NCBI GenBank assembly: GCA_900129675.1
Contig: FSRD01000001.1
Location: 1,725,501 to 1,789,500 of the forward strand
Source of the DNA: Bradyrhizobium erythrophlei
Lineage (GTDB): Bacteria > Pseudomonadota > Alphaproteobacteria > Rhizobiales > Xanthobacteraceae
Direction of reading: 5' to 3'
DNA length: 64,000 nucleotides
Below the pieces are notes generated by a model that was given only the letters and a program-made list of their open reading frames with translations, did no database searches and was not told where the DNA came from. A program made the translations under genes and the position numbers. Each line of letters opens with the position of its first letter. Position 1 is the first letter of the stretch. Shown piece after piece: positions 1 through 64,000 of this stretch.

Positions 1-692
1 CCTGCGTCACATCGTAGAGCGCGCGCGCCATCGCTTCATCCGGCGTCTTGAGCTTGCCGGCCGCATGCAATCCGAAGAACGGCGTGCCTTCTTCGATGGT
101 GAGCTGATAGAGCGAGAGATGTTCGGCGGCTTCCGAGATCGCGAGTTTTAATTCATCCGTCCACATAGCGGGCGTCTGATCCGGGCGCGCGTAGATCAGG
201 TCGAACGAATAGCGGTCGAAGGCGGTGCGCGCGATCGCGACCGCGTCCAGCGCTTCGCGCGCGCTGTGCAAGCGTCCCAGCGCCTTCAGCGAGGAATCGT
301 CGAGCGCCTGCACGCCGAGCGACACCCGGTTGACGCCGGCTGTGCGATAGCCGCGAAACCGAGTCGCCTCGACGCTGGTGGGATTGGCCTCGAGCGTGAC
401 TTCCACATCGGGAGCGACGCTCCAATGCTTTCCGATCGCGTCCAGCACGGCGCCGACGGTCTGCGGCGCCATCAGCGACGGCGTGCCGCCGCCGAGAAAG
501 ATTGACGAGACTTGTCGGCCCGGCGTGCGCGCCGCGGTGGTCTCGATCTCCCGCGTGAACGCGCGGACAAAGCGTTCCTCGTCCACCGGGGCATGCCGGA
601 CATGGCTGTTGAAATCGCAATACGGGCATTTCGACAGGCAAAACGGCCAGTGCACGTAGACGCCGAAGGCTTCCTGCTCGCGGCTAATCAAG
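1..692 (-). CDS. hemW: HemW-like radical SAM protein (3' end beyond window)
   Basis: Leftward reading frame, open to the window edge, so the C-terminal part is missing. The N-terminus carries [20 protein letters not shown], the radical-SAM cluster motif CxxxCxxC, followed by the glycine-rich [12 protein letters not shown]-binding stretch and ANPTSV. These are the marks of the HemW/HemN family; HemW is now regarded as a haem chaperone rather than a true coproporphyrinogen oxidase. An in-frame TGA lies a few codons upstream and no ATG follows it, so the most likely start is TTG at 692-690, which overlaps the last codons of rdgB. A GTG just before the HWPF motif is possible but would remove conserved residues. 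It follows rdgB and rph on the same strand, probably as one transcript. Confidence 0.88.
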
Positions 693-1313
693 GCAGATCT
701 CCGCCAGCTTCACGAAAGCGCGCGCCCGGTGCGACAGGCCGAGGCCGAGCGGCGGCAGGCCGTGCTTCTCGATGCTGGTCATCTCGCCGAAGGTACGCGT
801 ATGTCCGTCCGGAAGAAACGCCGGATCGTAGCCGAAACCGGCCGTGCCGCGCGGCGGCCACACCAGAGTTCCATCCGCCCGCGCCTCGACTTCCTCGAGG
901 TGATCGTCGGGCCAGGCGACGCACAGCGCCGAGACGAAATGCGCTTTGCGCTGTTCCGGCGCCGTGGCGCCGCGTTCCTGCAGCAGGCGCTCAATCCGGG
1001 TCATCGCCACGGTGAAGTCCTTGCCCTCGCCGGCCCAGCGCGCCGAATAGATCCCGGGCGCGCCGTCGAGGGCATCGACCACCAGTCCGGAATCGTCGGC
1101 AAATGCCGGAAGGTTTGCGGCTTTCGCGGCCGCGATCGCCTTGATCGCGGCGTTGGCGCGAAAGGTTTTTCCGGTTTCCTCGGGCTCGCCCAAGCCCAGT
1201 TCACCCGCCGATACCGCTTCTACGCCACGCGGGGCCAGCAATTCGCGCATCTCGGCGAGCTTGCCGGGATTATGGGTCGCGATCACGAGTTTGCCGGTGA
1301 TTCGACGGTGCAT
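684..1313 (-). CDS. rdgB: XTP/dITP pyrophosphohydrolase (Ham1/RdgB)
   Basis: A 209-residue Ham1-family protein that hydrolyses non-canonical purine nucleoside triphosphates (ITP, dITP, XTP) to monophosphates and so keeps them out of nucleic acids. The family signature is clear: [18 protein letters not shown] at the N-terminus for the phosphate site, [20 protein letters not shown] with the catalytic acidic pair around residue 73, and [10 protein letters not shown] plus SHRARAF near the C-terminus for base recognition. Length matches the usual 195-215 residues. The start chosen is ATG at 1313; the frame stays open further upstream but those residues lie inside rph in another frame. It sits 11 bases downstream of rph and overlaps the hemW start. 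Confidence 0.95.
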
Positions 1314-1324
1314 GGCCAATGAGA

Positions 1325-2038
1325 CTACGCCACCGCCATTTTTTGCAAGTCGACCAGACGCGCGACACCTTTGCGCGCCAGCGCCATCAGCGCCAGGAAC
1401 TCGTCCTGCGAGAACGGGGTCTTTTCGGCGGTGCCCTGCACCTCGATGATGCGGCCGTCGCCGGTCATGACGAAATTGGCGTCGGTGTCGGCCTCGGAAT
1501 CCTCGGCATAATCGAGATCGAGCACAGGCGTGCCCTGATAGATGCCGCAGGAGATCGCCGCGACATTGTCGCGCAGCACGTTGGCCTTGATCATGTTGCG
1601 GGTCTTCATCCAGCCGATGCAGTCGGCGAGCGCGACCCAGGCGCCGGTGATCGAAGCCGTGCGGGTGCCGCCATCGGCCTGAATGACGTCGCAATCGACC
1701 GTGATCTGGCGTTCGCCCAAGGCTTCCAGGTCGACGGCGGCGCGCAAGGAGCGGCCGATCAGGCGCTGGATCTCGACCGTGCGGCCGCCCTGCTTGCCGG
1801 CGGCGGCCTCACGGCGGGTGCGTTCCAGCGTGGCGCGCGGCAGCATGCCGTATTCGGCGGTGACCCAGCCGCGGCCCTGGCCCTTGAGCCAGGGCGGCAG
1901 CCGCTCTTCCAGGGTCGCGGTGACCAGCACATGGGTATCGCCGAACCTCACCATGCAGGAACCCTCGGCGTATTTGACGACGCCGCGTTCCAGCGACACG
2001 GGGCGCAGTTCATCGGGCGCACGGCGGCTTGGCCGCAT
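1325..2038 (-). CDS. rph: Ribonuclease PH
   Basis: A 237-residue phosphorolytic 3'-5' exoribonuclease that trims the 3' trailer of tRNA precursors and acts in RNA turnover as a hexamer. The sequence shows the family blocks [48 protein letters not shown] and [13 protein letters not shown]. Length is almost identical to the 238-residue E. coli enzyme. Start is ATG 2038, with a GGAGG ribosome-binding site 8 bases before it; a longer in-frame start at 2110 adds 24 unconserved residues and is not preferred. It heads a leftward run rph-rdgB-hemW and is divergent from hrcA, as in many alphaproteobacteria. Confidence 0.96.
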
Positions 2039-2133
2039 AGGGAAATCCTCCGGAAAATCCAGTAAAAGTCGGTTCGCGGTGCTTGTAGGTGCGGGAGAGG
2101 GGCGCGGCAAGGCCGTTTAACGGCTCTGGTTTC

Positions 2134-2213
2134 TTGTTTTGTCGCGTTTTCTTCACGCGAACCGGTACCCACGCCCGGATCAAGTCCGAGGGCATGCTTC
2201 GCTCGAAAACGCT
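2134..2213. repeat. Dispersed intergenic repeat, family A, copy 1
   Basis: An 80-base element between rph and hrcA. It begins GTTTTGTCGCGTTTTC, has a central ACGCGAACCGGTACCC block and ends CGCTCGAAAACGCT. The ends (GCGTTTTC and GAAAACGC) are inverted with respect to each other, so it can fold. Inverted-orientation and diverged copies occur at 4937-5055 and 56541-56616, and a degenerate piece at 3384-3440. Confidence 0.75.
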
Positions 2214-2275
2214 CAATGCTTCTTGTCACCGGCCCTCCGGATTGACAGATTAGAGGCATTGGGAGGGAGTTACTG

Positions 2276-3364
2276 GTGGCCCACCACGATCCGATCGGCC
2301 TGATCGCCCCGAATGCCGGTCTGGCCCAGCTCAACGAGCGCTCGCGCGACATTTTTCGTCAAATCGTCGAGAGTTATCTCGCGACCGGCGAACCTGTCGG
2401 CTCGCGCAACATCTCGCGGCTGATCGCGGTTCCACTGTCGCCGGCCTCGGTGCGCAACGTGATGTCGGACCTCGAGCGGCTTGGCCTGATCTACGCGCCG
2501 CATACCTCGGCCGGGCGACTGCCGACCGAGCTTGGTCTGCGCTTCTTCGTCGATGCCCTGATGCAGGTCGGCGACCTCACCGAACCGGAACGGCTGTCGA
2601 TCCAGAACCAGCTCGCCTCCGTCGGCCGCGCGCAATCGGTCGAGGCGGCGCTCGGCGAGGCGCTGACCCGGCTGTCGGGCCTGACCCGGGCTGCCGCCGT
2701 GGTGTTGACCGCCAAATCCAATTCGCGGCTGAAACATATCGAATTCGTGCGGCTGGAGCCCGAACGCGCGCTGGTGGTACTGGTCGGCGAAGACGGCCAG
2801 GTCGAAAACCGCGTGCTGACGCTGCCGCCGGGCGTTCCCACCTCCGCGCTGACCGAAGCGACCAACTTCCTCAATTCGCGAATTCGCGGCCGCACGCTGG
2901 CCGAAGCGCGGCTCGAACTCGAAACCGCGCTGACGCAGAGCCGCGCCGAACTCGATCAACTGACGCAGAAGGTGATTGCCGCGGGAATCGCGAGCTGGTC
3001 CGGCGGCGACAATGAGGACCGGCAACTGATCGTGCGCGGCCACGCCAATCTTCTGGAAGATTTGCATGCGCTGGAAGATCTGGAGCGCGTCAAATCGCTG
3101 TTCGACGATCTCGAGACCAAGCGCGGTGTGATCGACCTGCTCGGCCGGGCCGAACGCGCCGAAGGCGTGCGGATTTTCATCGGATCGGAGAACAAGCTGT
3201 TTTCGCTGTCCGGTTCCTCCACCATCATTGCGCCCTACAGTGACGCCACGGGCCGCATCGTCGGTGTTCTCGGCGTGATCGGGCCGACGCGGCTGAACTA
3301 TGCCAGGGTGATTCCGACGGTGGATTACGCCGCGCGGATCGTCAGCCGCTTGCTCGGCGGCTAA
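2276..3364 (+). CDS. hrcA: Heat-inducible transcription repressor HrcA
   Basis: A 362-residue repressor that binds CIRCE elements of chaperonin operons and is kept active by GroESL. The N-terminus is a winged-helix domain (about residues 15-85, with [20 protein letters not shown] and [17 protein letters not shown]), followed by the GAF-like and dimerisation regions ending in [19 protein letters not shown], a family hallmark. The start is GTG at 2276, with a strong GGGAGGGAG Shine-Dalgarno sequence at 2261-2269; no ATG lies nearby in frame. It is divergent from rph and precedes grpE on the same strand with a 185-base gap. No CIRCE palindrome was seen before hrcA, grpE or dnaK, so its targets are presumably groESL operons elsewhere. 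Confidence 0.96.
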
Positions 3365-3383
3365 CCGGCCGGAAATAGCGCCT

Positions 3384-3440
3384 TGTTTTGACGCGGTTTC
3401 CTGACCCGAACCGGCGTCGGTCCCGCGTCAGGTGCGGGGC
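3384..3440. repeat. Degenerate family A repeat fragment
   Basis: Between hrcA and grpE the stretch starting TTGTTTTGACGCGGTTTCC and continuing GACCCGAACCGGCGTCGG resembles one half of the family A repeat (compare GTTTTGACGCGTTTTCC at 56541). The second half is eroded. Confidence 0.4.
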
Positions 3441-3549
3441 GGGCCGGGCTCGAAACCGCCATGTTGCGCTTGATTTTCTGCGCCTAAAGCACGATATGCG
3501 GGCCAGCAAATCCCCATTTGACCAGACGGTTTTTTGAGAAGGCAGCCTT

Positions 3550-4146
3550 ATGACCGATCCGACCCGGCCGAACGATAACGCGGCGAATCCCGCCCAGACC
3601 GGCGAGCCCGTGGTTTCAAAGCCCTACATCATGCCTGACGATCCCGAGGAAGGATCGGTCGAGGCGTTGGCGAAGGAGGCCGCCGAATCGCGCGACAAGA
3701 TGCTGCGCACGCTGGCGGAGATGGAAAACCTGCGCAAGCGCACCGCGCGCGAGGTGGCCGATGCCAGAATCTACGGCATCACCGGCTTTGCCCGCGACGT
3801 GCTCGATATCGCCGACAATCTGCAGCGCGCGCTCGATGCGGTTCCGGCCGAAGCAAAAGCCAACGCTGATCCCGGCCTCAAAGCCCTGATCGAAGGCGTC
3901 GAGCTGACCGAGCGTTCGCTCCTCAACGCGCTGGAGAAAAACGGCGTCAAGAAATTCGATCCGGCGGGCGAGAAATTCGATCCGAATTTCCAGCAGGCGA
4001 TGTACGAGGTCCCCGACCCGTCAGTGCCCTCGGGCACCGTGGTGCAGGTGGTGCAGGCCGGTTACATGATCGGCGAACGCGTGCTGCGGCCGGCGCTGGT
4101 CGCGGTCGCCAAGGGCGGCGCGAAGGCGGCGGCTGCTTCCGAATAG
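3550..4146 (+). CDS. grpE: Nucleotide exchange factor GrpE
   Basis: A 198-residue co-chaperone that releases ADP from DnaK. The polar N-terminal 40 residues are followed by the long dimeric helix ([27 protein letters not shown] region, about residues 37-75) and a C-terminal beta domain bearing the GrpE signature around [20 protein letters not shown] and [20 protein letters not shown]. Start ATG 3550 follows a GAGAAGG ribosome-binding site. It lies downstream of hrcA on the same strand, as in many alphaproteobacteria, while dnaK and dnaJ are about 2.3 kb further on, separated by two leftward genes. Confidence 0.97.
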
Positions 4147-4148
4147 AA

Positions 4149-4868
4149 CTAAGCCGCCGCGATATCGCCGGACTGGATGCGCTTGACGCCGGCCTTGGCC
4201 ATGTCGGCCCAGGCTTTGGCGAGCGAGCCTTGGGTGTCGATGCCGCGGCAGGCGTCTTCCACCACATAGGCCTCGAACCCGGCCTTGCGCGCATCCAGCG
4301 CCGTCCACGCCACGCAGAAATCGGTGGCGAGGCCGGCCACGAACACCCGGCTGACCTTGCGGGCCTTCAGATAGGCGGCAAGCCCGGTCGTGGTCTTGCC
4401 GTCGGCCTCGGTGAAGGCCGAATAGCTGTCGACGTCCTTGTGGAATCCCTTGCGGATCACGAGCCCGGCCTGCGGGATCGAAAGGTCCTTCGACAGCGAG
4501 GCGCCGTCGGTTCCCTGGACGCAATGATCGGGCCACAGCACCTGCTTGCCGTAAGCAAGATCGATGGTCTCGAACGGCTTTTTGCCGGCGTGGGTCGAGG
4601 CGAACGAGATGTGACCCGGCGTGTGCCAGTCCTGCGTCATCACCACATTGGCAAAGCTCTTTGCCATCCGGTTGATCACGGGAATGACCTGATCGCCGTC
4701 TTTGACCGCGAGGCTGCCGCCGGGCAGAAAACAATTCTGGACATCGATCACCAGCAGCGCCGATGCATCGTCGGGCTTGATCGGTGTCGCCGCTCCAACC
4801 CGTGCAGACATAACAGTTGCGATTGTCGTCATGCCCAGACCTCCGAGAATCCGCCTTCGATCCAACAT
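4149..4868 (-). CDS. pncA: Nicotinamidase-like isochorismatase-fold hydrolase with Tat signal
   Basis: A 239-residue cysteine hydrolase resembling nicotinamidase (nicotinamide to nicotinate plus ammonia). The PncA marks are present: LLVIDVQNCFLPGGSL with the catalytic Asp, DWHTPGHISF and WPDHCVQGT for the metal site (Asp/His/His), and GLATDFCVAWTALDA with the nucleophilic Cys. Unusually the protein begins MLDRRRILGGLG and then a hydrophobic run ending ARVGAA, a typical twin-arginine signal, so it is predicted to act in the periplasm, unlike the cytoplasmic enzymes of the Preiss-Handler pathway. Start ATG 4868 follows an AGGGAG ribosome-binding site; a longer in-frame start at 4907 would bury the Tat motif. 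It ends two bases after grpE, tail to tail. The exact amide substrate is not certain. Confidence 0.85.
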   Translation of the reverse strand: MLDRRRILGGLGMTTIATVMSARVGAATPIKPDDASALLVIDVQNCFLPGGSLAVKDGDQVIPVINRMAKSFANVVMTQDWHTPGHISFASTHAGKKPFETIDLAYGKQVLWPDHCVQGTDGASLSKDLSIPQAGLVIRKGFHKDVDSYSAFTEADGKTTTGLAAYLKARKVSRVFVAGLATDFCVAWTALDARKAGFEAYVVEDACRGIDTQGSLAKAWADMAKAGVKRIQSGDIAAA

Positions 4869-4936
4869 GGTGCATCTCCCTGCAAGGAATTTGCGCCAGC
4901 AAATCAAATCGCCGCGAGACCGTAAAGCGGCTCATA

Positions 4937-5055
4937 GCGTTTTCGAGCGAAGCATGCCCTCGGACTTGATCCGGGGGTGGATACCGGTTCGCATAGCAAT
5001 CAAGTGTACGCAGATTGCGTAGACTTATCTGCGCAGAAAACGCGTCAAAACAAAA
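4937..5055. repeat. Dispersed intergenic repeat, family A, copy 2 (with insertion)
   Basis: Begins GCGTTTTCGAGCGAAGCATG, continues GATACCGGTTCGC and ends AAAACGCGTCAAAACAAAA, the reverse orientation of copy 1. Relative to the other copies about 40 bases (roughly 4993-5033) interrupt the element. That insert itself contains inverted pieces such as ACGCAGATTGCGT. Confidence 0.7.
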
Positions 5056-5116
5056 GGCGCCCGGCGGCGGTCGCTCGAATCTTCGGCAGCCGAATATCGG
5101 CTGACGAGTGTCAGCC

Positions 5117-6064
5117 TCAGCGCGGCTGAATTCCGTCGCGCACCGCGCGGAATCGCGGAAATGCCTTCGCCCAATCGTCGCGCGGCGAACTGCCGATGAT
5201 ACGCAGCGAACTCTGGCCGCCGAAGCGCAGCCATTGCACGATGGTCACGGGCGTATTGTCCTTGCCGCTGGTGGCGTCGATCCGCGTCTCGTAGCCGGGC
5301 TGGCCGTCGATGCGGACCGGCTCCGACATCGTGATCCGCCCGTCGCGCACGCCGGGAATCGTCGTTGCGATCTGCTGGGCAAAGCGGCCGCGATCGTCGG
5401 GCGACGCCGCGGTCGAACCGATGATGCCGATGATCATGAAGGGCGCGGCTTCAAAGCCGGTCTTTTCGTCGCCGTCGGCCAGAATGAGCGCCGCTCCAGG
5501 TGCCAGCGTGCGGATATTCTTGAAATTACTGAGCTCGGTCATATTGAACGGCATCAGGGAGAGTTGCTCGTCGACCGGGACTTCGTTGCGGATCACGGCG
5601 GTGGCAAACATCTGGCGCACGGCGTCGTCGGTATAGATCCTGGAGGCGTTCTCAGGCACCTGAACCGCGACATAGCCGGAGAAGGTGGGACCCGGCAGGA
5701 TCATCGAGTAGCGCCGCACATTGGCAGCGCCTTCCTTGGCGTTTTCCTTGGCGCTTTCCACGGTATAGTAGGCGAGCCCGGCCGCGGTCTCGATGGTCTC
5801 CGGCTTGACCCCGCCGGTGCCGGCGGGATTGGCCTTGAAGGCGTTGGCGACTTCGCCATAGGCCTCGGCCGGCAAATCCGTCACCAGCACCTTGACGCCC
5901 TGGTCCTCGGTTTCGAACCCGACGAATGATTTGGCTTTGACGAGGCCGACCAGCGGCACCATGCCGACCCGGGCGCCCGGCGGGAAAACCGGGTCCGCGG
6001 CAAATGCAGAACAGGTAGCGGCGATGGTGAGGGCAACCGCAGCGAGGTATCGAAGTGGCGTCAT
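5117..6064 (-). CDS. Secreted protein of unknown function
   Basis: A 315-residue protein with a classical Sec signal peptide: MTPLRYLAAVALTIAATCSAFAADP, with a likely signal peptidase I site after CSAFA. The mature part has no further membrane segments and no motif I can assign; it alternates short hydrophobic strands and polar turns, includes GVAYYT-like and MIIGIIGST stretches, and ends FRAVRDGIQPR, which suggests a beta-rich globular periplasmic domain. Start ATG 6064 was chosen because the signal peptide begins there; the frame is open up to 6304 but those 80 residues are basic and unconserved in character. It stands alone on the minus strand between the nicotinamidase-like gene and divergent dnaK. 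No function is proposed. Confidence 0.75.
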   Translation of the reverse strand: MTPLRYLAAVALTIAATCSAFAADPVFPPGARVGMVPLVGLVKAKSFVGFETEDQGVKVLVTDLPAEAYGEVANAFKANPAGTGGVKPETIETAAGLAYYTVESAKENAKEGAANVRRYSMILPGPTFSGYVAVQVPENASRIYTDDAVRQMFATAVIRNEVPVDEQLSLMPFNMTELSNFKNIRTLAPGAALILADGDEKTGFEAAPFMIIGIIGSTAASPDDRGRFAQQIATTIPGVRDGRITMSEPVRIDGQPGYETRIDATSGKDNTPVTIVQWLRFGGQSSLRIIGSSPRDDWAKAFPRFRAVRDGIQPR

Positions 6065-6341
6065 GAAGGGTCTACCGGGTTTGCATTGAGGCCGTTCAAT
6101 GGTCGGCCGGCGCAGCCCTCGAGGGTTCAAGGGCGTCGGTTCAGTCGGCCCGCTTTTAGCGGTTTTGATGTCCGTGCAACAGGGGAGGGCCTCCGTTCCC
6201 CTCATGTACTCCCGCCACCCCCCGGTGCACTTTTCTTTCTCGTCCGTTAACGCAGGTTTTGGGCTGAACCTGCCCCTGCGCCTTAAGCTGACACAATCTT
6301 TCAAACCTCAGCCTTTTCAGGCCCCAAGGTTGCGTTCGGTC

Positions 6342-6372
6342 CTTGCAGGCCCAACCCCCCCTCCTATATGAG
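6342..6372 (+). promoter_or_regulatory. RpoH (sigma-32)-type heat-shock promoter of dnaK
   Basis: CTTGCA at 6342-6347 and CCTATATGAG at 6363-6372, separated by 15 bases. The second box matches the alphaproteobacterial RpoH -10 consensus CCTATNTNNG at every fixed position and the first keeps the CTTG core. The -10 ends about 100 bases before the dnaK ATG. The rest of the 409-base gap 6065-6473 holds no gene I can support; the part near 5117-6064 presumably contains that gene's promoter. Confidence 0.7.
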
Positions 6373-6473
6373 GCTCACCGTCGCAATATCGCGAGTATTT
6401 GATCGTTGGGGGTTCGGTTAGGTGCGCCGTCAGGGCCCAGCCAACCTGCCGCAAAAAGAAGGATATGAGGACC

Positions 6474-8375
<1,902 letters not shown>

Positions 8376-8544
8376 AGACGGGCGTTCGATCATGACCCTC
8401 ATTCCAGAGAGCACGCGGCGCGTCTCAATGGGTGGGGGTTATTTTTCGATAAGCCCGGCTTTATCAGGCTCCGGATTTTATGGTCAAGGACTGCATCCTT
8501 TGGGACGCATTCCTTCGGAATTAAACTGCGGGCGGATCTGACTG

Positions 8545-9678
8545 ATGTCCACCAAGCGCTGCTATTACGAAACCCTGGAAGTCGATCGGAACGCGGACGA
8601 GTCCAAGCTGAAGGCGGCGTTCCGCAAGCTCGCGATGAAATGGCATCCGGACAAGAATCCGGGCGACGCCACCAGCGAAGTGAGATTCAAGGAAATCAAC
8701 GAAGCCTACGAAGTCCTCAAGGACGGCGAGAAGCGCGCCGCCTATGACCGGTTCGGTCACGCGGCCTTCGAGCACGGCATGGGCGGCGGCGGTCCCGGCT
8801 TCGGCGCCGGCTTCGCGTCCTCCTTCTCCGACATCTTCGAAGATTTGTTCGGCATGGCCGGCCAGCGCGGACGCGGCGGCGGCCGCGAACGCGGCGCCGA
8901 CCTGCGCTACAACATGGAAATCACGCTGGAAGACGCCTTTCAGGGCAAGACCGCCCAGATCGAGATTCCGGTGTCGGTCACCTGCGAATCCTGCTCGGGC
9001 ACCGGCGCCAAGGCCGGCACCAAGCCGAAGACCTGTTCGATGTGCGGCGGCCAGGGGCGGGTGCGGCAGGCCCAGGGCTTCTTCACGCTGGAGCGGACCT
9101 GCCCCGGCTGTCAGGGCCGCGGCCAGATGATCGAAGACCCCTGTCCGTCCTGCACGGGCCAGGGACGGGTGACACGCGACCGGACCTTGTCGGTCAACAT
9201 CCCGCAAGGCGTCGAAGACGGCACGCGGATCAGACTCGCCGGCGAAGGCGAGGCCGGCGTCCGCGGCGGACCGCCCGGCGATCTCTATATTTTCCTGTCG
9301 CTGGCGAACCACGAATTCTTCCAGCGCGACGGCGCCGACCTGCATTGCCGGGTGCCGATCTCGATGGTGACGGCGTCGCTGGGCGGCGAATTCGAGGTGC
9401 CGACTATCGACAAGGGCAAGACCAAGGTGAAAGTGCCCTCCGGGACCCAAACCGGCCGGCGTTTCCGCATTGCATCAAAGGGCATGCCAGTGCTGCGTTC
9501 GCGCCAGACCGGCGATATGTATGTCCAGGTCATGGTCGAAACGCCGCAGAATTTGACCAAGAAGCAGCAGGAATTGCTGATGGAGTTCGAAAAGCTGTCG
9601 TCCGGCGCAACCCAACCGGAGGCGGCGGGCTTCTTCTCCAAGGTCAAGGACTTCTTCGGTAACCGCGCCAACCCCTGA
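8545..9678 (+). CDS. dnaJ: Chaperone protein DnaJ (Hsp40)
   Basis: A 377-residue type I J-protein that delivers substrates to DnaK and stimulates its ATPase. The J domain covers about residues 5-70 with the HPD motif in [10 protein letters not shown]. It is followed by the Gly/Phe-rich linker ([16 protein letters not shown]), then four CxxCxGxG zinc repeats ([32 protein letters not shown]) and the C-terminal substrate domains. Start ATG 8545. It sits 169 bases downstream of dnaK, likely co-transcribed, and is followed by the PmtA gene. Confidence 0.97.
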
Positions 9679-9879
9679 AGTGGCGGCGAAAGCGTCCGGT
9701 TTGGCGTTCGACCGTGCCGAAATAATTAATTAGTGCATGGTCTTATCGCCGAATCGCAACCACGCTGGCCGATCAGGCGCGATACCGTTTTGCTTGACCG
9801 TGTCGGCTTCGACCTATACGTCTTTATGACTGTTTGTTGACATTCCCCGCTCGCTTTTGCGGTCCCGCCTGGTAGCGAC

Positions 9880-10482
9880 ATGCCTTTGCAATCGTCTGCG
9901 CGTGCGTTGAAGAAACCTCTCCGTCTTGACGACGAGGTTCGTTTCCTCCGTTCATGGATGGAAAAGCCGCTTCACATGGGCGCGGTGATGCCGTCGGGAC
10001 GGGTGCTCGCCCGCACCATGGCGCAATATGTCGATGTGGAATCTGAAGGGCCCGTCGTCGAGCTTGGACCCGGGACCGGGGCGATCACCAACGCGCTGAT
10101 CGAGCATGGCATCGATCAAAAACGCCTCGTGCTGGTCGAATATAATCCGGGCTTCTGCGCGCTGTTGCGCGACCGCTATCCGCACGCCAAGGTGGTGCAG
10201 GGCGACGCCTATAAGCTGCGGGACTCGCTGTGGGAGGTCCTGAAGCTCCCCGCATCGGCGGTGGTCTCCGGCCTGCCGCTGGTGACCAAACCGATGCTGA
10301 CGCGCCTGAAGCTGATCCGCGATGCCTTCGCAGCGCTCGCGCCCGGCGCACCCTTCGTTCAGTTCACCTATTCGGTCGCGCCGCCGATTCCGAAATCGCT
10401 GCCGGGCGTGTCCACAGAAGCTTCCGAACGGATCTGGATGAACCTTCCGCCCGCCCGGGTCTGGGTGTATCGCAAGGGCTGA
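9880..10482 (+). CDS. pmtA: PmtA-type phosphatidylethanolamine N-methyltransferase
   Basis: A 200-residue SAM-dependent methyltransferase resembling the Sinorhizobium/Bradyrhizobium PmtA family, which makes phosphatidylcholine by methylating phosphatidylethanolamine at the inner membrane. Visible are the N-terminal FLRSWMEKPLHMGAVMPSGR, the SAM motif I VVELGPGTGAITNALIEHG, VEYNPGFCALLRDRYP (motif II acidic residue) and the SGLPL motif (VVSGLPLVTKPM) that replaces the NPPY of rRNA dimethylases. The short length and lack of membrane segments separate it from the membrane-embedded Rhodobacter type. Its position just after dnaJ matches what I recall for B. japonicum pmtA. Start ATG 9880. Confidence 0.88.
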   Translation: MPLQSSARALKKPLRLDDEVRFLRSWMEKPLHMGAVMPSGRVLARTMAQYVDVESEGPVVELGPGTGAITNALIEHGIDQKRLVLVEYNPGFCALLRDRYPHAKVVQGDAYKLRDSLWEVLKLPASAVVSGLPLVTKPMLTRLKLIRDAFAALAPGAPFVQFTYSVAPPIPKSLPGVSTEASERIWMNLPPARVWVYRKG

Positions 10483-10485
10483 CAG

Positions 10486-10534
10486 GCGCGTATTCCGCAA
10501 AAATGGGTACCGGTTTTGCGGATAGAATACGCGC
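10486..10534. terminator. Strong hairpin downstream of pmtA
   Basis: GCGCGTATTCCGCAAAA pairs with TTTTGCGG...AATACGCGC (a 4-base bulge, ATAG, on the right arm) around a short loop containing GGTACC. It lies 4 bases after the pmtA stop. There is no clear T-run, so it may be an RNA-stabilising hairpin or a dispersed palindrome rather than a true intrinsic terminator. Confidence 0.5.
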
Positions 10535-10548
10535 GAAAATTTAGTTAA

Positions 10549-10571
10549 GAGCATTTTCCGAGAAAATGCTC
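10549..10571. repeat. Perfect 10-bp inverted repeat
   Basis: GAGCATTTTC at 10549-10558 and GAAAATGCTC at 10562-10571 with a CGA loop. It lies 46 bases before the next start codon and probably forms a second hairpin in the pmtA/FMN-reductase gap. Confidence 0.55.
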
Positions 10572-10616
10572 GCCTGCGCCGTCGCGCAGGGCTCGCCCTG
10601 AACGCGATTTCTAAAT

Positions 10617-11195
10617 ATGTCCGCACTGAAAATCCTCGTGATCCCGGGATCGCTTCGCACCGGCTCGCTCAATGCGCGGCTGGCGGCGGCCATCGCCCAT
10701 GAACTGGCGCAATCCGGCGCCGAAATCACCCGCATCTCGCTGTCGGATTTTCCGCTGCCGATCTACGACGGCGATTTGCAGGCCAAATCCGGCGTGCCGA
10801 AAAACGCGGTCAATCTCAAGCGCATGATCGGCGCCCATCATGGCGTGCTGATCGTGACGCCGGAATATAATTCGTCGGTTCCGGCGCTGGTCAAAAATAC
10901 CATCGACTGGGTGAGCCGGGTGCAGGACGCAGGCGAGAGCCGCGGCCAGGTATTTCGCGAGCGGGTATTTGCGATCGCTGCCGCCTCGGGAGGCCGGCTC
11001 GGCGGCACCCGCGCGCTGGCGGCGCTGCGGCTGATCCTCTCCGCCTGCCATGCGACCGTCATTCCGAACCAGCTCGCGCTGTCCTTTGCCGATCAGGCCT
11101 ATGACGAGATGGACCGCCTGAAACTTTCCGCCGATATCGAGGCGCTGAAAGCGCTGGTGCGGCAGCTGATCGAAATTTCCCAACGCATGATGTGA
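10617..11195 (+). CDS. NADPH-dependent FMN reductase family flavoprotein
   Basis: A 192-residue flavodoxin-fold reductase. The FMN phosphate loop is IPGSLRTGSLNARLA at residues 9-23 and the second FMN-binding block TPEYNSSVPALVKNTIDWVSR is the signature of the NADPH-dependent FMN reductase / ChrR-AzoR-like group. Such enzymes reduce FMN, quinones, chromate or azo compounds; the physiological substrate cannot be read from the sequence. Start ATG 10617; it ends 6 bases before pyrF, so the two are probably co-transcribed. Confidence 0.88.
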   Translation: MSALKILVIPGSLRTGSLNARLAAAIAHELAQSGAEITRISLSDFPLPIYDGDLQAKSGVPKNAVNLKRMIGAHHGVLIVTPEYNSSVPALVKNTIDWVSRVQDAGESRGQVFRERVFAIAAASGGRLGGTRALAALRLILSACHATVIPNQLALSFADQAYDEMDRLKLSADIEALKALVRQLIEISQRMM

Positions 11196-11201
11196 GGTGA
11201 C

Positions 11202-11912
11202 ATGCAGCCTGCCAAGATCGCTCCGAAAGACCGGTTGATTGTGGCGCTCGACCTGCCCGGCGTAGCCGAGGCGGAAGCGATGATTGCAAGGCTTGGCGAC
11301 AGCGTGACCTTCTACAAGATCGGCTATCAGCTCGGCTATGCCGGCGGATTACCGCTTGCGCGCCAGCTTTCGGACCGCGGCAAGAAGGTGTTCGTCGACC
11401 TCAAGCTGCACGACATCGGCAATACGGTGGCGCGCGGTGTCGAGAGTGTCGCGAAGCTGGGTGCGACCTTCCTCACCGTGCACGCCTATCCGCAGACCAT
11501 GAAGGCCGCGGTCGAGGCGCGCGCGGGATCCAGCCTGAAAATTCTCGCCGTCACCGTGCTGACCTCCTACGACGATGGCGATCTCCATGCCGCGGGTTAC
11601 CGCCTCAACGTCTCCGATCTGGTCGAGGCGCGGGCGCAGCAGGCGCAGGTGATCGGCGTCGACGGGCTGGTCTGTTCGCCCGAGGAGGCGGCCGCCCTGC
11701 GCAAGATCGTCGGTCACCAGATGCATCTGGTGACGCCGGGCATCCGGCCGGCGGGCGCGGCCGTCGGTGATCAGAAGCGCATCATGACGCCGGCGCGGGC
11801 GATATCTGCCGGCGCGGATTACCTGGTGGTCGGGCGGCCGGTCACCGAAGCCGCCGATCCCAAGCTCGCGGCCGACGCCATTCAGGCGGAAATCGCGCAG
11901 ACCCTGGGTTGA
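11202..11912 (+). CDS. pyrF: Orotidine 5'-phosphate decarboxylase
   Basis: A 236-residue decarboxylase that turns OMP into UMP, the last step of pyrimidine biosynthesis. The TIM barrel carries the catalytic Asp-Lys-Asp array in [18 protein letters not shown] (about residues 66-81), the N-terminal LIVALDLPG and the phosphate-gripping C-terminal blocks VTPGIRP and [14 protein letters not shown]. Length fits the 230-245 residue type I enzymes. Start ATG 11202 follows a GTGAGGTGAC leader. The next gene starts after 30 bases. Confidence 0.97.
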
Positions 11913-11942
11913 ACAAGTTGAACAACAAGAAGGACAACGGAA

Positions 11943-12245
11943 ATGGCAAAAGGATACTGGATTGCGCGCGTCGACGTTCACAATGAGGACGGCTACAAGC
12001 CTTATGCTGCAGCCAACCCGGCCATCTTCAAGAAATTCGGCGGGCGCTTCGTGGTGCGTGCCGGCAAATTCACCGCCATCGAAGGCGAAAGCCGTTCGCG
12101 CAACGTCGTGATCGAATTCCCCGACTACGAGACGGCGCTGGCCTGCTATCGCTCCCCGGAATACCAGGAAAACATCAAGGTGCGGCAGCCGCATTCCAAC
12201 GCCGACCTCGTCATCATCGAAGGCTATGACGGCCCGCAGCCGTAG
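11943..12245 (+). CDS. DUF1330 family protein
   Basis: A 100-residue ferredoxin-like-fold protein. It shows the typical DUF1330 pattern: GYWIARVDVHNEDGYKPYAA at the start, then GGRFVVRAGKF, SRNVVIEFPDYETALACYRS and the closing ADLVIIEGYDG. Family members are small dimeric alpha/beta barrels of unproven function. Start ATG 11943, 30 bases after pyrF, preceded by GAAGGACAACGG. Probably part of the pyrF transcript. Confidence 0.9.
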   Translation: MAKGYWIARVDVHNEDGYKPYAAANPAIFKKFGGRFVVRAGKFTAIEGESRSRNVVIEFPDYETALACYRSPEYQENIKVRQPHSNADLVIIEGYDGPQP

Positions 12246-12349
12246 AAACACCTCTTTCGTCATGGCCGGGCATAGACCCGCGCGTGGTTAACGCCCAATC
12301 GGTTGCCGGAACGGCCTGCTCCCGCTATAGGGCGTGAAGAGGTAAAACC

Positions 12350-13165
12350 ATGGCAGACATGCGTTTGATCGTTGCAGGGGCCGGCGGCCGGATGGGCCGC
12401 GCGCTGACCCGCGTCATTACGGAAACACCGGGCGCGGTTCTTGCCGGCGCGCTGGAGGCGCCCGGTTCCGAACTTTTAGGCAAGGATGCCGGCACCCTCG
12501 CCGGCCTGCCCGAAAACGGTGTCAAACTCTCCGCTGATCTGTGGACGATGACGGCCAATGCCGACGGCATTCTCGATTTCACCGTGCCGGGCGCCACCAT
12601 CGCCAATGTCGCGATCGCCGCCCAGCGCGGCCTCGTCCATGTCATCGGCACCACCGGCCTGTCGTCGTCGGATGACGCCGTGATCAAGAGCGTGACCTCG
12701 CGTGCCATCGTGGTGAAGTCGGGCAATATGAGCCTCGGCGTCAATCTGCTGGCGGCGCTGGTCAAGCGCGTGGCGCAATCGCTCGATTCCGATTTCGATA
12801 TCGAAATTCTGGAGATGCACCACCGCGCCAAGATCGATGCGCCGTCGGGCACCGCCCTGATGCTGGGCGAAGCCGCGGCTGCGGGCCGCAAGATCGCGCT
12901 GGCGGAGCATTCGGCGCGCGGCCGCGACGGTTATACCGGCGCGCGGCGCTCGGGCGATATCGGCTTTGCATCGTTGCGCGGCGGCACCGTCACCGGCGAT
13001 CACAGCGTGATCTTCGCCGGCGCGATGGAGCGCATCGAACTGACCCACAAGGCCGAGGACCGCACCATGTTCGCGCAAGGCGCCGTCAAGGCGGCATTGT
13101 GGGCGCAGGGCAAGAAGCCCGGGATGTACTCGATGGCCGACGTGCTTGGGCTCACTGATTTCTAA
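12350..13165 (+). CDS. dapB: 4-hydroxy-tetrahydrodipicolinate reductase
   Basis: A 271-residue NAD(P)H-dependent reductase of the lysine/diaminopimelate pathway. The Rossmann loop [14 protein letters not shown] is at residues 8-21, followed by [19 protein letters not shown] and IGTTGLSS. The catalytic/substrate signature [20 protein letters not shown] holds the His-His-Lys set, and [19 protein letters not shown] is the conserved C-terminal block. Start ATG 12350 after AGAGGTAAAACC. gpmA follows 38 bases downstream. Confidence 0.97.
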
Positions 13166-13203
13166 GTTCAGCTACCCTTCGAAACGAAAACGGAATCCCT
13201 GGA

Positions 13204-13827
13204 ATGAGCGACCGCCTTCTCGTGCTCGTGCGTCACGGCCAGAGCGACTGGAATCTGAAGAATCTCTTCACCGGCTGGAAAGACCCCGGTCTCACCGCGC
13301 AGGGCATAGCCGAAGCCAAGGAAGCCGGCCGCAAATTGAAGGCGCAGGGGCTGACGTTCGACGTCGCGTTTACGTCGGTTCTGACGCGCGCCCAGCACAC
13401 GCTCGATCTGATGCTCACCGAGATCGGCCAGACCGGGCTTCCGACCAAAAAGGACCTCGCGCTCAACGAACGCGACTATGGTGATCTCTCGGGCCTCAAC
13501 AAGGACGACGCCCGCAAGAAATGGGGCGAGGACCAGGTGCTGATCTGGCGGCGTTCCTACGACGTGCCGCCGCCCGGCGGCGAAAGCCTGAAGGATACGC
13601 TGGCGCGCGCGCTGCCCTATTACGTGCAGGAGATTCTGCCCGGCGTGCTGCGCGGCGAACGGACGCTGGTCGCCGCCCACGGCAATTCGCTGCGCGCGCT
13701 GATCATGGTGCTGGAGAAGCTCTCGCCGGAAAACATCTTGAAGCGCGAACTCGCCACCGGCGCGCCGGTGATCTACCGGCTCAATGCGGATTCCACCGTC
13801 GCTTCCAAGGTTGATCTGGCGGCGTGA
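13204..13827 (+). CDS. gpmA: 2,3-bisphosphoglycerate-dependent phosphoglycerate mutase
   Basis: A 207-residue histidine phosphatase-fold mutase interconverting 3- and 2-phosphoglycerate. The phospho-acceptor motif [20 protein letters not shown] (His11 region), the acidic [26 protein letters not shown] block, and the second catalytic His in [19 protein letters not shown] are present. It has the short alphaproteobacterial length rather than the 250 residues of E. coli GpmA, lacking the C-terminal tail. Start ATG 13204 with GGAATCCCTGGA upstream. It is the last gene before the first IS110 element. Confidence 0.95.
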
Positions 13828-13846
13828 GCGCTGGCGTCAGTTTCCT

Positions 13847-13914
13847 GCGGCTGGAGAAATAGCCGCAACGTAGGACCTCCTATCCTTGGTCAAGGGGCGG
13901 ATAGGTCCTTTGTT
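13847..13914. terminator. Two consecutive hairpins downstream of gpmA
   Basis: GCGGCT-ggagaaat-AGCCGC at 13847-13866 forms a 6-bp stem. Then AGGACCTCCTATCC at 13873-13886 pairs imperfectly with GGATAGGTCCT at 13899-13909, followed by TTTG. They probably end gpmA transcription, although the second may belong to the end of the IS110 element. Confidence 0.4.
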
Positions 13915-13934
13915 ACGAGAGTAGCGCCGTGCTC

Positions 13935-13996
13935 GATGCGGTCCAGGACGCTTCGCGCCGGCTGCGCCGGTGCCAAAAGGCATCCTGGACCGCATC
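13935..13996. ncRNA. Structured non-coding region 3' of IS110 transposase (bridge-RNA candidate or target palindrome)
   Basis: GATGCGGTCCAGGA at 13935-13948 is the exact reverse complement of TCCTGGACCGCATC at 13983-13996. The 34-base loop contains a further GC-rich stem (CGCCGG...). Fourteen perfect base pairs next to an IS110 transposase fit the guide ('bridge') RNA that IS110/IS1111 elements encode in a non-coding end. It could instead be the genomic palindrome into which the element inserted. Confidence 0.4.
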
Positions 13997-14070
13997 TGTG
14001 CGCGACGCTCTGCCGATCGGCAGGTCGGGACGAAGGAATGGTCGCTAACGGTCGAACAAAGGAATGAAGT

Positions 14071-15327
14071 TCACAGGCTCGCGGTGACCTGCGCGGTCTG
14101 GCAATCGGGGTTGTAGGGCGTCTGTCGCTTGAGCGCCGTGCACAGGGCATAGAGCAAACGATCGCCGACAGTGCGCAAGGCGCGCGCGTGACCGTGGCCG
14201 CGCCGCCGCAGCGCATCGTAACGCCGCCGGGCGGCGGTATCGTGCTGAATGGCGACGCTCGACCAGTGATGGACGGCGTTTTGCAGCCGTTTGTTGCAGG
14301 CCAGACGGCGGATCACGAAGCATTGTTTGCCGCTGCGCCGGGTTACCGGGGCGGTGCCTGCCAAGGCCCGTAAGGCGTGGTAATCTCGCGCCCGCAGAAG
14401 CTCGGTGGCCTCGGTGAGCAGCGTGGCGAGAACGATTCTGCCGATTCCTGGCCAGGAGCGAAGGATCGTCACGTCATGCTGCTCGCGGATTTGCCCCGAT
14501 GGATTCTCCGTCGCCGCTTCGAGCCTGGCGCAGAGCCCGTCCAGAGCCCGGTGCGCCTCCTTGATCTGCTGATTGACCAGGTGCAGTCGCGCCGCGAGGT
14601 TGCGGATATGGGCGCAGGCGGCTTCCGTCGTGCCGGGTGCGACGAACAATGGTGTCTTCCGCAAGGTCTGCAGCACGGTCGCGGCATCGAGGCGACGGAT
14701 ACGATGGTCCTTGAGGATGCGCGTGATCGCCTGCTCGGACACCTTTGCGGCGGTGGCGGGTGTCGGCACCTGTTGCCAAAGCGCGAGGAACCAATCGTCC
14801 GCGACATCGTCGGTCAGTTCGCTTGCCTGCGGATAGTACCGCCACAGCTGCTGGCGGACCCGATTGGCCAGACGGATACGCTCTTGTTGCAGTTCGTCGG
14901 CCATGCGCGACCACTCGCGCAACTCGATCACCAAGGGATCGTCGACCACAAGGCGGCGGAAGGCCTGGCGATCGGTACGCAACGCGCTGCCGAGCACACG
15001 GGCGTCGCGGCTGTCATCCTTGGCCCCGGCGACCGTGAAGCGATCGCGGAAACGGTCGAGCTGCTTGGGGTTGATGGCGAAGACCAGGAAGCCGTGATCG
15101 AGCAGCATCTCCACGACGGGTCCGTGCGGGGTCTCGATCGCCACTGCGATCTGGCGTGGCGCCGCTTTGGTCTTCTCAAGCAGCCAATCGCGCAACTCCG
15201 TCAGCCCGGCTCCGCCATGCGCGAAGTCGCGCTCATTCACATGTCGCCCCTCGACATCAAGCAGGCAGACGCGGTGGCTCTGCGTTGCCCAGTCGATCCC
15301 GACAAACCATTGGACATCGTCGATCAT
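14071..15327 (-). CDS. IS110-family transposase (DEDD recombinase)
   Basis: A 418-residue transposase. The N-terminal RuvC-like DEDD domain shows GIDWATQSHRVCL (first Asp, residue 11), AIETPHGPVVEML (Glu) and the paired aspartates in AKDDSRDARVLGSALRTD. The C-terminal Tnp_IS110/transposase_20 domain contains LRSWPGIGRIVLATLL and ALAGTAPVTRRSGKQ with the serine thought to be the recombination nucleophile. It appears intact. Start ATG 15327 was preferred because the DEDD domain begins there; the frame is open further to 15432. It sits between gpmA and the mpl-like gene, adjacent to a dispersed palindrome at 15550-15625. Confidence 0.93.
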   Translation of the reverse strand: MIDDVQWFVGIDWATQSHRVCLLDVEGRHVNERDFAHGGAGLTELRDWLLEKTKAAPRQIAVAIETPHGPVVEMLLDHGFLVFAINPKQLDRFRDRFTVAGAKDDSRDARVLGSALRTDRQAFRRLVVDDPLVIELREWSRMADELQQERIRLANRVRQQLWRYYPQASELTDDVADDWFLALWQQVPTPATAAKVSEQAITRILKDHRIRRLDAATVLQTLRKTPLFVAPGTTEAACAHIRNLAARLHLVNQQIKEAHRALDGLCARLEAATENPSGQIREQHDVTILRSWPGIGRIVLATLLTEATELLRARDYHALRALAGTAPVTRRSGKQCFVIRRLACNKRLQNAVHHWSSVAIQHDTAARRRYDALRRRGHGHARALRTVGDRLLYALCTALKRQTPYNPDCQTAQVTASL

Positions 15328-15549
15328 CGTTGAGACCTCCCTCGCTCGAGCGGGCCACCGCGATCCTGATCGATCCCTGTACTGGCGCTCTCGGCGCGAC
15401 CTCCTATTGGATCTCGATCGCGGCCGCTCCACCGGGGCGCGGGTCCTACGTCGGTGCTTTTGGCACAGGTGGGTTAGGCGGCTCCCGGCGGATCGGCCCG
15501 TGCTGCCAGTCTACATCGTCAGACCGGCGCCGAACGCTCAAAAGGGTAC
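15328..15549. other. Non-coding flank 5' of the IS110 transposase
   Basis: This GC-rich stretch between the transposase start and the palindromic repeat at 15550 has no convincing gene. In the IS110 subgroup the bridge RNA is encoded on this (5') side of the transposase, so the part nearest 15328 is a second place to look for it; the distal part is probably host DNA. Confidence 0.35.
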
Positions 15550-15625
15550 AGGATGGGTAGAGCGAAGCGAAACCCATCAATTGCACCACGAAGGCGATGG
15601 GTTTCGCTGCGCTCTACCCATCCTA
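15550..15625. repeat. Dispersed palindromic repeat (GGATGGGTAGAGCG type)
   Basis: The left arm AGGATGGGTAGAGCGAAGCG and the right arm CGCTGCGCTCTACCCATCCT are inverted copies with one mismatch. Inside them GAAACCCATC and GATGGGTTTC also pair. It lies between the IS110 element and the end of the mpl-like gene and can form a long hairpin. Confidence 0.75.
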
Positions 15626-15631
15626 CAAACC

Positions 15632-17035
15632 TTACGGCGCAAGCCGTCGCAGCAGTTCACGCGCGAATAGTGAAAGCGAATCGTCGCGGGCTCCCATGAC
15701 CAGGATGCGATCGCCAGGGCGGGCCAACTCGACCAGCCGGTCGCCGCAAGCGATCCGGTCCGGCAGGGCAAAAGCCTTTCGGCCGCGTTGCTCGATTTCG
15801 GATACGAGTTCGCGGCTGCCGACGCTGCGGTCGACCGTGCCGCCGAAATAGACCGGCTCGGGCATCAGCAGAACGTCGTCGCCGTGCAAGCCGTTCGCAA
15901 AGCAGTCCACCAAAGCGTCTTTCATCAAACGGATCGGGCCGTAGCCATGCGGCTGAAACATCAGCAGCAGCCGGCCGGGAAACGCATGCATGGTTTCGAG
16001 CGTGGCCGATATCTTGTCGGGGTTATGGGCAAAATCGTCTATCACCGTCACGCCATTGACAGTGCCCACAACCTCCAGCCGCCGCCGGATGCCGCTGAAT
16101 TCACGCAGATAGAGCGCGGCATCCGCCAGCGCCACGCCGCACGCCTTCGCGGCGCAGAGCGCGGCGAGCGCGTTGGCAACATTATGCAATCCTGGAACTT
16201 GCAGTTTCACCTCGACGGCCTCGCCGGTGTCGCGCGCCTTGACGCGGAAGGCAATGCCGGCCGGTGAGGGGGCCGGCGACGACGCGACGAGATCGGCCCG
16301 CGCATCGGTCAGACTGTAGGTCGTCGCCTGGCCCGGCTTCAAATCGGGCGCGAGTGCCGCGGTCTCCAGATTGTCGAGATTCAGCACGACGGTCGCTGCC
16401 TTGACGCTGAAGCCCCGGAACAGGCTACGCAGTTCGTCCAGCGATTTATGGTCGAGCGAGATGTTGTTCACGACCGCGATACGCGGCTCAAAAAACGCAA
16501 TCGAGCCGTCGCTTTCGTCCACTTCGCTCACGAATGTCCCGCCCTCGCCGATTCTGGCGCTGGCGAACGGTGAGTCTGCGGCGGCGAAGTTCTTCATATC
16601 GGCGCCGTTCATGATGGTTGGGCTCTTCCCTGCGCGATGCAGGATCCAGCCGATCATGCCGACCGTGGTGGACTTTCCGCTGGTGCCGGCGACACCAACG
16701 CCCAAGGTGGCCTCGTTGAAGAGGTCGGCGAGCAGCCTCGCGCGCGTGGTTATGGAGGCGCCGACGCGACGCGCGGCTTGCACGTCGGGGATCGTTTCCT
16801 CGACGGCGGCGGAGGTGACCAGGATCTGACCGGCCCGGCGAACGCCGCTGCCATCCTGCGGATGCAGCGAGACGCCGCGCGCGCGCAGAAAATCGAATCT
16901 TTCGGTGTTGCGCCCCTGGTCGAGCGCGCGGTCAGAACCCTCGACCCGATCGCCCCTGGCCTGAATGATCAGAGCGAGGGGGGTCATGCCACTACCGCCG
17001 ACGCCGCAAAAAAAGTAATCTCCAAGCTGGGACAT
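15632..17035 (-). CDS. mpl: Mur ligase family protein, Mpl/MurC-like
   Basis: A 467-residue ligase of the MurC/Mpl branch. The N-terminal domain opens with YFFCGVGGSGMTPLALI, the UDP-MurNAc loop of MurC/Mpl; the ATP P-loop is GTSGKSTT at 117-124, followed by SEVDESDGSIAFFEP, NNISLDHKSLDELR and the C-terminal DDFAHNPDKISATLE and FQPHGYGP. Mpl attaches recycled L-Ala-gamma-D-Glu-mDAP to UDP-MurNAc, whereas MurC adds L-Ala de novo. Two things favour Mpl or a related salvage ligase: murC normally sits in the dcw cluster, and the divergent neighbour is an LD-carboxypeptidase that makes the Mpl substrate. MurC paralogue remains an alternative. The 53-base divergent gap implies shared control. Confidence 0.75.
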   Translation of the reverse strand: MSQLGDYFFCGVGGSGMTPLALIIQARGDRVEGSDRALDQGRNTERFDFLRARGVSLHPQDGSGVRRAGQILVTSAAVEETIPDVQAARRVGASITTRARLLADLFNEATLGVGVAGTSGKSTTVGMIGWILHRAGKSPTIMNGADMKNFAAADSPFASARIGEGGTFVSEVDESDGSIAFFEPRIAVVNNISLDHKSLDELRSLFRGFSVKAATVVLNLDNLETAALAPDLKPGQATTYSLTDARADLVASSPAPSPAGIAFRVKARDTGEAVEVKLQVPGLHNVANALAALCAAKACGVALADAALYLREFSGIRRRLEVVGTVNGVTVIDDFAHNPDKISATLETMHAFPGRLLLMFQPHGYGPIRLMKDALVDCFANGLHGDDVLLMPEPVYFGGTVDRSVGSRELVSEIEQRGRKAFALPDRIACGDRLVELARPGDRILVMGARDDSLSLFARELLRRLAP

Positions 17036-17088
17036 TGGCGGAATCTACAAGCGTTGCCGGTCATGTGCAACGCGGGCGGGGCGGCAGG

Positions 17089-17931
17089 ATGAGCAAGGAG
17101 AAGTGCCGGATCGGCGTCGTCGCGCCAGCGTCGCGGATGACTCTGGAGGCCGCCGAGAAAGTGCAGGCGCTGGCGACATCGCTGTATCCGGACAGGCCGC
17201 CGGAGATTTTCTTCCATCCGCAGTGTTTTGCTTCGCACGGGCATTTCGCAGGCGATGACGAAACGCGCGCGCAGGCCTTCCTCGGCATCGCCAATGACGA
17301 AAGTTTCGACGCGGTGTGGCTCGCACGCGGCGGTTACGGCTCCTGCCGTATGGTGGAGGCGGTGATGTCCGGCTTGACGCCGCCGTCGACGCGAAAGACC
17401 TATCTGGGCTATAGCGACGGCGGCACGCTGCTGGCCGCGCTCTATCGGGCCGGCTTCAATTCCGTGGCGCATGGTCCGGTGGTGCAGGACATCGTCCGGG
17501 CCGGGGGCGACGCAGCGATCGGACGGGCGCTCGCCTGGATCATCGACCGCGCGCCCGAAGCGTTGGAGCCGACCGTCCGTCGTTCGGACAAGACGGCGGC
17601 ATTCAATATGACGATCCTCAGTCACTTGCTCGGCACGCCGCACCAGCCTGACTTCGACGGCCATGTGCTCATGCTGGAGGAGGTGTCGGAGGCGATGTAC
17701 CGGATCGACCGGTCGCTGTTTCACATCACCAGCAACCCCGGGGTCAGGCGGGCTACCGGCATCATGCTGGGCCGTTGCAGCGACATCACTCCGAACGATC
17801 CGGACTTTGGCATGACCGAAGAGGAAGTCGCCCGCCACTGGTGCCGGAAGTCCAGCATTCCCTGGTTGGGCCGTGCCGATATTGGACACGACGCCGGCAA
17901 CAAGGTTGTGCCGTTCGGGCGTGCCCTGTGA
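17089..17931 (+). CDS. ldcA: LD-carboxypeptidase, peptidase family S66
   Basis: A 280-residue S66 serine peptidase, the LdcA group, which removes the terminal D-Ala from murein tetrapeptides in the cytoplasm during cell-wall recycling. Visible are IGVVAPASRMTLEA at the N-terminus, the nucleophile block TYLGYSDGGTLLAAL (Ser), LMLEEVSEAMYRIDR (Glu) and the catalytic His in RADIGHDAGNKVVPFG near the C-terminus. The start is ATG 17089 after GGCAGG; an in-frame ATG at 17035 would run into the divergent ligase gene. It faces the mpl-like gene head to head, a sensible recycling pair. Confidence 0.85.
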   Translation: MSKEKCRIGVVAPASRMTLEAAEKVQALATSLYPDRPPEIFFHPQCFASHGHFAGDDETRAQAFLGIANDESFDAVWLARGGYGSCRMVEAVMSGLTPPSTRKTYLGYSDGGTLLAALYRAGFNSVAHGPVVQDIVRAGGDAAIGRALAWIIDRAPEALEPTVRRSDKTAAFNMTILSHLLGTPHQPDFDGHVLMLEEVSEAMYRIDRSLFHITSNPGVRRATGIMLGRCSDITPNDPDFGMTEEEVARHWCRKSSIPWLGRADIGHDAGNKVVPFGRAL

Positions 17932-17958
17932 GCTGGCATGCCCGCAGCATTTCCGCCG

Positions 17959-18855
17959 TTAGTGCAATCCCACCTGCCCGGCTTCCCAGCCCAGCATCGC
18001 CTGCTTGCGGGTGATGCCCCAGTGATAGCCGGTCAGCGCGCCGCCCTTGCCGAGGGCGCGATGGCAGGGCACCACGAACGACACCGGGTTGCGTCCGACC
18101 GCGGCGCCGACGGCGCGCGAGGCCTTCGGGTTCTGGATCTTGTTGGCGATATCCGAATAGCAGACCGCGCGGCCCATCGGGATCTTCAGCAAGGTCTCCC
18201 AGACCCGCACCTCGAAATCGGTGCCGATCAGGACCACGCGCAGCGGCTGGTCCGACCGCCACAGCTTGGTGTCGAAGATGCGCTGGGCGAGGCCTGCGGT
18301 GCCGTCGCTGTCCTCGACATAGACAGCGTTGGGCCAGCGCCGCTTCATGTCGGCAAACGCGGCCGGCTCCTCGCCGGGATCGGCGAAGGCAAGGCCCGCG
18401 AGGCCGCGGCCGCTCGCGATCACGATCGCGGTGCCGAACGGCGAGGGATGAAAGCCGTAGCGCAAGGTCATGCCGGCGCCGCCGTTCTTCCATTCGCCCG
18501 GCGACATCGCCTCATGGGTGACGAACAGGTCATGCAAGCGGCCCGGACCCGACAGCCCGGAGTCGAGTGCTGCGTCGAGCACGCTGGCGGAATCGCGCAG
18601 CAGGCCCTTGGCGTGATCGAGCGTCAGCGCCTGCATGAAGGCCTTCGGCGTCAGCCCGGCCCAGCGGCGGAACAGATGGTGCAGTTCGTCCGGCGTCACG
18701 CTGGCGGCTTCCGCCATCGCTTCGATGGTCGGCTGCGCGCGCCAATGCTCGGAGATGAAGGCGATCGCGCGCCGCACCGAATCATAGTCGCGCAGCGCGG
18801 CGTTCAGGGGGCCCGGCTTGGTCAGGCGCTGGTCATTTATGGCGAGTGTCATCAT
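17959..18855 (-). CDS. AraC-type / methylated-DNA-protein cysteine methyltransferase fusion
   Basis: A 298-residue two-domain protein. About residues 20-115 form an AraC-type DNA-binding domain (RAIAFISEHWRAQPTIEAMA, VTPDELHHLFRRWAGLTPKAF). The C-terminal half is an O6-alkylguanine alkyltransferase with the active-site motif VVPCHRALG and the upstream RVWETLLKIPMGRAVCYSDIA and GAAVGRNP blocks. It resembles Ada but lacks the N-terminal zinc/phosphotriester domain (no Cys4 cluster), so it should repair O6-methylguanine and may regulate transcription, but not by the Ada phosphotriester switch. Start ATG 18855; ATG codons at 18852 and 18876 are also in frame. DUF2244 lies 55 bases upstream on the same strand. 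Confidence 0.88.
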   Translation of the reverse strand: MMTLAINDQRLTKPGPLNAALRDYDSVRRAIAFISEHWRAQPTIEAMAEAASVTPDELHHLFRRWAGLTPKAFMQALTLDHAKGLLRDSASVLDAALDSGLSGPGRLHDLFVTHEAMSPGEWKNGGAGMTLRYGFHPSPFGTAIVIASGRGLAGLAFADPGEEPAAFADMKRRWPNAVYVEDSDGTAGLAQRIFDTKLWRSDQPLRVVLIGTDFEVRVWETLLKIPMGRAVCYSDIANKIQNPKASRAVGAAVGRNPVSFVVPCHRALGKGGALTGYHWGITRKQAMLGWEAGQVGLH

Positions 18856-18910
18856 GGGGTCTGATGTAGGACGCATCGGTCGTTCCAACCACCCGATTTC
18901 CGATAAGCGT

Positions 18911-19432
18911 TCACGCCACGGGATTATACGTCGGGCCACGTTTGGCGGCCTGCAGAGCGGCCATTAAGGCCTTGGCAAAACTAGCTTTTTCGTCGGGCCC
19001 CAAAAAACTGCCGATCGAGACGCGGCGGCCTCTGGAGACCAGATAAAGCCTTTCAATGCCGAATTCGGCGTGGATCTTCTGCTCAAATTGCACCCACAGG
19101 GGATTGAGCACCCATTCGACGACATGGCCGCGATGGCTGACCCGGCGCACGCGCAATTCCGATGCCGTCACCACGATGTCCTCGGTGGCCTTGGCGCGGC
19201 GGAAATTGATCCGGAACGCCCAGTAGATCACCAGCACGTCGAGGCTGAAAAAGCCGAACACCGGCCAGGCGCCCATCATCCAGAACGCCACGCCCGCGAC
19301 AAAACTGACGACGCTGATGAACGCCATCAGCACCAGAAAGCCGGTGCGATTGAGCGAACGGTGGGGCGTCAGCCGTGCCGAAAACAGTTTTGGCTCGGGC
19401 GGCTCCGGATCAAAGTCGTTGCCTGTGGTCAT
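18911..19432 (-). CDS. DUF2244 integral membrane protein
   Basis: A 173-residue protein with two adjacent hydrophobic helices (GFLVLMAFISVVSFVAGVAF and the following segment containing FGFFSLDVLVIYWAF) at about residues 31-70. A cytoplasmic beta-rich domain follows, containing VVTASELRVRRVSHRG and RLYLVSRGRRVSIGSFLGP, as in the DUF2244 family, whose role is unknown. Start ATG 19432, only 22 bases from the divergent nth start, so the two promoters must overlap. Its downstream neighbour is the AraC-MGMT gene, and nth is also a DNA-repair gene; whether DUF2244 has any link to repair is not evident. Confidence 0.85.
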   Translation of the reverse strand: MTTGNDFDPEPPEPKLFSARLTPHRSLNRTGFLVLMAFISVVSFVAGVAFWMMGAWPVFGFFSLDVLVIYWAFRINFRRAKATEDIVVTASELRVRRVSHRGHVVEWVLNPLWVQFEQKIHAEFGIERLYLVSRGRRVSIGSFLGPDEKASFAKALMAALQAAKRGPTYNPVA

Positions 19433-19454
19433 CGCGGGTCAGTATACCCGGTTC

Positions 19455-20234
19455 ATGGCCAAAATCATCCGCGCTCTACGCGCCAAAAAAACCCGCGTTC
19501 GCTCCGCACCGGGGAAGCCGGCGAAAAAGGCGGCGCCGGGATCGCCGCCCAAATCCGCAGCGCCCAAAAAATCGATCAAAAAATCGCCAAAGCCAAAGCC
19601 CTGGACCTCCGCCGAGGTCCACGAGGCCTTCAGCCGTTTTCGCGAGGCCAATCCCGAGCCGAAGGGCGAGCTCGAGCACCTCAACCCCTACACGCTGCTG
19701 GTCGCCGTGGTGCTGTCGGCGCAGGCGACCGACGCCGGCGTCAACAAGGCGACGCGCGCGCTGTTTCAAGTCGCCGACACGCCGCAAAAGATGCTCGCGC
19801 TCGGTGAGGACAACGTCCGCGACTACGTCAAAACCATCGGGCTCTACCGCAACAAGGCCAGGAACGTCATCGCGCTGTCGGAAAAACTGATTGCCGAATT
19901 CGGCGGCGAGGTGCCGCGCAGCCGCGCCGAGATCGAAACGCTGCCCGGCGCCGGACGCAAGACCGCCAATGTCGTGCTCAACATGGCCTATGGCGAGCAC
20001 ACCATGGCGGTCGATACCCATGTGTTCCGCGTCGGCAATCGCACCGGTTTGGCGCCGGGCAATACGCCGCTCGAGGTCGAGCTTGGGCTGGAGAAGGTGA
20101 TCCCGTCCGAGTTCATGCTGCATGCGCATCACTGGTTGATCCTGCATGGCCGCTACACCTGTCTGGCCCGCAAGCCGCGCTGCGAGGTATGCCTGATCAA
20201 CGATCTCTGCCGCTGGCCGGAGAAGACGGTGTAG
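19455..20234 (+). CDS. nth: Endonuclease III
   Basis: A 259-residue DNA glycosylase/AP lyase that removes oxidised pyrimidines. After a Lys/Pro/Ala-rich N-terminal tail of about 50 residues come the helix-hairpin-helix motif LPGAGRKTANVVLNMAYG with the catalytic Lys, the catalytic Asp in VDTHVFRVGNR, and the C-terminal 4Fe-4S ligands spaced Cys-6-Cys-2-Cys-5-Cys in CLARKPRCEVCLINDLC. The basic tail makes it longer than E. coli Nth (211 residues), a common alphaproteobacterial feature. The start is ATG 19455; the frame extends upstream into the divergent DUF2244 gene. Confidence 0.96.
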   Translation: MAKIIRALRAKKTRVRSAPGKPAKKAAPGSPPKSAAPKKSIKKSPKPKPWTSAEVHEAFSRFREANPEPKGELEHLNPYTLLVAVVLSAQATDAGVNKATRALFQVADTPQKMLALGEDNVRDYVKTIGLYRNKARNVIALSEKLIAEFGGEVPRSRAEIETLPGAGRKTANVVLNMAYGEHTMAVDTHVFRVGNRTGLAPGNTPLEVELGLEKVIPSEFMLHAHHWLILHGRYTCLARKPRCEVCLINDLCRWPEKTV

Positions 20235-20358
20235 CTTTTTCGCGAGCGCCTTCTCTCCATCTTTCAATTTATAGTGATGCCCCGGCGCGCCCGGCATCGG
20301 CGGCCTCTGAAATATTCGCTCCTCGCCGCGGTTCCTATAATGAGGTACCAGAGGCAGG

Positions 20359-21420
20359 ATGAGTGATATGAATGACAAGGCCGCACTAGTTTCGCTTGCG
20401 ACCTCGGTTCCCCCGCATCTGTTTCATCAGAGACAAGTCCTGGAAGCAGCCAGCAAGCTGTTGGCGGACCGCTATCCGCAGTTCGAAACCATGTCGAGCC
20501 TGTTTGCCAACACCGGAATACGCCACCGCTACGGCGTCAAACCGATCGAATGGTATCTCGAACGGCGCGGCTGGCCCGAGCGAACGCGGGCGTTTCTCGA
20601 AGGCGCGGAGGCGCTGTTTGTCGACGTCGCGCGCAAGGCGCTGGCGCGTGCCGACCTTTCGGCCGGCGATATCGACACTGTCGTCACGGTATGCTCGACC
20701 GGCATTGCAACGCCGACGCTGGAAGCGCGGGTTGCGGGCCAGCTTGGTTTGCGCAGCGACGTGTCGCGCGTGCCGGTATTCGGTCTCGGATGCGCTGGCG
20801 GCGTCTCCGGCCTGTCGATCGCTTCACGGCTGGCGCAGGCGCGGCCGGGCACCAATGTGCTGTTGGTCGCGCTCGAACTCTGCACCCTTGCGGTGCGCCA
20901 TGATGAATTGACCAAGGCCAACGTCGTCGCGGCCAGCCTGTTCGGCGACGGCGCCGCCGCCGCCATTCTGCGCGCCGGCGATGGCGGCGCGACCCGGATC
21001 GAGGCCGCCGGCGAAAAGCAGTGGCCCGATACGCTCGACATCATGGGATGGAGCGTCGATCCCGAAGGTTTTGGCGTGATCTTTCAGCGCACGATTCCCG
21101 ATTTCGTCCGCGATAATATCGGGCCTGCCGTCACGGAGATTCTGTCCCGGATGGAGTTGTCGGCAAACGATATCGATCGCTTCATTTGTCATCCCGGCGG
21201 CACCAAGGTCATTCTCGCGCTTGAACGGGCGCTGTCGCTCGACCAGGGCACGCTCGACCATGAGCGCGAAGTTATCGCCGACTATGGCAACATGTCGTCG
21301 CCCACCGTGCTGTTCGTACTCGAACGCGCACGCGCGCAAGGCCTGCCGTCGCGGTCGCTGCTGACCGCGCTTGGGCCCGGCTTCACCGCAAGCTGCGTCG
21401 CGCTGCGGCACGCGGCGTGA
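20359..21420 (+). CDS. Type III polyketide synthase (chalcone/stilbene synthase-like)
   Basis: A 353-residue thiolase-fold enzyme with the full type III PKS triad: Cys145 in FGLGCAGGVSGL, His278 in FICHPGGTKV and Asn311 in DYGNMSSPT, plus the ending LTALGPGFTASCVALRHA. These homodimeric enzymes extend an acyl-CoA starter with malonyl-CoA and cyclise the product without an acyl carrier protein. Bacterial relatives make alkylpyrones, alkylresorcinols or phloroglucinols. It is followed, with a GTGA stop/start overlap, by an ICMT-like methyltransferase, as in the bpsA-bpsB and srsA-srsB type loci, which points to a methylated long-chain pyrone or resorcinol. The starter cannot be read from sequence. 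Start ATG 20359, or ATG 20368. Confidence 0.9.
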   Translation: MSDMNDKAALVSLATSVPPHLFHQRQVLEAASKLLADRYPQFETMSSLFANTGIRHRYGVKPIEWYLERRGWPERTRAFLEGAEALFVDVARKALARADLSAGDIDTVVTVCSTGIATPTLEARVAGQLGLRSDVSRVPVFGLGCAGGVSGLSIASRLAQARPGTNVLLVALELCTLAVRHDELTKANVVAASLFGDGAAAAILRAGDGGATRIEAAGEKQWPDTLDIMGWSVDPEGFGVIFQRTIPDFVRDNIGPAVTEILSRMELSANDIDRFICHPGGTKVILALERALSLDQGTLDHEREVIADYGNMSSPTVLFVLERARAQGLPSRSLLTALGPGFTASCVALRHAA

Positions 21421-21932
21421 GCCTCGCGGCCGTCATTCTTGCGCTGGTCACGCTGCAGCGGATCGGTGAGCTCGTCTTGTCGCGATACAACACCGGCAGA
21501 TTGAAGGCGCGCGGCGCGATCGAGATCGGCGCCAATCACTATCCGCTAATCGTGGCGGTCCATGCCGCCTGGCTGATCGCGCTGTGGGTCTGGGGCCGCG
21601 ATCAGGACGTGAATCTGCCGGCGCTTGCGCTGTTCGTCGCGCTGCAGGGCTTTCGCTTATGGATTCTCGCAATGCTCGGGCCGCGATGGACCACGCGCAT
21701 CATCGTGCTGCCGGGCGAGCCGCTGGTCACATCCGGACCCTACCAATATTTTTCGCACCCCAATTATGCCGTCGTCGCCGCCGAGATCGCGCTGCTGCCG
21801 CTCGCGCTGCATCTGCCTTTGCTGGCGCTGATTTTCACGGCGTTGAACGCCGCAGTGCTCGTGATCCGGATTCGCGTCGAGGCCCGCGCGCTGTCCGCCG
21901 TCGACGGTCAACGCGCACGCAGGGCGCTGTGA
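21417..21932 (+). CDS. Isoprenylcysteine carboxyl methyltransferase-like membrane methyltransferase
   Basis: A 171-residue integral membrane protein of the ICMT/phospholipid methyltransferase superfamily. The C-terminal half has the SAM-binding signature VTSGPYQYFSHPNYAVVAAE, and several hydrophobic segments surround it. Homologues paired with type III PKSs (BpsB, SrsB) O-methylate alkylpyrones or alkylresorcinols, which is the inferred role here. The start is GTG 21417, overlapping the PKS stop by 4 bases (GTGA); its own stop overlaps the following pump gene in the same manner, so the three are almost certainly translationally coupled. Confidence 0.85.
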   Translation: MSLAAVILALVTLQRIGELVLSRYNTGRLKARGAIEIGANHYPLIVAVHAAWLIALWVWGRDQDVNLPALALFVALQGFRLWILAMLGPRWTTRIIVLPGEPLVTSGPYQYFSHPNYAVVAAEIALLPLALHLPLLALIFTALNAAVLVIRIRVEARALSAVDGQRARRAL

Positions 21933-23467
21933 GCGAGCAGGCGGAGCCTCGAGCGGTCGCGGCGGCCGTGGCGACATGGGCCGGCTTCCTGTTGATGTGC
22001 CTTGGCATGTTCATGGCCATCCTCGACATCCAGGTGGTCGCGACCTCATTGCCGGCGATCCAGCATGCGCTGGCGATTTCCCCGGACGCCATGAGCTGGA
22101 TCCAGACCGCCTATCTGATCGCCGAGGTGATCGCGATCCCCTTGACCGGCCTGTTCACGCGCGTGCTGACCTTGCGGTGGCTGTTCGTAACAGCCGTCTC
22201 GCTGTTTACCCTGGCGTCGATCGGCTGCGCCTATAGCGGCCATTTTGCCGTGCTGCTGGTGTTCCGGGTGGTGCAGGGATTTTCCGGCGGCGTGCTGATC
22301 CCCGCGGTATTCTCCGCAGTATTTTTGCTGTTTCCGCCCCGGCTTCACGCCGTCGCCACCACGGTCGGCGGCGTGGTCGCGGTGCTGGCGCCGACCGTTG
22401 GACCGGTCGTCGGCGGCTGGATCACGGAAACCTGGTCGTGGCCCTGGCTGTTTCTGATCAACGTCATTCCCGGGATGATCGCGGCCTCGGCGGCGCCGTT
22501 GCTGCTGCCGCGTCAGCAAACCGATCTGAACGAACTGACAAGACTGGACGGGCTAACGCTGATCCTGCTGGCGGCGGCGCTTGCCAGCCTCGAGATCGGG
22601 CTGAAGGAAGCGCCGCACCGTGGCTGGTGGTCGCTGACTTGCATCGGCCTGTTGTCGGCAAGCGCCTTCGGTATCGCCCTTTCGGTCCACCGCAGCTTGC
22701 GATCGGCGCATCCGGTCGTGCAACTCCTGACCTTGAAGCGGCGCTCGTTCGCGGCCGGCTGCGCCTTGAGCTTTTGCCTTGGCGTCGGCCTGTTCGGTTC
22801 GGTCTATCTGATGCCGGTCTTCCTCGCCTTCGTGCGCGGCCGTGATGCCTTCGAGATCGGCACCATCATGCTCGTCACCGGGGTCGCGCAACTCGTCACC
22901 GCGCCGCTCGCCGCGATCCTCGAAAGCCGGATCGGCGCCCGCCTGCTGACGGCTTGTGGCTTCGCTTTGTTCGCGCTGGGACTGGGCTTGAGCGCGTTTC
23001 AGCCCCGCACCGCCGATTTCGACGAAATGTTTTTACCGCAAGTGGTGCGCGGCATCGCGATCATGTTCTGCCTGTTGCCGCCGACCCGCATTGCGCTCGG
23101 TGCGCTCCCGGTAGCGGAGGTGGCGGACGCCAGCGGCCTGTTCAACCTGATGCGGAATTTGGGCGGCGCGATCGGCATCGCTCTGATCGATACCATCCTG
23201 TACGGCCGGATCGGAATTTACGCCGAGGATTTTCGCACCCGCCTGCTGGCGGGAGATGTTACGGCCGCGAAGGCGATCGGGCTAAGCGTAGCCGCGTTTG
23301 TGAACCGGCCGCCGGGACCGCCGGACGATGCTGCCGTGGCATTCGTCCGGCCGATGGTCGAAAAGGCCTCGCTCGCATTGTGCATCAACGAGGCCTGGGC
23401 GATGCTCGCCTGCGTCGCGATTGCCGGACTGCTGTTGGTGCCATTGGCGCGGAACCGGTCGGATTGA
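21929..23467 (+). CDS. DHA2-family MFS efflux transporter (EmrB/QacA-like)
   Basis: A 512-residue major facilitator protein, the 14-helix DHA2 length. It has a short polar N-terminus, then WAGFLLMCLGMFMAILDIQVV with the LDIQVV motif typical of EmrB/QacA (motif D1), and the motif C-like stretch VLAPTVGPVVGGWITE that marks drug/H+ antiporters. The start is GTG 21929 in a GTGA overlap with the methyltransferase stop; the longer in-frame extension seen upstream lies inside that gene. Its place after the PKS and methyltransferase suggests export of their product. Confidence 0.9.
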   Translation: MSEQAEPRAVAAAVATWAGFLLMCLGMFMAILDIQVVATSLPAIQHALAISPDAMSWIQTAYLIAEVIAIPLTGLFTRVLTLRWLFVTAVSLFTLASIGCAYSGHFAVLLVFRVVQGFSGGVLIPAVFSAVFLLFPPRLHAVATTVGGVVAVLAPTVGPVVGGWITETWSWPWLFLINVIPGMIAASAAPLLLPRQQTDLNELTRLDGLTLILLAAALASLEIGLKEAPHRGWWSLTCIGLLSASAFGIALSVHRSLRSAHPVVQLLTLKRRSFAAGCALSFCLGVGLFGSVYLMPVFLAFVRGRDAFEIGTIMLVTGVAQLVTAPLAAILESRIGARLLTACGFALFALGLGLSAFQPRTADFDEMFLPQVVRGIAIMFCLLPPTRIALGALPVAEVADASGLFNLMRNLGGAIGIALIDTILYGRIGIYAEDFRTRLLAGDVTAAKAIGLSVAAFVNRPPGPPDDAAVAFVRPMVEKASLALCINEAWAMLACVAIAGLLLVPLARNRSD

Positions 23468-23577
23468 CCTCGCGGCACCAGCCGCGCGGTATGCCATCGA
23501 CGATCTCTGCCAGTGGCCTCACACGACGGTTTGCGGCATGCATCATGCCTTGATAGCCTCGTCCGGCATTCGGCAGA

Positions 23578-24738
23578 ATGAGTGAGGGGATTGCCTTGAG
23601 TCAGCAGGAACAAACCAGCCCGCCGCCCGCAATGAAGATAGCTGCGGCGCCGCCTCCGCCGGCTGCTCCTCCGGCCTCGCCGCCGCCGACTGCATTGCGC
23701 AATTCCTGGGGCCGTTTCGCGATTCCGCTGTTCGCGGTGCTCGCCGCATTCGCCTTTATCGCGCTGGCGACGCTGCGCTGGGATGCATGGGTCGGTAATG
23801 CCACGGTGCAGACCACGAATGACGCCTATGTCCGCGCCGAGATGACCCGGCTGAGCAGCCGGGTCGCCGGCGAAATCCTCACCGTTGCCGCCAACGATTT
23901 CCAGCGCGTCAAGGCCGGCGATTTGCTGATTCAGATCGACCCCGCCGACTATCAGGCCCAGGTCGCCCAGGCCGAGGCCAGCGTCGCCGCGGCGCAAGCC
24001 GCGCTCGACAATTTAAGCAACCAGGTCGAACTGCAATACGCGACCATCGCGCAGGCCGAAGCCCAGCTTGTATCGGCGGCCGCGCAGGAGGTCGAGGCAA
24101 AGCAGGAACAGGAGCGCCAGCAATCGCTGTCGCAGACCGAATCCGGCACAAGGCAAAAATTCGAACAGGCGACCGCGGCCTACGCCAAGGCGCAGGCCGA
24201 TGTTCGCGCCAGCCGGGCCGTGATCGCCGCGCAACGTCACCAGATGGAAGTGCTGGCCGGAACCAAGAAGCAGCGCGCCGCGGATGTGCTGGGCGCGCAG
24301 GCCGCTCTTGCGTCGGCGCGGCTCAAGCTCGGCTATACCAAAATCGTCGCGCCGTTCGACGGCGTCGTCGGCGAGCGCCAGGTCCAACCGGGCGATTACG
24401 TCAATATCGGCAGCAACCTCATCAATGTCGTGCCGCTGCCCAACGTCTATGTTATAGCCAATTACAAGGAAACCCAGCTCACGCGGGTCAAGCCCGGCCA
24501 ATCCGTCGACATCACGGTCGACAGTTTTCCGAACGAGAAGCTGCATGGCCGCGTCGAGCGGGTCTCGCCCGCCAGCGGCTCGCAATTCGCGCTTCTGCCG
24601 CCGGATAACGCCACCGGCAATTTCACCAAGGTGGTCCAGCGCGTTCCGGTCCGGATCGAACTCGACAAGAACCAGCCGTTGCTGGAGCGCCTGCTGCCGG
24701 GAATGTCGGTCGTGACCAACATTCAGACCGATGACTGA
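23578..24738 (+). CDS. HlyD/EmrA-family periplasmic adaptor
   Basis: A 386-residue membrane-fusion protein. A cytoplasmic Pro/Ala-rich N-terminus (about 40 residues) leads to one membrane anchor (FAIPLFAVLAAFAFIALATL). The barrel-sandwich half-motif TNDAYVRAEMTRLSSRVAGE, a long coiled-coil hairpin (about residues 120-240, rich in Ala/Gln/Glu), and the second half-motif LGYTKIVAPFDGVVGERQV follow. It should link an inner-membrane DHA2 pump to an outer-membrane channel. It starts 110 bases after the first pump and overlaps the next pump by 8 bases, so it may serve both. Confidence 0.92.
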   Translation: MSEGIALSQQEQTSPPPAMKIAAAPPPPAAPPASPPPTALRNSWGRFAIPLFAVLAAFAFIALATLRWDAWVGNATVQTTNDAYVRAEMTRLSSRVAGEILTVAANDFQRVKAGDLLIQIDPADYQAQVAQAEASVAAAQAALDNLSNQVELQYATIAQAEAQLVSAAAQEVEAKQEQERQQSLSQTESGTRQKFEQATAAYAKAQADVRASRAVIAAQRHQMEVLAGTKKQRAADVLGAQAALASARLKLGYTKIVAPFDGVVGERQVQPGDYVNIGSNLINVVPLPNVYVIANYKETQLTRVKPGQSVDITVDSFPNEKLHGRVERVSPASGSQFALLPPDNATGNFTKVVQRVPVRIELDKNQPLLERLLPGMSVVTNIQTDD

Positions 24739-26368
24739 CACGATCGCAGCCGACCAGGCGCTCGGGCCGGTCTCGCGCGGCGGCATCGCGCGCCACCCGC
24801 TGTTCGCGGTCGCCGCCGTGCTGCTCGGCTCTTTTCTGGCCAATTTCGACAGCCGGCTGACATCGGTCGGATTGCCGGATCTGCGCGGCGCCTTTTCGTT
24901 GGGGTTCGACGAGGGCGCCTGGCTCAGCACCGCATCGATCGGTTCGCAGATCTTTATCGCGCCGGCCGTTGCCTGGCTCGCCACCGTATTCGGCTTGCGC
25001 CGCGTGCTTGGCATTCCAAGCCTTGCCTATGCCCTGGTCTCGCTGACAATCCCGTTCGTCCACGACTACACCACGCTGATCGCGCTCAGCATCGTGCACG
25101 GCATGTTGCTGGGGACGTTCGTGCCCGCGACGCTGATGATTGTGTTCCGCAATTTGCCGATCCGGTGGTGGCTGCCGGCGATCTCGATCTATTCCATCCG
25201 GGTCGGCTTCGCGCTCGACAGCGGCACCTCGCTGGTCGGCTTTTACGTCGACCATTGGGGCTGGGAGTGGCTGTACTGGCAGGGCGTGGCGATCGCGCCG
25301 CTGATGGGCTTGATGGTCTATCTCGGTACGCCGGCCGAACCGGTCAACCGCAAGCTGCTGCGGGATGCCGACTGGGGCGGCATGCTGCTGCTCGGCACCT
25401 CCGTCTCGATGATCTATGCCGGTCTCGACCAGGGCAATCGGCTGGACTGGCTGGAATCCGGCACGGTCATGGCGCTGCTTTTGGGCGGCGGCGTGCTGTT
25501 TGTCCTGTTCCTGATCAACGAGGCGCTGGTTCCCGAGCCCTGGGCCCACGTCAATGTGCTGTTCTCGCGCAATGTCGGGCTCTCGCTGGTCGTCATCCTG
25601 CTCTACACCCTCACCAGCCTGTCCAATTCATCGCTGGTGCCGAATTTTCTCAGCGTCGTCGGTCAGCTCAGGCCCGAACAGACCGGTGAGCTGTTGCTGA
25701 CATACGGCGCGCTGCCGATGTTCGCGCTGGTGCCCGTATCGATCTTTCTGCTGCGGCATTTCGATGCCCGCACCGTGCTCGTTGTCGGGCTCTCGGCTTT
25801 CGCCGCGGCCAATTTGCTGGGCACGCAACTCAGCCACGACTGGGCGCGCGGCGATTTCGTCACCATCGTCGTTTTGCTATCGATCGGGCAAGCGTTCACC
25901 TTGCTGCCGATCATCATCCTCGCTGTGTCCAATTCCGATCCGGCCCGCGCGACCTCGTTCGCCGCCTATATCCAGATCATGCGGCTCGGCGGAGCCGAGA
26001 TCGGCGTGGCGCTGATGGGGACCTGGCTGCGCGTGCGTGAGCAGATCCACTCCAATTATCTCGGACAGCACATTGAAAACGGCAGCGTCGACGTCACGCG
26101 CATGCTCAAGCAGCTCTCGGATTTCTTTGCCAGCCACGGCGCCGGAACAGCCGCGGCGCGCGCCATGGGAACGCTTTCGGCCCAGGTGGCACGCGAGGCG
26201 AATACGCTGGCCTATATCGACGGCTTCTGGCTGTGTTTCTGGCTGGCGATGGTCGCGCTGTTGCTCACGGCGTTGATCACCCGGGCGCCGCCGGGTCCAT
26301 TCACGCCGGCGCCCTTCAGTTTTGCCAAGGGTGTGCTGCAGAAGTGCGGCGTAGCTGTGCCGCCGTAA
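24731..26368 (+). CDS. DHA2-family MFS transporter, second pump
   Basis: A 545-residue 14-helix MFS protein. The N-terminal helix region AVLLGSFLANFDSRLTSVGL aligns with motif D1 of EmrB-like pumps, but the usual LDxTVVNVAL is replaced by the variant FDSRLTSVGLPDL, setting it apart from the first pump. The C-terminal part has a hydrophilic loop (EQIHSNYLGQHIENGSVDVT) before the last helices, as in DHA2 proteins that work with an adaptor. Start ATG 24731 overlaps the end of the HlyD gene by 8 bases, so it is the more intimate partner of that adaptor. Confidence 0.9.
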   Translation: MTDTIAADQALGPVSRGGIARHPLFAVAAVLLGSFLANFDSRLTSVGLPDLRGAFSLGFDEGAWLSTASIGSQIFIAPAVAWLATVFGLRRVLGIPSLAYALVSLTIPFVHDYTTLIALSIVHGMLLGTFVPATLMIVFRNLPIRWWLPAISIYSIRVGFALDSGTSLVGFYVDHWGWEWLYWQGVAIAPLMGLMVYLGTPAEPVNRKLLRDADWGGMLLLGTSVSMIYAGLDQGNRLDWLESGTVMALLLGGGVLFVLFLINEALVPEPWAHVNVLFSRNVGLSLVVILLYTLTSLSNSSLVPNFLSVVGQLRPEQTGELLLTYGALPMFALVPVSIFLLRHFDARTVLVVGLSAFAAANLLGTQLSHDWARGDFVTIVVLLSIGQAFTLLPIIILAVSNSDPARATSFAAYIQIMRLGGAEIGVALMGTWLRVREQIHSNYLGQHIENGSVDVTRMLKQLSDFFASHGAGTAAARAMGTLSAQVAREANTLAYIDGFWLCFWLAMVALLLTALITRAPPGPFTPAPFSFAKGVLQKCGVAVPP

Positions 26369-26381
26369 GCGGCAGATGCCG

Positions 26382-27134
26382 TCAACGCGCGGAAACTTCC
26401 CGCCGCCGCGCCTGCTCGATCAGTTCCGGCCGCGGGCCGCTCAAGCGCTTGTGCATGTGAACCATGAAGGCCATGCCGAACAAAGGCGTCGCCAGATTGA
26501 GGATCGGGATCGACACGAACGCTGCGATGATCAGGCCTGCGGTGAACACGATGGCGGCGTTTTCCTTGCGCATCGCCTTGGCTTCCGCCGGCGAGCGGAA
26601 CCGCATCGCCGCGAGTTCGAAATATTCACGTCCCAACAGCCACGCGGTCGCGATGAAGAACGCGATGAAGCCGGCGCCCGCGACGAACACGAAGGGCAGC
26701 GCGATCAGATAGACCAGGATGGTCAGCAGCGCGGTCTTGACGCCTTCCGGGATTGCGACGCCGAGCGGCAGCGCGGTGCCGGGAAGCTCCGCCGGATAAT
26801 GTTCGCGCTCGACATGATCGGCGACGTCGTCGACGAACACGCTGGCGACCAGCGAGGTGATTGCGGGCATCAGGAAGATGCCGCCGAGCACGACACCGAG
26901 GCCGGCGGCGATCGAAATGATCCAGGCGAGGACATTGAGCGTCGAGTGGAAGCCGGGGCCCAGCATGGCCTCGGCCCAGGTCTCGCCATTCTCCGCAAGC
27001 CAGCTCAACAACCGCTGCAATCCGATCGCCAGCACCGTGACCAGCACCAGCGCCAGCCCGATCGAGCGCCATAGAATGGTGCGCATCGGCGGCGACAGGA
27101 TCTGCGATAGCGCCTTGACGGCGGCGTCCAACAT
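26382..27134 (-). CDS. EI24/CysZ-like integral membrane protein
   Basis: A 250-residue membrane protein with about four hydrophobic segments (LVLVTVLAIGLQRLL, LAWIISIAAGLGVVLGGIFL, LLTILVYLIALPFVFVAGAG, AAIVFTAGLIIAAFVSIPIL). The blocks PPMRTILWRSIGLAL near the N-terminus and ATPLFGMAFMVHMHKRL near the C-terminus are typical of the EI24/CysZ family. CysZ is a sulfate permease, but many family members are unstudied, so sulfate transport here is only a possibility. It lies 7 bases after the end of the indolepyruvate oxidoreductase gene on the same strand and is probably co-transcribed with it. Confidence 0.8.
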   Translation of the reverse strand: MLDAAVKALSQILSPPMRTILWRSIGLALVLVTVLAIGLQRLLSWLAENGETWAEAMLGPGFHSTLNVLAWIISIAAGLGVVLGGIFLMPAITSLVASVFVDDVADHVEREHYPAELPGTALPLGVAIPEGVKTALLTILVYLIALPFVFVAGAGFIAFFIATAWLLGREYFELAAMRFRSPAEAKAMRKENAAIVFTAGLIIAAFVSIPILNLATPLFGMAFMVHMHKRLSGPRPELIEQARRREVSAR

Positions 27135-27141
27135 GGCGGTC

Positions 27142-30100
27142 TCATCCTTTGTTGCGAAGGTTTGTGATCTTCGCCCTCACCTTTTCGACGGCCCCTTGCT
27201 TGACCGGTCCGTATCCCCGAATTTCCATCGGCAGGGACGCGATTTCGGCCAGCGAACCGGCAGTCCCCGCATGTAGAAGGGGAAGCAGCTCCGTCAAGAG
27301 GGCTTCGTACCACGCGATCAAATTTCGTTCCATCCGGCGCTCGCTTGTGTAGCCGAACGGGTCCAGTGGCGTCCCGCGTAAAATCTTCAGACGCGCCAGC
27401 ATCCGGAAAGCGGGCTCGATCCAGGATCCGAATTGCCGCTTCAACGGTCGGCCCCGCGAATCCCGGCCCGCGGGCAGGAAGGGCGGCGCCAGATGATATT
27501 TGATGGTGAAGTCGCCCTCGAACTCGCGGCGCAGTTTGTCCTGGAGCCCGGTCTGCGTATGCAAGCGCGCCACCTCGTACTCGTCCTTGTAGGCCATGAG
27601 CTTGAACAATGCGCGGGCCACCGCTGATGTGAGCAACTCCGATCCGGCCGCCCGATCGCGCTCGGTGGCTCGAACGCGGTCCACGGTGGCGCGATAGCGC
27701 GCGGCATATCCTGCGTTTTGGTAGGAGGTAAGGAAATCGGCGCGGCGCGCGATGATCTGATCCAGCGTCTCCTCGGGCTGCGTTTGTCCCAATAGTTGCG
27801 CGGTGAAATCTTCATTGGCCACGGCAAGGCGGCCGCACACAAGCGCCCGCTTGTTCTGTTCGACGGCGACGCCGTTGAGCTCGATCGCCCGCATCAATGC
27901 TTCCATCGAGACCGGAACCAGGCCCTGCTGCCAGCCGGCGCCGAGCATGATCACATTGGCGAAAACGGTGTCGCCGAACAAAGCGTCCGAAATCCGGTTG
28001 GCGTCGAAACTCCTGATGTTTTGCGATCCAATGATGCGCGCGATGCTGTGCAGCCGCATCGGTCCGGCCAGGCTAGCATCCGGATTCCGCACGATGTCGC
28101 CGGTCGGCATCTCAGCCATATTGATGACGGCGCGCATCGCCGGACGGTAGGTCGCCGTTGCCCTGGAAGAAGAGCTGACGACGATGTCGCAGCCGATCAG
28201 CGCGTCGGCGGCGCCGCGATCGATGCGGACCTGATGGATGTCTGAAGGTTCCGCCGAGAGCCGGATGAAACTCATGACCGGGCCGAACTTTTGCGCAAAG
28301 CCGGTGAAGTCGAGCACCGAAGCGCCCTTGCCCTCGAGGTGTGCCGCCATCGTCACCAGCGCGCCGACCGTGATGACGCCGGTGCCGCCGACGCCGGTGA
28401 CGAGCAGGTTGAAAGGCGTGGTGATCTCCGCGCGTTCGGGTTCCGGCATCGATTTCGCCCGGGCCATCACATCGATTTCCGAGCCCTGCCTCTTGCGCCG
28501 CGTGGCGCCTTCGACCGTGACGAAGCTCGGGCAAAAGCCGTTCAGGCAGGAAAAATCCTTGTTGCACGAGGAAAGGTTGATCCGGCGCTTGCGGCCGAAC
28601 GGGGTTTCCTTCGGTTCGACGCTGAGGCAGTTGGATTCGACCGAACAGTCGCCGCATCCCTCGCAGACGAGATCGTTGATGTAGGCGAATTTCGGCGGAT
28701 CGGCTAATTGGCCGCGCTTACGCCGGCGGCGTTTTTCGGTGGCGCATTCCTGCTCATAGATCAGGACGGTGACGCCGGGAATCTCCCGCAGCTCGCGTTG
28801 AACCGCGTCGAGCTCTTCGCGCGGATGAAAGGTGACATCGGCGGGAAAATCCCGCGCATTGAATTTCTCGGGTTCGTCTGAAACGAACGCGATCCGCGCG
28901 ACGCCGTTGGCGCGGACTTCGTGGGCGATGCTGTGCACGCTGATGGGGCCATCGACCGGCTGACCGCCGGTCATGGCGACGGCGTCGTTGAACAGGATTT
29001 TGTAGGTGATGTTGGCTTTGGCGGCGACCGCCTGGCGGATCGCCATCGATCCCGAATGATAATAGGTGCCTTCACCGAGATTCTGGAAAACGTGATCGCG
29101 GCCGGTAAACAGCGAGGAGGCCGCCCAGTTCACTCCTTCGCCGCCCATCTGGATCAGCGACGTGGTCTCGCGATCCATCCAGCTCGCCATGAAATGGCAG
29201 CCGATGCCGGCCAGCGCGTGCGAGCCTTCGGGTACTTTGGTTGACGTATTGTGCGGACAGCCGGAACAGAAATAGGGCGTGCGGTTCGCGCCGGATATCT
29301 CGACGATGCCGGTGCTTTGTGGCGCAAGCCTTGCGGCGCGGGACTGCAGGTCGAGATTCGGGAATATCGCATCCAGCCGCCGGGCCACGATCGGCGCCAG
29401 CAGGCGCGGCGACAATTCGCCGACCCACGGCACCAATGGTGCGTTGTTCTCGTCGTTCTTGCCGACCATCCGTTCCGGCTTGTGGCCGGGATAATCGTAG
29501 AAATATTCCTTGAACTGGCTCTCGATGATGCCGCGCTTCTCCTCGATCACGAGAATTTCGCGTTTCTCGCGCACGAATTCCAGTGCGTCGTGGTGCGCCA
29601 GCGGCCAGACCATGCCGACCTTGTAGATATCGATGCCAAGCCGCCGGCACTCGGTCTCGCCAAGGCCGAGCAGCCGCAACGCCTCCATCAGATCGAGGTG
29701 GCCCTTGCCGGTGGTGACGATTCCGTAAGTAGCGTGCGGGATGTCGTAGATATGGCGGTCGATCGGATTCGCCGCGGCGAACGCAAGCACGGCGTCCTTC
29801 TTGAACTGCAGACGATGCTCGATCTGCGGGCCGGGAAGATCCGGCCAGCGATAATGCAATCCGCCGGGTGGGATCTTGAAATCAGGTTGGACAAAAGTTC
29901 GCCGCGCGGGAAGATCGACCGAGGCGCAGGATTCCACGGTTTCCGAAATAGCCTTGAAGCCGACCCACATTCCGGAAAACCGGCTCAGTGCATAGCCATA
30001 TTCGCCGAAGGCAAGATATTCACTGACGCTGGCGGGATTGAGCGTCGGGATGAACCACGCCATGAAGGCGACATCGGACTGGTGCGGCATCGACGACGAG

Positions 30101-30585
30101 ACGCAGCCGTGGTCGTCGCCGGCGACGACGAGGACGCCGCCGTGCGGCGAGGAGCCATAGGCGTTGCCGTGCTTCAGCGCGTCGCCGGATCGATCGACAC
30201 CGGGGCCCTTGCCATACCAGAGGCCGAATACGCCATCGACTTCGCGCTTCGGGTTGGTCTCGACCTGCTGCGATCCCAATACTGCGGTCGCCGCGAGGTC
30301 TTCGTTGATGGCGGGGAGGAATTCGATGCGGCGATCGGCTAAGAATTTCTTGGCGCGCCAAAGCTCCATGTCGACGCCGCCGAGCGGCGAACCGCGGTAG
30401 CCCGAAACGAAGCCGGCGCTGTTGATCCCGTCAGCGATGTCGCGGTCGCGCTGATCGAGCAGGATGCGCACCAGCGCCTGGGTGCCCGTCAGGAACACCC
30501 GGCCGCTTTGCCTGATGTAGCGGTCCTCGAGTGAATAATGGTCGAGCCGCCGCTGTGGCGTGTCTGATGTGTCCGGCATGTCCAT
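27142..30585 (-). CDS. Indolepyruvate:ferredoxin oxidoreductase, fused alpha-beta chain
   Basis: An 1147-residue single-chain 2-oxoacid:ferredoxin oxidoreductase. It decarboxylates aryl pyruvates (from Trp, Phe or Tyr transamination) to acyl-CoA and passes electrons to ferredoxin. The N-terminal pyrimidine-binding region has FVSGYRGSPLGGVDMELW. The TPP core includes CSGCPHNTSTKVPEGSHALAG with GIGCH just after. A ferredoxin-like cysteine cluster lies at VCEGCGDCSVESNCLSVEP, with further Cys in NLSSCNKDFSCLNGFCPSF. The gamma-type domain begins LLVTGVGGTGVITVGALV. Fused alphaproteobacterial enzymes of this length are known. A divergent Lrp/AsnC regulator shares its promoter region. Start ATG 30585; ATG 30579 is also possible. 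Confidence 0.92.
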   Translation of the reverse strand: MDMPDTSDTPQRRLDHYSLEDRYIRQSGRVFLTGTQALVRILLDQRDRDIADGINSAGFVSGYRGSPLGGVDMELWRAKKFLADRRIEFLPAINEDLAATAVLGSQQVETNPKREVDGVFGLWYGKGPGVDRSGDALKHGNAYGSSPHGGVLVVAGDDHGCVSSSMPHQSDVAFMAWFIPTLNPASVSEYLAFGEYGYALSRFSGMWVGFKAISETVESCASVDLPARRTFVQPDFKIPPGGLHYRWPDLPGPQIEHRLQFKKDAVLAFAAANPIDRHIYDIPHATYGIVTTGKGHLDLMEALRLLGLGETECRRLGIDIYKVGMVWPLAHHDALEFVREKREILVIEEKRGIIESQFKEYFYDYPGHKPERMVGKNDENNAPLVPWVGELSPRLLAPIVARRLDAIFPNLDLQSRAARLAPQSTGIVEISGANRTPYFCSGCPHNTSTKVPEGSHALAGIGCHFMASWMDRETTSLIQMGGEGVNWAASSLFTGRDHVFQNLGEGTYYHSGSMAIRQAVAAKANITYKILFNDAVAMTGGQPVDGPISVHSIAHEVRANGVARIAFVSDEPEKFNARDFPADVTFHPREELDAVQRELREIPGVTVLIYEQECATEKRRRRKRGQLADPPKFAYINDLVCEGCGDCSVESNCLSVEPKETPFGRKRRINLSSCNKDFSCLNGFCPSFVTVEGATRRKRQGSEIDVMARAKSMPEPERAEITTPFNLLVTGVGGTGVITVGALVTMAAHLEGKGASVLDFTGFAQKFGPVMSFIRLSAEPSDIHQVRIDRGAADALIGCDIVVSSSSRATATYRPAMRAVINMAEMPTGDIVRNPDASLAGPMRLHSIARIIGSQNIRSFDANRISDALFGDTVFANVIMLGAGWQQGLVPVSMEALMRAIELNGVAVEQNKRALVCGRLAVANEDFTAQLLGQTQPEETLDQIIARRADFLTSYQNAGYAARYRATVDRVRATERDRAAGSELLTSAVARALFKLMAYKDEYEVARLHTQTGLQDKLRREFEGDFTIKYHLAPPFLPAGRDSRGRPLKRQFGSWIEPAFRMLARLKILRGTPLDPFGYTSERRMERNLIAWYEALLTELLPLLHAGTAGSLAEIASLPMEIRGYGPVKQGAVEKVRAKITNLRNKG

Positions 30586-30731
30586 CGTCCTGATGAGGGG
30601 CCGATGGAAGTATCCGCCAATTTGCAGACAGGAATTTCCAGATTTCCCGGAAAATACAGGGATTTAGGTATAAATATTCGGTAATTGGCTATATTCTGGA
30701 TAAATCGTTCAGATCAGGGAAAGACCGGGAA
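30586..30731. promoter_or_regulatory. Divergent promoter/operator region between ior gene and lrp-type regulator
   Basis: This 146-base gap is markedly richer in A and T than its surroundings and holds two overlapping small palindromes, GGAATTTCC at 30631-30639 and TTTCCCGGAAA at 30643-30653. A run of TATAAATATT and CTATATTCTGG lies at about 30669-30700. It probably contains both promoters and Lrp-type sites. Confidence 0.55.
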
Positions 30732-31187
30732 ATGATCGACCCGCTTGATGGGCGGCTGTTGCAGCAGCTCCAGCACGACAGCCGGCAGAGCAATCAGCAA
30801 CTGGCGGACAGCGTCGGCATGTCCCCGTCAGCCTGCTGGCGCCGCGTCGCTTCGCTGGAAGCGGCGGGCGTCATTGCGCGGTACACGGCGCTGGTGGATC
30901 GCGAGAGGGCCGGGTTTTCGATGTCGGCCATCCTGCATGTCTCGCTCGACCGCCACGACGAGAAATTCGTCTCCGAATTCGTCGTGCGCGTGCGCAAGCG
31001 GCCGGAGGTGCTCGAATGCTTTGCGACCACCGGCGATGCCGACTATCACCTGCGGGTCGTCGTCAGCGACATGGCGGCCTACAACCGCTTTCTCGATGAC
31101 TTCATGTTCAAGATTCCCGGCATCCGTCACGTGCGGACGAATGTGATCCTGAAAGAGATCAAATACGACGTCGCGCTGCCGTTCTGA
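30732..31187 (+). CDS. Lrp/AsnC family transcriptional regulator
   Basis: A 151-residue feast/famine regulator. The N-terminal helix-turn-helix begins MIDPLDGRLLQQLQHDSRQS with the recognition region MSPSACWRRVASLEAAGVI. The C-terminal RAM domain covers about residues 65-145 (ECFATTGDADYHLRVVVSDM has the effector-binding GDADY motif). Start ATG 30732. Being divergent from the indolepyruvate oxidoreductase, it most likely senses an aromatic or branched amino acid and controls that gene; this is inference from position and family habit. Confidence 0.93.
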   Translation: MIDPLDGRLLQQLQHDSRQSNQQLADSVGMSPSACWRRVASLEAAGVIARYTALVDRERAGFSMSAILHVSLDRHDEKFVSEFVVRVRKRPEVLECFATTGDADYHLRVVVSDMAAYNRFLDDFMFKIPGIRHVRTNVILKEIKYDVALPF

Positions 31188-31303
31188 CGCTGCAGTGAAG
31201 CTGAAGGCTGTAGCGTGATGGGCTTTGTTTGAGTCGGCACCGGTGGTCGTGCACCTCTCCCCGCAAGAGCGGGGCGAGGGAGAACAACCTGAACGCATCA
31301 CGC

Positions 31304-31335
31304 CCTAGCTCGGTCTCGCGGCTTTCCGAGCTAGG
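31304..31335. terminator. Perfect 10-bp hairpin between convergent genes
   Basis: CCTAGCTCGG at 31304-31313 pairs exactly with CCGAGCTAGG at 31326-31335 across a 12-base loop. The right arm includes the stop codon of the leftward gene. No T-run follows on either strand, so termination is likely but not certain. Confidence 0.5.
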
Positions 31336-32503
31336 GCTCCGCCACGATGCTGGCCCAGCAGGTGATGGCGCTGCAGACCGAGCTCCAGCGCCCATAACCC
31401 TTGTAGATGGTGGCGGCGACCTGCGCCTGCTGCCGCAGCGTCCCTTCGGCCTTGATCTGCGGGTCGGAGACATTGCGGATCGCGAGCCAGCGCGGCGCGC
31501 TCTTGCCCATGTCCTTTGCCACCAGTCCCAGAATGGCGTCGCCCATTTCGGAAACGTCGCCGAGCCCCTGCAGCTTGTAGTGATTGTCCGAGGTATCGAA
31601 GCCGAACAGATCGGTCGTGACGACCGAGGATTTCAAATCCGCCGGCGCCACCTTGATGATCTTGGGCGGCCGCGTGTTGTCCTTCGGCAGCTGTGCGGAA
31701 TTGGCCTTGAACAGTCCCTTTGCCACGGCAAACTTTGAGGATTTGGCGAGCGAGCTGGTGTAGTGCGCCTGCGCAAAAGGCTTGCTTTTGAACTTCGAGG
31801 TGCAATCGAAGCGGACCACGGGGCTGACCACGACGTCGCCGACCTCGACCAGCTTGCCGATGCCGCCCGCGGTCCCGGTGGTGATCACGAGCTTCGGCCT
31901 CACTTCCTCGATGATCTGGCGCCAGACATCGATGTTCGGCAGTTGCGGGCCGTCCTGCGACATGTGGGAGTCCGACTTGAAGACCACGACCGATTTCTTG
32001 CCGATCGTCGTCGTCCAATAGGCGCCGAGCCGCTTGGCCTGCAGCGCCGGCGCGCCTTTCCGCATTTTCTTGGCGATGGTCGCGAAATTGTGCGTGTAGG
32101 AAACATAGTCGTTGCGGGAGTCCTTGCCGGGGGTGAGCACGCGGCTCAGCGCGTGACCCTCGTCGACGGTCCATGTCACCACCAGCACGTCGGCCTTCGG
32201 CAGCGGGCCGTTGCCCGTGCCTTTTGGCTTCGGTCCGGTCTGCGGCGCCAATCCCTTCGGCCATGGGATGTCGGTGAAGCGCGACAGCCCGGTCGCGGTG
32301 CTGAAGGCGACGAACGCGCGGCCTTCGGGAGCCTCCGAATCGAAGTCGATTATTTCGCGCTGGAAATCTTCCGGAGCGACCTTGGCGGAGCGCTTGATGG
32401 CGGATGCCGCCACCTTCCTGACGGTGAAGGCCGCGGCGGGCGGGGGCGTCGAGATCGGATCGAAGCCAAGATTTCTCTCAACCCATTTGCGATCGGCTAT
32501 CAT
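31331..32503 (-). CDS. Nucleoside phosphorylase-fold protein of unknown specificity
   Basis: A 390-residue protein with a purine/uridine phosphorylase superfamily core in its middle: DVLVVTWTVDEGHAL opens the fold, KLVITTGTAGGIGKLVEVGDVVVSP is the characteristic phosphate/ribose-binding strand, and DLFGFDTSD with EMGDAILGLVAKDMG matches the region that carries the nucleoside-contacting acidic residue. The first 90 residues are an extra N-terminal extension and the C-terminus ends in a Cys/Trp-containing segment, so it is longer than MTAN or PNP enzymes. It could hydrolyse or phosphorolyse a nucleoside, or merely bind one. No operon partner is evident: the Lrp gene is convergent and the MFS gene downstream on the map is a separate unit 94 bases away. 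Confidence 0.7.
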   Translation of the reverse strand: MIADRKWVERNLGFDPISTPPPAAAFTVRKVAASAIKRSAKVAPEDFQREIIDFDSEAPEGRAFVAFSTATGLSRFTDIPWPKGLAPQTGPKPKGTGNGPLPKADVLVVTWTVDEGHALSRVLTPGKDSRNDYVSYTHNFATIAKKMRKGAPALQAKRLGAYWTTTIGKKSVVVFKSDSHMSQDGPQLPNIDVWRQIIEEVRPKLVITTGTAGGIGKLVEVGDVVVSPVVRFDCTSKFKSKPFAQAHYTSSLAKSSKFAVAKGLFKANSAQLPKDNTRPPKIIKVAPADLKSSVVTTDLFGFDTSDNHYKLQGLGDVSEMGDAILGLVAKDMGKSAPRWLAIRNVSDPQIKAEGTLRQQAQVAATIYKGYGRWSSVCSAITCWASIVAEP

Positions 32504-32597
32504 GGCGCGCTCCTCGGTCCCCCAGGGTTGCCCGCCTCACAGCCTATCGCGGGTCTGGGCAGCGCGCAACCTTAGATCGAATGTCAGGAGAGCGCGA

Positions 32598-34010
32598 TCA
32601 GGCGTCGAGCGGCTTGCCGCGGACGTTCGGACCGAAGGTCGCGATCGCGATGATCACCAGAATCATGGTCGAGGTGATCAGGCCGAACACGCCGTTGACG
32701 CCGCCGACGCGCAGCATGTAGGCGACGATGAAGCCCGAGAACATCGCGCTGACCCGGCTCATCGAATAGACGAGGCCCGAGGCGCGGGCGCGGATCGCGG
32801 TCGGAAACACTTCGGTCTGATAGGCGTGATAGGCGTAGGACATCGTCATGTTTGCCGCCGTCAGCAGCACCCCGCTCAGGATCAAGAGCGCCGGCACCGT
32901 GAATTGCGAAAACGCCGCACCGAACGCGATGATCGCCACGCAGGCGCCGCAGATGATCCATTTGCGCTCCAGCCGGTCGGCAAAGCTTGCGGCCAGCAGG
33001 GGTGCAATGGGATAGGCGAACGCGACGATGAAGGAATATTGCAGGCTCTTGGTGACGGTGATGCCCTTTTCGACCAGCAGCGTCGGCACCCAATTGGCAA
33101 AGCCGTAGAAACCAAAGGCCTGGCAGAAGTTGAACACCATGAACAGCACGACCAGCGACAGATAAGGCGGTCTGAACAGCTCGGCAAAACCCACTGCCGC
33201 AGGCGCACGTGCCGGCGTCCTGCTAGTGAGGGGTTTCGGGCGCGCGGCGGCAGGGCCTGCGGAGGCTTCGAGCCCGGCCAGGATCTTCAACGCTTCATCG
33301 GTCCGGCCGTGGCGGGCGAGCCAGAGCGGGCTTTCCGGCACATACAGCCGCAGCACCCAGATCACCATGCTGCCGGCGGCGCCGATCAGCACCACCCAGC
33401 GCCAGCCGTCGACGCCGTAGGGCTGTAGTGGCACCAGCCACCACGACAGGAACGCGACCAGGGGGACCGCGATGAACATCACGGATTGATTGACGGCAAA
33501 GGCGCGGCCCCGCATCCAGTTCGGCACCAGTTCGGTGATGTAGGCGTCGATGGTGATGATCTCGACGCCGATGCCGATCCCGGCGATGAACCGCCACAGC
33601 AACAGGCCTTCGGACGAGGTCTGGCACGCCATGATCACCGACGCCGCGCTGTAGCCGAGCAGCGCGAAGGTGAAGATCGCCCGCCGCCCGAACCGGTCGG
33701 CCAGAAAGCCCAGGAAGAAGGTGCCGACGAACAGGCCGGCAAAGGTCGCGGCCACGAAGGCGCCGATCCCTGAGAAACCGAAGAAGGCTTGCGTCGTGGT
33801 GGTCAGCAGGCCGCTGCGGTTGAGGCCGGGCGCGATATAGCCGGTGAAGAAAAGGTCATAGATTTCGAAGCAGCCGCCGAGCGACAGCAGGATCACCAGC
33901 CGCCAGACATAGGACGAGGCCGGCAGGCTCTCGAGCCGCCGCGATATCTCGTCCGCGCCACCGGATTTGGCCGCGACATCGCTTGCCGCGCCGATTTCGA
34001 TTGCGCTCAT
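32598..34010 (-). CDS. MFS transporter of the sugar/organic-acid porter type
   Basis: A 470-residue 12-helix facilitator. The motif between helices 2 and 3, FLGFLADRFGRRAIFTFAL, and the matching repeat in the second half are those of the sugar porter / aromatic-acid:H+ symporter families (PcaK-like); the central loop is hydrophilic (GPAAARPKPLTSRTPARAP). Start ATG 34010, preceded by AGGAATTC. It lies downstream of the LysR gene on the same strand and next to divergently transcribed CoA-transferase and lyase genes, so it probably imports the acid they degrade. Confidence 0.85.
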   Translation of the reverse strand: MSAIEIGAASDVAAKSGGADEISRRLESLPASSYVWRLVILLSLGGCFEIYDLFFTGYIAPGLNRSGLLTTTTQAFFGFSGIGAFVAATFAGLFVGTFFLGFLADRFGRRAIFTFALLGYSAASVIMACQTSSEGLLLWRFIAGIGIGVEIITIDAYITELVPNWMRGRAFAVNQSVMFIAVPLVAFLSWWLVPLQPYGVDGWRWVVLIGAAGSMVIWVLRLYVPESPLWLARHGRTDEALKILAGLEASAGPAAARPKPLTSRTPARAPAAVGFAELFRPPYLSLVVLFMVFNFCQAFGFYGFANWVPTLLVEKGITVTKSLQYSFIVAFAYPIAPLLAASFADRLERKWIICGACVAIIAFGAAFSQFTVPALLILSGVLLTAANMTMSYAYHAYQTEVFPTAIRARASGLVYSMSRVSAMFSGFIVAYMLRVGGVNGVFGLITSTMILVIIAIATFGPNVRGKPLDA

Positions 34011-34149
34011 GAATTCCTCCCCGAAACACCCGATCAGCCGTCCTTCTTTGCGAGGACTTGCCAGCCAGAGCGATGTTTGGCGCTTATGAGCCAGAAATCC
34101 AGAAGAACATATCGATCAAACCGTTCGATATCTTCGATAGCGTAGCTCT

Positions 34150-35076
34150 TTAGATCAGCAGCGTCGCCTCCCAGGCGCCGCGCCCGACCTGCTCGGCGAT
34201 CAGCGCCAGCATCAGCCGCCGCATTTCCTCCATCACATAGGTCATGGGCCGGTTGCGCAGCCGGCACAGATAGAGAGTGCGCGTTAAAGTGGGTTCGATC
34301 ACCTCGCGAGCGATCAACGTTCCCCCGTGAAGCTGTTCCTGGGCGAACAGTTTTGTCGCGATCGCGCAGCCCAATCCCGCCAGCAACGCGCCCGTGGTGC
34401 CGCTGATTGAGTTGAGATGCAGGATCGCGTTGGCCTCGAGCCGCTTGAGCAGCACGGGATCGTCGAGCAAGGCGCGGGAGGAGAGCCCGTGGCGCAGCAG
34501 GATCAGCGGCAGCCGCGTCAGCTCCTCGAAGGTGATCGGCGTCTTGCTCTTGCCGATCAGCTTTGCGGTGCCGACGCAAAACATCTGCTCCTCCAGCACC
34601 GGTTCGGCGATCAGGTCTTTTTCCGACGGCGGATTGTAGACCAGCGCGAGATCGACCTCGGAGGCCATCAGGTGCAGCAAGGTCGCGCCCGAAAGGCTTT
34701 CGGTCAGTGACAGCTTTAGATTGGGATATTTGGCCAGAACGGTCCGCATCAGCGGCACGCCGATCGCCTTGACGCCCGAATTGGCCATGCCGATCGAGAT
34801 GTCGCCGGCGATGACGCTGCCGCCCGCCTTGATCTCGCGCTCGGCCGCCGCCATCGCGCGCAGGATGATGCGGGCATGCTCATAAAGCCGCTCACCCGCC
34901 GCGGTCGGTTCCATGCCGCGCGGCTTGCGCTCGAACAAGGGCGTTGCGAACTCGGCTTCGAGGTTGGATATGTGATGGCTGAGCGCCGATTGTGCCACAT
35001 TGGCCTGATCCGCCGCCCGCGACAGGTTGCGCTGCTCGTAAACGGCGATGAAATATCGAAGCTGGCGCGAATCCAT
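34150..35076 (-). CDS. LysR-family transcriptional regulator
   Basis: A 308-residue LysR regulator. The N-terminal winged helix-turn-helix is MDSRQLRYFIAVYEQRNLSR with ANVAQSALSHHISNLEAEF as the recognition helix region. A periplasmic-binding-protein-like effector domain starts at about residue 90 (GDISIGMANSGVKAIGVPLM). Start ATG 35076. It is divergent from the class III CoA-transferase gene with a 108-base intergenic region containing an AT-rich stretch (ATTATATTTTTCAG), the usual place for LysR control of a catabolic operon. Confidence 0.93.
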   Translation of the reverse strand: MDSRQLRYFIAVYEQRNLSRAADQANVAQSALSHHISNLEAEFATPLFERKPRGMEPTAAGERLYEHARIILRAMAAAEREIKAGGSVIAGDISIGMANSGVKAIGVPLMRTVLAKYPNLKLSLTESLSGATLLHLMASEVDLALVYNPPSEKDLIAEPVLEEQMFCVGTAKLIGKSKTPITFEELTRLPLILLRHGLSSRALLDDPVLLKRLEANAILHLNSISGTTGALLAGLGCAIATKLFAQEQLHGGTLIAREVIEPTLTRTLYLCRLRNRPMTYVMEEMRRLMLALIAEQVGRGAWEATLLI

Positions 35077-35184
35077 TGAAATTGCGTTCTAGAATGGTGA
35101 ATGCACTATTCGACAGATTATATTTTTCAGATGGCGTGTGAAAGCCTAGCTTGGGACCAAGATCCAACGAGTACGGGAGAAGAC

Positions 35185-36354
35185 ATGACCGGGACGGGAC
35201 TGCCGCTGGACGGCGTAAGGGTCGTCGAGATGACCCATATGGTGATGGGTCCGACCTGCGGCATGATTCTCGCGCAACTGGGCGCCGAGGTGATCAAGGT
35301 CGAACCGCCCGCCGGCGACAAGACCCGCTCTCTCGGCGGCATGGGAACCTCGTTCTTCCCGCTATTCAACCGGGGAAAACGCAGCGTCGTGCTCGACTTC
35401 GCCAAAGCCGAAGACCGCGAGACGATGCACCGGCTGCTCGCCAGCGCCGACGTTTTTCTGGAGAATTTTCGCGATGGCCAGCTTGAGAAGCAGGGGCTCG
35501 GCACCGAGGAGCTGCGCCAAAAACATCCGCACCTGATCGTCGCCGGCCACAAGGGCTTTCTGTCCGGACCCTATGAACATCGCCCGGCGCTCGACGAGGT
35601 CGTGCAGATGATGTCGGGCCTCGCCGCCATGACCGGGACGCAGGAGCGGCCGCAGCGGGTCGGCTCGTCAGCCAACGACATCATGGGCGGCATGTTCGGC
35701 GCAATTTCGATCCTGGCCGCGCTGTACCAGAAGCGCGGCGGCCGCACCGACGGCGCCGATATCCGCATCGGGCTGTTCGAGAACTGCCTGTTCCTGGTGG
35801 CGCAGCACATGGTCGAATATGAAATGACCGGCCGGAAGCCGCGCTCGATGCCGGAACGCGAGCATGCCTGGCCGATCTACGACATTTTCGATACCGCCGG
35901 CGGCGGCCGCATCTTCATCGGCGTCGTCACCGAGGGCCATTGGCAGAGCTTTTGCCGCGAGTTCGGCTTGCAGGAATTTTCCGACGATCCGACCCTGCGC
36001 AACACCACCGACCGCATTCTGGCGCGGGCCAGGATCATTCCGCGCGTCGCTGAAGTGATCAAGGGCTGGAACGTGACGGATCTGTCGGCCAAGCTCGACG
36101 AACTCAATATCTGCTTCTCGCCGATCAACCGCCCCGAAGATTTGTTAGGGGATCCGCACGTGCTGCGCTCCGGCGGGCTGGTGCAGAACTTCAATGCCGA
36201 CGGCGCCCCGTTCCGGGTTCCCGCGCTGCCGATCGAATGGAATGGCGGTAATATCGGCGAAGGACTGAGAGTACCCGTGCTCGGCGCCGACACCGATGCC
36301 GTTCGCGCCGAACTCGAACGACAGAATCTTTCCTCAACCGACAACGCTGCATGA
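35185..36354 (+). CDS. Class III CoA-transferase (CaiB/BaiF family)
   Basis: A 389-residue formyl-CoA transferase-type enzyme. It opens LPLDGVRVVEMTHMVMGPTCGMILAQLGAEVIKVEPPAGD, the interlocked-dimer N-terminus of the family, followed by FPLFNRGKRSVVLDFAKAED, VFLENFRDGQLEKQGLG and RPALDEVVQMMSGLAAMTG. Such enzymes move CoA from a donor such as succinyl-CoA to a carboxylic acid. Start ATG 35185 follows GGGAGAAG; the open frame upstream to 35101 has no family similarity. The next gene overlaps its stop (ATGA), so CoA activation and the HMG-CoA-lyase-type cleavage are coupled. Confidence 0.92.
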   Translation: MTGTGLPLDGVRVVEMTHMVMGPTCGMILAQLGAEVIKVEPPAGDKTRSLGGMGTSFFPLFNRGKRSVVLDFAKAEDRETMHRLLASADVFLENFRDGQLEKQGLGTEELRQKHPHLIVAGHKGFLSGPYEHRPALDEVVQMMSGLAAMTGTQERPQRVGSSANDIMGGMFGAISILAALYQKRGGRTDGADIRIGLFENCLFLVAQHMVEYEMTGRKPRSMPEREHAWPIYDIFDTAGGGRIFIGVVTEGHWQSFCREFGLQEFSDDPTLRNTTDRILARARIIPRVAEVIKGWNVTDLSAKLDELNICFSPINRPEDLLGDPHVLRSGGLVQNFNADGAPFRVPALPIEWNGGNIGEGLRVPVLGADTDAVRAELERQNLSSTDNAA

Positions 36355-37310
36355 GGCCTGAGATGACCCGCGTCCAAGATGTCTATCCCGACGACAAGGT
36401 GATCCTGCGCGAAGTGGGCCTGCGCGACGGCCTGCAGCTGGTGAAGAAATTTCCGTCAACCGCGGCCAAGCAACGCTGGATGCGCGACGAATACGCCGCC
36501 GGCGTGCGGAATTTCGAGGTCGGCTCGTTCCTGCCTGCAAAAACCTTTCCGCAATTCGCCGATGTCCGCGACATCGTCCAGACCGTGGCCTCGCTGCCGG
36601 GCGCCTATGGCATCGCGCTGGCGCTGAACGAGCGCGGCGTCAATGAAGCGCTGGCGTCGGGCGTTGCCGAAGTCGCCACCGTGGTCTCGGCGACGGAGGA
36701 GCACAGCCAGGCCAATGCCAACCGCTCGCGCGAATCCGCCATCGCCAACGTCAAGCGCCTCTGCGAACTGCGCGACGCCAGCGCGCATAAACCCGTGGTC
36801 AATGCCGCGATCTCGATGGCGCTGGGCTGTTCGATCGTGGGTCCCGTCGATCCCAATGAAGTGCTGCGGCTGACCGAAAGATTGTATGAGGCGGGCGTCG
36901 ACATGGTCGCGATCGCCGACACCGTCGGCTATGCCGGGCCAAAGCAGGTGGGTGAGTTGACCAGGGGTGCGGTCAGGATCGCCGGATCAAAGCCAGTCTG
37001 CGTCCACCTGCACGATACTCGCGGCATGGGCATCGCCAACGCCTCCGCGGCGCTCGATGCCGGCGCGCGCGTGCTCGACGGCTCGCTCGGCGGCCTCGGC
37101 GGCTGCCCGTTCGCGCCCGGCGCCACCGGCAATGTGGTGTTCGAGGACCTCGTGTTTCTGTGCGAGAGCAAGGGATTTCCGACCGGGATCGATCTGGAAA
37201 AGCTGATCGCGGTGCGCGCGATCCTGCGCGCGGAAATGCCGGGCGAGACGCTGTATGGCGGGCTCGCCCGCGCCGGGCTGCCGTGCGGAACGGCGGCCAA
37301 GGCGGCGTGA
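36351..37310 (+). CDS. HMG-CoA lyase-like enzyme (HMGL family)
   Basis: A 319-residue TIM-barrel lyase. It shows the catalytic Arg/Asp motif VILREVGLRDGLQLVKKFPS, the metal ligands in VCVHLHDTRGMGIANA, and the HMG-CoA lyase signature SLGGLGGCPFAPGATGN with the loop cysteine. The family cleaves 3-hydroxy-3-methylglutaryl-CoA to acetoacetate and acetyl-CoA, though relatives act on similar acyl-CoAs such as citramalyl-CoA. No 3-methylcrotonyl-CoA carboxylase or other leucine-degradation gene is nearby. The adjacent CoA-transferase instead suggests that a free dicarboxylic acid is activated and cleaved. Start ATG 36351 overlaps the transferase stop; ATG 36363 is also possible. Confidence 0.88.
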   Translation: MRPEMTRVQDVYPDDKVILREVGLRDGLQLVKKFPSTAAKQRWMRDEYAAGVRNFEVGSFLPAKTFPQFADVRDIVQTVASLPGAYGIALALNERGVNEALASGVAEVATVVSATEEHSQANANRSRESAIANVKRLCELRDASAHKPVVNAAISMALGCSIVGPVDPNEVLRLTERLYEAGVDMVAIADTVGYAGPKQVGELTRGAVRIAGSKPVCVHLHDTRGMGIANASAALDAGARVLDGSLGGLGGCPFAPGATGNVVFEDLVFLCESKGFPTGIDLEKLIAVRAILRAEMPGETLYGGLARAGLPCGTAAKAA

Positions 37311-37341
37311 TAACCCGAAGCCGGCAGGCGATGCGGCTGAA

Positions 37342-39729
37342 TTACAGCCGCGTCACCCGCAGCCGCAGCGCGTTGCCGACCACGCTCACCGATGACAGCG
37401 CCATGGCAGCGGCGGCGATGATCGGCGACAGCAGCAGGCCGAACGCCGGATAGAGAATGCCGGCCGCAATCGGAATGCCGGCGGCGTTGTAGATGAACGC
37501 GAAGAACAGGTTCTGGCGGATGTTGCGCATGGTCGCCTGCGACAGAAGGCGGGCGCGGACGATGCCGCCGAGATCGCCCTGCAACAGCGTGATGCCGGCG
37601 CTTTCCATCGCCACATCTGTGCCGGTGCCCATGGCGATGCCGACTTCGGCAGCGGCAAGGGCCGGAGCGTCGTTGACGCCGTCGCCGGCCATGGCGACGA
37701 TCCGGCCGGCCTTCTGCAGTTTTGCAACGACCGCACTCTTCTGATCGGGCAGCACTTCGGCCTCGACATCGGCAATCCCGAGCGTCCGTGCGACGGCGCT
37801 CGCCGTGGTGCGGTTGTCTCCGGTCAGCATGATGACCTTGACGCCCTCCGCCGCCAGCGCCTTCAACGCCTCCGGCGTCGTCGCCTTGACCGGATCGGCG
37901 ATGGCAAACAGCCCGGCCAGTCTGCCGTCGACGGCGATGTTGATCACCGTGGCGCCATCGCCGCGCAAGCGCTCGCCCTGTTCGTGCAGCGACTGCGTCT
38001 CGATGCCGAGCGACGCGAAATAGTTCGAATTGCCCAACAGAACCGTCTTGCCGTCGACCTTGCCGGTCGCGCCCTTGCCGGTCGGCGAATCGAAGTCCTC
38101 GACCTTGCCCACATCGAGGTTGCGCTCGCGGGCGGCCTTGACGATCGCGTCGGCCAGCGGATGCTCGCTGGCGCGCTCGACGCTGGCGCCCAGCCGCAGG
38201 ATTTCGGCTTCCCGAAAGCCTGCCGCGGCGACGATCGAAACCACCTTCGGCTTGCCTTCGGTCAGCGTTCCCGTCTTGTCGACCACCAGCGTGTCGATCT
38301 TTTCCATCCGCTCCAGCGCTTCGGCGTTCTTGATCAGGACGCCGGCCTGGGCGCCGCGGCCGACGCCGACCATGATCGACATCGGCGTGGCAAGCCCGAG
38401 CGCGCAGGGACAGGCGATGATGAGCACGCTGACGGCGGCAACGAGGCCGAACGCCATCCGCGGTTCCGGTCCGAACCAGGCCCAGGCGGTAAAGGCGATC
38501 AGCGCCGCGACGATCACGGTCGGCACGAACCAGCCGGCCACCTGGTCGGCCAGCCGTTGGATCGGCGCGCGCGAGCGTTGCGCCTCCGCCACCATCTTGA
38601 CAATCTGCGAAAGCAGCGTGTCGCGCCCGACCTTGTCGGCGCGCATCACAAACCCGCCGGATTGATTGAGCGTGCCCGCGATCACCTTGCCGCCGGTCTC
38701 CTTCGTGACCGGCATCGATTCACCGGTCACCAGCGATTCGTCGAGCGTGGAACGGCCTTCGAGAATGACGCCGTCCACCGGGACCTTCTCGCCCGGCCGG
38801 ACGCGCAATCTGTCGCCAACCTGGAGGCTGTCGATTTCGACCTCATGGTCGGCACCGTCATCGCTGATGCGCCGCGCGGTTTTGGGCGCCAGTTCGAGCA
38901 GCGCCTTGATGGCGCCAGATGTGGCCTCGCGGGCCCGCAGTTCCAGAACCTGCCCAAGAAGGACGAGCACGGTGATGACTGCGGCGGCCTCAAAATAGAC
39001 CGCAACCGCGCCGCCATGTCCGCGGAAAGTTGCCGGAAAAATATTCGGCGCGACGGTGCCGACAAGGCTGTAGACATAGGCCACGCCCGTGCCCATCGCG
39101 ATCAGAGTGAACATGTTGAGATTGCGCGTCAGCAGCGATTGCCAGCCGCGCACGAAGAACGGCCAGCCCGCCCAGAGCACGACGGGTGTTGCGAAGGCCA
39201 ACTGAATCCAGTTCGACAAGGTCTGATCGATCAAGCCGTGCCCGCCAACCAGATGACCGCCCATTTCAAGAACGACGGCCGGCAAGGCCAGCACCAGGCC
39301 GACCCAGAACCGTCGCGACATATCGGCAAGTTCTGGGTTGGGCGGCGCATCCAGGCTTACGACATCGGGCTCCAGCGCCATCCCGCAGATCGGGCAGCTT
39401 CCGGGGCCGGCCTGGCGGATCTCCGGATGCATCGGGCAGGTGTAGATCGTGCCTTCCGGCACGTCGGCTTTCGGCTTGCTGCCTTCGAGATAGGCTTTGG
39501 GATCGGCGGCAAATTTGGTCCGGCAGCCGGCCGAACAGAAATGAAAGGTTTTGCCTTCGTATTCAAACCGACCTTCGTATTCAAACCGATGCTTGCTGGT
39601 CGCGGGATCGACCGACATGCCGCAGACGGGGTCGCGCACGGTTGCGTGGCTGTGGGCATGATGGTCGCCATGGCCGTGGCCGGCATGATCGTGAGCCCCG
39701 CCGCAGCAACCCGTCTTCGTTTCGCTCAT
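37342..39729 (-). CDS. copA: Copper-exporting P1B-type ATPase
   Basis: A 795-residue heavy-metal ATPase. The His-rich N-terminus ([19 protein letters not shown]) is followed by a YHS domain ([20 protein letters not shown] ... [20 protein letters not shown]) and a heavy-metal-binding domain ([20 protein letters not shown]) instead of the usual CxxC HMA domains. The core has TGES at 335-338, the membrane metal site CPC at 440-442 and the phosphorylation motif DKTGT at 484-488, with DGVNDAP further on. CPC and the divergent CsoR support Cu(I) export. A 12-residue tandem repeat [12 protein letters not shown] sits in the YHS domain. Start ATG 39729; the in-frame ATG 39801 is across the CsoR operator. 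Confidence 0.93.
39554..39589. repeat. 18-bp perfect tandem duplication inside copA
   Basis: CCTTCGTATTCAAACCGA occurs twice in direct succession (39554-39571 and 39572-39589). It keeps the reading frame and duplicates six residues (FEYEGR/K) in the YHS domain, which looks like a recent slippage event. Confidence 0.9.
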
Positions 39730-39758
39730 CGCTCTTTCCCAATATCCACTTGTAACCC

Positions 39759-39775
39759 ATACCCTGTAGGGGTAT
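39759..39775. promoter_or_regulatory. CsoR-type copper operator
   Basis: ATACCC-TGTAG-GGGTAT is an inverted repeat with G/C-rich half sites, like known CsoR operators (TACCC...GGGTA). It lies 10 bases before the csoR start and 30 bases before the copA start, so it can control both directions. Confidence 0.75.
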
Positions 39776-39784
39776 ATAGGCGCG

Positions 39785-40060
39785 ATGCGAAAAGACATCA
39801 AGGCTTCCTGTCAAAAGCGCCTGAGCCGGATCGAAGGCCAGGTCCGCGGCCTGTCGAAAATGGTCGACGAGGACCGCTACTGCATCGACATCGTCACGCA
39901 GATTTCCGCGGTGCGCGCCGCGCTGCGGCGCGTCGAGGAAGAGGTGCTGAGGGATCACGTCTCCCATTGCGTCGAACATGCGATCACCAGCGGCAACAAG
40001 ACCGATCAACGGGAAAAGATCGCGGAGTTGATGGCAGTAATTGGCCGGTCTGACCGTTAG
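39785..40060 (+). CDS. csoR: CsoR-type copper-sensing repressor
   Basis: A 91-residue all-helical repressor of the CsoR/RcnR/FrmR (DUF156) family. It has [22 protein letters not shown] with the first Cys ligand, then a His-x3-Cys pair in [12 protein letters not shown], the Cys-His-Cys set that binds Cu(I) in CsoR; RcnR and FrmR lack this arrangement. Apo-protein should bind the operator at 39759-39775 and release it when copper is bound. It is divergent from copA with only 55 bases between starts. Confidence 0.9.
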
Positions 40061-40283
40061 TCTCACGCCGGCCGGCTCACATTCTCGGAGCCCAAGGGGG
40101 AGTTGCAGCGTGAAGCTATCCGCATGCCCATCGGGCGCGTTGATGTGGGTCACACCTCTGTAGTGTGGCATAATATGTCTGTATCGAGACGAGGCGGGGG
40201 GCCTTCCGTGCGGCGGTTCCGTGCCCACATTGGCCGGAATGACGTGACCTGCCCTCCCGGCGTCAGGAATTCAGGAGCGCGCG

Positions 40284-40898
40284 ATGGGATTTTACAACGA
40301 CGTCATCCTGCCGAGGCTCTGCGATCTTGCGATGCGCAACAAGCAACTCCTGCCTTTTCGCGAGCGCGTGATCGGTGCAGCCGAGGGCAGGGTGCTCGAG
40401 ATCGGTGTCGGCTCGGGATTGAACCTGCCGTTCTATCGTTCGTCCGTGCAGGAGGTGCTGGCGCTCGAACCGTCGCCTCGGATTGTGCGTATGGCGCGTG
40501 GCGTCTCACACCAGGCGAAGACGCCGGTCAGCTTCCTCGAGGCTTCCGCCGAGGCCATTCCGCTCGACCAACATTGCGTCGATACCATCGTCACGACCTG
40601 GACCATGTGCTCGATCCCGCACGCCGCTACGGCACTCGCAGAGATGCGGCGCGTATTGCGGCCGGGCGGCAAGCTCCTGTTCGTCGAGCACGGTCAGGCA
40701 CCCGACGCGCGCGTGCGCTGGTGGCAGGATCGGCTGACGCCGGTATGGAAATGCTGCAGCGGAGGCTGCCATCTCAATCGCCCGATTCGCTCGATGATCG
40801 AAGGCGCGGGTTTTGCCATCGACCGGATCGAGACCGGCTATATCCCGGGGCCGAGGCCGATGACGTTCATGTATGAAGGCAGCGCCCGGCCGAACTGA
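40284..40898 (+). CDS. Class I SAM-dependent methyltransferase
   Basis: A 204-residue methyltransferase. Motif I is RVLEIGVGSGLNLPFY (residues 36-51), the acidic loop EPSPRIVRMA follows, then VDTIVTTWTMCSIPH and LRPGGKLLFVEHGQAPD (motif III region). The closing block WKCCSGGCHLNRPIRSMIEGAGF resembles the METTL7/thiol-methyltransferase-like group, in which the Cys-rich stretch is conserved. Substrate unknown; small thiols or quinone-type acceptors are possibilities. Start ATG 40284 with GGAGCGCGCG upstream. No operon partner: the csoR gene is 223 bases upstream and the next gene is convergent. Confidence 0.82.
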   Translation: MGFYNDVILPRLCDLAMRNKQLLPFRERVIGAAEGRVLEIGVGSGLNLPFYRSSVQEVLALEPSPRIVRMARGVSHQAKTPVSFLEASAEAIPLDQHCVDTIVTTWTMCSIPHAATALAEMRRVLRPGGKLLFVEHGQAPDARVRWWQDRLTPVWKCCSGGCHLNRPIRSMIEGAGFAIDRIETGYIPGPRPMTFMYEGSARPN

Positions 40899-40930
40899 CG
40901 ATGCCGAGGAGAAGACCGTTGATGGGGGCC

Positions 40931-41902
40931 CTAAGCGGCCACCTTCCTGCGGGGACAGGCGCTGTGCTCTGCCGGTCGCACCGAAACATATTCGACCGCC
41001 AGGAAATGCTCTGACGCGGTCACTCGCTCGACCCGCGCGGCTTCGCTCACTTCCGCAACCGGAAGCGGCGCCTCTTGGTCAATCTCTTCAGGAACAAGTG
41101 ACGGCGACTCGATCTCTGGAAACACACCGAATTCGCCGGCTACCTCCTGGAGCGGCTTCTGCTTGTCGGCCCAGTGCAGGGCGAGATAGTCGAAGCCGTG
41201 CACGATGGTGGGTTTGACGACTTCGAAATAGGGCGAGATATCGAAATCGCGCGGCATGTACAGCGACGAATCGCGGATGTGCAGAATTTCGCGCCGGGCC
41301 TTCCGGGAGGCGGCGCGGGTGATCTTGGGCAGGATCGGATAGCGCACGGCATCGAACGCCTGCGCGATCAGCGCCGAACAGATGATCTTGGTGGGATCGC
41401 CCGAGCCGAACGCAATCATGCGCCGCCGCCAGCGTTGCGGAATCGGCAGCGGGATCAGATAGCGCATCAGGTCGACGATGTTCTTGGTGTCGTAGCCGAA
41501 GCCGATCCGGTTGATCGCATAGCGGCACACCGTGGTGCGGTCTTCATAGGACAGGCCGACCGGGCGGCACACGCGGGTGTGATAGGGATAATATTTCGAC
41601 AGCGGCGCCGAAGTAACGCCTTCGCCGATATTGGCCTCGATCAGGACATGCGGCTCGCCGTCGGGTTCGGTCGCGCCATCGATTGCGCCGACAAACAGCG
41701 CGGCATGCGACCAGGTCGACTGCGTGAGGTATTTGATGATGCCGGAAATCCGGTTGTTGCCTTCGACCAGCAGCACATCGCCGGCCTGGACGACGCCACG
41801 CAGATGTTCCGGGTCGCTCGGCGTGAACGGCTCATAGCCCGGGACTTCCTTCTGCAGGTACCCCGCAATCAGCTGGCCGATGGTATCGAGCATTACGCCC
41901 AT
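40931..41902 (-). CDS. YiiX/YebB-like permuted NlpC/P60 cysteine hydrolase
   Basis: A 323-residue protein with the circularly permuted papain fold of the YaeF/YiiX group. The triad candidates are His66 in WSHAALFVGA, Glu89 in VLIEANIGEG and Cys175 in TKIICSALIAQAFDAV; the N-terminal GDVLLVEGNNRISGIIKYLTQ is also typical. No signal peptide is present. Residues 250-323 are a charged, Glu-rich tail of low complexity. Such enzymes cleave amide or ester bonds in peptides, lipids or murein; the target here is unknown. Start ATG 41902 (MGVMLD) or ATG 41893. Confidence 0.82.
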   Translation of the reverse strand: MGVMLDTIGQLIAGYLQKEVPGYEPFTPSDPEHLRGVVQAGDVLLVEGNNRISGIIKYLTQSTWSHAALFVGAIDGATEPDGEPHVLIEANIGEGVTSAPLSKYYPYHTRVCRPVGLSYEDRTTVCRYAINRIGFGYDTKNIVDLMRYLIPLPIPQRWRRRMIAFGSGDPTKIICSALIAQAFDAVRYPILPKITRAASRKARREILHIRDSSLYMPRDFDISPYFEVVKPTIVHGFDYLALHWADKQKPLQEVAGEFGVFPEIESPSLVPEEIDQEAPLPVAEVSEAARVERVTASEHFLAVEYVSVRPAEHSACPRRKVAA

Positions 41903-42093
41903 GAAACTCTCCCCCAGAGCGGCTTCCCGTCCGCTTTTTCTGTTCCCTTAGCATGGTCGCAAGCCGTTTCAATTTAGTTCATGCGTGAAGCCGATCAATC
42001 ATGATTGATTTACCATGAGTGTTGCTGCGCACGGTGAGATGCGGCACAGTTCGCTAGCTGTTCTCTTTCGTTCAAGTCTCCGGAAACTATGAC

Positions 42094-43515
42094 ATGACAA
42101 TGACCCGCCGCAATTTCCTGTCGGCGTCCGCTGGCCTCGCGGTGACGCCGATGCTTGGCGGCGGGGTTTTTGGCGCGCAATTGTCACGCGAGGCTGACAT
42201 TGTCGTGATCGGCGCCGGTGCCGCGGGCATTGCTGCGGCGCGGCGGATCATGGCCGCGAACCGCAAGGTGATCGTGGTGGAGGCGGCGAGCCAGATCGGT
42301 GGCCGCTGTCAGACCGATATCTCGACCTTCGACGTGCCGTTCGATCGCGGCGCGCGCTGGATGCACAATCCCGAGACCAACCCGATGATCAAGCTGGCGC
42401 GCGCCGCGGGGCTCGAGATCACGACCGCGCCGTCGGGCCAGAAAATTCGCATCGGCCGCCGCAACGCGCGCCCCGGCGAAACCGAGGAATTTCTCGCCGC
42501 TTTGGTGCGCGCCAACCGCGCCATTGACGATGCCTCGCGCAAATCGGACATTTCCTGCGCAGCGGTGCTGCCAAAGGATCTCGGCGACTGGGCGGGCACG
42601 GCGGAGTTCTTGCTCGGCGCCAATTTTGCGGGCAAGGACCTCAAGGATGTCTCCGTCGTAGACAAGGCCCGCGCGCAGGATCGCAACACCGCGATCGCTT
42701 GCCGTCAGGGGCTCGGCACGCTGATCGCCAGGCTCGGCGAGCCGATTCCGTTGTCGCTGTCGACGCCGGCGAACCGCATCTCCTGGGGTAGCCGCGACGT
42801 CATGGTGGAGACCCCGGCGGGCAAGATCGTCGCACGCGCCGCCGTTATCACCGTGTCGAGCAATGTACTGGCCGCCGGCAATATCAAATTCGGCCCCGAC
42901 ATTCCCAAGCGCACGCTCGACGCTGCGGCCAAATTGAGCCTCGGCAGTTATGACCGGATCGCGCTGCAGATGCCGGGTAATCCGCTGGGCCTGGCGCGCG
43001 ATGACATCATCATCGAGCAGAGCACTTCGACGCGAACGGCGCTGTTGTTCGCCAATATGGGCGCATCCTCGCTGTGTTCGATCGATGTCGCAGGCTCGTT
43101 CGGCCGCGATCTCTCCGCACAGGGCGAGCAGGCCATGGTGGCGTTTGCGGTGGAATGGCTGACGAAATTGTTCGGCAGCGATGCGGCGGCTGCGGTGAAG
43201 AAATCGAGCGCCACCCGCTGGAATGCCGCGCCGTTTGCGTTGGGCGCGATGTCGGTGGCGGCGCCGGGCACGCAGCCATCGCGAAAAATCCTGAGCGAGC
43301 CGATCGGCTGCATGTACCTCGCGGGCGAAGCCACCCATGAAACGTTGTGGGGCACCATCGACGGCGCCTGGGAAAGCGGCGAGCGGGCGGCCGAAGCGGC
43401 GTTGCGACGGATCGGCGCCTTGAAGGAGCCGATCGAAGCGCCCGCGCGCGCGCCGAAGCAGCGGCGGCGTTCGGCGCCGTCAAGATCGGCAACGCCCGCG
43501 TCGCCGATCAATTGA
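42094..43515 (+). CDS. Tat-exported flavin monoamine oxidase family protein
   Basis: A 473-residue FAD enzyme. It begins with a twin-arginine signal (TMTRRNFLSASAGLAVTPML), followed by the FAD dinucleotide fold DIVVIGAGAAGIAAARRIMA and the GGR motif of amine oxidases in VVEAASQIGGRCQTD. The C-terminal FAD block CMYLAGEATHETLWGTIDGAWESG closes the fold. The last 35 residues are basic and Ala/Pro-rich. It should oxidise a primary amine or amino acid in the periplasm with release of ammonia and peroxide; the substrate is open. Start ATG 42094, with ATG 42100 also possible. Confidence 0.9.
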   Translation: MTMTRRNFLSASAGLAVTPMLGGGVFGAQLSREADIVVIGAGAAGIAAARRIMAANRKVIVVEAASQIGGRCQTDISTFDVPFDRGARWMHNPETNPMIKLARAAGLEITTAPSGQKIRIGRRNARPGETEEFLAALVRANRAIDDASRKSDISCAAVLPKDLGDWAGTAEFLLGANFAGKDLKDVSVVDKARAQDRNTAIACRQGLGTLIARLGEPIPLSLSTPANRISWGSRDVMVETPAGKIVARAAVITVSSNVLAAGNIKFGPDIPKRTLDAAAKLSLGSYDRIALQMPGNPLGLARDDIIIEQSTSTRTALLFANMGASSLCSIDVAGSFGRDLSAQGEQAMVAFAVEWLTKLFGSDAAAAVKKSSATRWNAAPFALGAMSVAAPGTQPSRKILSEPIGCMYLAGEATHETLWGTIDGAWESGERAAEAALRRIGALKEPIEAPARAPKQRRRSAPSRSATPASPIN

Positions 43516-43550
43516 TGACGGGGCTGAAGGCGCTGATTTCGTAGTGGATG

Positions 43551-43685
43551 TGTAGGGTGGGCAAAGCCAACGGGCCGCGCGAATGCGCGCCCGATGACAG
43601 GCTCCGCGTGCCCACCAAACGTCTGCCGACTGAGCTCGGTTTAAGATGGTGGGCACGGCGCGAGTTCGCCTTTGCCCACCCTACG
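43551..43685. repeat. Dispersed palindromic repeat (GTAGGGTGGGCAAAG type)
   Basis: The left arm TGTAGGGTGGGCAAAGCC and the right arm GCCTTTGCCCACCCTAC are inverted. The internal pieces GCGTGCCCACCA and TGGTGGGCACGGCGCGAG also pair. A second copy is at 60468-60553. An open frame read through it is an artefact. Confidence 0.8.
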
Positions 43686-43692
43686 GATCACG

Positions 43693-44637
43693 TTACACCG
43701 GCAGCTTCAGTTCCATCAGATCCCTGGCGACGATGAGGCGGCCCTTGAAGTGCTTTTTCGCCTCGCTGCTCCATTGCTCGTCCGTCACGTCGAGTTCGCC
43801 GGGCACGAGGTGGCTCATGACAAGCACCTTGACCTGCGCGGCGTCGGCGATGCGGCCGACGTCTTCGGCGGCGGTGTGACTCTCGAGCAGATGCTTCTTC
43901 AGCGTGGCGCCGTTCTTGACCCTGGTCACCAGGCGATCGACCCAGGGAAGATAGATCGCTTCGTGCACCAGCACGTCGGCTCCCTCAGCGAATTCGGCCA
44001 GCTTCGGATTGTAATTGGTATCGCTGGAGAACACGATCGTGCCGTCCGGCGTCTCGAACTTGTAGGCGAAATTGTCAGTGATCGGCGGGTGCGGGGTCCG
44101 GAACGCGGTCACCTTGACGTCTGGCGTCTGCAGCACCACGCCGTCCTCGTCGATGTCCTTGGCGATCAACAGCTTGCGCGGATCGGGGCGGCCTTCGTCC
44201 TCGATCCTTGTCTCGATGTCGAATTTGTTCAGCTCCCAATAGGTCTTGGTCATGGCCTCGATGCCCTTGGGGCCGAACGAGTGGATCGGCGCCGACAGGC
44301 CGGTGGCCCAGGCGTTGTAGACGAGATTGCCGTATTCGAGGTTGTGATCGGAATGGTGATGGCTGATGAAAATATACTTCACCGATTCCAGCGGCACGCC
44401 GGCGCTGACGAGTTGGTGGCTGACGCCCATGCCGCAGTCGATCACGAACGGCGTGTCGTTCACCATCACCAGATTGGCAGGGTTGGATGGTCCGACGCCG
44501 ACGCGTGGCCCGCCCTTGGTGCCCAGGAATACGATTTTCGTGCGCGGCTTCGTCGGTGCCTGCGCCAATACGGCAGGCGCGGCCAGTGCTGCGGCACTGC
44601 CGAGCGCCAGTTTCAGCGCATTGCGCCGATCGATCAT
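43693..44637 (-). CDS. Exported metallo-beta-lactamase-fold hydrolase
   Basis: A 314-residue MBL-fold protein with an N-terminal Tat-type signal (IDRRNALKLALGSAAALAAP, cut after VLAQA). The metal motif HxHxDH is ISHHHSDHNLEYGNL, and further ligands are expected in the HEAIYLPWV region and the late SHLVPGE histidine, as in RNase Z-like and arylsulfatase-type members. The closest general type is the periplasmic ribonuclease Z-like/arylsulfatase hydrolases; the substrate is unknown. Start ATG 44637. It follows tauE by 39 bases on the same strand. Confidence 0.87.
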   Translation of the reverse strand: MIDRRNALKLALGSAAALAAPAVLAQAPTKPRTKIVFLGTKGGPRVGVGPSNPANLVMVNDTPFVIDCGMGVSHQLVSAGVPLESVKYIFISHHHSDHNLEYGNLVYNAWATGLSAPIHSFGPKGIEAMTKTYWELNKFDIETRIEDEGRPDPRKLLIAKDIDEDGVVLQTPDVKVTAFRTPHPPITDNFAYKFETPDGTIVFSSDTNYNPKLAEFAEGADVLVHEAIYLPWVDRLVTRVKNGATLKKHLLESHTAAEDVGRIADAAQVKVLVMSHLVPGELDVTDEQWSSEAKKHFKGRLIVARDLMELKLPV

Positions 44638-44676
44638 GACACTTCCCCCTGAATTTTCTTGTCGGTTGCAGCCAGC

Positions 44677-45453
44677 CTAGCTGCTGCGCAGCACGCCGTC
44701 GAGCGCTGGCAGGCCGATGAGAACCGCCGCCGCGATCAGGGCGTAGCAGATCGCGCGAAACAGCGCCTCGCTGGCCTTGCCGAACAACGACGCGCCGAAC
44801 CAGACGCCGATGGCGTAGACCGGGCCGACGACAAGCGAAAACCTGATCGAGTCCGCCGTGATCAACCCGGTCAGGGAATAGCTCACCACGGAAAAGAAAT
44901 CCGAGGCGCCGAAGAACAGCAGGATGTTGGCGCGCGCGGTGACGGAAGCGATCGGGCGGCCCAGCCAGTAGCCGACGATCGGTGGTCCGCCGGTCTGGGC
45001 CAGCCCGCTGCAAAAGCCGGATAGTCCGCCGATGCCGACGGAAATCGCTGCATCGTCTTTGCCCCGGTAGCGCCAGCCCGAAAGCAGCAGCAGCAACAGC
45101 GCCAACACGAATCCGGAAATGATCCAGCGGGTCGTCACCGGCTCGAGCCGGCTGAGGAAGTAGGTTCCGATCGGTACGCCGACCAGGGCGCCAAGCACCA
45201 TGATCGCGGTCGCCTTGCGGTCGGCCTGCCTCCAGGCATTCGGAAGCAGCGGCGCGGCCGCGATGAAATCGATGATCAGCAGCAGCGCAGCGACCAGACG
45301 AGGGGCGGCGATGCTGCTCGCCAGCGGCATGAAGATCAGTGCGGACCCGAAGCCGGAAAATCCGCGCGCGGTGCCGGACACAAAGGCGATGGCGCAAACC
45401 GCAATCGCGGCGTTGAGGCTGACGTCGGAGGGGATGAGGCCCAAAGGACTCAT
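44677..45453 (-). CDS. TauE/SafE family anion exporter
   Basis: A 258-residue membrane protein with repeated hydrophobic helices and the two half-repeat motifs typical of TauE/Saf[21 protein letters not shown] near residues 29-48 and [24 protein letters not shown] near 148-171. The family carries sulfite, sulfoacetate or other small organic anions. Start ATG 45453 overlaps the pheT stop (ATGA), an unusual coupling of a transporter to a tRNA synthetase operon. Confidence 0.92.
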
Positions 45454-47858
45454 CCCCGCAATGTTCCACCCGTCTTTTTCGTGACTTCAGCGACGATCTT
45501 CGCGGCGACCGCGTCGATCTCCTGATCGGTCAACGTCTTCTCGCGCGGCTGGATGGTCACCGCAATCGCGATCGATTTTTTGCCGTCGTCGATGCCCTTG
45601 CCCTCGTAGACGTCGAACACGGTGACATCCGTGATCAGCTTCCTGTCGGCACCCTGCGCCGCGCGCACGATGTCGCCGGCCTTGACAGCGCGATCGACGA
45701 TGAAGGCGAAATCCCGCGACACCGGCTGGAACGCGGAGAGTTCAAGCACCGGCTTGGCGCGGGTCGGCCGCTGCCTGGCATCGGGAACGCGGTCGAGGAT
45801 CACTTCGAACGCGATCAGTGGACCATCGGCGCCGAGCGCCTCCAGCGCGCGCGGATGCAGCTCGCCGAAATAGCCGAGCACGTTTTGCGGACCGATCTGG
45901 ATGGTGCCGGAACGGCCCGGATGCAGCCAGCCAGGCCCGCCGGGCACGATTTGCAGCGCCTGCATCGGCGCGCCCGCGGCCGCGAGCACCGCAAACGCGT
46001 CGGCCTTGGCATCGAGCGCATCCGCCATGGCCGAACCCGACCAATGCCGCCCCATGCCCTTGCCGGAGGCAAAGCCGTGGCGCACGCCGGTGGCCGCGAC
46101 CAGTTGATTCTCGGGCTTGTCGCCCTTGAAGACCTGCCCGACCTCGAACAGCGCCACGTCTGACGAGCCGCGATTGGCATTCGCCTGCGCGGCTGCGACC
46201 AGACCCGGCAGCAGGCTCGGCCGCATGTCCGAGAGATCCGATGCAATCGGGTTGGCCAGCGCCAGTTCAGCCTGGCCGCCGCCGAACAATTCGGCTGATG
46301 GTTTCGAGATGAACGACCACGTCACCGCTTCGACCATGCCGCGCGCGGCGAGCGCGCGCTTGGCGCGGCGGGTGCGGAGCTGGATCGTGGTGAGCACCGG
46401 CTTGCGCGGTGCATCGCCGCGATCGAACGGCGTCATCGGCACCTTGTCGACGCCGACGATGCGCACGATCTCCTCGACGATATCGGCCTTGCCGTGAACG
46501 TCTGTGCGCCAGGAGGGTATCGCGACCTTCACCACCGGACCGCTGCCGGCCACCATGAAGCCGAGATGGCCGAGGATGCGCCGCACTTCGGGGAACGGCA
46601 CCTCGATTCCGGCGAGGCGCTTGACCTCGGCGAGCGGGAAATCGATCACGTGGTCTTCGCCGAAGGGATTGCCGACGACGACATTGTCCGACGGCGTGCC
46701 GCCGCACAATTCCAGCACCAGCCGGGTTGCCATCTCCAGCCCCGGCACCATGAAGGCCGGGTCGACGCCACGTTCGAACCGATAGCGGGCGTCCGAATTG
46801 ATGCCGAGCTTGCGGCCGCTTTGCGCGATGTTGATCTCGTTCCACAGCGCCGATTCGATCAGCACGTCTGTCGTGTTCTCGTCGCAGCCGGAGGCCTCGC
46901 CGCCCATGATGCCGGCCAGCGATTCGACGCCGTGTTCGTCGGCGATGACGCAGACGCCGCTGTCGAGCGTGTAGGTGCGGCCGTCCAGCGCCAGCACGGT
47001 CTCGCCGTCGCGCGCGCGGCGCACGGTGAGATTGCCCGTCACTTTTTTGGCATCGAACACATGCAAGGGACGGGCGCGGTCGTAGGTTATGAAGTTGGTG
47101 ATGTCGACCAGCGCATTGATCGGCCGCAACGCGATCGAGGTCAGGCGCTTCTGCAGCCACTCCGGCGAGGGGCCGTTCTTGACGCCGCGCACCAGCCGCA
47201 GCGCAAAGCCCGGGCACAGCGTGGCGTCCGCGACCGTCACCTTCACCGGGCAGGGGAATTCACCCTTGATCTGCTTGATGCCGGGGTCCCTGAACTTGCC
47301 CATATCGGCGGCGGAGAGGTCGCGCGCGATGCCGTGCACGCCGGTGCAGTCCTGCCGGTTCGGCGTCAGATTGATTTCGAGCATGGGATCGCCGAGCCCG
47401 GCCCATTCGGCGTAGCCTTTGCCGATCGGCGCATCGGCCGGCAGCTCCATGATGCCGTCATGGTCTTCCGAGATTTGCAGTTCGGCGGCCGAGCACAGCA
47501 TGCCGCGGCTCTCGACGCCCCTGATGGTGCCGACACCGAGCGTGATGTTCTTGCCGGGAATGAAGGTGCCGGGAGCCGAGAACACGCTGATGAGGCCGGC
47601 ACGCGCGTTCGGCGCGCCGCAGACGACCTGCACCGGTGCGTCGCCGTCGCCGGTATCGACCATGCAGACGCGCAGCCGATCGGCGTTCGGATGCTGCTCG
47701 GCGGAGATCACGCGCGCGATGCTGAACGGCGAAAGCTGCTTCGCCTTGTCCTCGATACGCTCGACCTCGAGCCCGATCATGGTGAGCTTGTCGGCGAGCT
47801 TTTCCAGCGGCTCGTCGGTGTCGAGATGTTCTTTCAGCCAGGAGAGCGTGAATTTCAT
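45450..47858 (-). CDS. pheT: Phenylalanyl-tRNA synthetase beta subunit
   Basis: An 802-residue subunit of the alpha2-beta2 enzyme that charges tRNA-Phe. It has the N-terminal EMAP-like tRNA-binding domain ([29 protein letters not shown]), the B3/4 editing domain ([23 protein letters not shown]-type metal region [20 protein letters not shown]), the B5 domain, the catalytic-like core with [20 protein letters not shown], and the C-terminal anticodon-binding FDX-ACB domain ([18 protein letters not shown]). Length is standard. Start ATG 47858 overlaps the stop of the ASCH-domain gene (ATGA). Confidence 0.97.
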
Positions 47859-48271
47859 GATGCAACCCTGCGATCGGCAAAAATCTCAACCAGACGAAAA
47901 CGCTCGCACATCAGCATCATGTCTTCGCTGAATTTCCCCTGTCGTCCAAAATACCGGCGATGCGCGTCGCGCCAGTAGGCGAGGCTGCGGTCGCCTTCGC
48001 CCTCTTCATAGGCAAAGGGGGCATCCACATCGCCGAAGCGGCGGTAGGTCACTTCGAGCGTTTCGATCACACAGCGCGGCGCGCCACTTCCGTCGAGCAC
48101 AATCCAGAGTTCGCCCGGCGTCGAGGTGTTGGGCTCGTCTTCGGTGCTGCAGGTCGCGGTCTTCACGCCGTTCAGCACGAGTTCGAGCAGCTCGTCGGCG
48201 AGCGCCGGGCCGTCGCCGAACGCGAACGAACGCAGGCTCCGATACTTTTCGGGGACGGCGCTTGAGCTCAC
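47855..48271 (-). CDS. ASCH-domain protein encoded between pheS and pheT
   Basis: A 138-residue protein consisting almost wholly of an ASCH domain, a PUA-like beta-barrel thought to bind RNA or modified nucleosides. The typical pattern is seen: [35 protein letters not shown] (the conserved Lys-Thr-x-T of the binding cleft), [20 protein letters not shown] and the closing [20 protein letters not shown]. The start is GTG 48271, overlapping the pheS stop by 4 bases (GTGA), and its own stop overlaps the pheT start (ATGA). It is therefore translationally coupled to both synthetase subunits. A role in handling a modified nucleoside or in regulating the synthetase is possible; none is demonstrated. 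Confidence 0.88.
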
Positions 48272-49350
48272 GAACTCAACCCTCCCGCCAGGGTCGGGAC
48301 ATCGAGCGGCTTGAAGCCGTAATGGGAGAGCCAGCGCACGTCGCTGTCGAAAAGCTGCCGCAGATCGGACATGCCGTATTTCAGCATCGCGATGCGGTCG
48401 ATGCCCATGCCCCAGGCAAAGCCCTGATAGACGTCGGGATCGATGCCGCAGGCGCGCAGCACGTTCGGATGCACCATGCCGCAGCCGAGAATCTCCAGCC
48501 AGTCCTCGCCTTCGCCGAAGCGGATTTCGCCCTTGTCGCGGCGGCACTGGATATCGACCTCGAGCGATGGCTCGGTGAACGGAAAGAACGACGGCCGGAA
48601 CCGCATGTTGATGTGATCGACCTCGAAGAACGCCTTGCAGAACTCGTGCAAAATCCATTTGAGGTGGCCGAGATGCGAGCCCTTGTCGATCACGAGGCCT
48701 TCGACCTGGTGAAATTGCGGCGTGTGGGTGGCATCCGAATCGATGCGATAGGTGCGGCCCGGACAGATAATGCGGATCGGCGGCTTCTGGGTGAGCATGG
48801 TGCGCACCTGCACCGGCGAGGTGTGGGTGCGCAACAGCATGCGCGAACCGTCTTCCCCAGGATTGAAGAAGAAGGTGTCGTGCATCTCCCGCGCCGGATG
48901 GCCCTCGGGAAAATTCAGCTTGGTGAAATTGTAATCGTCGGTCTCGATATCAGGACCTTCGGCGATCGAGAATCCCATGTCGGCGAAGATGACGTTGACC
49001 TCTTCGAAGACCTGGCTGAGCGGATGGATGCGGCCCTGCTCGGCCGGGGCCTCGCGCAGCGGCAGCGTGACGTCGATGGTCTCGGAGGCAAGGCGGGCGT
49101 CCAGTGCCGCCGATTTCAGGATATCGCGGCGCGCGGTCAGCGCCTGCGTGACCTTGTCCTTGGCGAGGTTGATCGCGGCGCCCTGGGTCTTGCGTTCGTC
49201 CGGCGACATCTTGCCGAGCGTCGACAGCAGCGCGGAGATCGAGCCCTTCTTGCCGAGCGCCGCAACGCGCACGGCTTCGAGGGCGGCCTCGTCGCCGGCG
49301 GCGGCGATTTCGGTGAGAATGGTTTGTTCGAGGGTTGGAAGGTCGGACAC
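48268..49350 (-). CDS. pheS: Phenylalanyl-tRNA synthetase alpha subunit
   Basis: A 360-residue class II synthetase subunit. The N-terminal coiled-coil (about residues 1-90) is followed by motif 1 near [20 protein letters not shown], motif 2 in [20 protein letters not shown], and motif 3 in [20 protein letters not shown]. The GTG start at 49350 fits the family N-terminus ([18 protein letters not shown]) and has GAGAGA upstream; the ATG at 49413 would add 21 unconserved residues. It is the first gene of pheS-ASCH-pheT-tauE. Confidence 0.96.
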
Positions 49351-49502
49351 GGTCAAATCTCTCTCGCAAAAGGCGGCCGGTTGTCGCCGCTCCCGGGCCA
49401 AAACGTCAAGCAAAAAGCCTGTAACAGGAAGCTGGCGATCCGGCGCGTTTGAACCCTTATCCCGGGCGCCCTACCAAGATGAGTTCGATCAAGGAGTGCG
49501 CG

Positions 49503-49919
49503 ATGCGTTTTGGTCCCTCGGCGGCCGTTCTGGCCGTCATTTTTTCGTTCAGCGCCGGTCCCGCGCTCGCTTCGATCTGTCTCGGCAAATCGATGACCCT
49601 CGAAGAGACCATCGGCGCGATCAACGCCACGCCGGGATGCGAGCGGGCGATGAAGCTGTTCGAGGACTGCGCATACAGCACCAGCGGCGATATCCATCTT
49701 GGCGCCGCCGTCGAGAAGAAATGCGAGGGCGATTTCCTGAGCCGCCTCAAGGCGCCGCAGAAGCAGGCCTACCAGCGCGAGATGGGCGTTTGCGATCGAA
49801 AGTACCGGAACGAGTCCGGCACCATGTATCGCTCGTTCACGGCGTTTTGCCGGGCGGAAGTCGCCCAGCGCTACTCGCAGCGGGCACTGAAAGCCGCGAG
49901 GCCGTTGAAGCCCCGCTAG
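49503..49919 (+). CDS. Small secreted cysteine-containing protein
   Basis: A 138-residue protein with a Sec signal peptide (MRFGPSAAVLAVIFSFSAGPALAS, cut after ALA). The mature region has six cysteines (in ICLGKS, PGCERA, EDCAYS, KKCEGD, GVCDRK and AFCRAE), spaced as if forming disulfides, and a basic C-terminus. No family recognised. The start ATG 49503 is chosen for the signal peptide; upstream ATG codons at 49449 and 49479 add polar residues. It is transcribed opposite to the flanking pheS and rplT genes. Confidence 0.7.
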   Translation: MRFGPSAAVLAVIFSFSAGPALASICLGKSMTLEETIGAINATPGCERAMKLFEDCAYSTSGDIHLGAAVEKKCEGDFLSRLKAPQKQAYQREMGVCDRKYRNESGTMYRSFTAFCRAEVAQRYSQRALKAARPLKPR

Positions 49920-49929
49920 CACTGTTGCC

Positions 49930-50289
49930 TCAGGCCGCCAGCGCGGCCTTGGCCTTTTCAGCGATCGCCTGGAATGCCGCCGGTTCGGTGATGGCGAGAT
50001 CCGACAGCACCTTGCGGTCGACCGTGATGCCCGACTTCGAGAGGCCGTTGATAAACACGCTGTAGGTCATGCCGAACGGACGCACCGCGGCATTGATGCG
50101 CTGGATCCAGAGCGCGCGGAAGGTCCGCTTCTTGCGCTTGCGGTCGCGGAAGGCATATTGCCCGGCCTTTTCGACGGCGGCCTTGGCGGCGCGGATGGTG
50201 TTCTTGCGGCGGCCGGAGAAACCCTTGGCGGCCCTGTAGACTTTTTTGTGCCTGGCGTGAGAGGTCACACCGCGTTTGACGCGAGACAT
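49930..50289 (-). CDS. rplT: 50S ribosomal protein L20
   Basis: A 119-residue basic ribosomal protein that binds 23S rRNA early in assembly. The family pattern is [60 protein letters not shown] and [18 protein letters not shown]. Length is standard. It lies 78 bases downstream of rpmI. In many bacteria L20 also represses its own operon by binding the leader; no such structure was assigned here. Confidence 0.98.
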
Positions 50290-50367
50290 GACTGATATCC
50301 TTGATCTGAAAATTCGGTGACGGATTGCCGCGCGGGCGCGGCCGGCTTAATGGGATCGCAAGAACGA

Positions 50368-50568
50368 TCAGGCGTTCGGCAAGAAATACTTCTTGATGTT
50401 GTCGCCGTCGGTCTTGAACACCACGCGGGTGCCGCGGAGCTGACGAATCTGCTTCTTCGTCCGCTTGATCATGCCGTGGCGCTTGCCGCGCTGGGCGGCC
50501 ATTACTTTGCCGGTGGCAGTCACCTTGAAGCGCTTTTTAGCGCCTGACTTGGTCTTCAGCTTGGGCAT
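50368..50568 (-). CDS. rpmI: 50S ribosomal protein L35
   Basis: A 66-residue ribosomal protein with the classic start [20 protein letters not shown], then KHGMIK-like [18 protein letters not shown] and the ending [11 protein letters not shown]. Start ATG 50568 after GGAGAG; an in-frame ATG at 50589 adds seven residues. It forms a pair with rplT. infC, the usual upstream partner, is about 760 bases away beyond a rightward gene. Confidence 0.98.
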
Positions 50569-50821
50569 TTGGCTCTCCTGTTGCCGCACAAAAGACGCGC
50601 CCGAGGGGCGCTTTTGCGGCGAAAATGCTCGTTAGAGCGTTGAAAATGCTTGGCTATTTCCGAAATGAGACAGCCTGCATGGACATCGACACGGCAGCCC
50701 TTGATCAGCCGGGCGATGAAGGCTGGGCTTATGGCAGACCGAGAGCGAATTGGCAACGATGAACCGCGCGACCCTCTGCTGTGACGTAGTCATTGAAGTC
50801 GTTGCTGCGCGAGCCCGGAGC

Positions 50822-51253
50822 ATGAAGAAAATGACCCATTTTGATCAATTGATTGTCCGATTTGCAGCCTCTTCCAGCCTGCGCACCTTGAGATGGCTCC
50901 CGGTATGCGCGGTTCTCGCCGCGGTGGCGGCACCGGCTACCGCGGACGCGAGAGGGAGGGCAGCAGGCGCCTATGACGGCACCTGGAACGTGGTCTTTGC
51001 CACCACGCGAGGGAACTGCAGTTCAGGCTATAGCGTCCCGTTCTCGGTATGGGGCGGCCGCGTTTCGTCGGCAGGCGGAGGCAGGGTTTCGGGCTCGGTC
51101 AACCGCGCCGGCGCCGTGGCCGTCAGTGTATCGGTTGGCGCCTCCAGGGCCAGCGGCGGCGGCCGGCTCGCCGGCAATCGCGGCGCGGGTTCATGGAGCG
51201 GCATCATTACCGGTGATCGCTGCAGCGGCACCTGGCAGGCCACGCGAGGCTGA
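50822..51253 (+). CDS. Small secreted glycine-rich protein
   Basis: A 143-residue protein with a long N-terminal signal region (about residues 20-45, WLPVCAVLAAVAAPATADAR, cut after TADA). The mature domain starts AGAYDGTWNVVFATTRGNCS and is rich in Gly, Ser and short beta-forming stretches, with cysteines in GNCSSG and DRCSGTW. The repeated GTW/GSW pattern suggests a small beta-barrel. No family recognised. It is inserted on the opposite strand between infC and rpmI, which are normally neighbours. Start ATG 50822 (or 50831); an ATG at 50750 is less likely. Confidence 0.7.
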   Translation: MKKMTHFDQLIVRFAASSSLRTLRWLPVCAVLAAVAAPATADARGRAAGAYDGTWNVVFATTRGNCSSGYSVPFSVWGGRVSSAGGGRVSGSVNRAGAVAVSVSVGASRASGGGRLAGNRGAGSWSGIITGDRCSGTWQATRG

Positions 51254-51270
51254 TGGTTGGCAAAAGCAAG

Positions 51271-51297
51271 CGGCCCGCCAGAGGATCTGACGGGCCG
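51271..51297. terminator. Bidirectional intrinsic terminator
   Basis: CGGCCCG (51271-51277) and CGGGCCG (51291-51297) form a stem that continues as CAGA/TCTG around a GGA loop. On the plus strand it is followed by TTGTTATTT. It lies between the convergent secreted-protein gene and infC. Confidence 0.7.
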
Positions 51298-51326
51298 TTG
51301 TTATTTCCAGCAGTCACCAGTTCAAA

Positions 51327-51866
51327 TCAGCGCGGCGCCAGCACCATGACGACCTGGCGGCCTTCGAAACGCGCGTCCTGCTCGACCTTGGCGTATTCGG
51401 CGACGTCGGCCTTGACCTTGTCCAAAAGCTTGGTGCCGATCTCCTGGTGCGCCATTTCGCGGCCACGATAGCGCAAGGTGATCTTGACCTTGTCGCCTTC
51501 CTCGAAAAACCGCTGCATCGCGCGCATCTTCACGTCGTAATCGTGATCGTCGATCATCGGCCGCAGCTTGATCTCCTTGATCTCGACGACCTTCTGCTTC
51601 TTGCGGGCTTCGGCGGCTTTTTTCTGCGCGGAATATTTGAACTTCCCGTAGTCCATGATCTTGCAAACGGGAGGATTGTTGTTCGGCGAAATCTCGACAA
51701 GATCCATGCCCGCTTCAAGGGCCATCTTGACAGCCACCACGGTCTCGACTGTTCCGTGGTTGGTGCCGTTCTGATCGATCAGCTGGATCTGCGCGTTGCG
51801 GATTTCATCATTGGTGCGCGGCCCATCTTTTGATGCGGTGGGCGGGGCTCTGTTGGGACGGCGAAT
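51327..51866 (-). CDS. infC: Translation initiation factor IF-3 with ATT start codon
   Basis: A 179-residue IF-3. The N-terminal domain has [20 protein letters not shown] and the following [20 protein letters not shown]; a Lys-rich linker ([18 protein letters not shown]) leads to the C-terminal 30S-binding domain with [19 protein letters not shown]. The first ATG/GTG codons fall inside the conserved N-terminal domain. The only start that gives a full-length protein is ATT at 51866-51864, with GGAGAG ending 7 bases before it; this yields [16 protein letters not shown]... and 179 residues against 180 in E. coli. AUU starts are a known infC trait: IF-3 rejects non-canonical starts, so the factor limits its own synthesis. 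Confidence 0.95.
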
Positions 51867-52104
51867 GGGTAACTCTCCAAAGTTGTGAAGGAAGGGCTAT
51901 AGTTTGAAGCAATACGCGTCGGCGGGCAAGCGAACTCGCGGCTTACGCGCGAAAACCGTCAAATGCGAGGCATTTTGGTCACGCCGGGCAAATATAGCGT
52001 GACGGGATGTTCCACAAGGACAGACCGCCATCGGGATCCGTCAACCGATGGCGTGTGCTCATCGAAACAGCAGCGGGCAACAGTCGAGCAAGAGTAGCTA
52101 AATC

Positions 52105-52899
52105 ATGTCCAATTCGGCGGTAATCGATCAGGAACCGGCGTTCATCGAGGTCGGGAAGGATGACGGCGGGCGCCGGATCGCGGTGCGCGCCCGCGCAGGG
52201 TCCGGCCCCGGGCTGTTCTGGCTCGGCGGTTTCAATTCCGACATGAGGGGCACCAAGGCTCTGGCGCTGGATGCGTGGGCTGCCGAGCAGGGCCGTGCCT
52301 GCGTCCGGTTCGATTATTCCGGCCACGGCGAATCCAGCGGTGCCTTCATCGACGGCACCATCGGGCGCTGGTTGGAAGAAAGCGTCGCGGTATTCGAGCG
52401 GTTCTGCCGGGGTCCGCAGGTTGTGATCGGTTCATCGATGGGTGGCTGGATGGCGCTGCTGCTGGCGCGCGAAATCGCCAGACGCGAGGCAAGCCACGCC
52501 TCGCTGGCCGGGCTGGTGCTGATCGCGCCGGCGCCCGACTTCACCGAACAATTGATGTGGAACGGCTTTTCGGAGGACATTCGCGAGGAGATCCGGACCA
52601 AGGGGGTGTGGCAGCGGCCGTCGCCATATGGTGATGGCGCGCCGTATCCGATCACCCGCGCGCTGATCGAGGAGGGCCGCAACCATTTGCTGCTCGGCAG
52701 CGCGATCGAGGTCGGATGTCCGGTCCGCATCCTGCAGGGCGCGCAGGATCCGGACGTGCCGTGGCAGCACGCCTTCGCGCTGGTGCATCGGTTGCCGAGC
52801 GAAGACGTGGTGCTGACCATGATCCAGGACGGCGACCACCGCCTGTCGCGCCCGCAGGACATCGCACGGATCATCGCGGCGGTCGCGGAGATGGGGTAG
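52105..52899 (+). CDS. Alpha/beta hydrolase (ABHD10-like)
   Basis: A 264-residue serine hydrolase. The nucleophile elbow is VVIGSSMGGWMALLLA (Ser in GxSxG), preceded by RACVRFDYSGHGESSGAFID (oxyanion region). The catalytic Asp is expected in ILQGAQDPDVPWQHA and the His in IQDGDHRLSRPQD. The GGFNSDMRGTKALALDAWA block resembles the ABHD10 / depalmitoylating thioesterase group. Cytoplasmic, no signal peptide. Start ATG 52105 (MSNSAV). The natural ester or thioester is unknown. It is divergent from infC. Confidence 0.87.
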   Translation: MSNSAVIDQEPAFIEVGKDDGGRRIAVRARAGSGPGLFWLGGFNSDMRGTKALALDAWAAEQGRACVRFDYSGHGESSGAFIDGTIGRWLEESVAVFERFCRGPQVVIGSSMGGWMALLLAREIARREASHASLAGLVLIAPAPDFTEQLMWNGFSEDIREEIRTKGVWQRPSPYGDGAPYPITRALIEEGRNHLLLGSAIEVGCPVRILQGAQDPDVPWQHAFALVHRLPSEDVVLTMIQDGDHRLSRPQDIARIIAAVAEMG

Positions 52900-52905
52900 A
52901 TCTTC

Positions 52906-53050
52906 TTCCCTTCTCCCCTTGTGGGAGAAGGTGCCTTCGCGAAGCGAAGGCGGATGAGGGGTATCTCTCCGCGGACACCGCATTGGCGGAGACAGACCCC
53001 TCACCTGTCGCCTCACTTCGTGAGGCGCCACCCTCTCCCACGGGGAAGGA
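52906..53050. repeat. Dispersed imperfect palindrome (CCCTTCTCCC type)
   Basis: TTCTCCCCTTGTGGGAGAAG near the left end and CACCCTCTCCCACGGGGAAG near the right end are related in inverted fashion. Shorter hairpins lie inside (CCTTCGCGAAGCGAAGG and CGCCTCACTTCGTGAGGCG). It fills the gap between two rightward genes. Confidence 0.7.
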
Positions 53051-53081
53051 AGACACGGCTCGCTGTAACCGAGGATACACC

Positions 53082-53549
53082 ATGAACATTTCAGCCATGC
53101 TCCGCGCCTTCTGCGATGCGGTCGAACAGCGCAACGGCAAGGCGTTTTCGGAATTGTTCACGGAGGATGGCGTCTATCACGATGTGTTCTACGGCGCGTT
53201 CGCAGGCCGCGCCAAAATAGCTGAAATGATCGACGACTGGTTCTATCGCACGGCCACCGATTTTCGCTGGGATATGCATGCGCCGGTCAGCGACGGCCAT
53301 ACCCTCTATGCGCGCTACACGTTCAGCTATCGCTCGACGCTGCCGGAGGCCAAGGGGGCGCGTGCGATGTTCGAGGGTGTCGCGATCATGACGCTGCGTG
53401 ATGGCAAGATCGCGACATATCACGAGGTCGCCAACACCGCGCCCGGCTTCGTCGACATGAACTTCGCGCCCGAGCGGATTGCCAGGATCGTCGCGAAACA
53501 GGGCGCGGCGCTGAAGGCCCGGCCGGAGATGGCGCGGCATCTCACTTAG
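53082..53549 (+). CDS. NTF2-like (SnoaL-type) protein
   Basis: A 155-residue protein with the cone-shaped NTF2-like fold pattern: MLRAFCDAVEQRNGKAFSEL and LFTEDGVYHDVFYGAFAGRA for the N-terminal helices and pocket lid, FRWDMHAPVSDGHTLYARYT and VAIMTLRDGKIATYHEVAN for the long sheet strands. SnoaL-like proteins include cyclases, isomerases and simple ligand-binding proteins; nothing decides between them. Start ATG 53082. Confidence 0.8.
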   Translation: MNISAMLRAFCDAVEQRNGKAFSELFTEDGVYHDVFYGAFAGRAKIAEMIDDWFYRTATDFRWDMHAPVSDGHTLYARYTFSYRSTLPEAKGARAMFEGVAIMTLRDGKIATYHEVANTAPGFVDMNFAPERIARIVAKQGAALKARPEMARHLT

Positions 53550-53554
53550 CGGCC

Positions 53555-53647
53555 CGTCATTCCGGGGCGCGCGGAGCGCGAACCCGGAATCCAGATGTTA
53601 TCGCGCGAGATTCCGGGTTCATCGCTGCGCGATGCCCCGGAATGACG
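53555..53647. repeat. Dispersed palindromic repeat (CGTCATTCCGGGG type)
   Basis: The left arm CGTCATTCCGGGGC is exactly inverted at the right end as GCCCCGGAATGACG. Internal arms GAACCCGGAATC and GATTCCGGGTTC also pair exactly, giving a long two-stage hairpin between convergent genes. Confidence 0.8.
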
Positions 53648-53655
53648 AAGCATCG

Positions 53656-54450
53656 TTACGGCGGCGGCGGATTTGTCATCGGCTTGCGTTGCGCAAGGGC
53701 TGCGACCGTCGACGTGCCGATCGGGCCCTTTTCGTCATAGAGCCAGCACTCTCCGATCGCGATGCCATCGGTGGCATGATGGTTCACCACCTCAAACCCG
53801 ATCCAGTTCGTCACCGGCAGGCGATGCAGATAGATCGTCACATCGCTGTTGATGTAGCCGAGGCCCTGATCGCCGGCATTGGCGAAGGGGCTGGCGAAAT
53901 CGGCGCCGGTGGCGACATGCACGAACGGCGTCATCGGCACGCCTTCGACCAGTTCGCGCACTTCGCTCATCCATAGCCGGCGCGGCCCGAGCGAACCCAT
54001 GTGGCCTGCGATCGGCCGCGTGGTCCATTTGCCGTTCATGCCGAGCCTTGGATCGGTGGGTTTGGCAATGTCCGCCGGCTGCGGCACGTCCCAGTTCGGC
54101 GGCGACCACACATTGCCCGGCGCATTTTCCGTCTTGCGCAATAGCTGGCAGGAAGCGCGCGCCATGCTGGTGCCGCCGGAGAAGAACTCGGCCTCGATCA
54201 CCTTGATGCGCAGCCCGTCACGGATGATTCTTGTCTTGACCTCGATCGGCGCCATTTTCGGCAGGCGAAACATGTCGACCGTCAATCGCGCCGGCACGAA
54301 ATCGTCCGAGCCGTGGCGCTGTTCGATCTCGAAAGCCAGCAGGCCGATGATGACGCGGCCGTGCAGCGAGTTGGGGTCCCACGGCCCGTTCGCGACGAAC
54401 GTGGGGATGAAGGCGTCGCGGTCTCTGGTGAAGAAAGGCTGATTTTTCAT
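53656..54450 (-). CDS. Acyl-CoA thioesterase-like (double hotdog) protein
   Basis: A 264-residue protein with two hotdog-like halves. The N-terminal half contains GPWDPNSLHGRVIIGLLAFE and DFVPARLTVDMFRLPKMAPI, as in the TesB / acyl-CoA thioesterase family. The C-terminal half has VTIYLHRLPVTNWIGFEVVN and AIGECWLYDEKGPIGTSTVA, the strand that ends the family domain. It may hydrolyse or merely bind acyl-CoA esters. Start ATG 54450. It is convergent with the NTF2-like gene across a palindromic repeat. Confidence 0.8.
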   Translation of the reverse strand: MKNQPFFTRDRDAFIPTFVANGPWDPNSLHGRVIIGLLAFEIEQRHGSDDFVPARLTVDMFRLPKMAPIEVKTRIIRDGLRIKVIEAEFFSGGTSMARASCQLLRKTENAPGNVWSPPNWDVPQPADIAKPTDPRLGMNGKWTTRPIAGHMGSLGPRRLWMSEVRELVEGVPMTPFVHVATGADFASPFANAGDQGLGYINSDVTIYLHRLPVTNWIGFEVVNHHATDGIAIGECWLYDEKGPIGTSTVAALAQRKPMTNPPPP

Positions 54451-54482
54451 GGCGCGCGACCATGGCGGAATTTACGGCCGCT

Positions 54483-54583
54483 GTCATCGCCCGCGAAAGC
54501 GGGCGATCCAGTACGCCGTGACATATCGATTTATCTCTGGAGCCTCTGGAATACTGGATGCCCGCGTTCGCGGGCATGACGAC
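54483..54583. repeat. Dispersed palindromic repeat (GTCATCGCCCGCGAAAG type)
   Basis: GTCATCGCCCGCGAAAGCGG at the left and CCCGCGTTCGCGGGCATGAC at the right are inverted related ends. The inner pieces CGATCCAGTA and TACTGGATG also pair. It lies between queG and the thioesterase-like gene. Confidence 0.75.
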
Positions 54584-54590
54584 CTGAGGG

Positions 54591-55778
54591 TCAGGAAGCG
54601 GCCTGCCACTCCTCGCGCACATCGTCGTCGGCCTCTGCGGCGATCGCCCTGGACGCCAGCGCGCAAAACTTCTCGCGCCCCAGCAATTGCGACAGCGCCC
54701 ATACCGCAGCGCCACGGACCAGCGGACTTTCGTCGCCGAGCAGTCGCTCGGCCTCTTGCGCCAGGGCGGCCTGATTCGAGTTGCCGATCGCAATCAGCAC
54801 ATTGCGAACAAAGCGATCGCGGCCGATGCGCTTGACCGGTGATTTCGCAAACAGCGCGCGAAACGCCGTGTCGTCGAGCCGCGCCAATTCCGAAAGCTGT
54901 GGCGCACGCAGTTGTTCGCGCGCGGCAAGCTTGGTTTCGCGGCCGGCTTGCGCGAACTTGTTCCATGGACATACCGCCAGGCAATCGTCGCAGCCATAGA
55001 TGCGGTTGCCGATCGCTTTGCGGAATTCGTGCGGGATCGGGCCCTTGTTCTCGATCGTGAGATAGGAAATGCAGCGCCGCGCGTCGAGTTTGTAGGGCGC
55101 GGGAAACGCCGCGGTCGGGCAGATATCCTGACAGGCGGTGCAGGTGCCGCAATGATCGATGTCGGATTCATCGCGCGGCAGGTCGGAGGCGGTGAAGATC
55201 GCGCCCAGGAACAGCCATGAGCCGAATTCACGCGACACCAGATTGGTGTGCTTGCCCTGCCAGCCGAGGCCCGCCGCTTGCGCCAGCGGCTTTTCCATCA
55301 CCGCTGCGGTATCGACGAATACCTTCACTTCATCGCCCGTTGTCGCGACCAGCCATCGCGCCAGCGTCTTCAGGCGCTTCTTGATCAGGTCGTGATAGTC
55401 GTCGCCTTGCGCATAGGCCGAGATCGCGCCGCACGATCGTTTTTCAAGAACCTCCAGCGGATTTTCATCGGGCCCGTAGTTGACGCCGAGCATGATGATC
55501 GAACGAACGCCGGACCACAGCACACGCGGATCGGTGCGGCGCTCGGGGCTGGCGGCGAGCCAGTCCATGGAACCATGGCCACCCGACTCGAGGAACTCGC
55601 GAAAGTGTTTTCCGGCGGCAGCGATCGCCTCCGGATCGGTGACGCCAATGCAATCGAAGCCGAGCGAACGGGCTCCGCGCGCCAGCGCGGTTTTCAGATC
55701 GGCCGCGGAAGGCTTGACGGTTTCGTTCAGAAATCGAGGTCCACGTAGGTCCGCGACGCCGGCACGCCCGCCAGCCAT
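54591..55778 (-). CDS. queG: Epoxyqueuosine reductase
   Basis: A B12- and iron-sulfur-dependent enzyme that performs the last step of queuosine synthesis in tRNA. The N-terminal B12 domain has SLGFDCIGVTDPEAI, and FVDTAAVMEKPLAQAAGLGW with the catalytic Asp. The two 4Fe-4S clusters are CGTCTACQDICPTAAF and CDDCLAVCPWNKF; the C-terminal region is a HEAT-like repeat (RNVLIAIGNSNQAALAQEAE). The only ATG upstream of the conserved part is 55778, which overlaps the GST gene by 52 bases and gives 395 residues. A CTG at 55730, overlapping the GST stop as CTGA and giving 379 residues like E. coli QueG, may be the true start. Confidence 0.93.
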   Translation of the reverse strand: MAGGRAGVADLRGPRFLNETVKPSAADLKTALARGARSLGFDCIGVTDPEAIAAAGKHFREFLESGGHGSMDWLAASPERRTDPRVLWSGVRSIIMLGVNYGPDENPLEVLEKRSCGAISAYAQGDDYHDLIKKRLKTLARWLVATTGDEVKVFVDTAAVMEKPLAQAAGLGWQGKHTNLVSREFGSWLFLGAIFTASDLPRDESDIDHCGTCTACQDICPTAAFPAPYKLDARRCISYLTIENKGPIPHEFRKAIGNRIYGCDDCLAVCPWNKFAQAGRETKLAAREQLRAPQLSELARLDDTAFRALFAKSPVKRIGRDRFVRNVLIAIGNSNQAALAQEAERLLGDESPLVRGAAVWALSQLLGREKFCALASRAIAAEADDDVREEWQAAS

Positions 55779-56419
55779 TCGCTCAGCAGCGGGCGGAACG
55801 ACGGGCGGGATTTCACCCGCGCGTACCACGCCTTTGCCGCGTCGTCCTCGCTCCATGGCACGTCGCCCAGATAATCGATCGCCGAAAGATGCGCCGCGGC
55901 GGCGAGGTCCGCGTAACTGATCCGGTCGCCGGCGAGATAATTCCGCGTCCGCGCCAGCCAGCCGATATAGGTAAGATGATAGCGCACATTGACCTTGGCC
56001 GCGCGCATCACTTCCGCCACCGGCGCGCCGCCGCCATACTCTTCGCTCATGAAGCGCTTGTAGATGCGCTCGGTCACCAGCGGATTGGAGGCCTCCTCGA
56101 AGAATTTATCGTTGAACCACGCCATCAGCCGGCGCACCTCGACGCGCTCCGCCATCGAAGCCGGCAACAGCCGCCGTTCGCCCGCCTCCAGACCATGCGC
56201 CTCGTCGAGATATTCGGCAATGATCCCGGCGCCCGGAATAGGAGGGAAGCCCTCCGCGATCAGCACCGGCGTCGTCGCCGCGGGGTTAAGCGCGAGAAAT
56301 GCTTCGCGCCGTTCCCAGACCCGTTCCTCGACCAGCAGCAGATCGAGGCCGTATTCGCCAAGGACCAGGCGAATGAAGCGCGAATGCGGGCAGAACGGAT
56401 GATGAAACAGCGTGTACAT
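55727..56419 (-). CDS. Glutathione S-transferase family protein
   Basis: A 230-residue GST. The thioredoxin-like N-terminal domain begins MYTLFHHPFCPHSRFIRLVL, and has TTPVLIAEG (cis-Pro) and GAGIIAEYLDEAHG for glutathione contacts. The all-helical C-terminal domain includes RNYLAGDRISYADLAAAAHL with the N-capping box and hydrophobic staple. The CPHS replaces the Tyr/Ser of classical classes, as in beta- and omega-like bacterial GSTs. Start ATG 56419. Its stop overlaps the queG region, so the two are coupled. Confidence 0.92.
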   Translation of the reverse strand: MYTLFHHPFCPHSRFIRLVLGEYGLDLLLVEERVWERREAFLALNPAATTPVLIAEGFPPIPGAGIIAEYLDEAHGLEAGERRLLPASMAERVEVRRLMAWFNDKFFEEASNPLVTERIYKRFMSEEYGGGAPVAEVMRAAKVNVRYHLTYIGWLARTRNYLAGDRISYADLAAAAHLSAIDYLGDVPWSEDDAAKAWYARVKSRPSFRPLLSEWLAGVPASRTYVDLDF

Positions 56420-56540
56420 GAAGTCCTTGGGTTAGTTCGCGGTGCTTAAGAAACCCTCAACCGGATCGGGCCGCGTATCGAATGGCGCACACTGGAGCTT
56501 GTTCAATTCTGTTTGAATCGGGGCCGAGGCTCCAGCCTTA

Positions 56541-56616
56541 GTTTTGACGCGTTTTCCTTACGCGAACCGGCATCCACCCCGATCACGTCCGGAACAGGCT
56601 CTCGCTCGAAAACGCT
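56541..56616. repeat. Dispersed intergenic repeat, family A, copy 3
   Basis: Begins GTTTTGACGCGTTTTCC, has ACGCGAACCGGCATCC in the middle and ends CGCTCGAAAACGCT, collinear with copy 1 at 2134-2213. It lies between the divergent GST and uppP genes. Confidence 0.75.
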
Positions 56617-56715
56617 ATAGCCAAGCAAGCGCCCGAGGCAACCTGTGTTTGCCGTTTTTTTGCGATTGCAGCAAAAGAGGGAATAGGCGAGAAGAGCGCG
56701 GAATTTCCAGTCAAA

Positions 56716-57534
56716 ATGGACCCCATCATGATGTCGGATACATTGAGGGCGGTAATTCTTGGCATCATCGAGGGTGTCACGGAATTTCTGCCGGTTTCCT
56801 CGACCGGACATTTGCTGCTGGCGCAACGCTTCTTCGGTCTCGGCGAAGGCAGTTTCTGGCAGACTTTTGCGGTGTTGATTCAGCTCGGCGCGATCCTTGC
56901 GATCGTCGTGATCTATTTCGCCAAATTGTGGCACATCGCGCTCGGCATGTTCACCAATCCCGCCGACCGGCGCTTCGTGATCGGTGTGCTGGTGGCGTTC
57001 CTGCCGGCGGTGATCATCGGCCTGATCGTCGGCAAGTACATCAAGGAAGTGCTGTTCAATCCGTGGGTGGTGTGCTTTTCGCTGATCGTCGGCGGCGCGA
57101 TTCTGCTGTGGGTCGATCAGCAGGATCACAAACCGCACGAACACGATGCCACGAAATTTCCGCTGCTGATGTATCTGTGGATCGGCGTTGCGCAGTGCCT
57201 CGCCATGATTCCCGGTGTGTCGCGCTCCGGCGCCAGCATCGTGGCGGCGATGTTCCTGGGCGCGGACAAGCGCGCGGCGGCGGAATTCTCGTTCTTCCTG
57301 GCCATCCCGACCATGGTCGGCGCATTTGCCTATGATTTTTACAAGAACCGCGCCGAGATGACGACCGATCACATGGGCATCATCGCGATCGGATTCGTGG
57401 TCTCGTTCATCACCGCGATGATCGTGGTGAAGACGTTCCTGAATTACGTCACACGCCACGGCTTCACGTTCTTCGCGTGGTGGCGCGTGATCGTCGGCAC
57501 GCTCGGCCTGATCGCGCTGGCGATGGGCCGGTAG
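56716..57534 (+). CDS. uppP: Undecaprenyl-diphosphate phosphatase (BacA/UppP)
   Basis: A 272-residue membrane phosphatase that regenerates undecaprenyl phosphate for cell-wall synthesis. The two catalytic motifs are present: GIIEGVTEFLPVSSTGHLLL (Glu-rich, near the N-terminus) and MIPGVSRSGASIVAAMFLG in the second half, with the hydrophobic segments between them. It confers bacitracin resistance when overproduced. Start is ATG 56716; ATG 56728 and 56731 are alternatives that give the more common MMSDT/MSDT N-terminus. In related genomes the next gene is expected to be the NDUFA9-like gene, here displaced by two insertion sequences. Confidence 0.94.
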   Translation: MDPIMMSDTLRAVILGIIEGVTEFLPVSSTGHLLLAQRFFGLGEGSFWQTFAVLIQLGAILAIVVIYFAKLWHIALGMFTNPADRRFVIGVLVAFLPAVIIGLIVGKYIKEVLFNPWVVCFSLIVGGAILLWVDQQDHKPHEHDATKFPLLMYLWIGVAQCLAMIPGVSRSGASIVAAMFLGADKRAAAEFSFFLAIPTMVGAFAYDFYKNRAEMTTDHMGIIAIGFVVSFITAMIVVKTFLNYVTRHGFTFFAWWRVIVGTLGLIALAMGR

Positions 57535-57581
57535 TTTTCTCGGAAGCCGCAGATCGTAGATGGGGTAACGGGCCCCGGTCT

Positions 57582-57651
57582 GCCCTCCAAGCAAGCCGCG
57601 CTTGCTACGGCGCTATTGGGTAGCGCGCTGCGCGCGGCTTGCTTGGAGGGC
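57582..57651. repeat. Perfect 20-bp inverted repeat before the IS110 transposase
   Basis: GCCCTCCAAGCAAGCCGCGC at 57582-57601 and its exact reverse complement at 57632-57651, separated by 30 bases. It may be a genomic palindrome that served as target for the element, or part of a structured RNA of the element. Confidence 0.85.
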
Positions 57652-58905
57652 GGGCGGTCGTCCCTCACATTGATGGTGTGACGGAGTCGAGGGATGAGCC
57701 TCGCTCCAAACATCGAGGAGAGACGACCATGGACCATTATGCTGGAATCGACGTGTCATTGGAATGCTCGAGCGTGTGTGTTGTTGACGCCAACGGCAAG
57801 ATTTTGCGCGAGGCCAGGGTAGCCAGCGAGCCGGAGGCACTGATCGCCTGGTTCGCTTCGCTCGGCTTCGGCCTTGAGCGGATCGGGCTGGAGGCCGGCC
57901 CCTTGTCGCAGTGGCTTTTTGCGGCGATGCGGGAAGCGGGGCTGGCGGTGGAACTGCTGGAGACGCGGCACGTGCGGAAGGCGTTCGAGGCGATGCCGGT
58001 GAAGTCGGATCGCAACGATGCGCGCGGGATTGCGCAACTGATGCGGCTGGGCTGGTTCCGGCCGGTACACTGCAAATCGATCAGCGCGCAAGAGACCCGA
58101 ACGCTGCTGACGGCGCGGAAGCTGGTGCAATCGAAGCTTCACGACGTGGAGAACAGCCTGCGCGGGATCCTGCGCGGCTTTGGTCTCAAGGTAGGCAAGA
58201 CCACGGAGCGTGAGTTCGCGGGACGGATCGAGGAGCTTGTGGTGGGCCATCCGCACCTCCAGGTGATCGCCAATGCGCTGTTGGCGGTTCGCGCGGTGCT
58301 GCGGAAGGAGTTTGCAGCTTTCGAGAAGCAGGTGCGCAAGATGGCGCGCTCCGACACGCGGGCACGGCTTTTGATGTCGACGCCGGCGGTCGGCCCGATC
58401 GTGGCGCTGACCTATGCCAGCGCGATCGATGATCCGACCCGGTTCAAATCGTCGAAGCAGGCAGGAGCCCATTTCGGGTTGACCCCGAAGAAGCATCAAT
58501 CCGGCGAGACCGACTACACCGGCCGGATCAGCAAGATCGGCGATAGCTCGGTGCGCACCGCGCTCTACGAGGCGGCCCACATCATGCTGACCAAGCCGCT
58601 CAAGGGCTGTTCGCAACTGAAGAGCTGGGCGATGCGGATCGCCAGGCGCGCCGGCATGAGCAAAGCCAAGGTGGCGCTGGCGCGCAGGCTCGCGGTGATC
58701 ATGCACCGCATGCTCGCCGACGGAACACCCTTCAACGCCGCTGCAACAGCAGCCTAACAGGGAGAGGCGCAACAGTTTTCGGGCGGGTCACGACACCAGG
58801 CCTTCTCGAAGCGAAGTCCCTTCGCCGGGACGATGGATCAGGTCAGACCGTTGCCCACCAGGTAGCTTCCTGAGCACGCGAACGTAGATTGGTCGACCTA
58901 TGAGT
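57652..58905 (+). mobile_element. IS110-family insertion sequence, second copy type (boundaries approximate)
   Basis: Contains the transposase 57729-58757 plus about 75 bases on its 5' side and about 150 bases on its 3' side, ending where the IS1182-type element begins. No terminal inverted repeats are seen, as expected. The 20-bp inverted repeat at 57582-57651 abuts the 5' side. In the IS1111 subgroup the bridge RNA would lie in the 3' stretch 58758-58905. Confidence 0.45.
57729..58757 (+). CDS. IS110-family transposase (DEDD recombinase)
   Basis: A 342-residue transposase, different from the one at 14071-15327. The RuvC-like domain has MDHYAGIDVSLECSSVCVVD (first Asp), RIGLEAGPLSQWLF (Glu) and VKSDRNDARGIAQLMRLGWF (two Asp). 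The C-terminal domain has STPAVGPIVALTYASAIDDP and GAHFGLTPKKHQSGETDYTG with the nucleophile-type serine. It appears complete. Start ATG 57729 with GAGGAGAGACG upstream. Confidence 0.94.
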   Translation: MDHYAGIDVSLECSSVCVVDANGKILREARVASEPEALIAWFASLGFGLERIGLEAGPLSQWLFAAMREAGLAVELLETRHVRKAFEAMPVKSDRNDARGIAQLMRLGWFRPVHCKSISAQETRTLLTARKLVQSKLHDVENSLRGILRGFGLKVGKTTEREFAGRIEELVVGHPHLQVIANALLAVRAVLRKEFAAFEKQVRKMARSDTRARLLMSTPAVGPIVALTYASAIDDPTRFKSSKQAGAHFGLTPKKHQSGETDYTGRISKIGDSSVRTALYEAAHIMLTKPLKGCSQLKSWAMRIARRAGMSKAKVALARRLAVIMHRMLADGTPFNAAATAA

Positions 58906-60351
58906 CCGTCCAGATAGGTGCTGCGACGGGCATTTGTTGGCATGTTAGCCGGCTCAGGCAGCCTTTGCGAGGGTGAACAGCTTCAGGAGGTTGTGGGCGG
59001 TGCAGATCATGGCCCACTCGGCACGCACTTTTTCGACACCCCGCAACAGGAACTGGCGGAAGCCGCGCGCCTGTTTGATCTGTCCGAAGACCGGTTCGAC
59101 CACTTGCTTTCTCAATCGGTAGGGCGTTTCGAAGCCGCCATCGTCGATCTTCTTTCGCATCCGTTGGGTCAGCGGTCCGCCGATTTTTCCGTTCGCGGCT
59201 GTCGGGTGTTTGGCGCGTCCAGGCGCGACATAGCCGTCAACGCGATGTGCTTCGAGCGCTTCGAGATTGGATTCGCTGCAGTAGCCGGAGTCCGCTGAGG
59301 CCTGCTCCGGCGTGCGGCCGAGATTGTTCTCGATGGCCTCGATCAGGGGCACCAGCTGGCCCTGATCGTTGCCGCACTGCGTCAGTTCGTGCGCGACAAT
59401 GATCTGGGCGCCTGCGTCGACGGCGGCCTGGGCATTATAGGCCTGAACGAAGCCATCCTTCGACTTCATGATGCGGCTTTCCGGATCGGTGAAGTTGCGT
59501 TGCGACTTGGGATCAGGCTGGTCCGACGCCGGCGCCGCCGGTTTGCCCGGCTTCTTGCGGCCTTCGGCTTGGCGCTGCTGTTCCTTTTCGGCCTCGATGC
59601 GACGCTCTTCCTCCGCGGCCAGCCTGGCGTCGGCCTCCAGCGCCGCCATCGCCTGCTGGATCTTCGCCAGCCGCTTCTCCTTGTCGCCAGCCCAATCCGG
59701 CAGCTCGTCGCCGCGTTTGTCTTTGCCGAAAGTCTCGTCCTCCTGAGCATCCGCCGCCTCAGCGGCCGCCAGCATGCGAGCGACCTCGGCTTTCAATTCC
59801 GCCTCGCGTTTCTTCATGCGCTCATAACTCATCGCTTTATGTTTCGACGCGTTCGCTTTGATCTTCGTGCCATCCAGCGCGACATGGCCGAGTTTGACCA
59901 GCCCTGCCGTCTCGCACAACTTCAGAACCTGCAGGAACAGTGCGCCGAGCGCCTTCAAATGCCGCTTGCGGAAGTCGCTGATCGTGCGAAAATCCGGCGG
60001 ATCGAGCGCGACAATCATTACAAAATCATTCCGTTCGCGGCAGGCCTTCGCGATCCGCCGCGATGAATACAGCCCACTCGCATAGCCGTGCAGCACAAGC
60101 GCCACCATCATGCGCGGGTCGAACGGCGGCTGCCCGAGCCCGCTCACATAGCTGCCCGTGATCTCCTTGAGATCGAGGCTCTCCCGCACCAGTTCAACGA
60201 TAAACCGCGAGACATGGCCTTTCGGCACGAAGTCCTGCACATTCGGCGGCAGAAGCAGCGTCTGATCGATATTCCAGGGGCGAAAATACTTGCTCATCGC
60301 CCAAGGTTGAATCAGACTCGCTCAGAATTGAACAGCCACTATTCGGACAGG
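58906..60351 (-). mobile_element. IS1182-family insertion sequence
   Basis: Terminal imperfect inverted repeats are visible. The left end reads CCGTCCAGATAGGTGCTG (from 58906) and the right end, on the minus strand, CCTGTCCGAATAGTGGCTG (from 60351). Between them is a single intact transposase, on the minus strand. Target duplications were not clear. Confidence 0.65.
58954..60297 (-). CDS. IS1182-family transposase
   Basis: A 447-residue DDE transposase. The N-terminal DUF772-type domain starts MSKYFRPWNIDQTLLLPPNV and continues FDPRMMVALVLHGYASGLYS and ERNDFVMIVALDPPDFRTIS. The catalytic region has GHVALDGTKIKANASKHKAM (first Asp). A long charged helical insertion (about residues 165-270, Glu/Lys/Arg/Ala-rich) follows. 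The C-terminal DDE domain has DPESRIMKSKDGFVQAYNAQ, QASADSGYCSESNLEAL and the closing VVEPVFGQIKQARGFRQFLL. No frameshift is evident. Start ATG 60297. Confidence 0.94.
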   Translation of the reverse strand: MSKYFRPWNIDQTLLLPPNVQDFVPKGHVSRFIVELVRESLDLKEITGSYVSGLGQPPFDPRMMVALVLHGYASGLYSSRRIAKACRERNDFVMIVALDPPDFRTISDFRKRHLKALGALFLQVLKLCETAGLVKLGHVALDGTKIKANASKHKAMSYERMKKREAELKAEVARMLAAAEAADAQEDETFGKDKRGDELPDWAGDKEKRLAKIQQAMAALEADARLAAEEERRIEAEKEQQRQAEGRKKPGKPAAPASDQPDPKSQRNFTDPESRIMKSKDGFVQAYNAQAAVDAGAQIIVAHELTQCGNDQGQLVPLIEAIENNLGRTPEQASADSGYCSESNLEALEAHRVDGYVAPGRAKHPTAANGKIGGPLTQRMRKKIDDGGFETPYRLRKQVVEPVFGQIKQARGFRQFLLRGVEKVRAEWAMICTAHNLLKLFTLAKAA

Positions 60352-60467
60352 CTCCTATCCTCTTCCAACCCCATCAGGTGGCGGCCATGCGCCGACCCCG
60401 TACAGAAGCGAGACCCCGGCGAGCGGATAACGCAAAAGGGATTGACTAATCGAGGCCCGTTACAGAA

Positions 60468-60553
60468 GGGTGGGCAAAGCGCAGCATGCCCACCATTTGC
60501 AAAACGCCTGGTCGTGGTGGGCACGGCGCAAGCGCGCCTTTGCCCACCCTACA
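60468..60553. repeat. Dispersed palindromic repeat (GGGTGGGCAAAG type), second copy
   Basis: The left arm GGGTGGGCAAAGCGCAGC and the right arm GCGCGCCTTTGCCCACCC are inverted, and ATGCCCACCA pairs with TGGTGGGCAC. It is the same family as 43551-43685 and lies between the IS1182 element and the NDUFA9-like gene. Confidence 0.8.
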
Positions 60554-60559
60554 AATCAG

Positions 60560-61525
60560 CTACGCGCTCCTCTGGAATTGCCCGGCGGCGCGGAAGCGCC
60601 AGAGATATTGCGGGGCGATCGCTTCCATCGAATCCGGCGCGATCCCGAGCCCTTCCAGCGTCAGCCCCGCGGCCTTTGCCGCATCGGACACCACATTGTC
60701 GGATCGCAACAGCACCACCTGGTCCGGCGTCAGCTTCAGCGCGCCCGGCGCGAACTGCAGGAACAGCGCCTGGAGCTGGGCCAGACCGAACGGCAGCGGA
60801 ATCAGCATGCGCTTGCGCTCGGTGATATCAAGGATGATTTCCATGATCTCGCGCATGGTCAGCACTTCCGGTCCGCCGAGCTCGTAGGTCGCGCCAGCCT
60901 TGGCTTTGCCGTCGACCGCGTCCGCAACTGCGCTTGCGACATCGCCGACATAGACCGGCTGCAGTCTGGTGAGGCCGCCGCCGATCAAGGGCAGCGCCGG
61001 CGACAGGCGGGCAAGCGCAGCGAAACGGTTGGTGAATTGATCCTCGGCCCCGAACACCACCGAGGGCCGCAGGATCGTGGCGGAGGGGACGGCCGACAGC
61101 ACGGCCTTTTCGCCGGCGGCCTTGGAGCGCGCGTAGGCGGACAGCGAATTTTCGTCGGCGCCGATCGCCGAAACATGCACCATCCGGGCGCCCGCGGCGG
61201 CGGCCGCCTTGGCCACCACGCCGGGGCCCCTGGCCTGCACCGCGTCAAACGTCTGAGCGCCGCCCTGGGCCAGAATGCCGACCAGATTGATGGCGACATG
61301 GGAATCGCGCATCGCGGCCTCGACGGACATCGGATAGCGCAGATTGGCCTGCACGGCGTGGATCTGGCCGACCCTGCCGAGCGGCTGCAGATGCCCGGCC
61401 AGTTCCGGCCGCCGCACTGCCACCCGGACCCGGTAATCGCGCTTGCAGAGCGCCCGCACCACGCTTCGCCCGATAAAACCCGATCCGCCATAGACTGTGA
61501 CGAGCGTTTCGAGGTTCGATGCCAT
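60560..61525 (-). CDS. NDUFA9-family NAD(P)-binding protein (complex I-associated type)
   Basis: A 321-residue atypical short-chain dehydrogenase. The dinucleotide loop is TVYGGSGFIGRSVVRALCKR near the N-terminus; VHVSAIGADENSLSAYARSK holds the S...YxxxK-like positions, and PSATILRPSVVFGAEDQFTN and LGGPEVLTMREIMEIILDIT are characteristic of the complex I NDUFA9 subfamily. In alphaproteobacteria it may stabilise NADH dehydrogenase or act as a free oxidoreductase. Start ATG 61525. It sits downstream of two insertion sequences. Confidence 0.87.
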   Translation of the reverse strand: MASNLETLVTVYGGSGFIGRSVVRALCKRDYRVRVAVRRPELAGHLQPLGRVGQIHAVQANLRYPMSVEAAMRDSHVAINLVGILAQGGAQTFDAVQARGPGVVAKAAAAAGARMVHVSAIGADENSLSAYARSKAAGEKAVLSAVPSATILRPSVVFGAEDQFTNRFAALARLSPALPLIGGGLTRLQPVYVGDVASAVADAVDGKAKAGATYELGGPEVLTMREIMEIILDITERKRMLIPLPFGLAQLQALFLQFAPGALKLTPDQVVLLRSDNVVSDAAKAAGLTLEGLGIAPDSMEAIAPQYLWRFRAAGQFQRSA

Positions 61526-61672
61526 AGGTCAGTTCCTGCCGGTCAAATTCAGTCGATAATGGGCATATTTAGCGGATTCGCGATACGCCATCATGTCAGC
61601 GCTGTACAGACCATTTGGACCGCAGTTTGCCAATTTGACAAGCGCGCCACCGGTCCTTAGTAACCGGCCCGG

Positions 61673-61753
<81 letters not shown>

Positions 61754-61759
<6 letters not shown>

Positions 61760-61789
61760 TTTTGTGCGGATTTTGCGCAAAATGGTGCC
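61754..61789. terminator. Hairpin overlapping the tRNA-Leu 3' end
   Basis: GGCACCATTTTG, starting in the last acceptor bases (61753-61764), is the exact inverted copy of CAAAATGGTGCC (61778-61789), with a 13-base loop. It may end tRNA transcription or be a trace of an attachment site. Confidence 0.5.
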
Positions 61790-61856
61790 GCCGCCCGGCG
61801 AGTACGACCGCCGCCCTTTTTGGCGACCGCGTCGCCGCAGCCAGCTCAACCCTGCC

Positions 61857-63128
61857 TCAGACGAACCGTTTGCCGGCCCGCTTCGCGATCGGCTTCTGCA
61901 CAAAGTACATCGTGATCAGCGAGACGATCGACGTCGCCACCACGATGTAGCCCAGCCAATCGAAATGCCGGAGCGAACCGTCTGGATTCTGCGCGATGAT
62001 CGCTGCGGCGAAGACGGACCCGAGCCCGCCGGAGAACTGCTGCAGGGAAGCGCTGACCGCGCTGAACGAGCCGCGTTGACTTGGCTCGGGTATCGCCGAG
62101 ATCAGCGCCTGCGACGGGATCATGCGCGAAAAGATGCCGACGAACATCAGGACGTTGACGATGATCGCGGTCGTCAATGTGACCTGACCGAGATGGGTGT
62201 AGATCAGCACCATGACCACCGACACCGCGCTGCCGAACATGAAGGTGGGAAACTTGCCGAAAGCGTCGCTCGCCCGGCCGACCAGAGGCCCGATGAAAAT
62301 GCTGAACAGGCCGGAGACGAGGTAGATCGTCGGCAGGTGCAGGATATCGATACCGAGATTATGCACGGTGTAGGCGCTGCCGTACGGCATCAGCATGAAC
62401 CCGCCGGTTGCCAGCAGCGTCGTCACCGCGAAGGCCAGCGTATAGCGCGGCTGTCCGACGGTCGCGATCAGGTGCCGAAAGGCGGTTTTGTCCTGCTTCA
62501 GCCGCAGATGCGCGTTCACCGGCTGCATCACGAACAGGACGGCCGCCATCGTCGCGATCGACAGGCCGACGATCGCTCCGAAAGCTATGTGCCAGTTCCA
62601 ATGGTTGGCGAGAAAAAGCCCGGCCGGAATGCCGAGCACCTGGCTTGCGGCGAACGCGGTTTGAATGAACCCCATCACGCGGCCGCGCAAATGCAGCGGA
62701 AAAAGGTCAGTGACGATGGCGAGGACGACGGAGCCGATCACGCCGCCGAACAGGCCGGTCACGATTCGGCCGAGCAAAAGCAAATGATAGTTCGGCGCCA
62801 GCGCGCAGAGCAGCGTCCCCAACGTGAAGCCGACATAGAAGAACAAGAGAAAGCGCTTGCGGTCGAATCGATCGGCGAAGCCGGCCGCCAGGACGCCCGA
62901 AATCCCGGCGCTGAACGCGTAGGCCGAAACCGCCACGCCGAATTGGCCGGCTGTAATATTGAGCGCGGGCATCAGGATGGCGCCGAGCGGCGACATGATG
63001 ATGAAGTCGAGAATGATCGTGAATTGCGCGAGCGCCAGCAGCGCAATGAGGAGCGACTGGTAGCGTGAAAAGCCGCGCTCCTGTTCCTGGCGGTCGTCGA
63101 TTGGCGCGGCCAAAGTTTGTTCGGTCAT
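61857..63128 (-). CDS. MFS transporter, DHA1-like drug efflux type
   Basis: A 423-residue 12-helix MFS protein. After a polar N-terminus come LLIALLALAQFTIILDFIIM (helix 1 with the LDFIIM motif D-like region) and ISGVLAAGFADRFDRKRFLL, the helix 2-3 motif A. Several long hydrophobic helices follow and the C-terminus is basic. The group includes inner-membrane efflux pumps of drugs and metabolites. Start ATG 63128. A TetR regulator lies 226 bases upstream on the same strand and probably controls it. Confidence 0.88.
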   Translation of the reverse strand: MTEQTLAAPIDDRQEQERGFSRYQSLLIALLALAQFTIILDFIIMSPLGAILMPALNITAGQFGVAVSAYAFSAGISGVLAAGFADRFDRKRFLLFFYVGFTLGTLLCALAPNYHLLLLGRIVTGLFGGVIGSVVLAIVTDLFPLHLRGRVMGFIQTAFAASQVLGIPAGLFLANHWNWHIAFGAIVGLSIATMAAVLFVMQPVNAHLRLKQDKTAFRHLIATVGQPRYTLAFAVTTLLATGGFMLMPYGSAYTVHNLGIDILHLPTIYLVSGLFSIFIGPLVGRASDAFGKFPTFMFGSAVSVVMVLIYTHLGQVTLTTAIIVNVLMFVGIFSRMIPSQALISAIPEPSQRGSFSAVSASLQQFSGGLGSVFAAAIIAQNPDGSLRHFDWLGYIVVATSIVSLITMYFVQKPIAKRAGKRFV

Positions 63129-63354
63129 GCAGACTCTTTTTTGTGGCGGAGAGAGCGGCAGTGCGGATCGCCGGCGAATGCCATGCTTGCCCGCAACAGA
63201 TAGGGTGGGTCTCGCGCGATTTCACGAGGCCGGCACAATGCAAAGTTTCGCGTCGGCATGCTTGAGAGCGAAAAATGGGCAACGGGCAAGGGGTTGTCGG
63301 ATCCAACGCGACATATCGAAAGGATGCGGCGTAAGCTTCCGAACGGATGCGATC

Positions 63355-63933
63355 TTAGGATTTCGATGACGTCAGAAGAAGTTTCAACGCCTGCTCGGCG
63401 CGGTGCAGCGGCGTCGGATTGCGATAGGTCCGCGCCAGCAACAGCGCGCCTTCGAGCTGGCTGAGCACGATGGTCGCGAACGGATCGGCTTCCTCCGCCG
63501 TCATGCCGAAGCGCTCCAGGCCGCGCTTGATTTCGTTTTCCCACTTTTGAAAAGCAGTGCGCGTCGCAGCGGCGAGCACCTCGGACTGTGCGGAGGTTTC
63601 CAGCGCCGTGGTCGCAATCGGGCAGCCCTCCCGGTAGTCGGAGCGTTCGAGGTCCGCGGCCATGCCGCGCACGATCCGCACCAGAAAAACCTCGGCGCTC
63701 TCGGACGCTTCGGCAGCCCTGGCGATGCCTTGGCGCACGGCCTCGCCGGCCAGCGTCAACGCCGCCTCGCCGATCTGTTCCTTGCCTCCGGGGAAATGGA
63801 AATAGAGCGACCCGCGCGGCGAGCCGCCGGCCGCCAGAATGTCGTGCAGCGCGGTGCCGTGATAGCCCCGCTGGCGCAACAGTTTCGCCGCGGCGGCCAG
63901 TGTTTTTCCTTTGGAATCAGTAGCTTTTGGCAT
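63355..63933 (-). CDS. TetR/AcrR-family transcriptional regulator
   Basis: A 192-residue regulator. The N-terminal helix-turn-helix is KGKTLAAAAKLLRQRGYHGT and ALHDILAAGGSPRGSLYFHF, close to the LmrA/YxaF-type TetR regulators (HFPGGKEQIGEAAL). The C-terminal ligand domain contains LERSDYREGCPIATTALETS, with the GCPI motif typical of that subgroup. Start ATG 63933; a longer frame begins at ATG 63954. A 21-base palindrome lies 33 bases upstream of the start, within reach of its own promoter. Confidence 0.92.
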   Translation of the reverse strand: MPKATDSKGKTLAAAAKLLRQRGYHGTALHDILAAGGSPRGSLYFHFPGGKEQIGEAALTLAGEAVRQGIARAAEASESAEVFLVRIVRGMAADLERSDYREGCPIATTALETSAQSEVLAAATRTAFQKWENEIKRGLERFGMTAEEADPFATIVLSQLEGALLLARTYRNPTPLHRAEQALKLLLTSSKS

Positions 63934-63965
63934 GCGAAAAAATATCAGTTGCAAATCGGTATGTC

Positions 63966-63986
63966 GACCTACATAATATGTAGGTC
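63966..63986. promoter_or_regulatory. Palindromic TetR operator
   Basis: GACCTACATA and TATGTAGGTC form a perfect 10-bp inverted repeat around a central A. A related half-site (TATGTCGACC) begins just before it. It lies upstream of the TetR gene at the window edge and probably also serves a divergent gene outside the window. Confidence 0.75.
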
Positions 63987-64000
63987 AGCATACATATTAC

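Follow-up and report, generated by a model that had tools for sequence, protein, structure and literature searches.

The Srs set of Streptomyces, to which SrsC also belongs, and the Bps pair of Bacillus contain the ICMT-type methyltransferases SrsB and BpsB. In both SrsA-SrsB and BpsA-BpsB, a type III polyketide synthase (PKS) is accompanied by a methyltransferase partner. In Mycobacterium smegmatis, pks10 is part of a three-gene operon, and the resulting alkylresorcinol is O-methylated (PMC5916927). RpsA from Rhodospirillum centenum and RePKS from Rhizobium etli are alphaproteobacterial type III PKSs that accept long acyl-CoAs, and tri/tetraketide pyrones from C4-C18 acyl-CoAs are among the reported products of RePKS (PMC6274091). 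Type III PKSs with a methyltransferase are also found in the cyanobacterial hierridin-like and MKS clusters, the latter including an MFS transporter in Microcystis (PMC8086630).

The window analysed here (the whole stretch of 64,000 nucleotides from Bradyrhizobium erythrophlei) holds a variable site bordered by nth and a gene that we take to be EI24 (Table 1). The five co-directional genes reported there by an earlier note have the coordinates and overlaps given for them, and Pfam backs each assignment: the methyltransferase (ICMT) and the first pump (P1) both start with a GTG that overlaps the TGA of the preceding gene, and the ORFs of the adaptor (HlyD) and the divergent second pump (P2) overlap by 8 bases. 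The note mentions neither the nth-tail copy in the gap nor the conserved upstream element. As described for SrsAB and BpsAB, an ICMT-fold methyltransferase lies beside the PKS; a difference is that the third gene here is a DHA2 pump. The cyanobacterial clusters differ in being PKS-methyltransferase-oxidoreductase sets or type I/III hybrids from another phylum (PMC8086630). Of the kind of linked oxidoreductase or hydroxylase gene that belongs to SrsABC/HidABC-like sets, none was found among the window's ORFs from nth to EI24. Titles and abstracts on type III PKSs, mainly open-access, yielded no earlier description of a PKS-ICMT-DHA2 trio. The five-gene hypothesis gives way to a smaller unit, PKS-ICMT-P1 (module 1) with its own conserved upstream element. 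With a probability of roughly 0.7, module 1 is a self-contained biosynthesis-export operon with its own regulatory region, and HlyD-P2 (module 2) is a separate unit joined to it by rearrangement.

Table 1. Features of the variable site and its borders (positions within the window; values after family names are those of the Pfam matches)
Feature	Position	Strand	Remarks
nth (endonuclease III)	19317..20234	+	left border of variable site; longest ORF; portion entering comparisons starts at 19458
Imperfect dyad TCAA-N6-GTGA	20264..20277	+	putative operator of module 1
Promoter-like element GAAAT-N17-GTTCC	20309..20335	+	
Type III PKS	20359..21420	+	Pfam: Chal_sti_synt_N 1.2e-20, Chal_sti_synt_C 4e-17; C145, H278, N311, W231
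ICMT-fold membrane methyltransferase (ICMT)	21417..21932	+	Pfam: ICMT 2.1e-24; fold match 4a2n
DHA2 (EmrB-type) pump P1	21929..23467	+	Pfam: MFS_1 1.9e-46; TIGR00711; third gene of module 1
Intergenic gap P1-HlyD	23468-23577		110 bases
Decayed nth 3'-end copy	23481..23530	+	rearrangement scar; similarity to 20179-20230
HlyD/EmrA-like adaptor	23578..24738	+	Pfam: HlyD_3 4.6e-19; below NCBIfam cut-off; module 2
Divergent DHA2 pump P2	24731..26368	+	Pfam: MFS_1 2.7e-22; below NCBIfam cut-off; module 2
EI24 gene	26382..27134	-	right border of variable site

The PKS is a thiolase-fold, CHS-like enzyme whose Cys-His-Asn triad is intact at the positions claimed for it and unchanged in 127/127 non-identical sequences (the window's own included), among which Trp231 is also invariant. 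This residue aligns with Trp230 of PKS11, the counterpart of the ArsB Trp required for resorcinols, and by the ArsB equivalence given in the same source (PMC5916927) a Trp is thus present at the resorcinol-associated position of ArsB Trp281; for the ArsB/ArsC switch, see PMC6274091. Mycobacterial PKS10/PKS11 and MMAR_2474 have this Trp in common with the window PKS (PMC5916927), and PKS11, at about 32% identity, is the nearest solved enzyme both by profile (260 bits, with THNS second at 222) and by fold (Z 45.8, rmsd 2.1, 343 aligned). The pathway is best read as leading to an alkyl-resorcinol or alkyl-pyrone that is methylated and has a dedicated pump. On the PKS, a fatty acyl-CoA starter would be extended by malonyl- and/or methylmalonyl-CoA units, and closure of the chain would give either an alkyl-pyrone or an alkyl-resorcinol (or resorcylic acid). 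The membrane methyltransferase would then O-methylate this lipophilic product, and P1, probably a proton antiporter, would carry it over the inner membrane. In outline, the three-gene operon probably serves to build a greasy molecule, either aromatic or a pyrone, to methylate it and to export it; the mycobacterial product, unlike the one proposed here, is further oxidised to quinones (PMC5916927).

By fold, the ICMT matches 4a2n (Z 15.5, rmsd 3.1, 163 aligned); a sequence comparison with the PDB gave no match at E 0.01, and Foldseek gave none at E 0.001, with ICMT structures at the top of its list (E 0.02-0.09). The gene adjoins the PKS in 37/38 genus-sample, 69/80 contig-search and 28/29 class loci, the exceptions being one broken locus (L066), ten from Rhizobium (L146-L154, L161) and two at contig ends (L116, L190). 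P1 comes next after the ICMT in 33/38, 50/80 and 3/29 loci of the same sets, and the linkage of a DHA2 pump to the PKS-ICMT pair, as proposed in the earlier note, is supported, all three genes being together in the 33 genus-sample loci. Since P1 was not found after the ICMT in 23 of the 29 class loci (2 further loci are cut off there), it is not obligatory. The PKS-ICMT core recurs across the Alphaproteobacteria, often with P1. P1 itself falls in the EmrB subfamily (TIGR00711, 355 bits against a cut-off of 230.2). EmrB of E. coli has an adaptor as its partner, and module 1 has no adaptor gene, which counts against a self-contained operon.

The two modules are separable. The window's order is rare, with one recurrence among the 38 other PKS loci of the genus sample (L053) and a further one in strain ARR65 (L112); the earlier note's proposal is thus not refuted by a lack of this order in every relative. 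The commonest layout is nth-HlyD-P2-PKS-ICMT-P1-EI24 (16/38 loci). P2 was found in 28/38 sampled Bradyrhizobium genomes with a close PKS versus 51/108 without one, more often together than by chance (Fisher p = 0.0076, uncorrected for descent), and is therefore missing from 10 of the 38. The 38 are 43 matches minus five with only 33-38% paralogues (G028, G039, G057, G088, G125) and take in a split match (G033) and fragments (G049); the P2 count comprises 79 of 80 matches, with G012 (58%) left out and the partial G035 kept. All 14 fetched loci from genomes without a close PKS (L072-L084, L089), and all four where the PKS sits elsewhere (L085-L088), have the layout nth-HlyD-P2-EI24, and nth adjoins EI24 in 18 of the 19 genomes that lack both modules, P2 remnants being present in the remaining one. 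For the ten PKS-ICMT-P1 loci of the genus sample that lie away from nth, no HlyD-P2 orthologue (>50% identity) was found in the roughly 17 kb fetched. A single site offers a natural experiment, since strains may have only module 1 there, only HlyD-P2, the two together in either of two orders, or none of these genes. In trees from which rows with >35% gaps were dropped (27, 23 and 28 of 28 rows left), the window's HlyD-P2 groups with G102/G138 (support 0.993) and its module 1 with G051/G074 (support 0.81 only); by raw identity module 1 is closest to G031 (84.9%) and G023 (84.4%).

HlyD-P2 resembles EmrAB of E. coli in that adaptor and DHA2 pump genes overlap, and EmrB structures are the only PDB matches of P2 at E 0.001. 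It is unlike EmrAB in that both proteins fall under the NCBIfam cut-offs, so that neither P2 as EmrB (TIGR00711, 161.3 versus 230.2 bits) nor the adaptor as EmrA/EmrK (TIGR00998, 262.4 versus 390.8) was accepted. We infer that HlyD-P2 is a separate EmrAB-like exporter which in many Bradyrhizobium resides at the nth site, and that a piece of DNA with an nth end and module 1 behind it entered between nth and HlyD by recombination; such an event would have placed HlyD-P2 downstream of module 1 and left the nth-tail copy in the gap (41/52 identical, E 4e-8). The nth tails gave no match at E 0.01 in 19 other gaps between these genes (12 genomes, the window's included). The scar was not found in L053 or L112, which share the window's order, and their order may therefore be of separate origin, or the scar may have decayed.

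Upstream of module 1, the dyad is conserved before most Bradyrhizobium PKS genes. In the genome, TCAAYTTATAKTGA was matched once (<=1 mismatch), at the dyad, a lone match that is not significant by itself because the reversed-pattern control gave 2; the combined dyad and promoter pattern occurs once, with 0 for the control. In an upstream set made non-redundant (113 left), the dyad with GAAAT-N17-GTT, a layout that we take to resemble extracytoplasmic-function sigma promoters, is present in 23/32 nth-site and 12/18 other Bradyrhizobium upstreams (shuffles mean 0), and the two-part element accordingly accompanies module 1 to different chromosomal sites in the genus. The strict element is absent from the other 9 and 6, respectively. 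Among the nth-site ones, two (L032, L033) keep the dyad with GTC in place of GTT and seven (L049, L051, L065, L106, L109, L110, L130) fail in both parts. The full element was found in 0/5 Nitrobacter and 0/58 other alphaproteobacterial upstreams, and the dyad was not found before HlyD, where 44 upstreams scored no better than shuffles.

These results bear on the earlier suggestion of a single five-gene cassette with a dedicated tripartite arm, in which both pumps and the adaptor would export the PKS product and HlyD-P2 would take it over from P1 in the periplasm. We consider this unlikely, and the support for a tripartite cassette of five genes is only partial. The genes are co-directional, and because no terminator was found in the 110-base gap, read-through into HlyD is possible (the one sigma-70-like site there, at 23550-23579, is no more than chance predicts, 1 versus 1.0 in shuffles). 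Cooperation between module 1 and an adaptor-pump pair is also possible given the co-occurrence of PKS and P2 in the genus, the commonest layout, and distant HlyD/DHA2 pairs (33-35% and 27-28% identity) downstream of P1 in three loci away from nth (same strand as module 1 in L052, opposite in L120 and L125). The separate assortment of the modules, however, argues against a single cassette, with P2 in 51/108 genomes that have no close PKS, as do their different nearest relatives in the window, the conserved element on module 1 alone and the nth scar that lies between them.

Two further alternatives concern the product of module 1. The PKS might make a short aromatic, as DpgA or THNS does, or a heptaketide pyrone of the RePKS type, with the ICMT acting on this product or some other substrate, which we regard as rather doubtful. 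DpgA (NF042429) is the best NCBIfam match, but its 156.7 bits lie far under the curated cut-off of 425 and the assignment was rejected; THNS (1u0m) is the top single-sequence PDB match, whereas PKS11 comes first by profile and fold, even if CylI (Z 44.1) and THNS (Z 43.4) come close to it by fold. A heptaketide pyrone is the reported product of RePKS (PMC6274091), besides the pyrones named above, and the R. etli p42d PKS (RHE_RS29540, possibly not RePKS) is 62% identical to that of the window; the genes listed within 7 kb of it include neither an ICMT nor a DHA2 gene. An ICMT partner, on the other hand, suggests a membrane-soluble substrate. Alternatively, P1 could serve in self-protection or as a general drug pump while the product, a phenolic lipid, remains in the membrane or envelope, like the alkylresorcinols that are cyst-coat components in Azotobacter (PMC6274091). 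Many PKS-ICMT pairs have no adjoining P1, as this would allow, but P1 follows closely 3' of the ICMT in Rhizobium, Bosea and Magnetospirillum loci at 57-62% identity over whole matches, and with such persistence over wide divergence against it we regard this alternative, too, as rather doubtful. The methylated and exported alkyl-resorcinol or alkyl-pyrone stays the preferred reading.

BRADO0151, a type III PKS from photosynthetic Bradyrhizobium, is probably the orthologue of the window PKS, and its mutant had unchanged symbiotic performance (PMC3899966); free life or the cell envelope may therefore be a better place than nodulation to look for the product. More tentatively, PKS-ICMT-DHA2 could be an unnamed, mobile operon of the Alphaproteobacteria dedicated to phenolic-lipid or pyrone export, with a private dyad-plus-promoter switch in Bradyrhizobium and a second exporter recruitable at the nth site. 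If so, the switch would serve module 1 only, the methylated lipid would be released on a specific cue and act outside the cell, and the second exporter, met repeatedly at the nth site, could take the product across the outer membrane. For searches of this kind the family PF00195 alone is not very specific, since matches occurred in 5/14 control genomes, three of them above the cut-off. Neighbour ORFs of 33 other loci, with and without P1, were grouped by clustering, and neighbour genes were listed for 17 loci (15 without P1 or ICMT and two more from Rhizobium); no third gene family is common to most of either set. One family of about 484 aa is present in 6 of the 33 clustered neighbourhoods.

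The interval between nth (endonuclease III) and the EI24-labelled gene is a site of variable content in Bradyrhizobium with at least five states, and the five window genes form two modules rather than one cassette. ORFs and Pfam matches placed all five where the earlier note had them. Of its proposal that a single cassette exports the product of the type III polyketide synthase (PKS) through an HlyD adaptor and two DHA2 pumps, the unit of PKS, ICMT-fold methyltransferase and first pump (P1), here module 1, holds, whereas the adaptor and the divergent second pump (P2), module 2, proved separable from it in the layouts across the genus. The five-gene order sought in relatives does recur in L112 and in one of the 38 genus-sample loci (L053), but other layouts prevail. 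The unit is PKS-ICMT-P1, and HlyD-P2 is a separable neighbor that might assist it. The window (positions 1725501–1789500 of contig C4) contains the one PF00195 place of its 11.7-Mb genome, the PKS, whose nearest named relatives among the matches listed are from Bradyrhizobium. An ORF that by its motif resembles an IS110-type transposase sits ~5 kb upstream of the locus.

The window genes were mapped onto 38 PKS loci from 37 other PKS-carrying genomes. The nth-HlyD-P2-EI24 arrangement occurred in all 14 loci fetched from genomes without a close PKS (L072–L084, L089) and in 4/4 genomes with the PKS elsewhere (L085–L088), and HlyD-P2 lies apart from the PKS in three more (G051, G065 and G098; loci L070, L090 and L091). 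Among 20 of the 57 genomes with neither PKS nor P2, 19 have the right border gene, which directly adjoins nth in 18; the nineteenth (L222) keeps two short P2 remnants in between. Across the genus the interval is therefore empty, or filled by HlyD-P2 alone, by the PKS module alone, or by the two together in either order. In one genome (G145; L058 and L059), two PKS-ICMT-P1 copies ~300 kb apart with equal PKS scores suggest a recent duplication. The PKS is apparently broken in G049 contig C624 (L066), with pieces on opposite strands, and in G033 contig C217 (L065), where the match is split.

Coordinates of the features and layouts of the 38 PKS loci (window positions unless a locus or genome is named)
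Feature	Position	Strand	Loci
nth-EI24 interval	20235-26381		
PKS	20359-21420		
ICMT	21417-21932		
P1	21929-23467		
HlyD	23578-24738		
P2	24731-26368		
EI24-labelled gene	26382-27134	-	
IS110-type-transposase-like ORF	14071-15432	-	
The two G145 copies (L058, L059)	G145:C1:2738280-2739323 and 3038329-3039372		
Distant HlyD + DHA2 pump genes, away from nth	L052 11853-14184; L120 10702-13072; L125 10678-13048		
nth-HlyD-P2-PKS-ICMT-P1-EI24			16/38
PKS-ICMT-P1 away from nth			10/38
nth-PKS-ICMT-P1-EI24, without HlyD-P2			4/38
nth-PKS-ICMT ending at contig end			2/38
PKS-ICMT elsewhere, without P1			2/38
Window's order			1/38 (L053)
Truncated or broken			3/38 (L065, L066, L068)

Two observations pull against the two-module reading. 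When both genes were searched in the same 146 genus genomes, sampled evenly from a larger group and with distant paralogues removed, the PKS was found in 38 and P2 in 79 (both 28, PKS only 10, P2 only 51, neither 57), so that some association exists (Fisher p = 0.0076, shared descent ignored). Distant HlyD/DHA2 pairs also follow module 1 in L052, L120 and L125, at 33–35% and 27–28% identity to the window genes.

More broadly, the PKS-ICMT pair is the core and P1 an addition common to Bradyrhizobium and other genera. Among the best 80 of at least 556 matches, taken as named loci, 69 have ICMT after the PKS and 50 have P1 next in line. A PKS match at E ≤ 1e-60 was present in 54 of 289 genomes of the class; 29 of these were covered as loci besides the window's, of which 28 have ICMT beside the PKS and three have P1. 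P1 recurs at ~57–62% identity in Rhizobium, Phyllobacterium, Bosea, Magnetospirillum and others. ICMT is missing in ten Rhizobium loci among those best 80, and neither ICMT nor P1 stands directly downstream of the Rhizobium PKS (~62% identity) in L146–L154, L161 and L201, the last on R. etli CFN 42 plasmid p42d.

A scar would explain the gene order of the window. In the gap before HlyD, 50 bases match the last bases of nth (41/52, E 4e-8), and the match extends into the nth-HlyD spacer of some relatives (L036, 73% over 98 bases; L046, 71% over 108). No match to any nth tail tested came from 19 further gaps separating these genes in 12 genomes, of which the window's was one. The scar was not found in L053 or L112, which share the order. 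A donor segment carrying the end of nth and module 1 would have recombined in between nth and HlyD. In trees, window HlyD-P2 is sister to G102 and G138 (0.993), which are among the closest relatives by flanking-gene identity, and PKS-ICMT-P1 groups with G051 and G074 (0.81), both nth-PKS-ICMT-P1-EI24, a grouping tempered by raw identity, which favors G031 and G023.

Module 1 has a putative control region of its own. Most Bradyrhizobium PKS upstreams have the dyad TCAM-N6-KTGA followed, after 30–33 bases in 32/35 cases, by GAAAT-N17-GTT, the latter with a layout resembling that of extracytoplasmic-function sigma factor promoters. The full pattern, composed after inspection of the same sequences and hence no blind test, occurs in 23/32 non-redundant nth-site upstreams and 12/18 elsewhere in Bradyrhizobium (shuffled mean 0, 200 rounds), and in 0/63 upstreams outside the genus; the dyad was not found in 44 HlyD upstreams. 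The only occurrence of the combined pattern in the window's genome precedes the PKS (reversed control 0); the dyad alone, with up to one mismatch, is likewise found only there, a count not significant by itself because the reversed control gave 2.

The ICMT model (pLDDT 91) matches Ma-ICMT 4a2n (Z 15.5, rmsd 3.1, 163 aligned), and the PKS model (pLDDT 87) matches PKS11 (Z 45.8, rmsd 2.1, 343 aligned), CylI (Z 44.1) and THNS (Z 43.4). Trp231, invariant in 127/127 sequences, aligns with the PKS11 Trp230 position, which PMC5916927 equates with the ArsB Trp needed for resorcinols; PMC6274091 describes the ArsB W281G/ArsC G284W switch, RpsA of Rhodospirillum centenum and RePKS of R. etli. Any product identity at the window locus is one that we infer.

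Only one PF00195 place, the nth-site PKS (L105, L110), is present in each of STM 3843 and STM 3809, which we take to be strains of the Nod-independent Bradyrhizobium comparison, and BRADO0151 is therefore likely an orthologue of the window PKS. In PMC3899966, this type III PKS is listed among the genes of Nod-independent Bradyrhizobium, and its Tn5 mutant is reported to show unchanged symbiotic performance.
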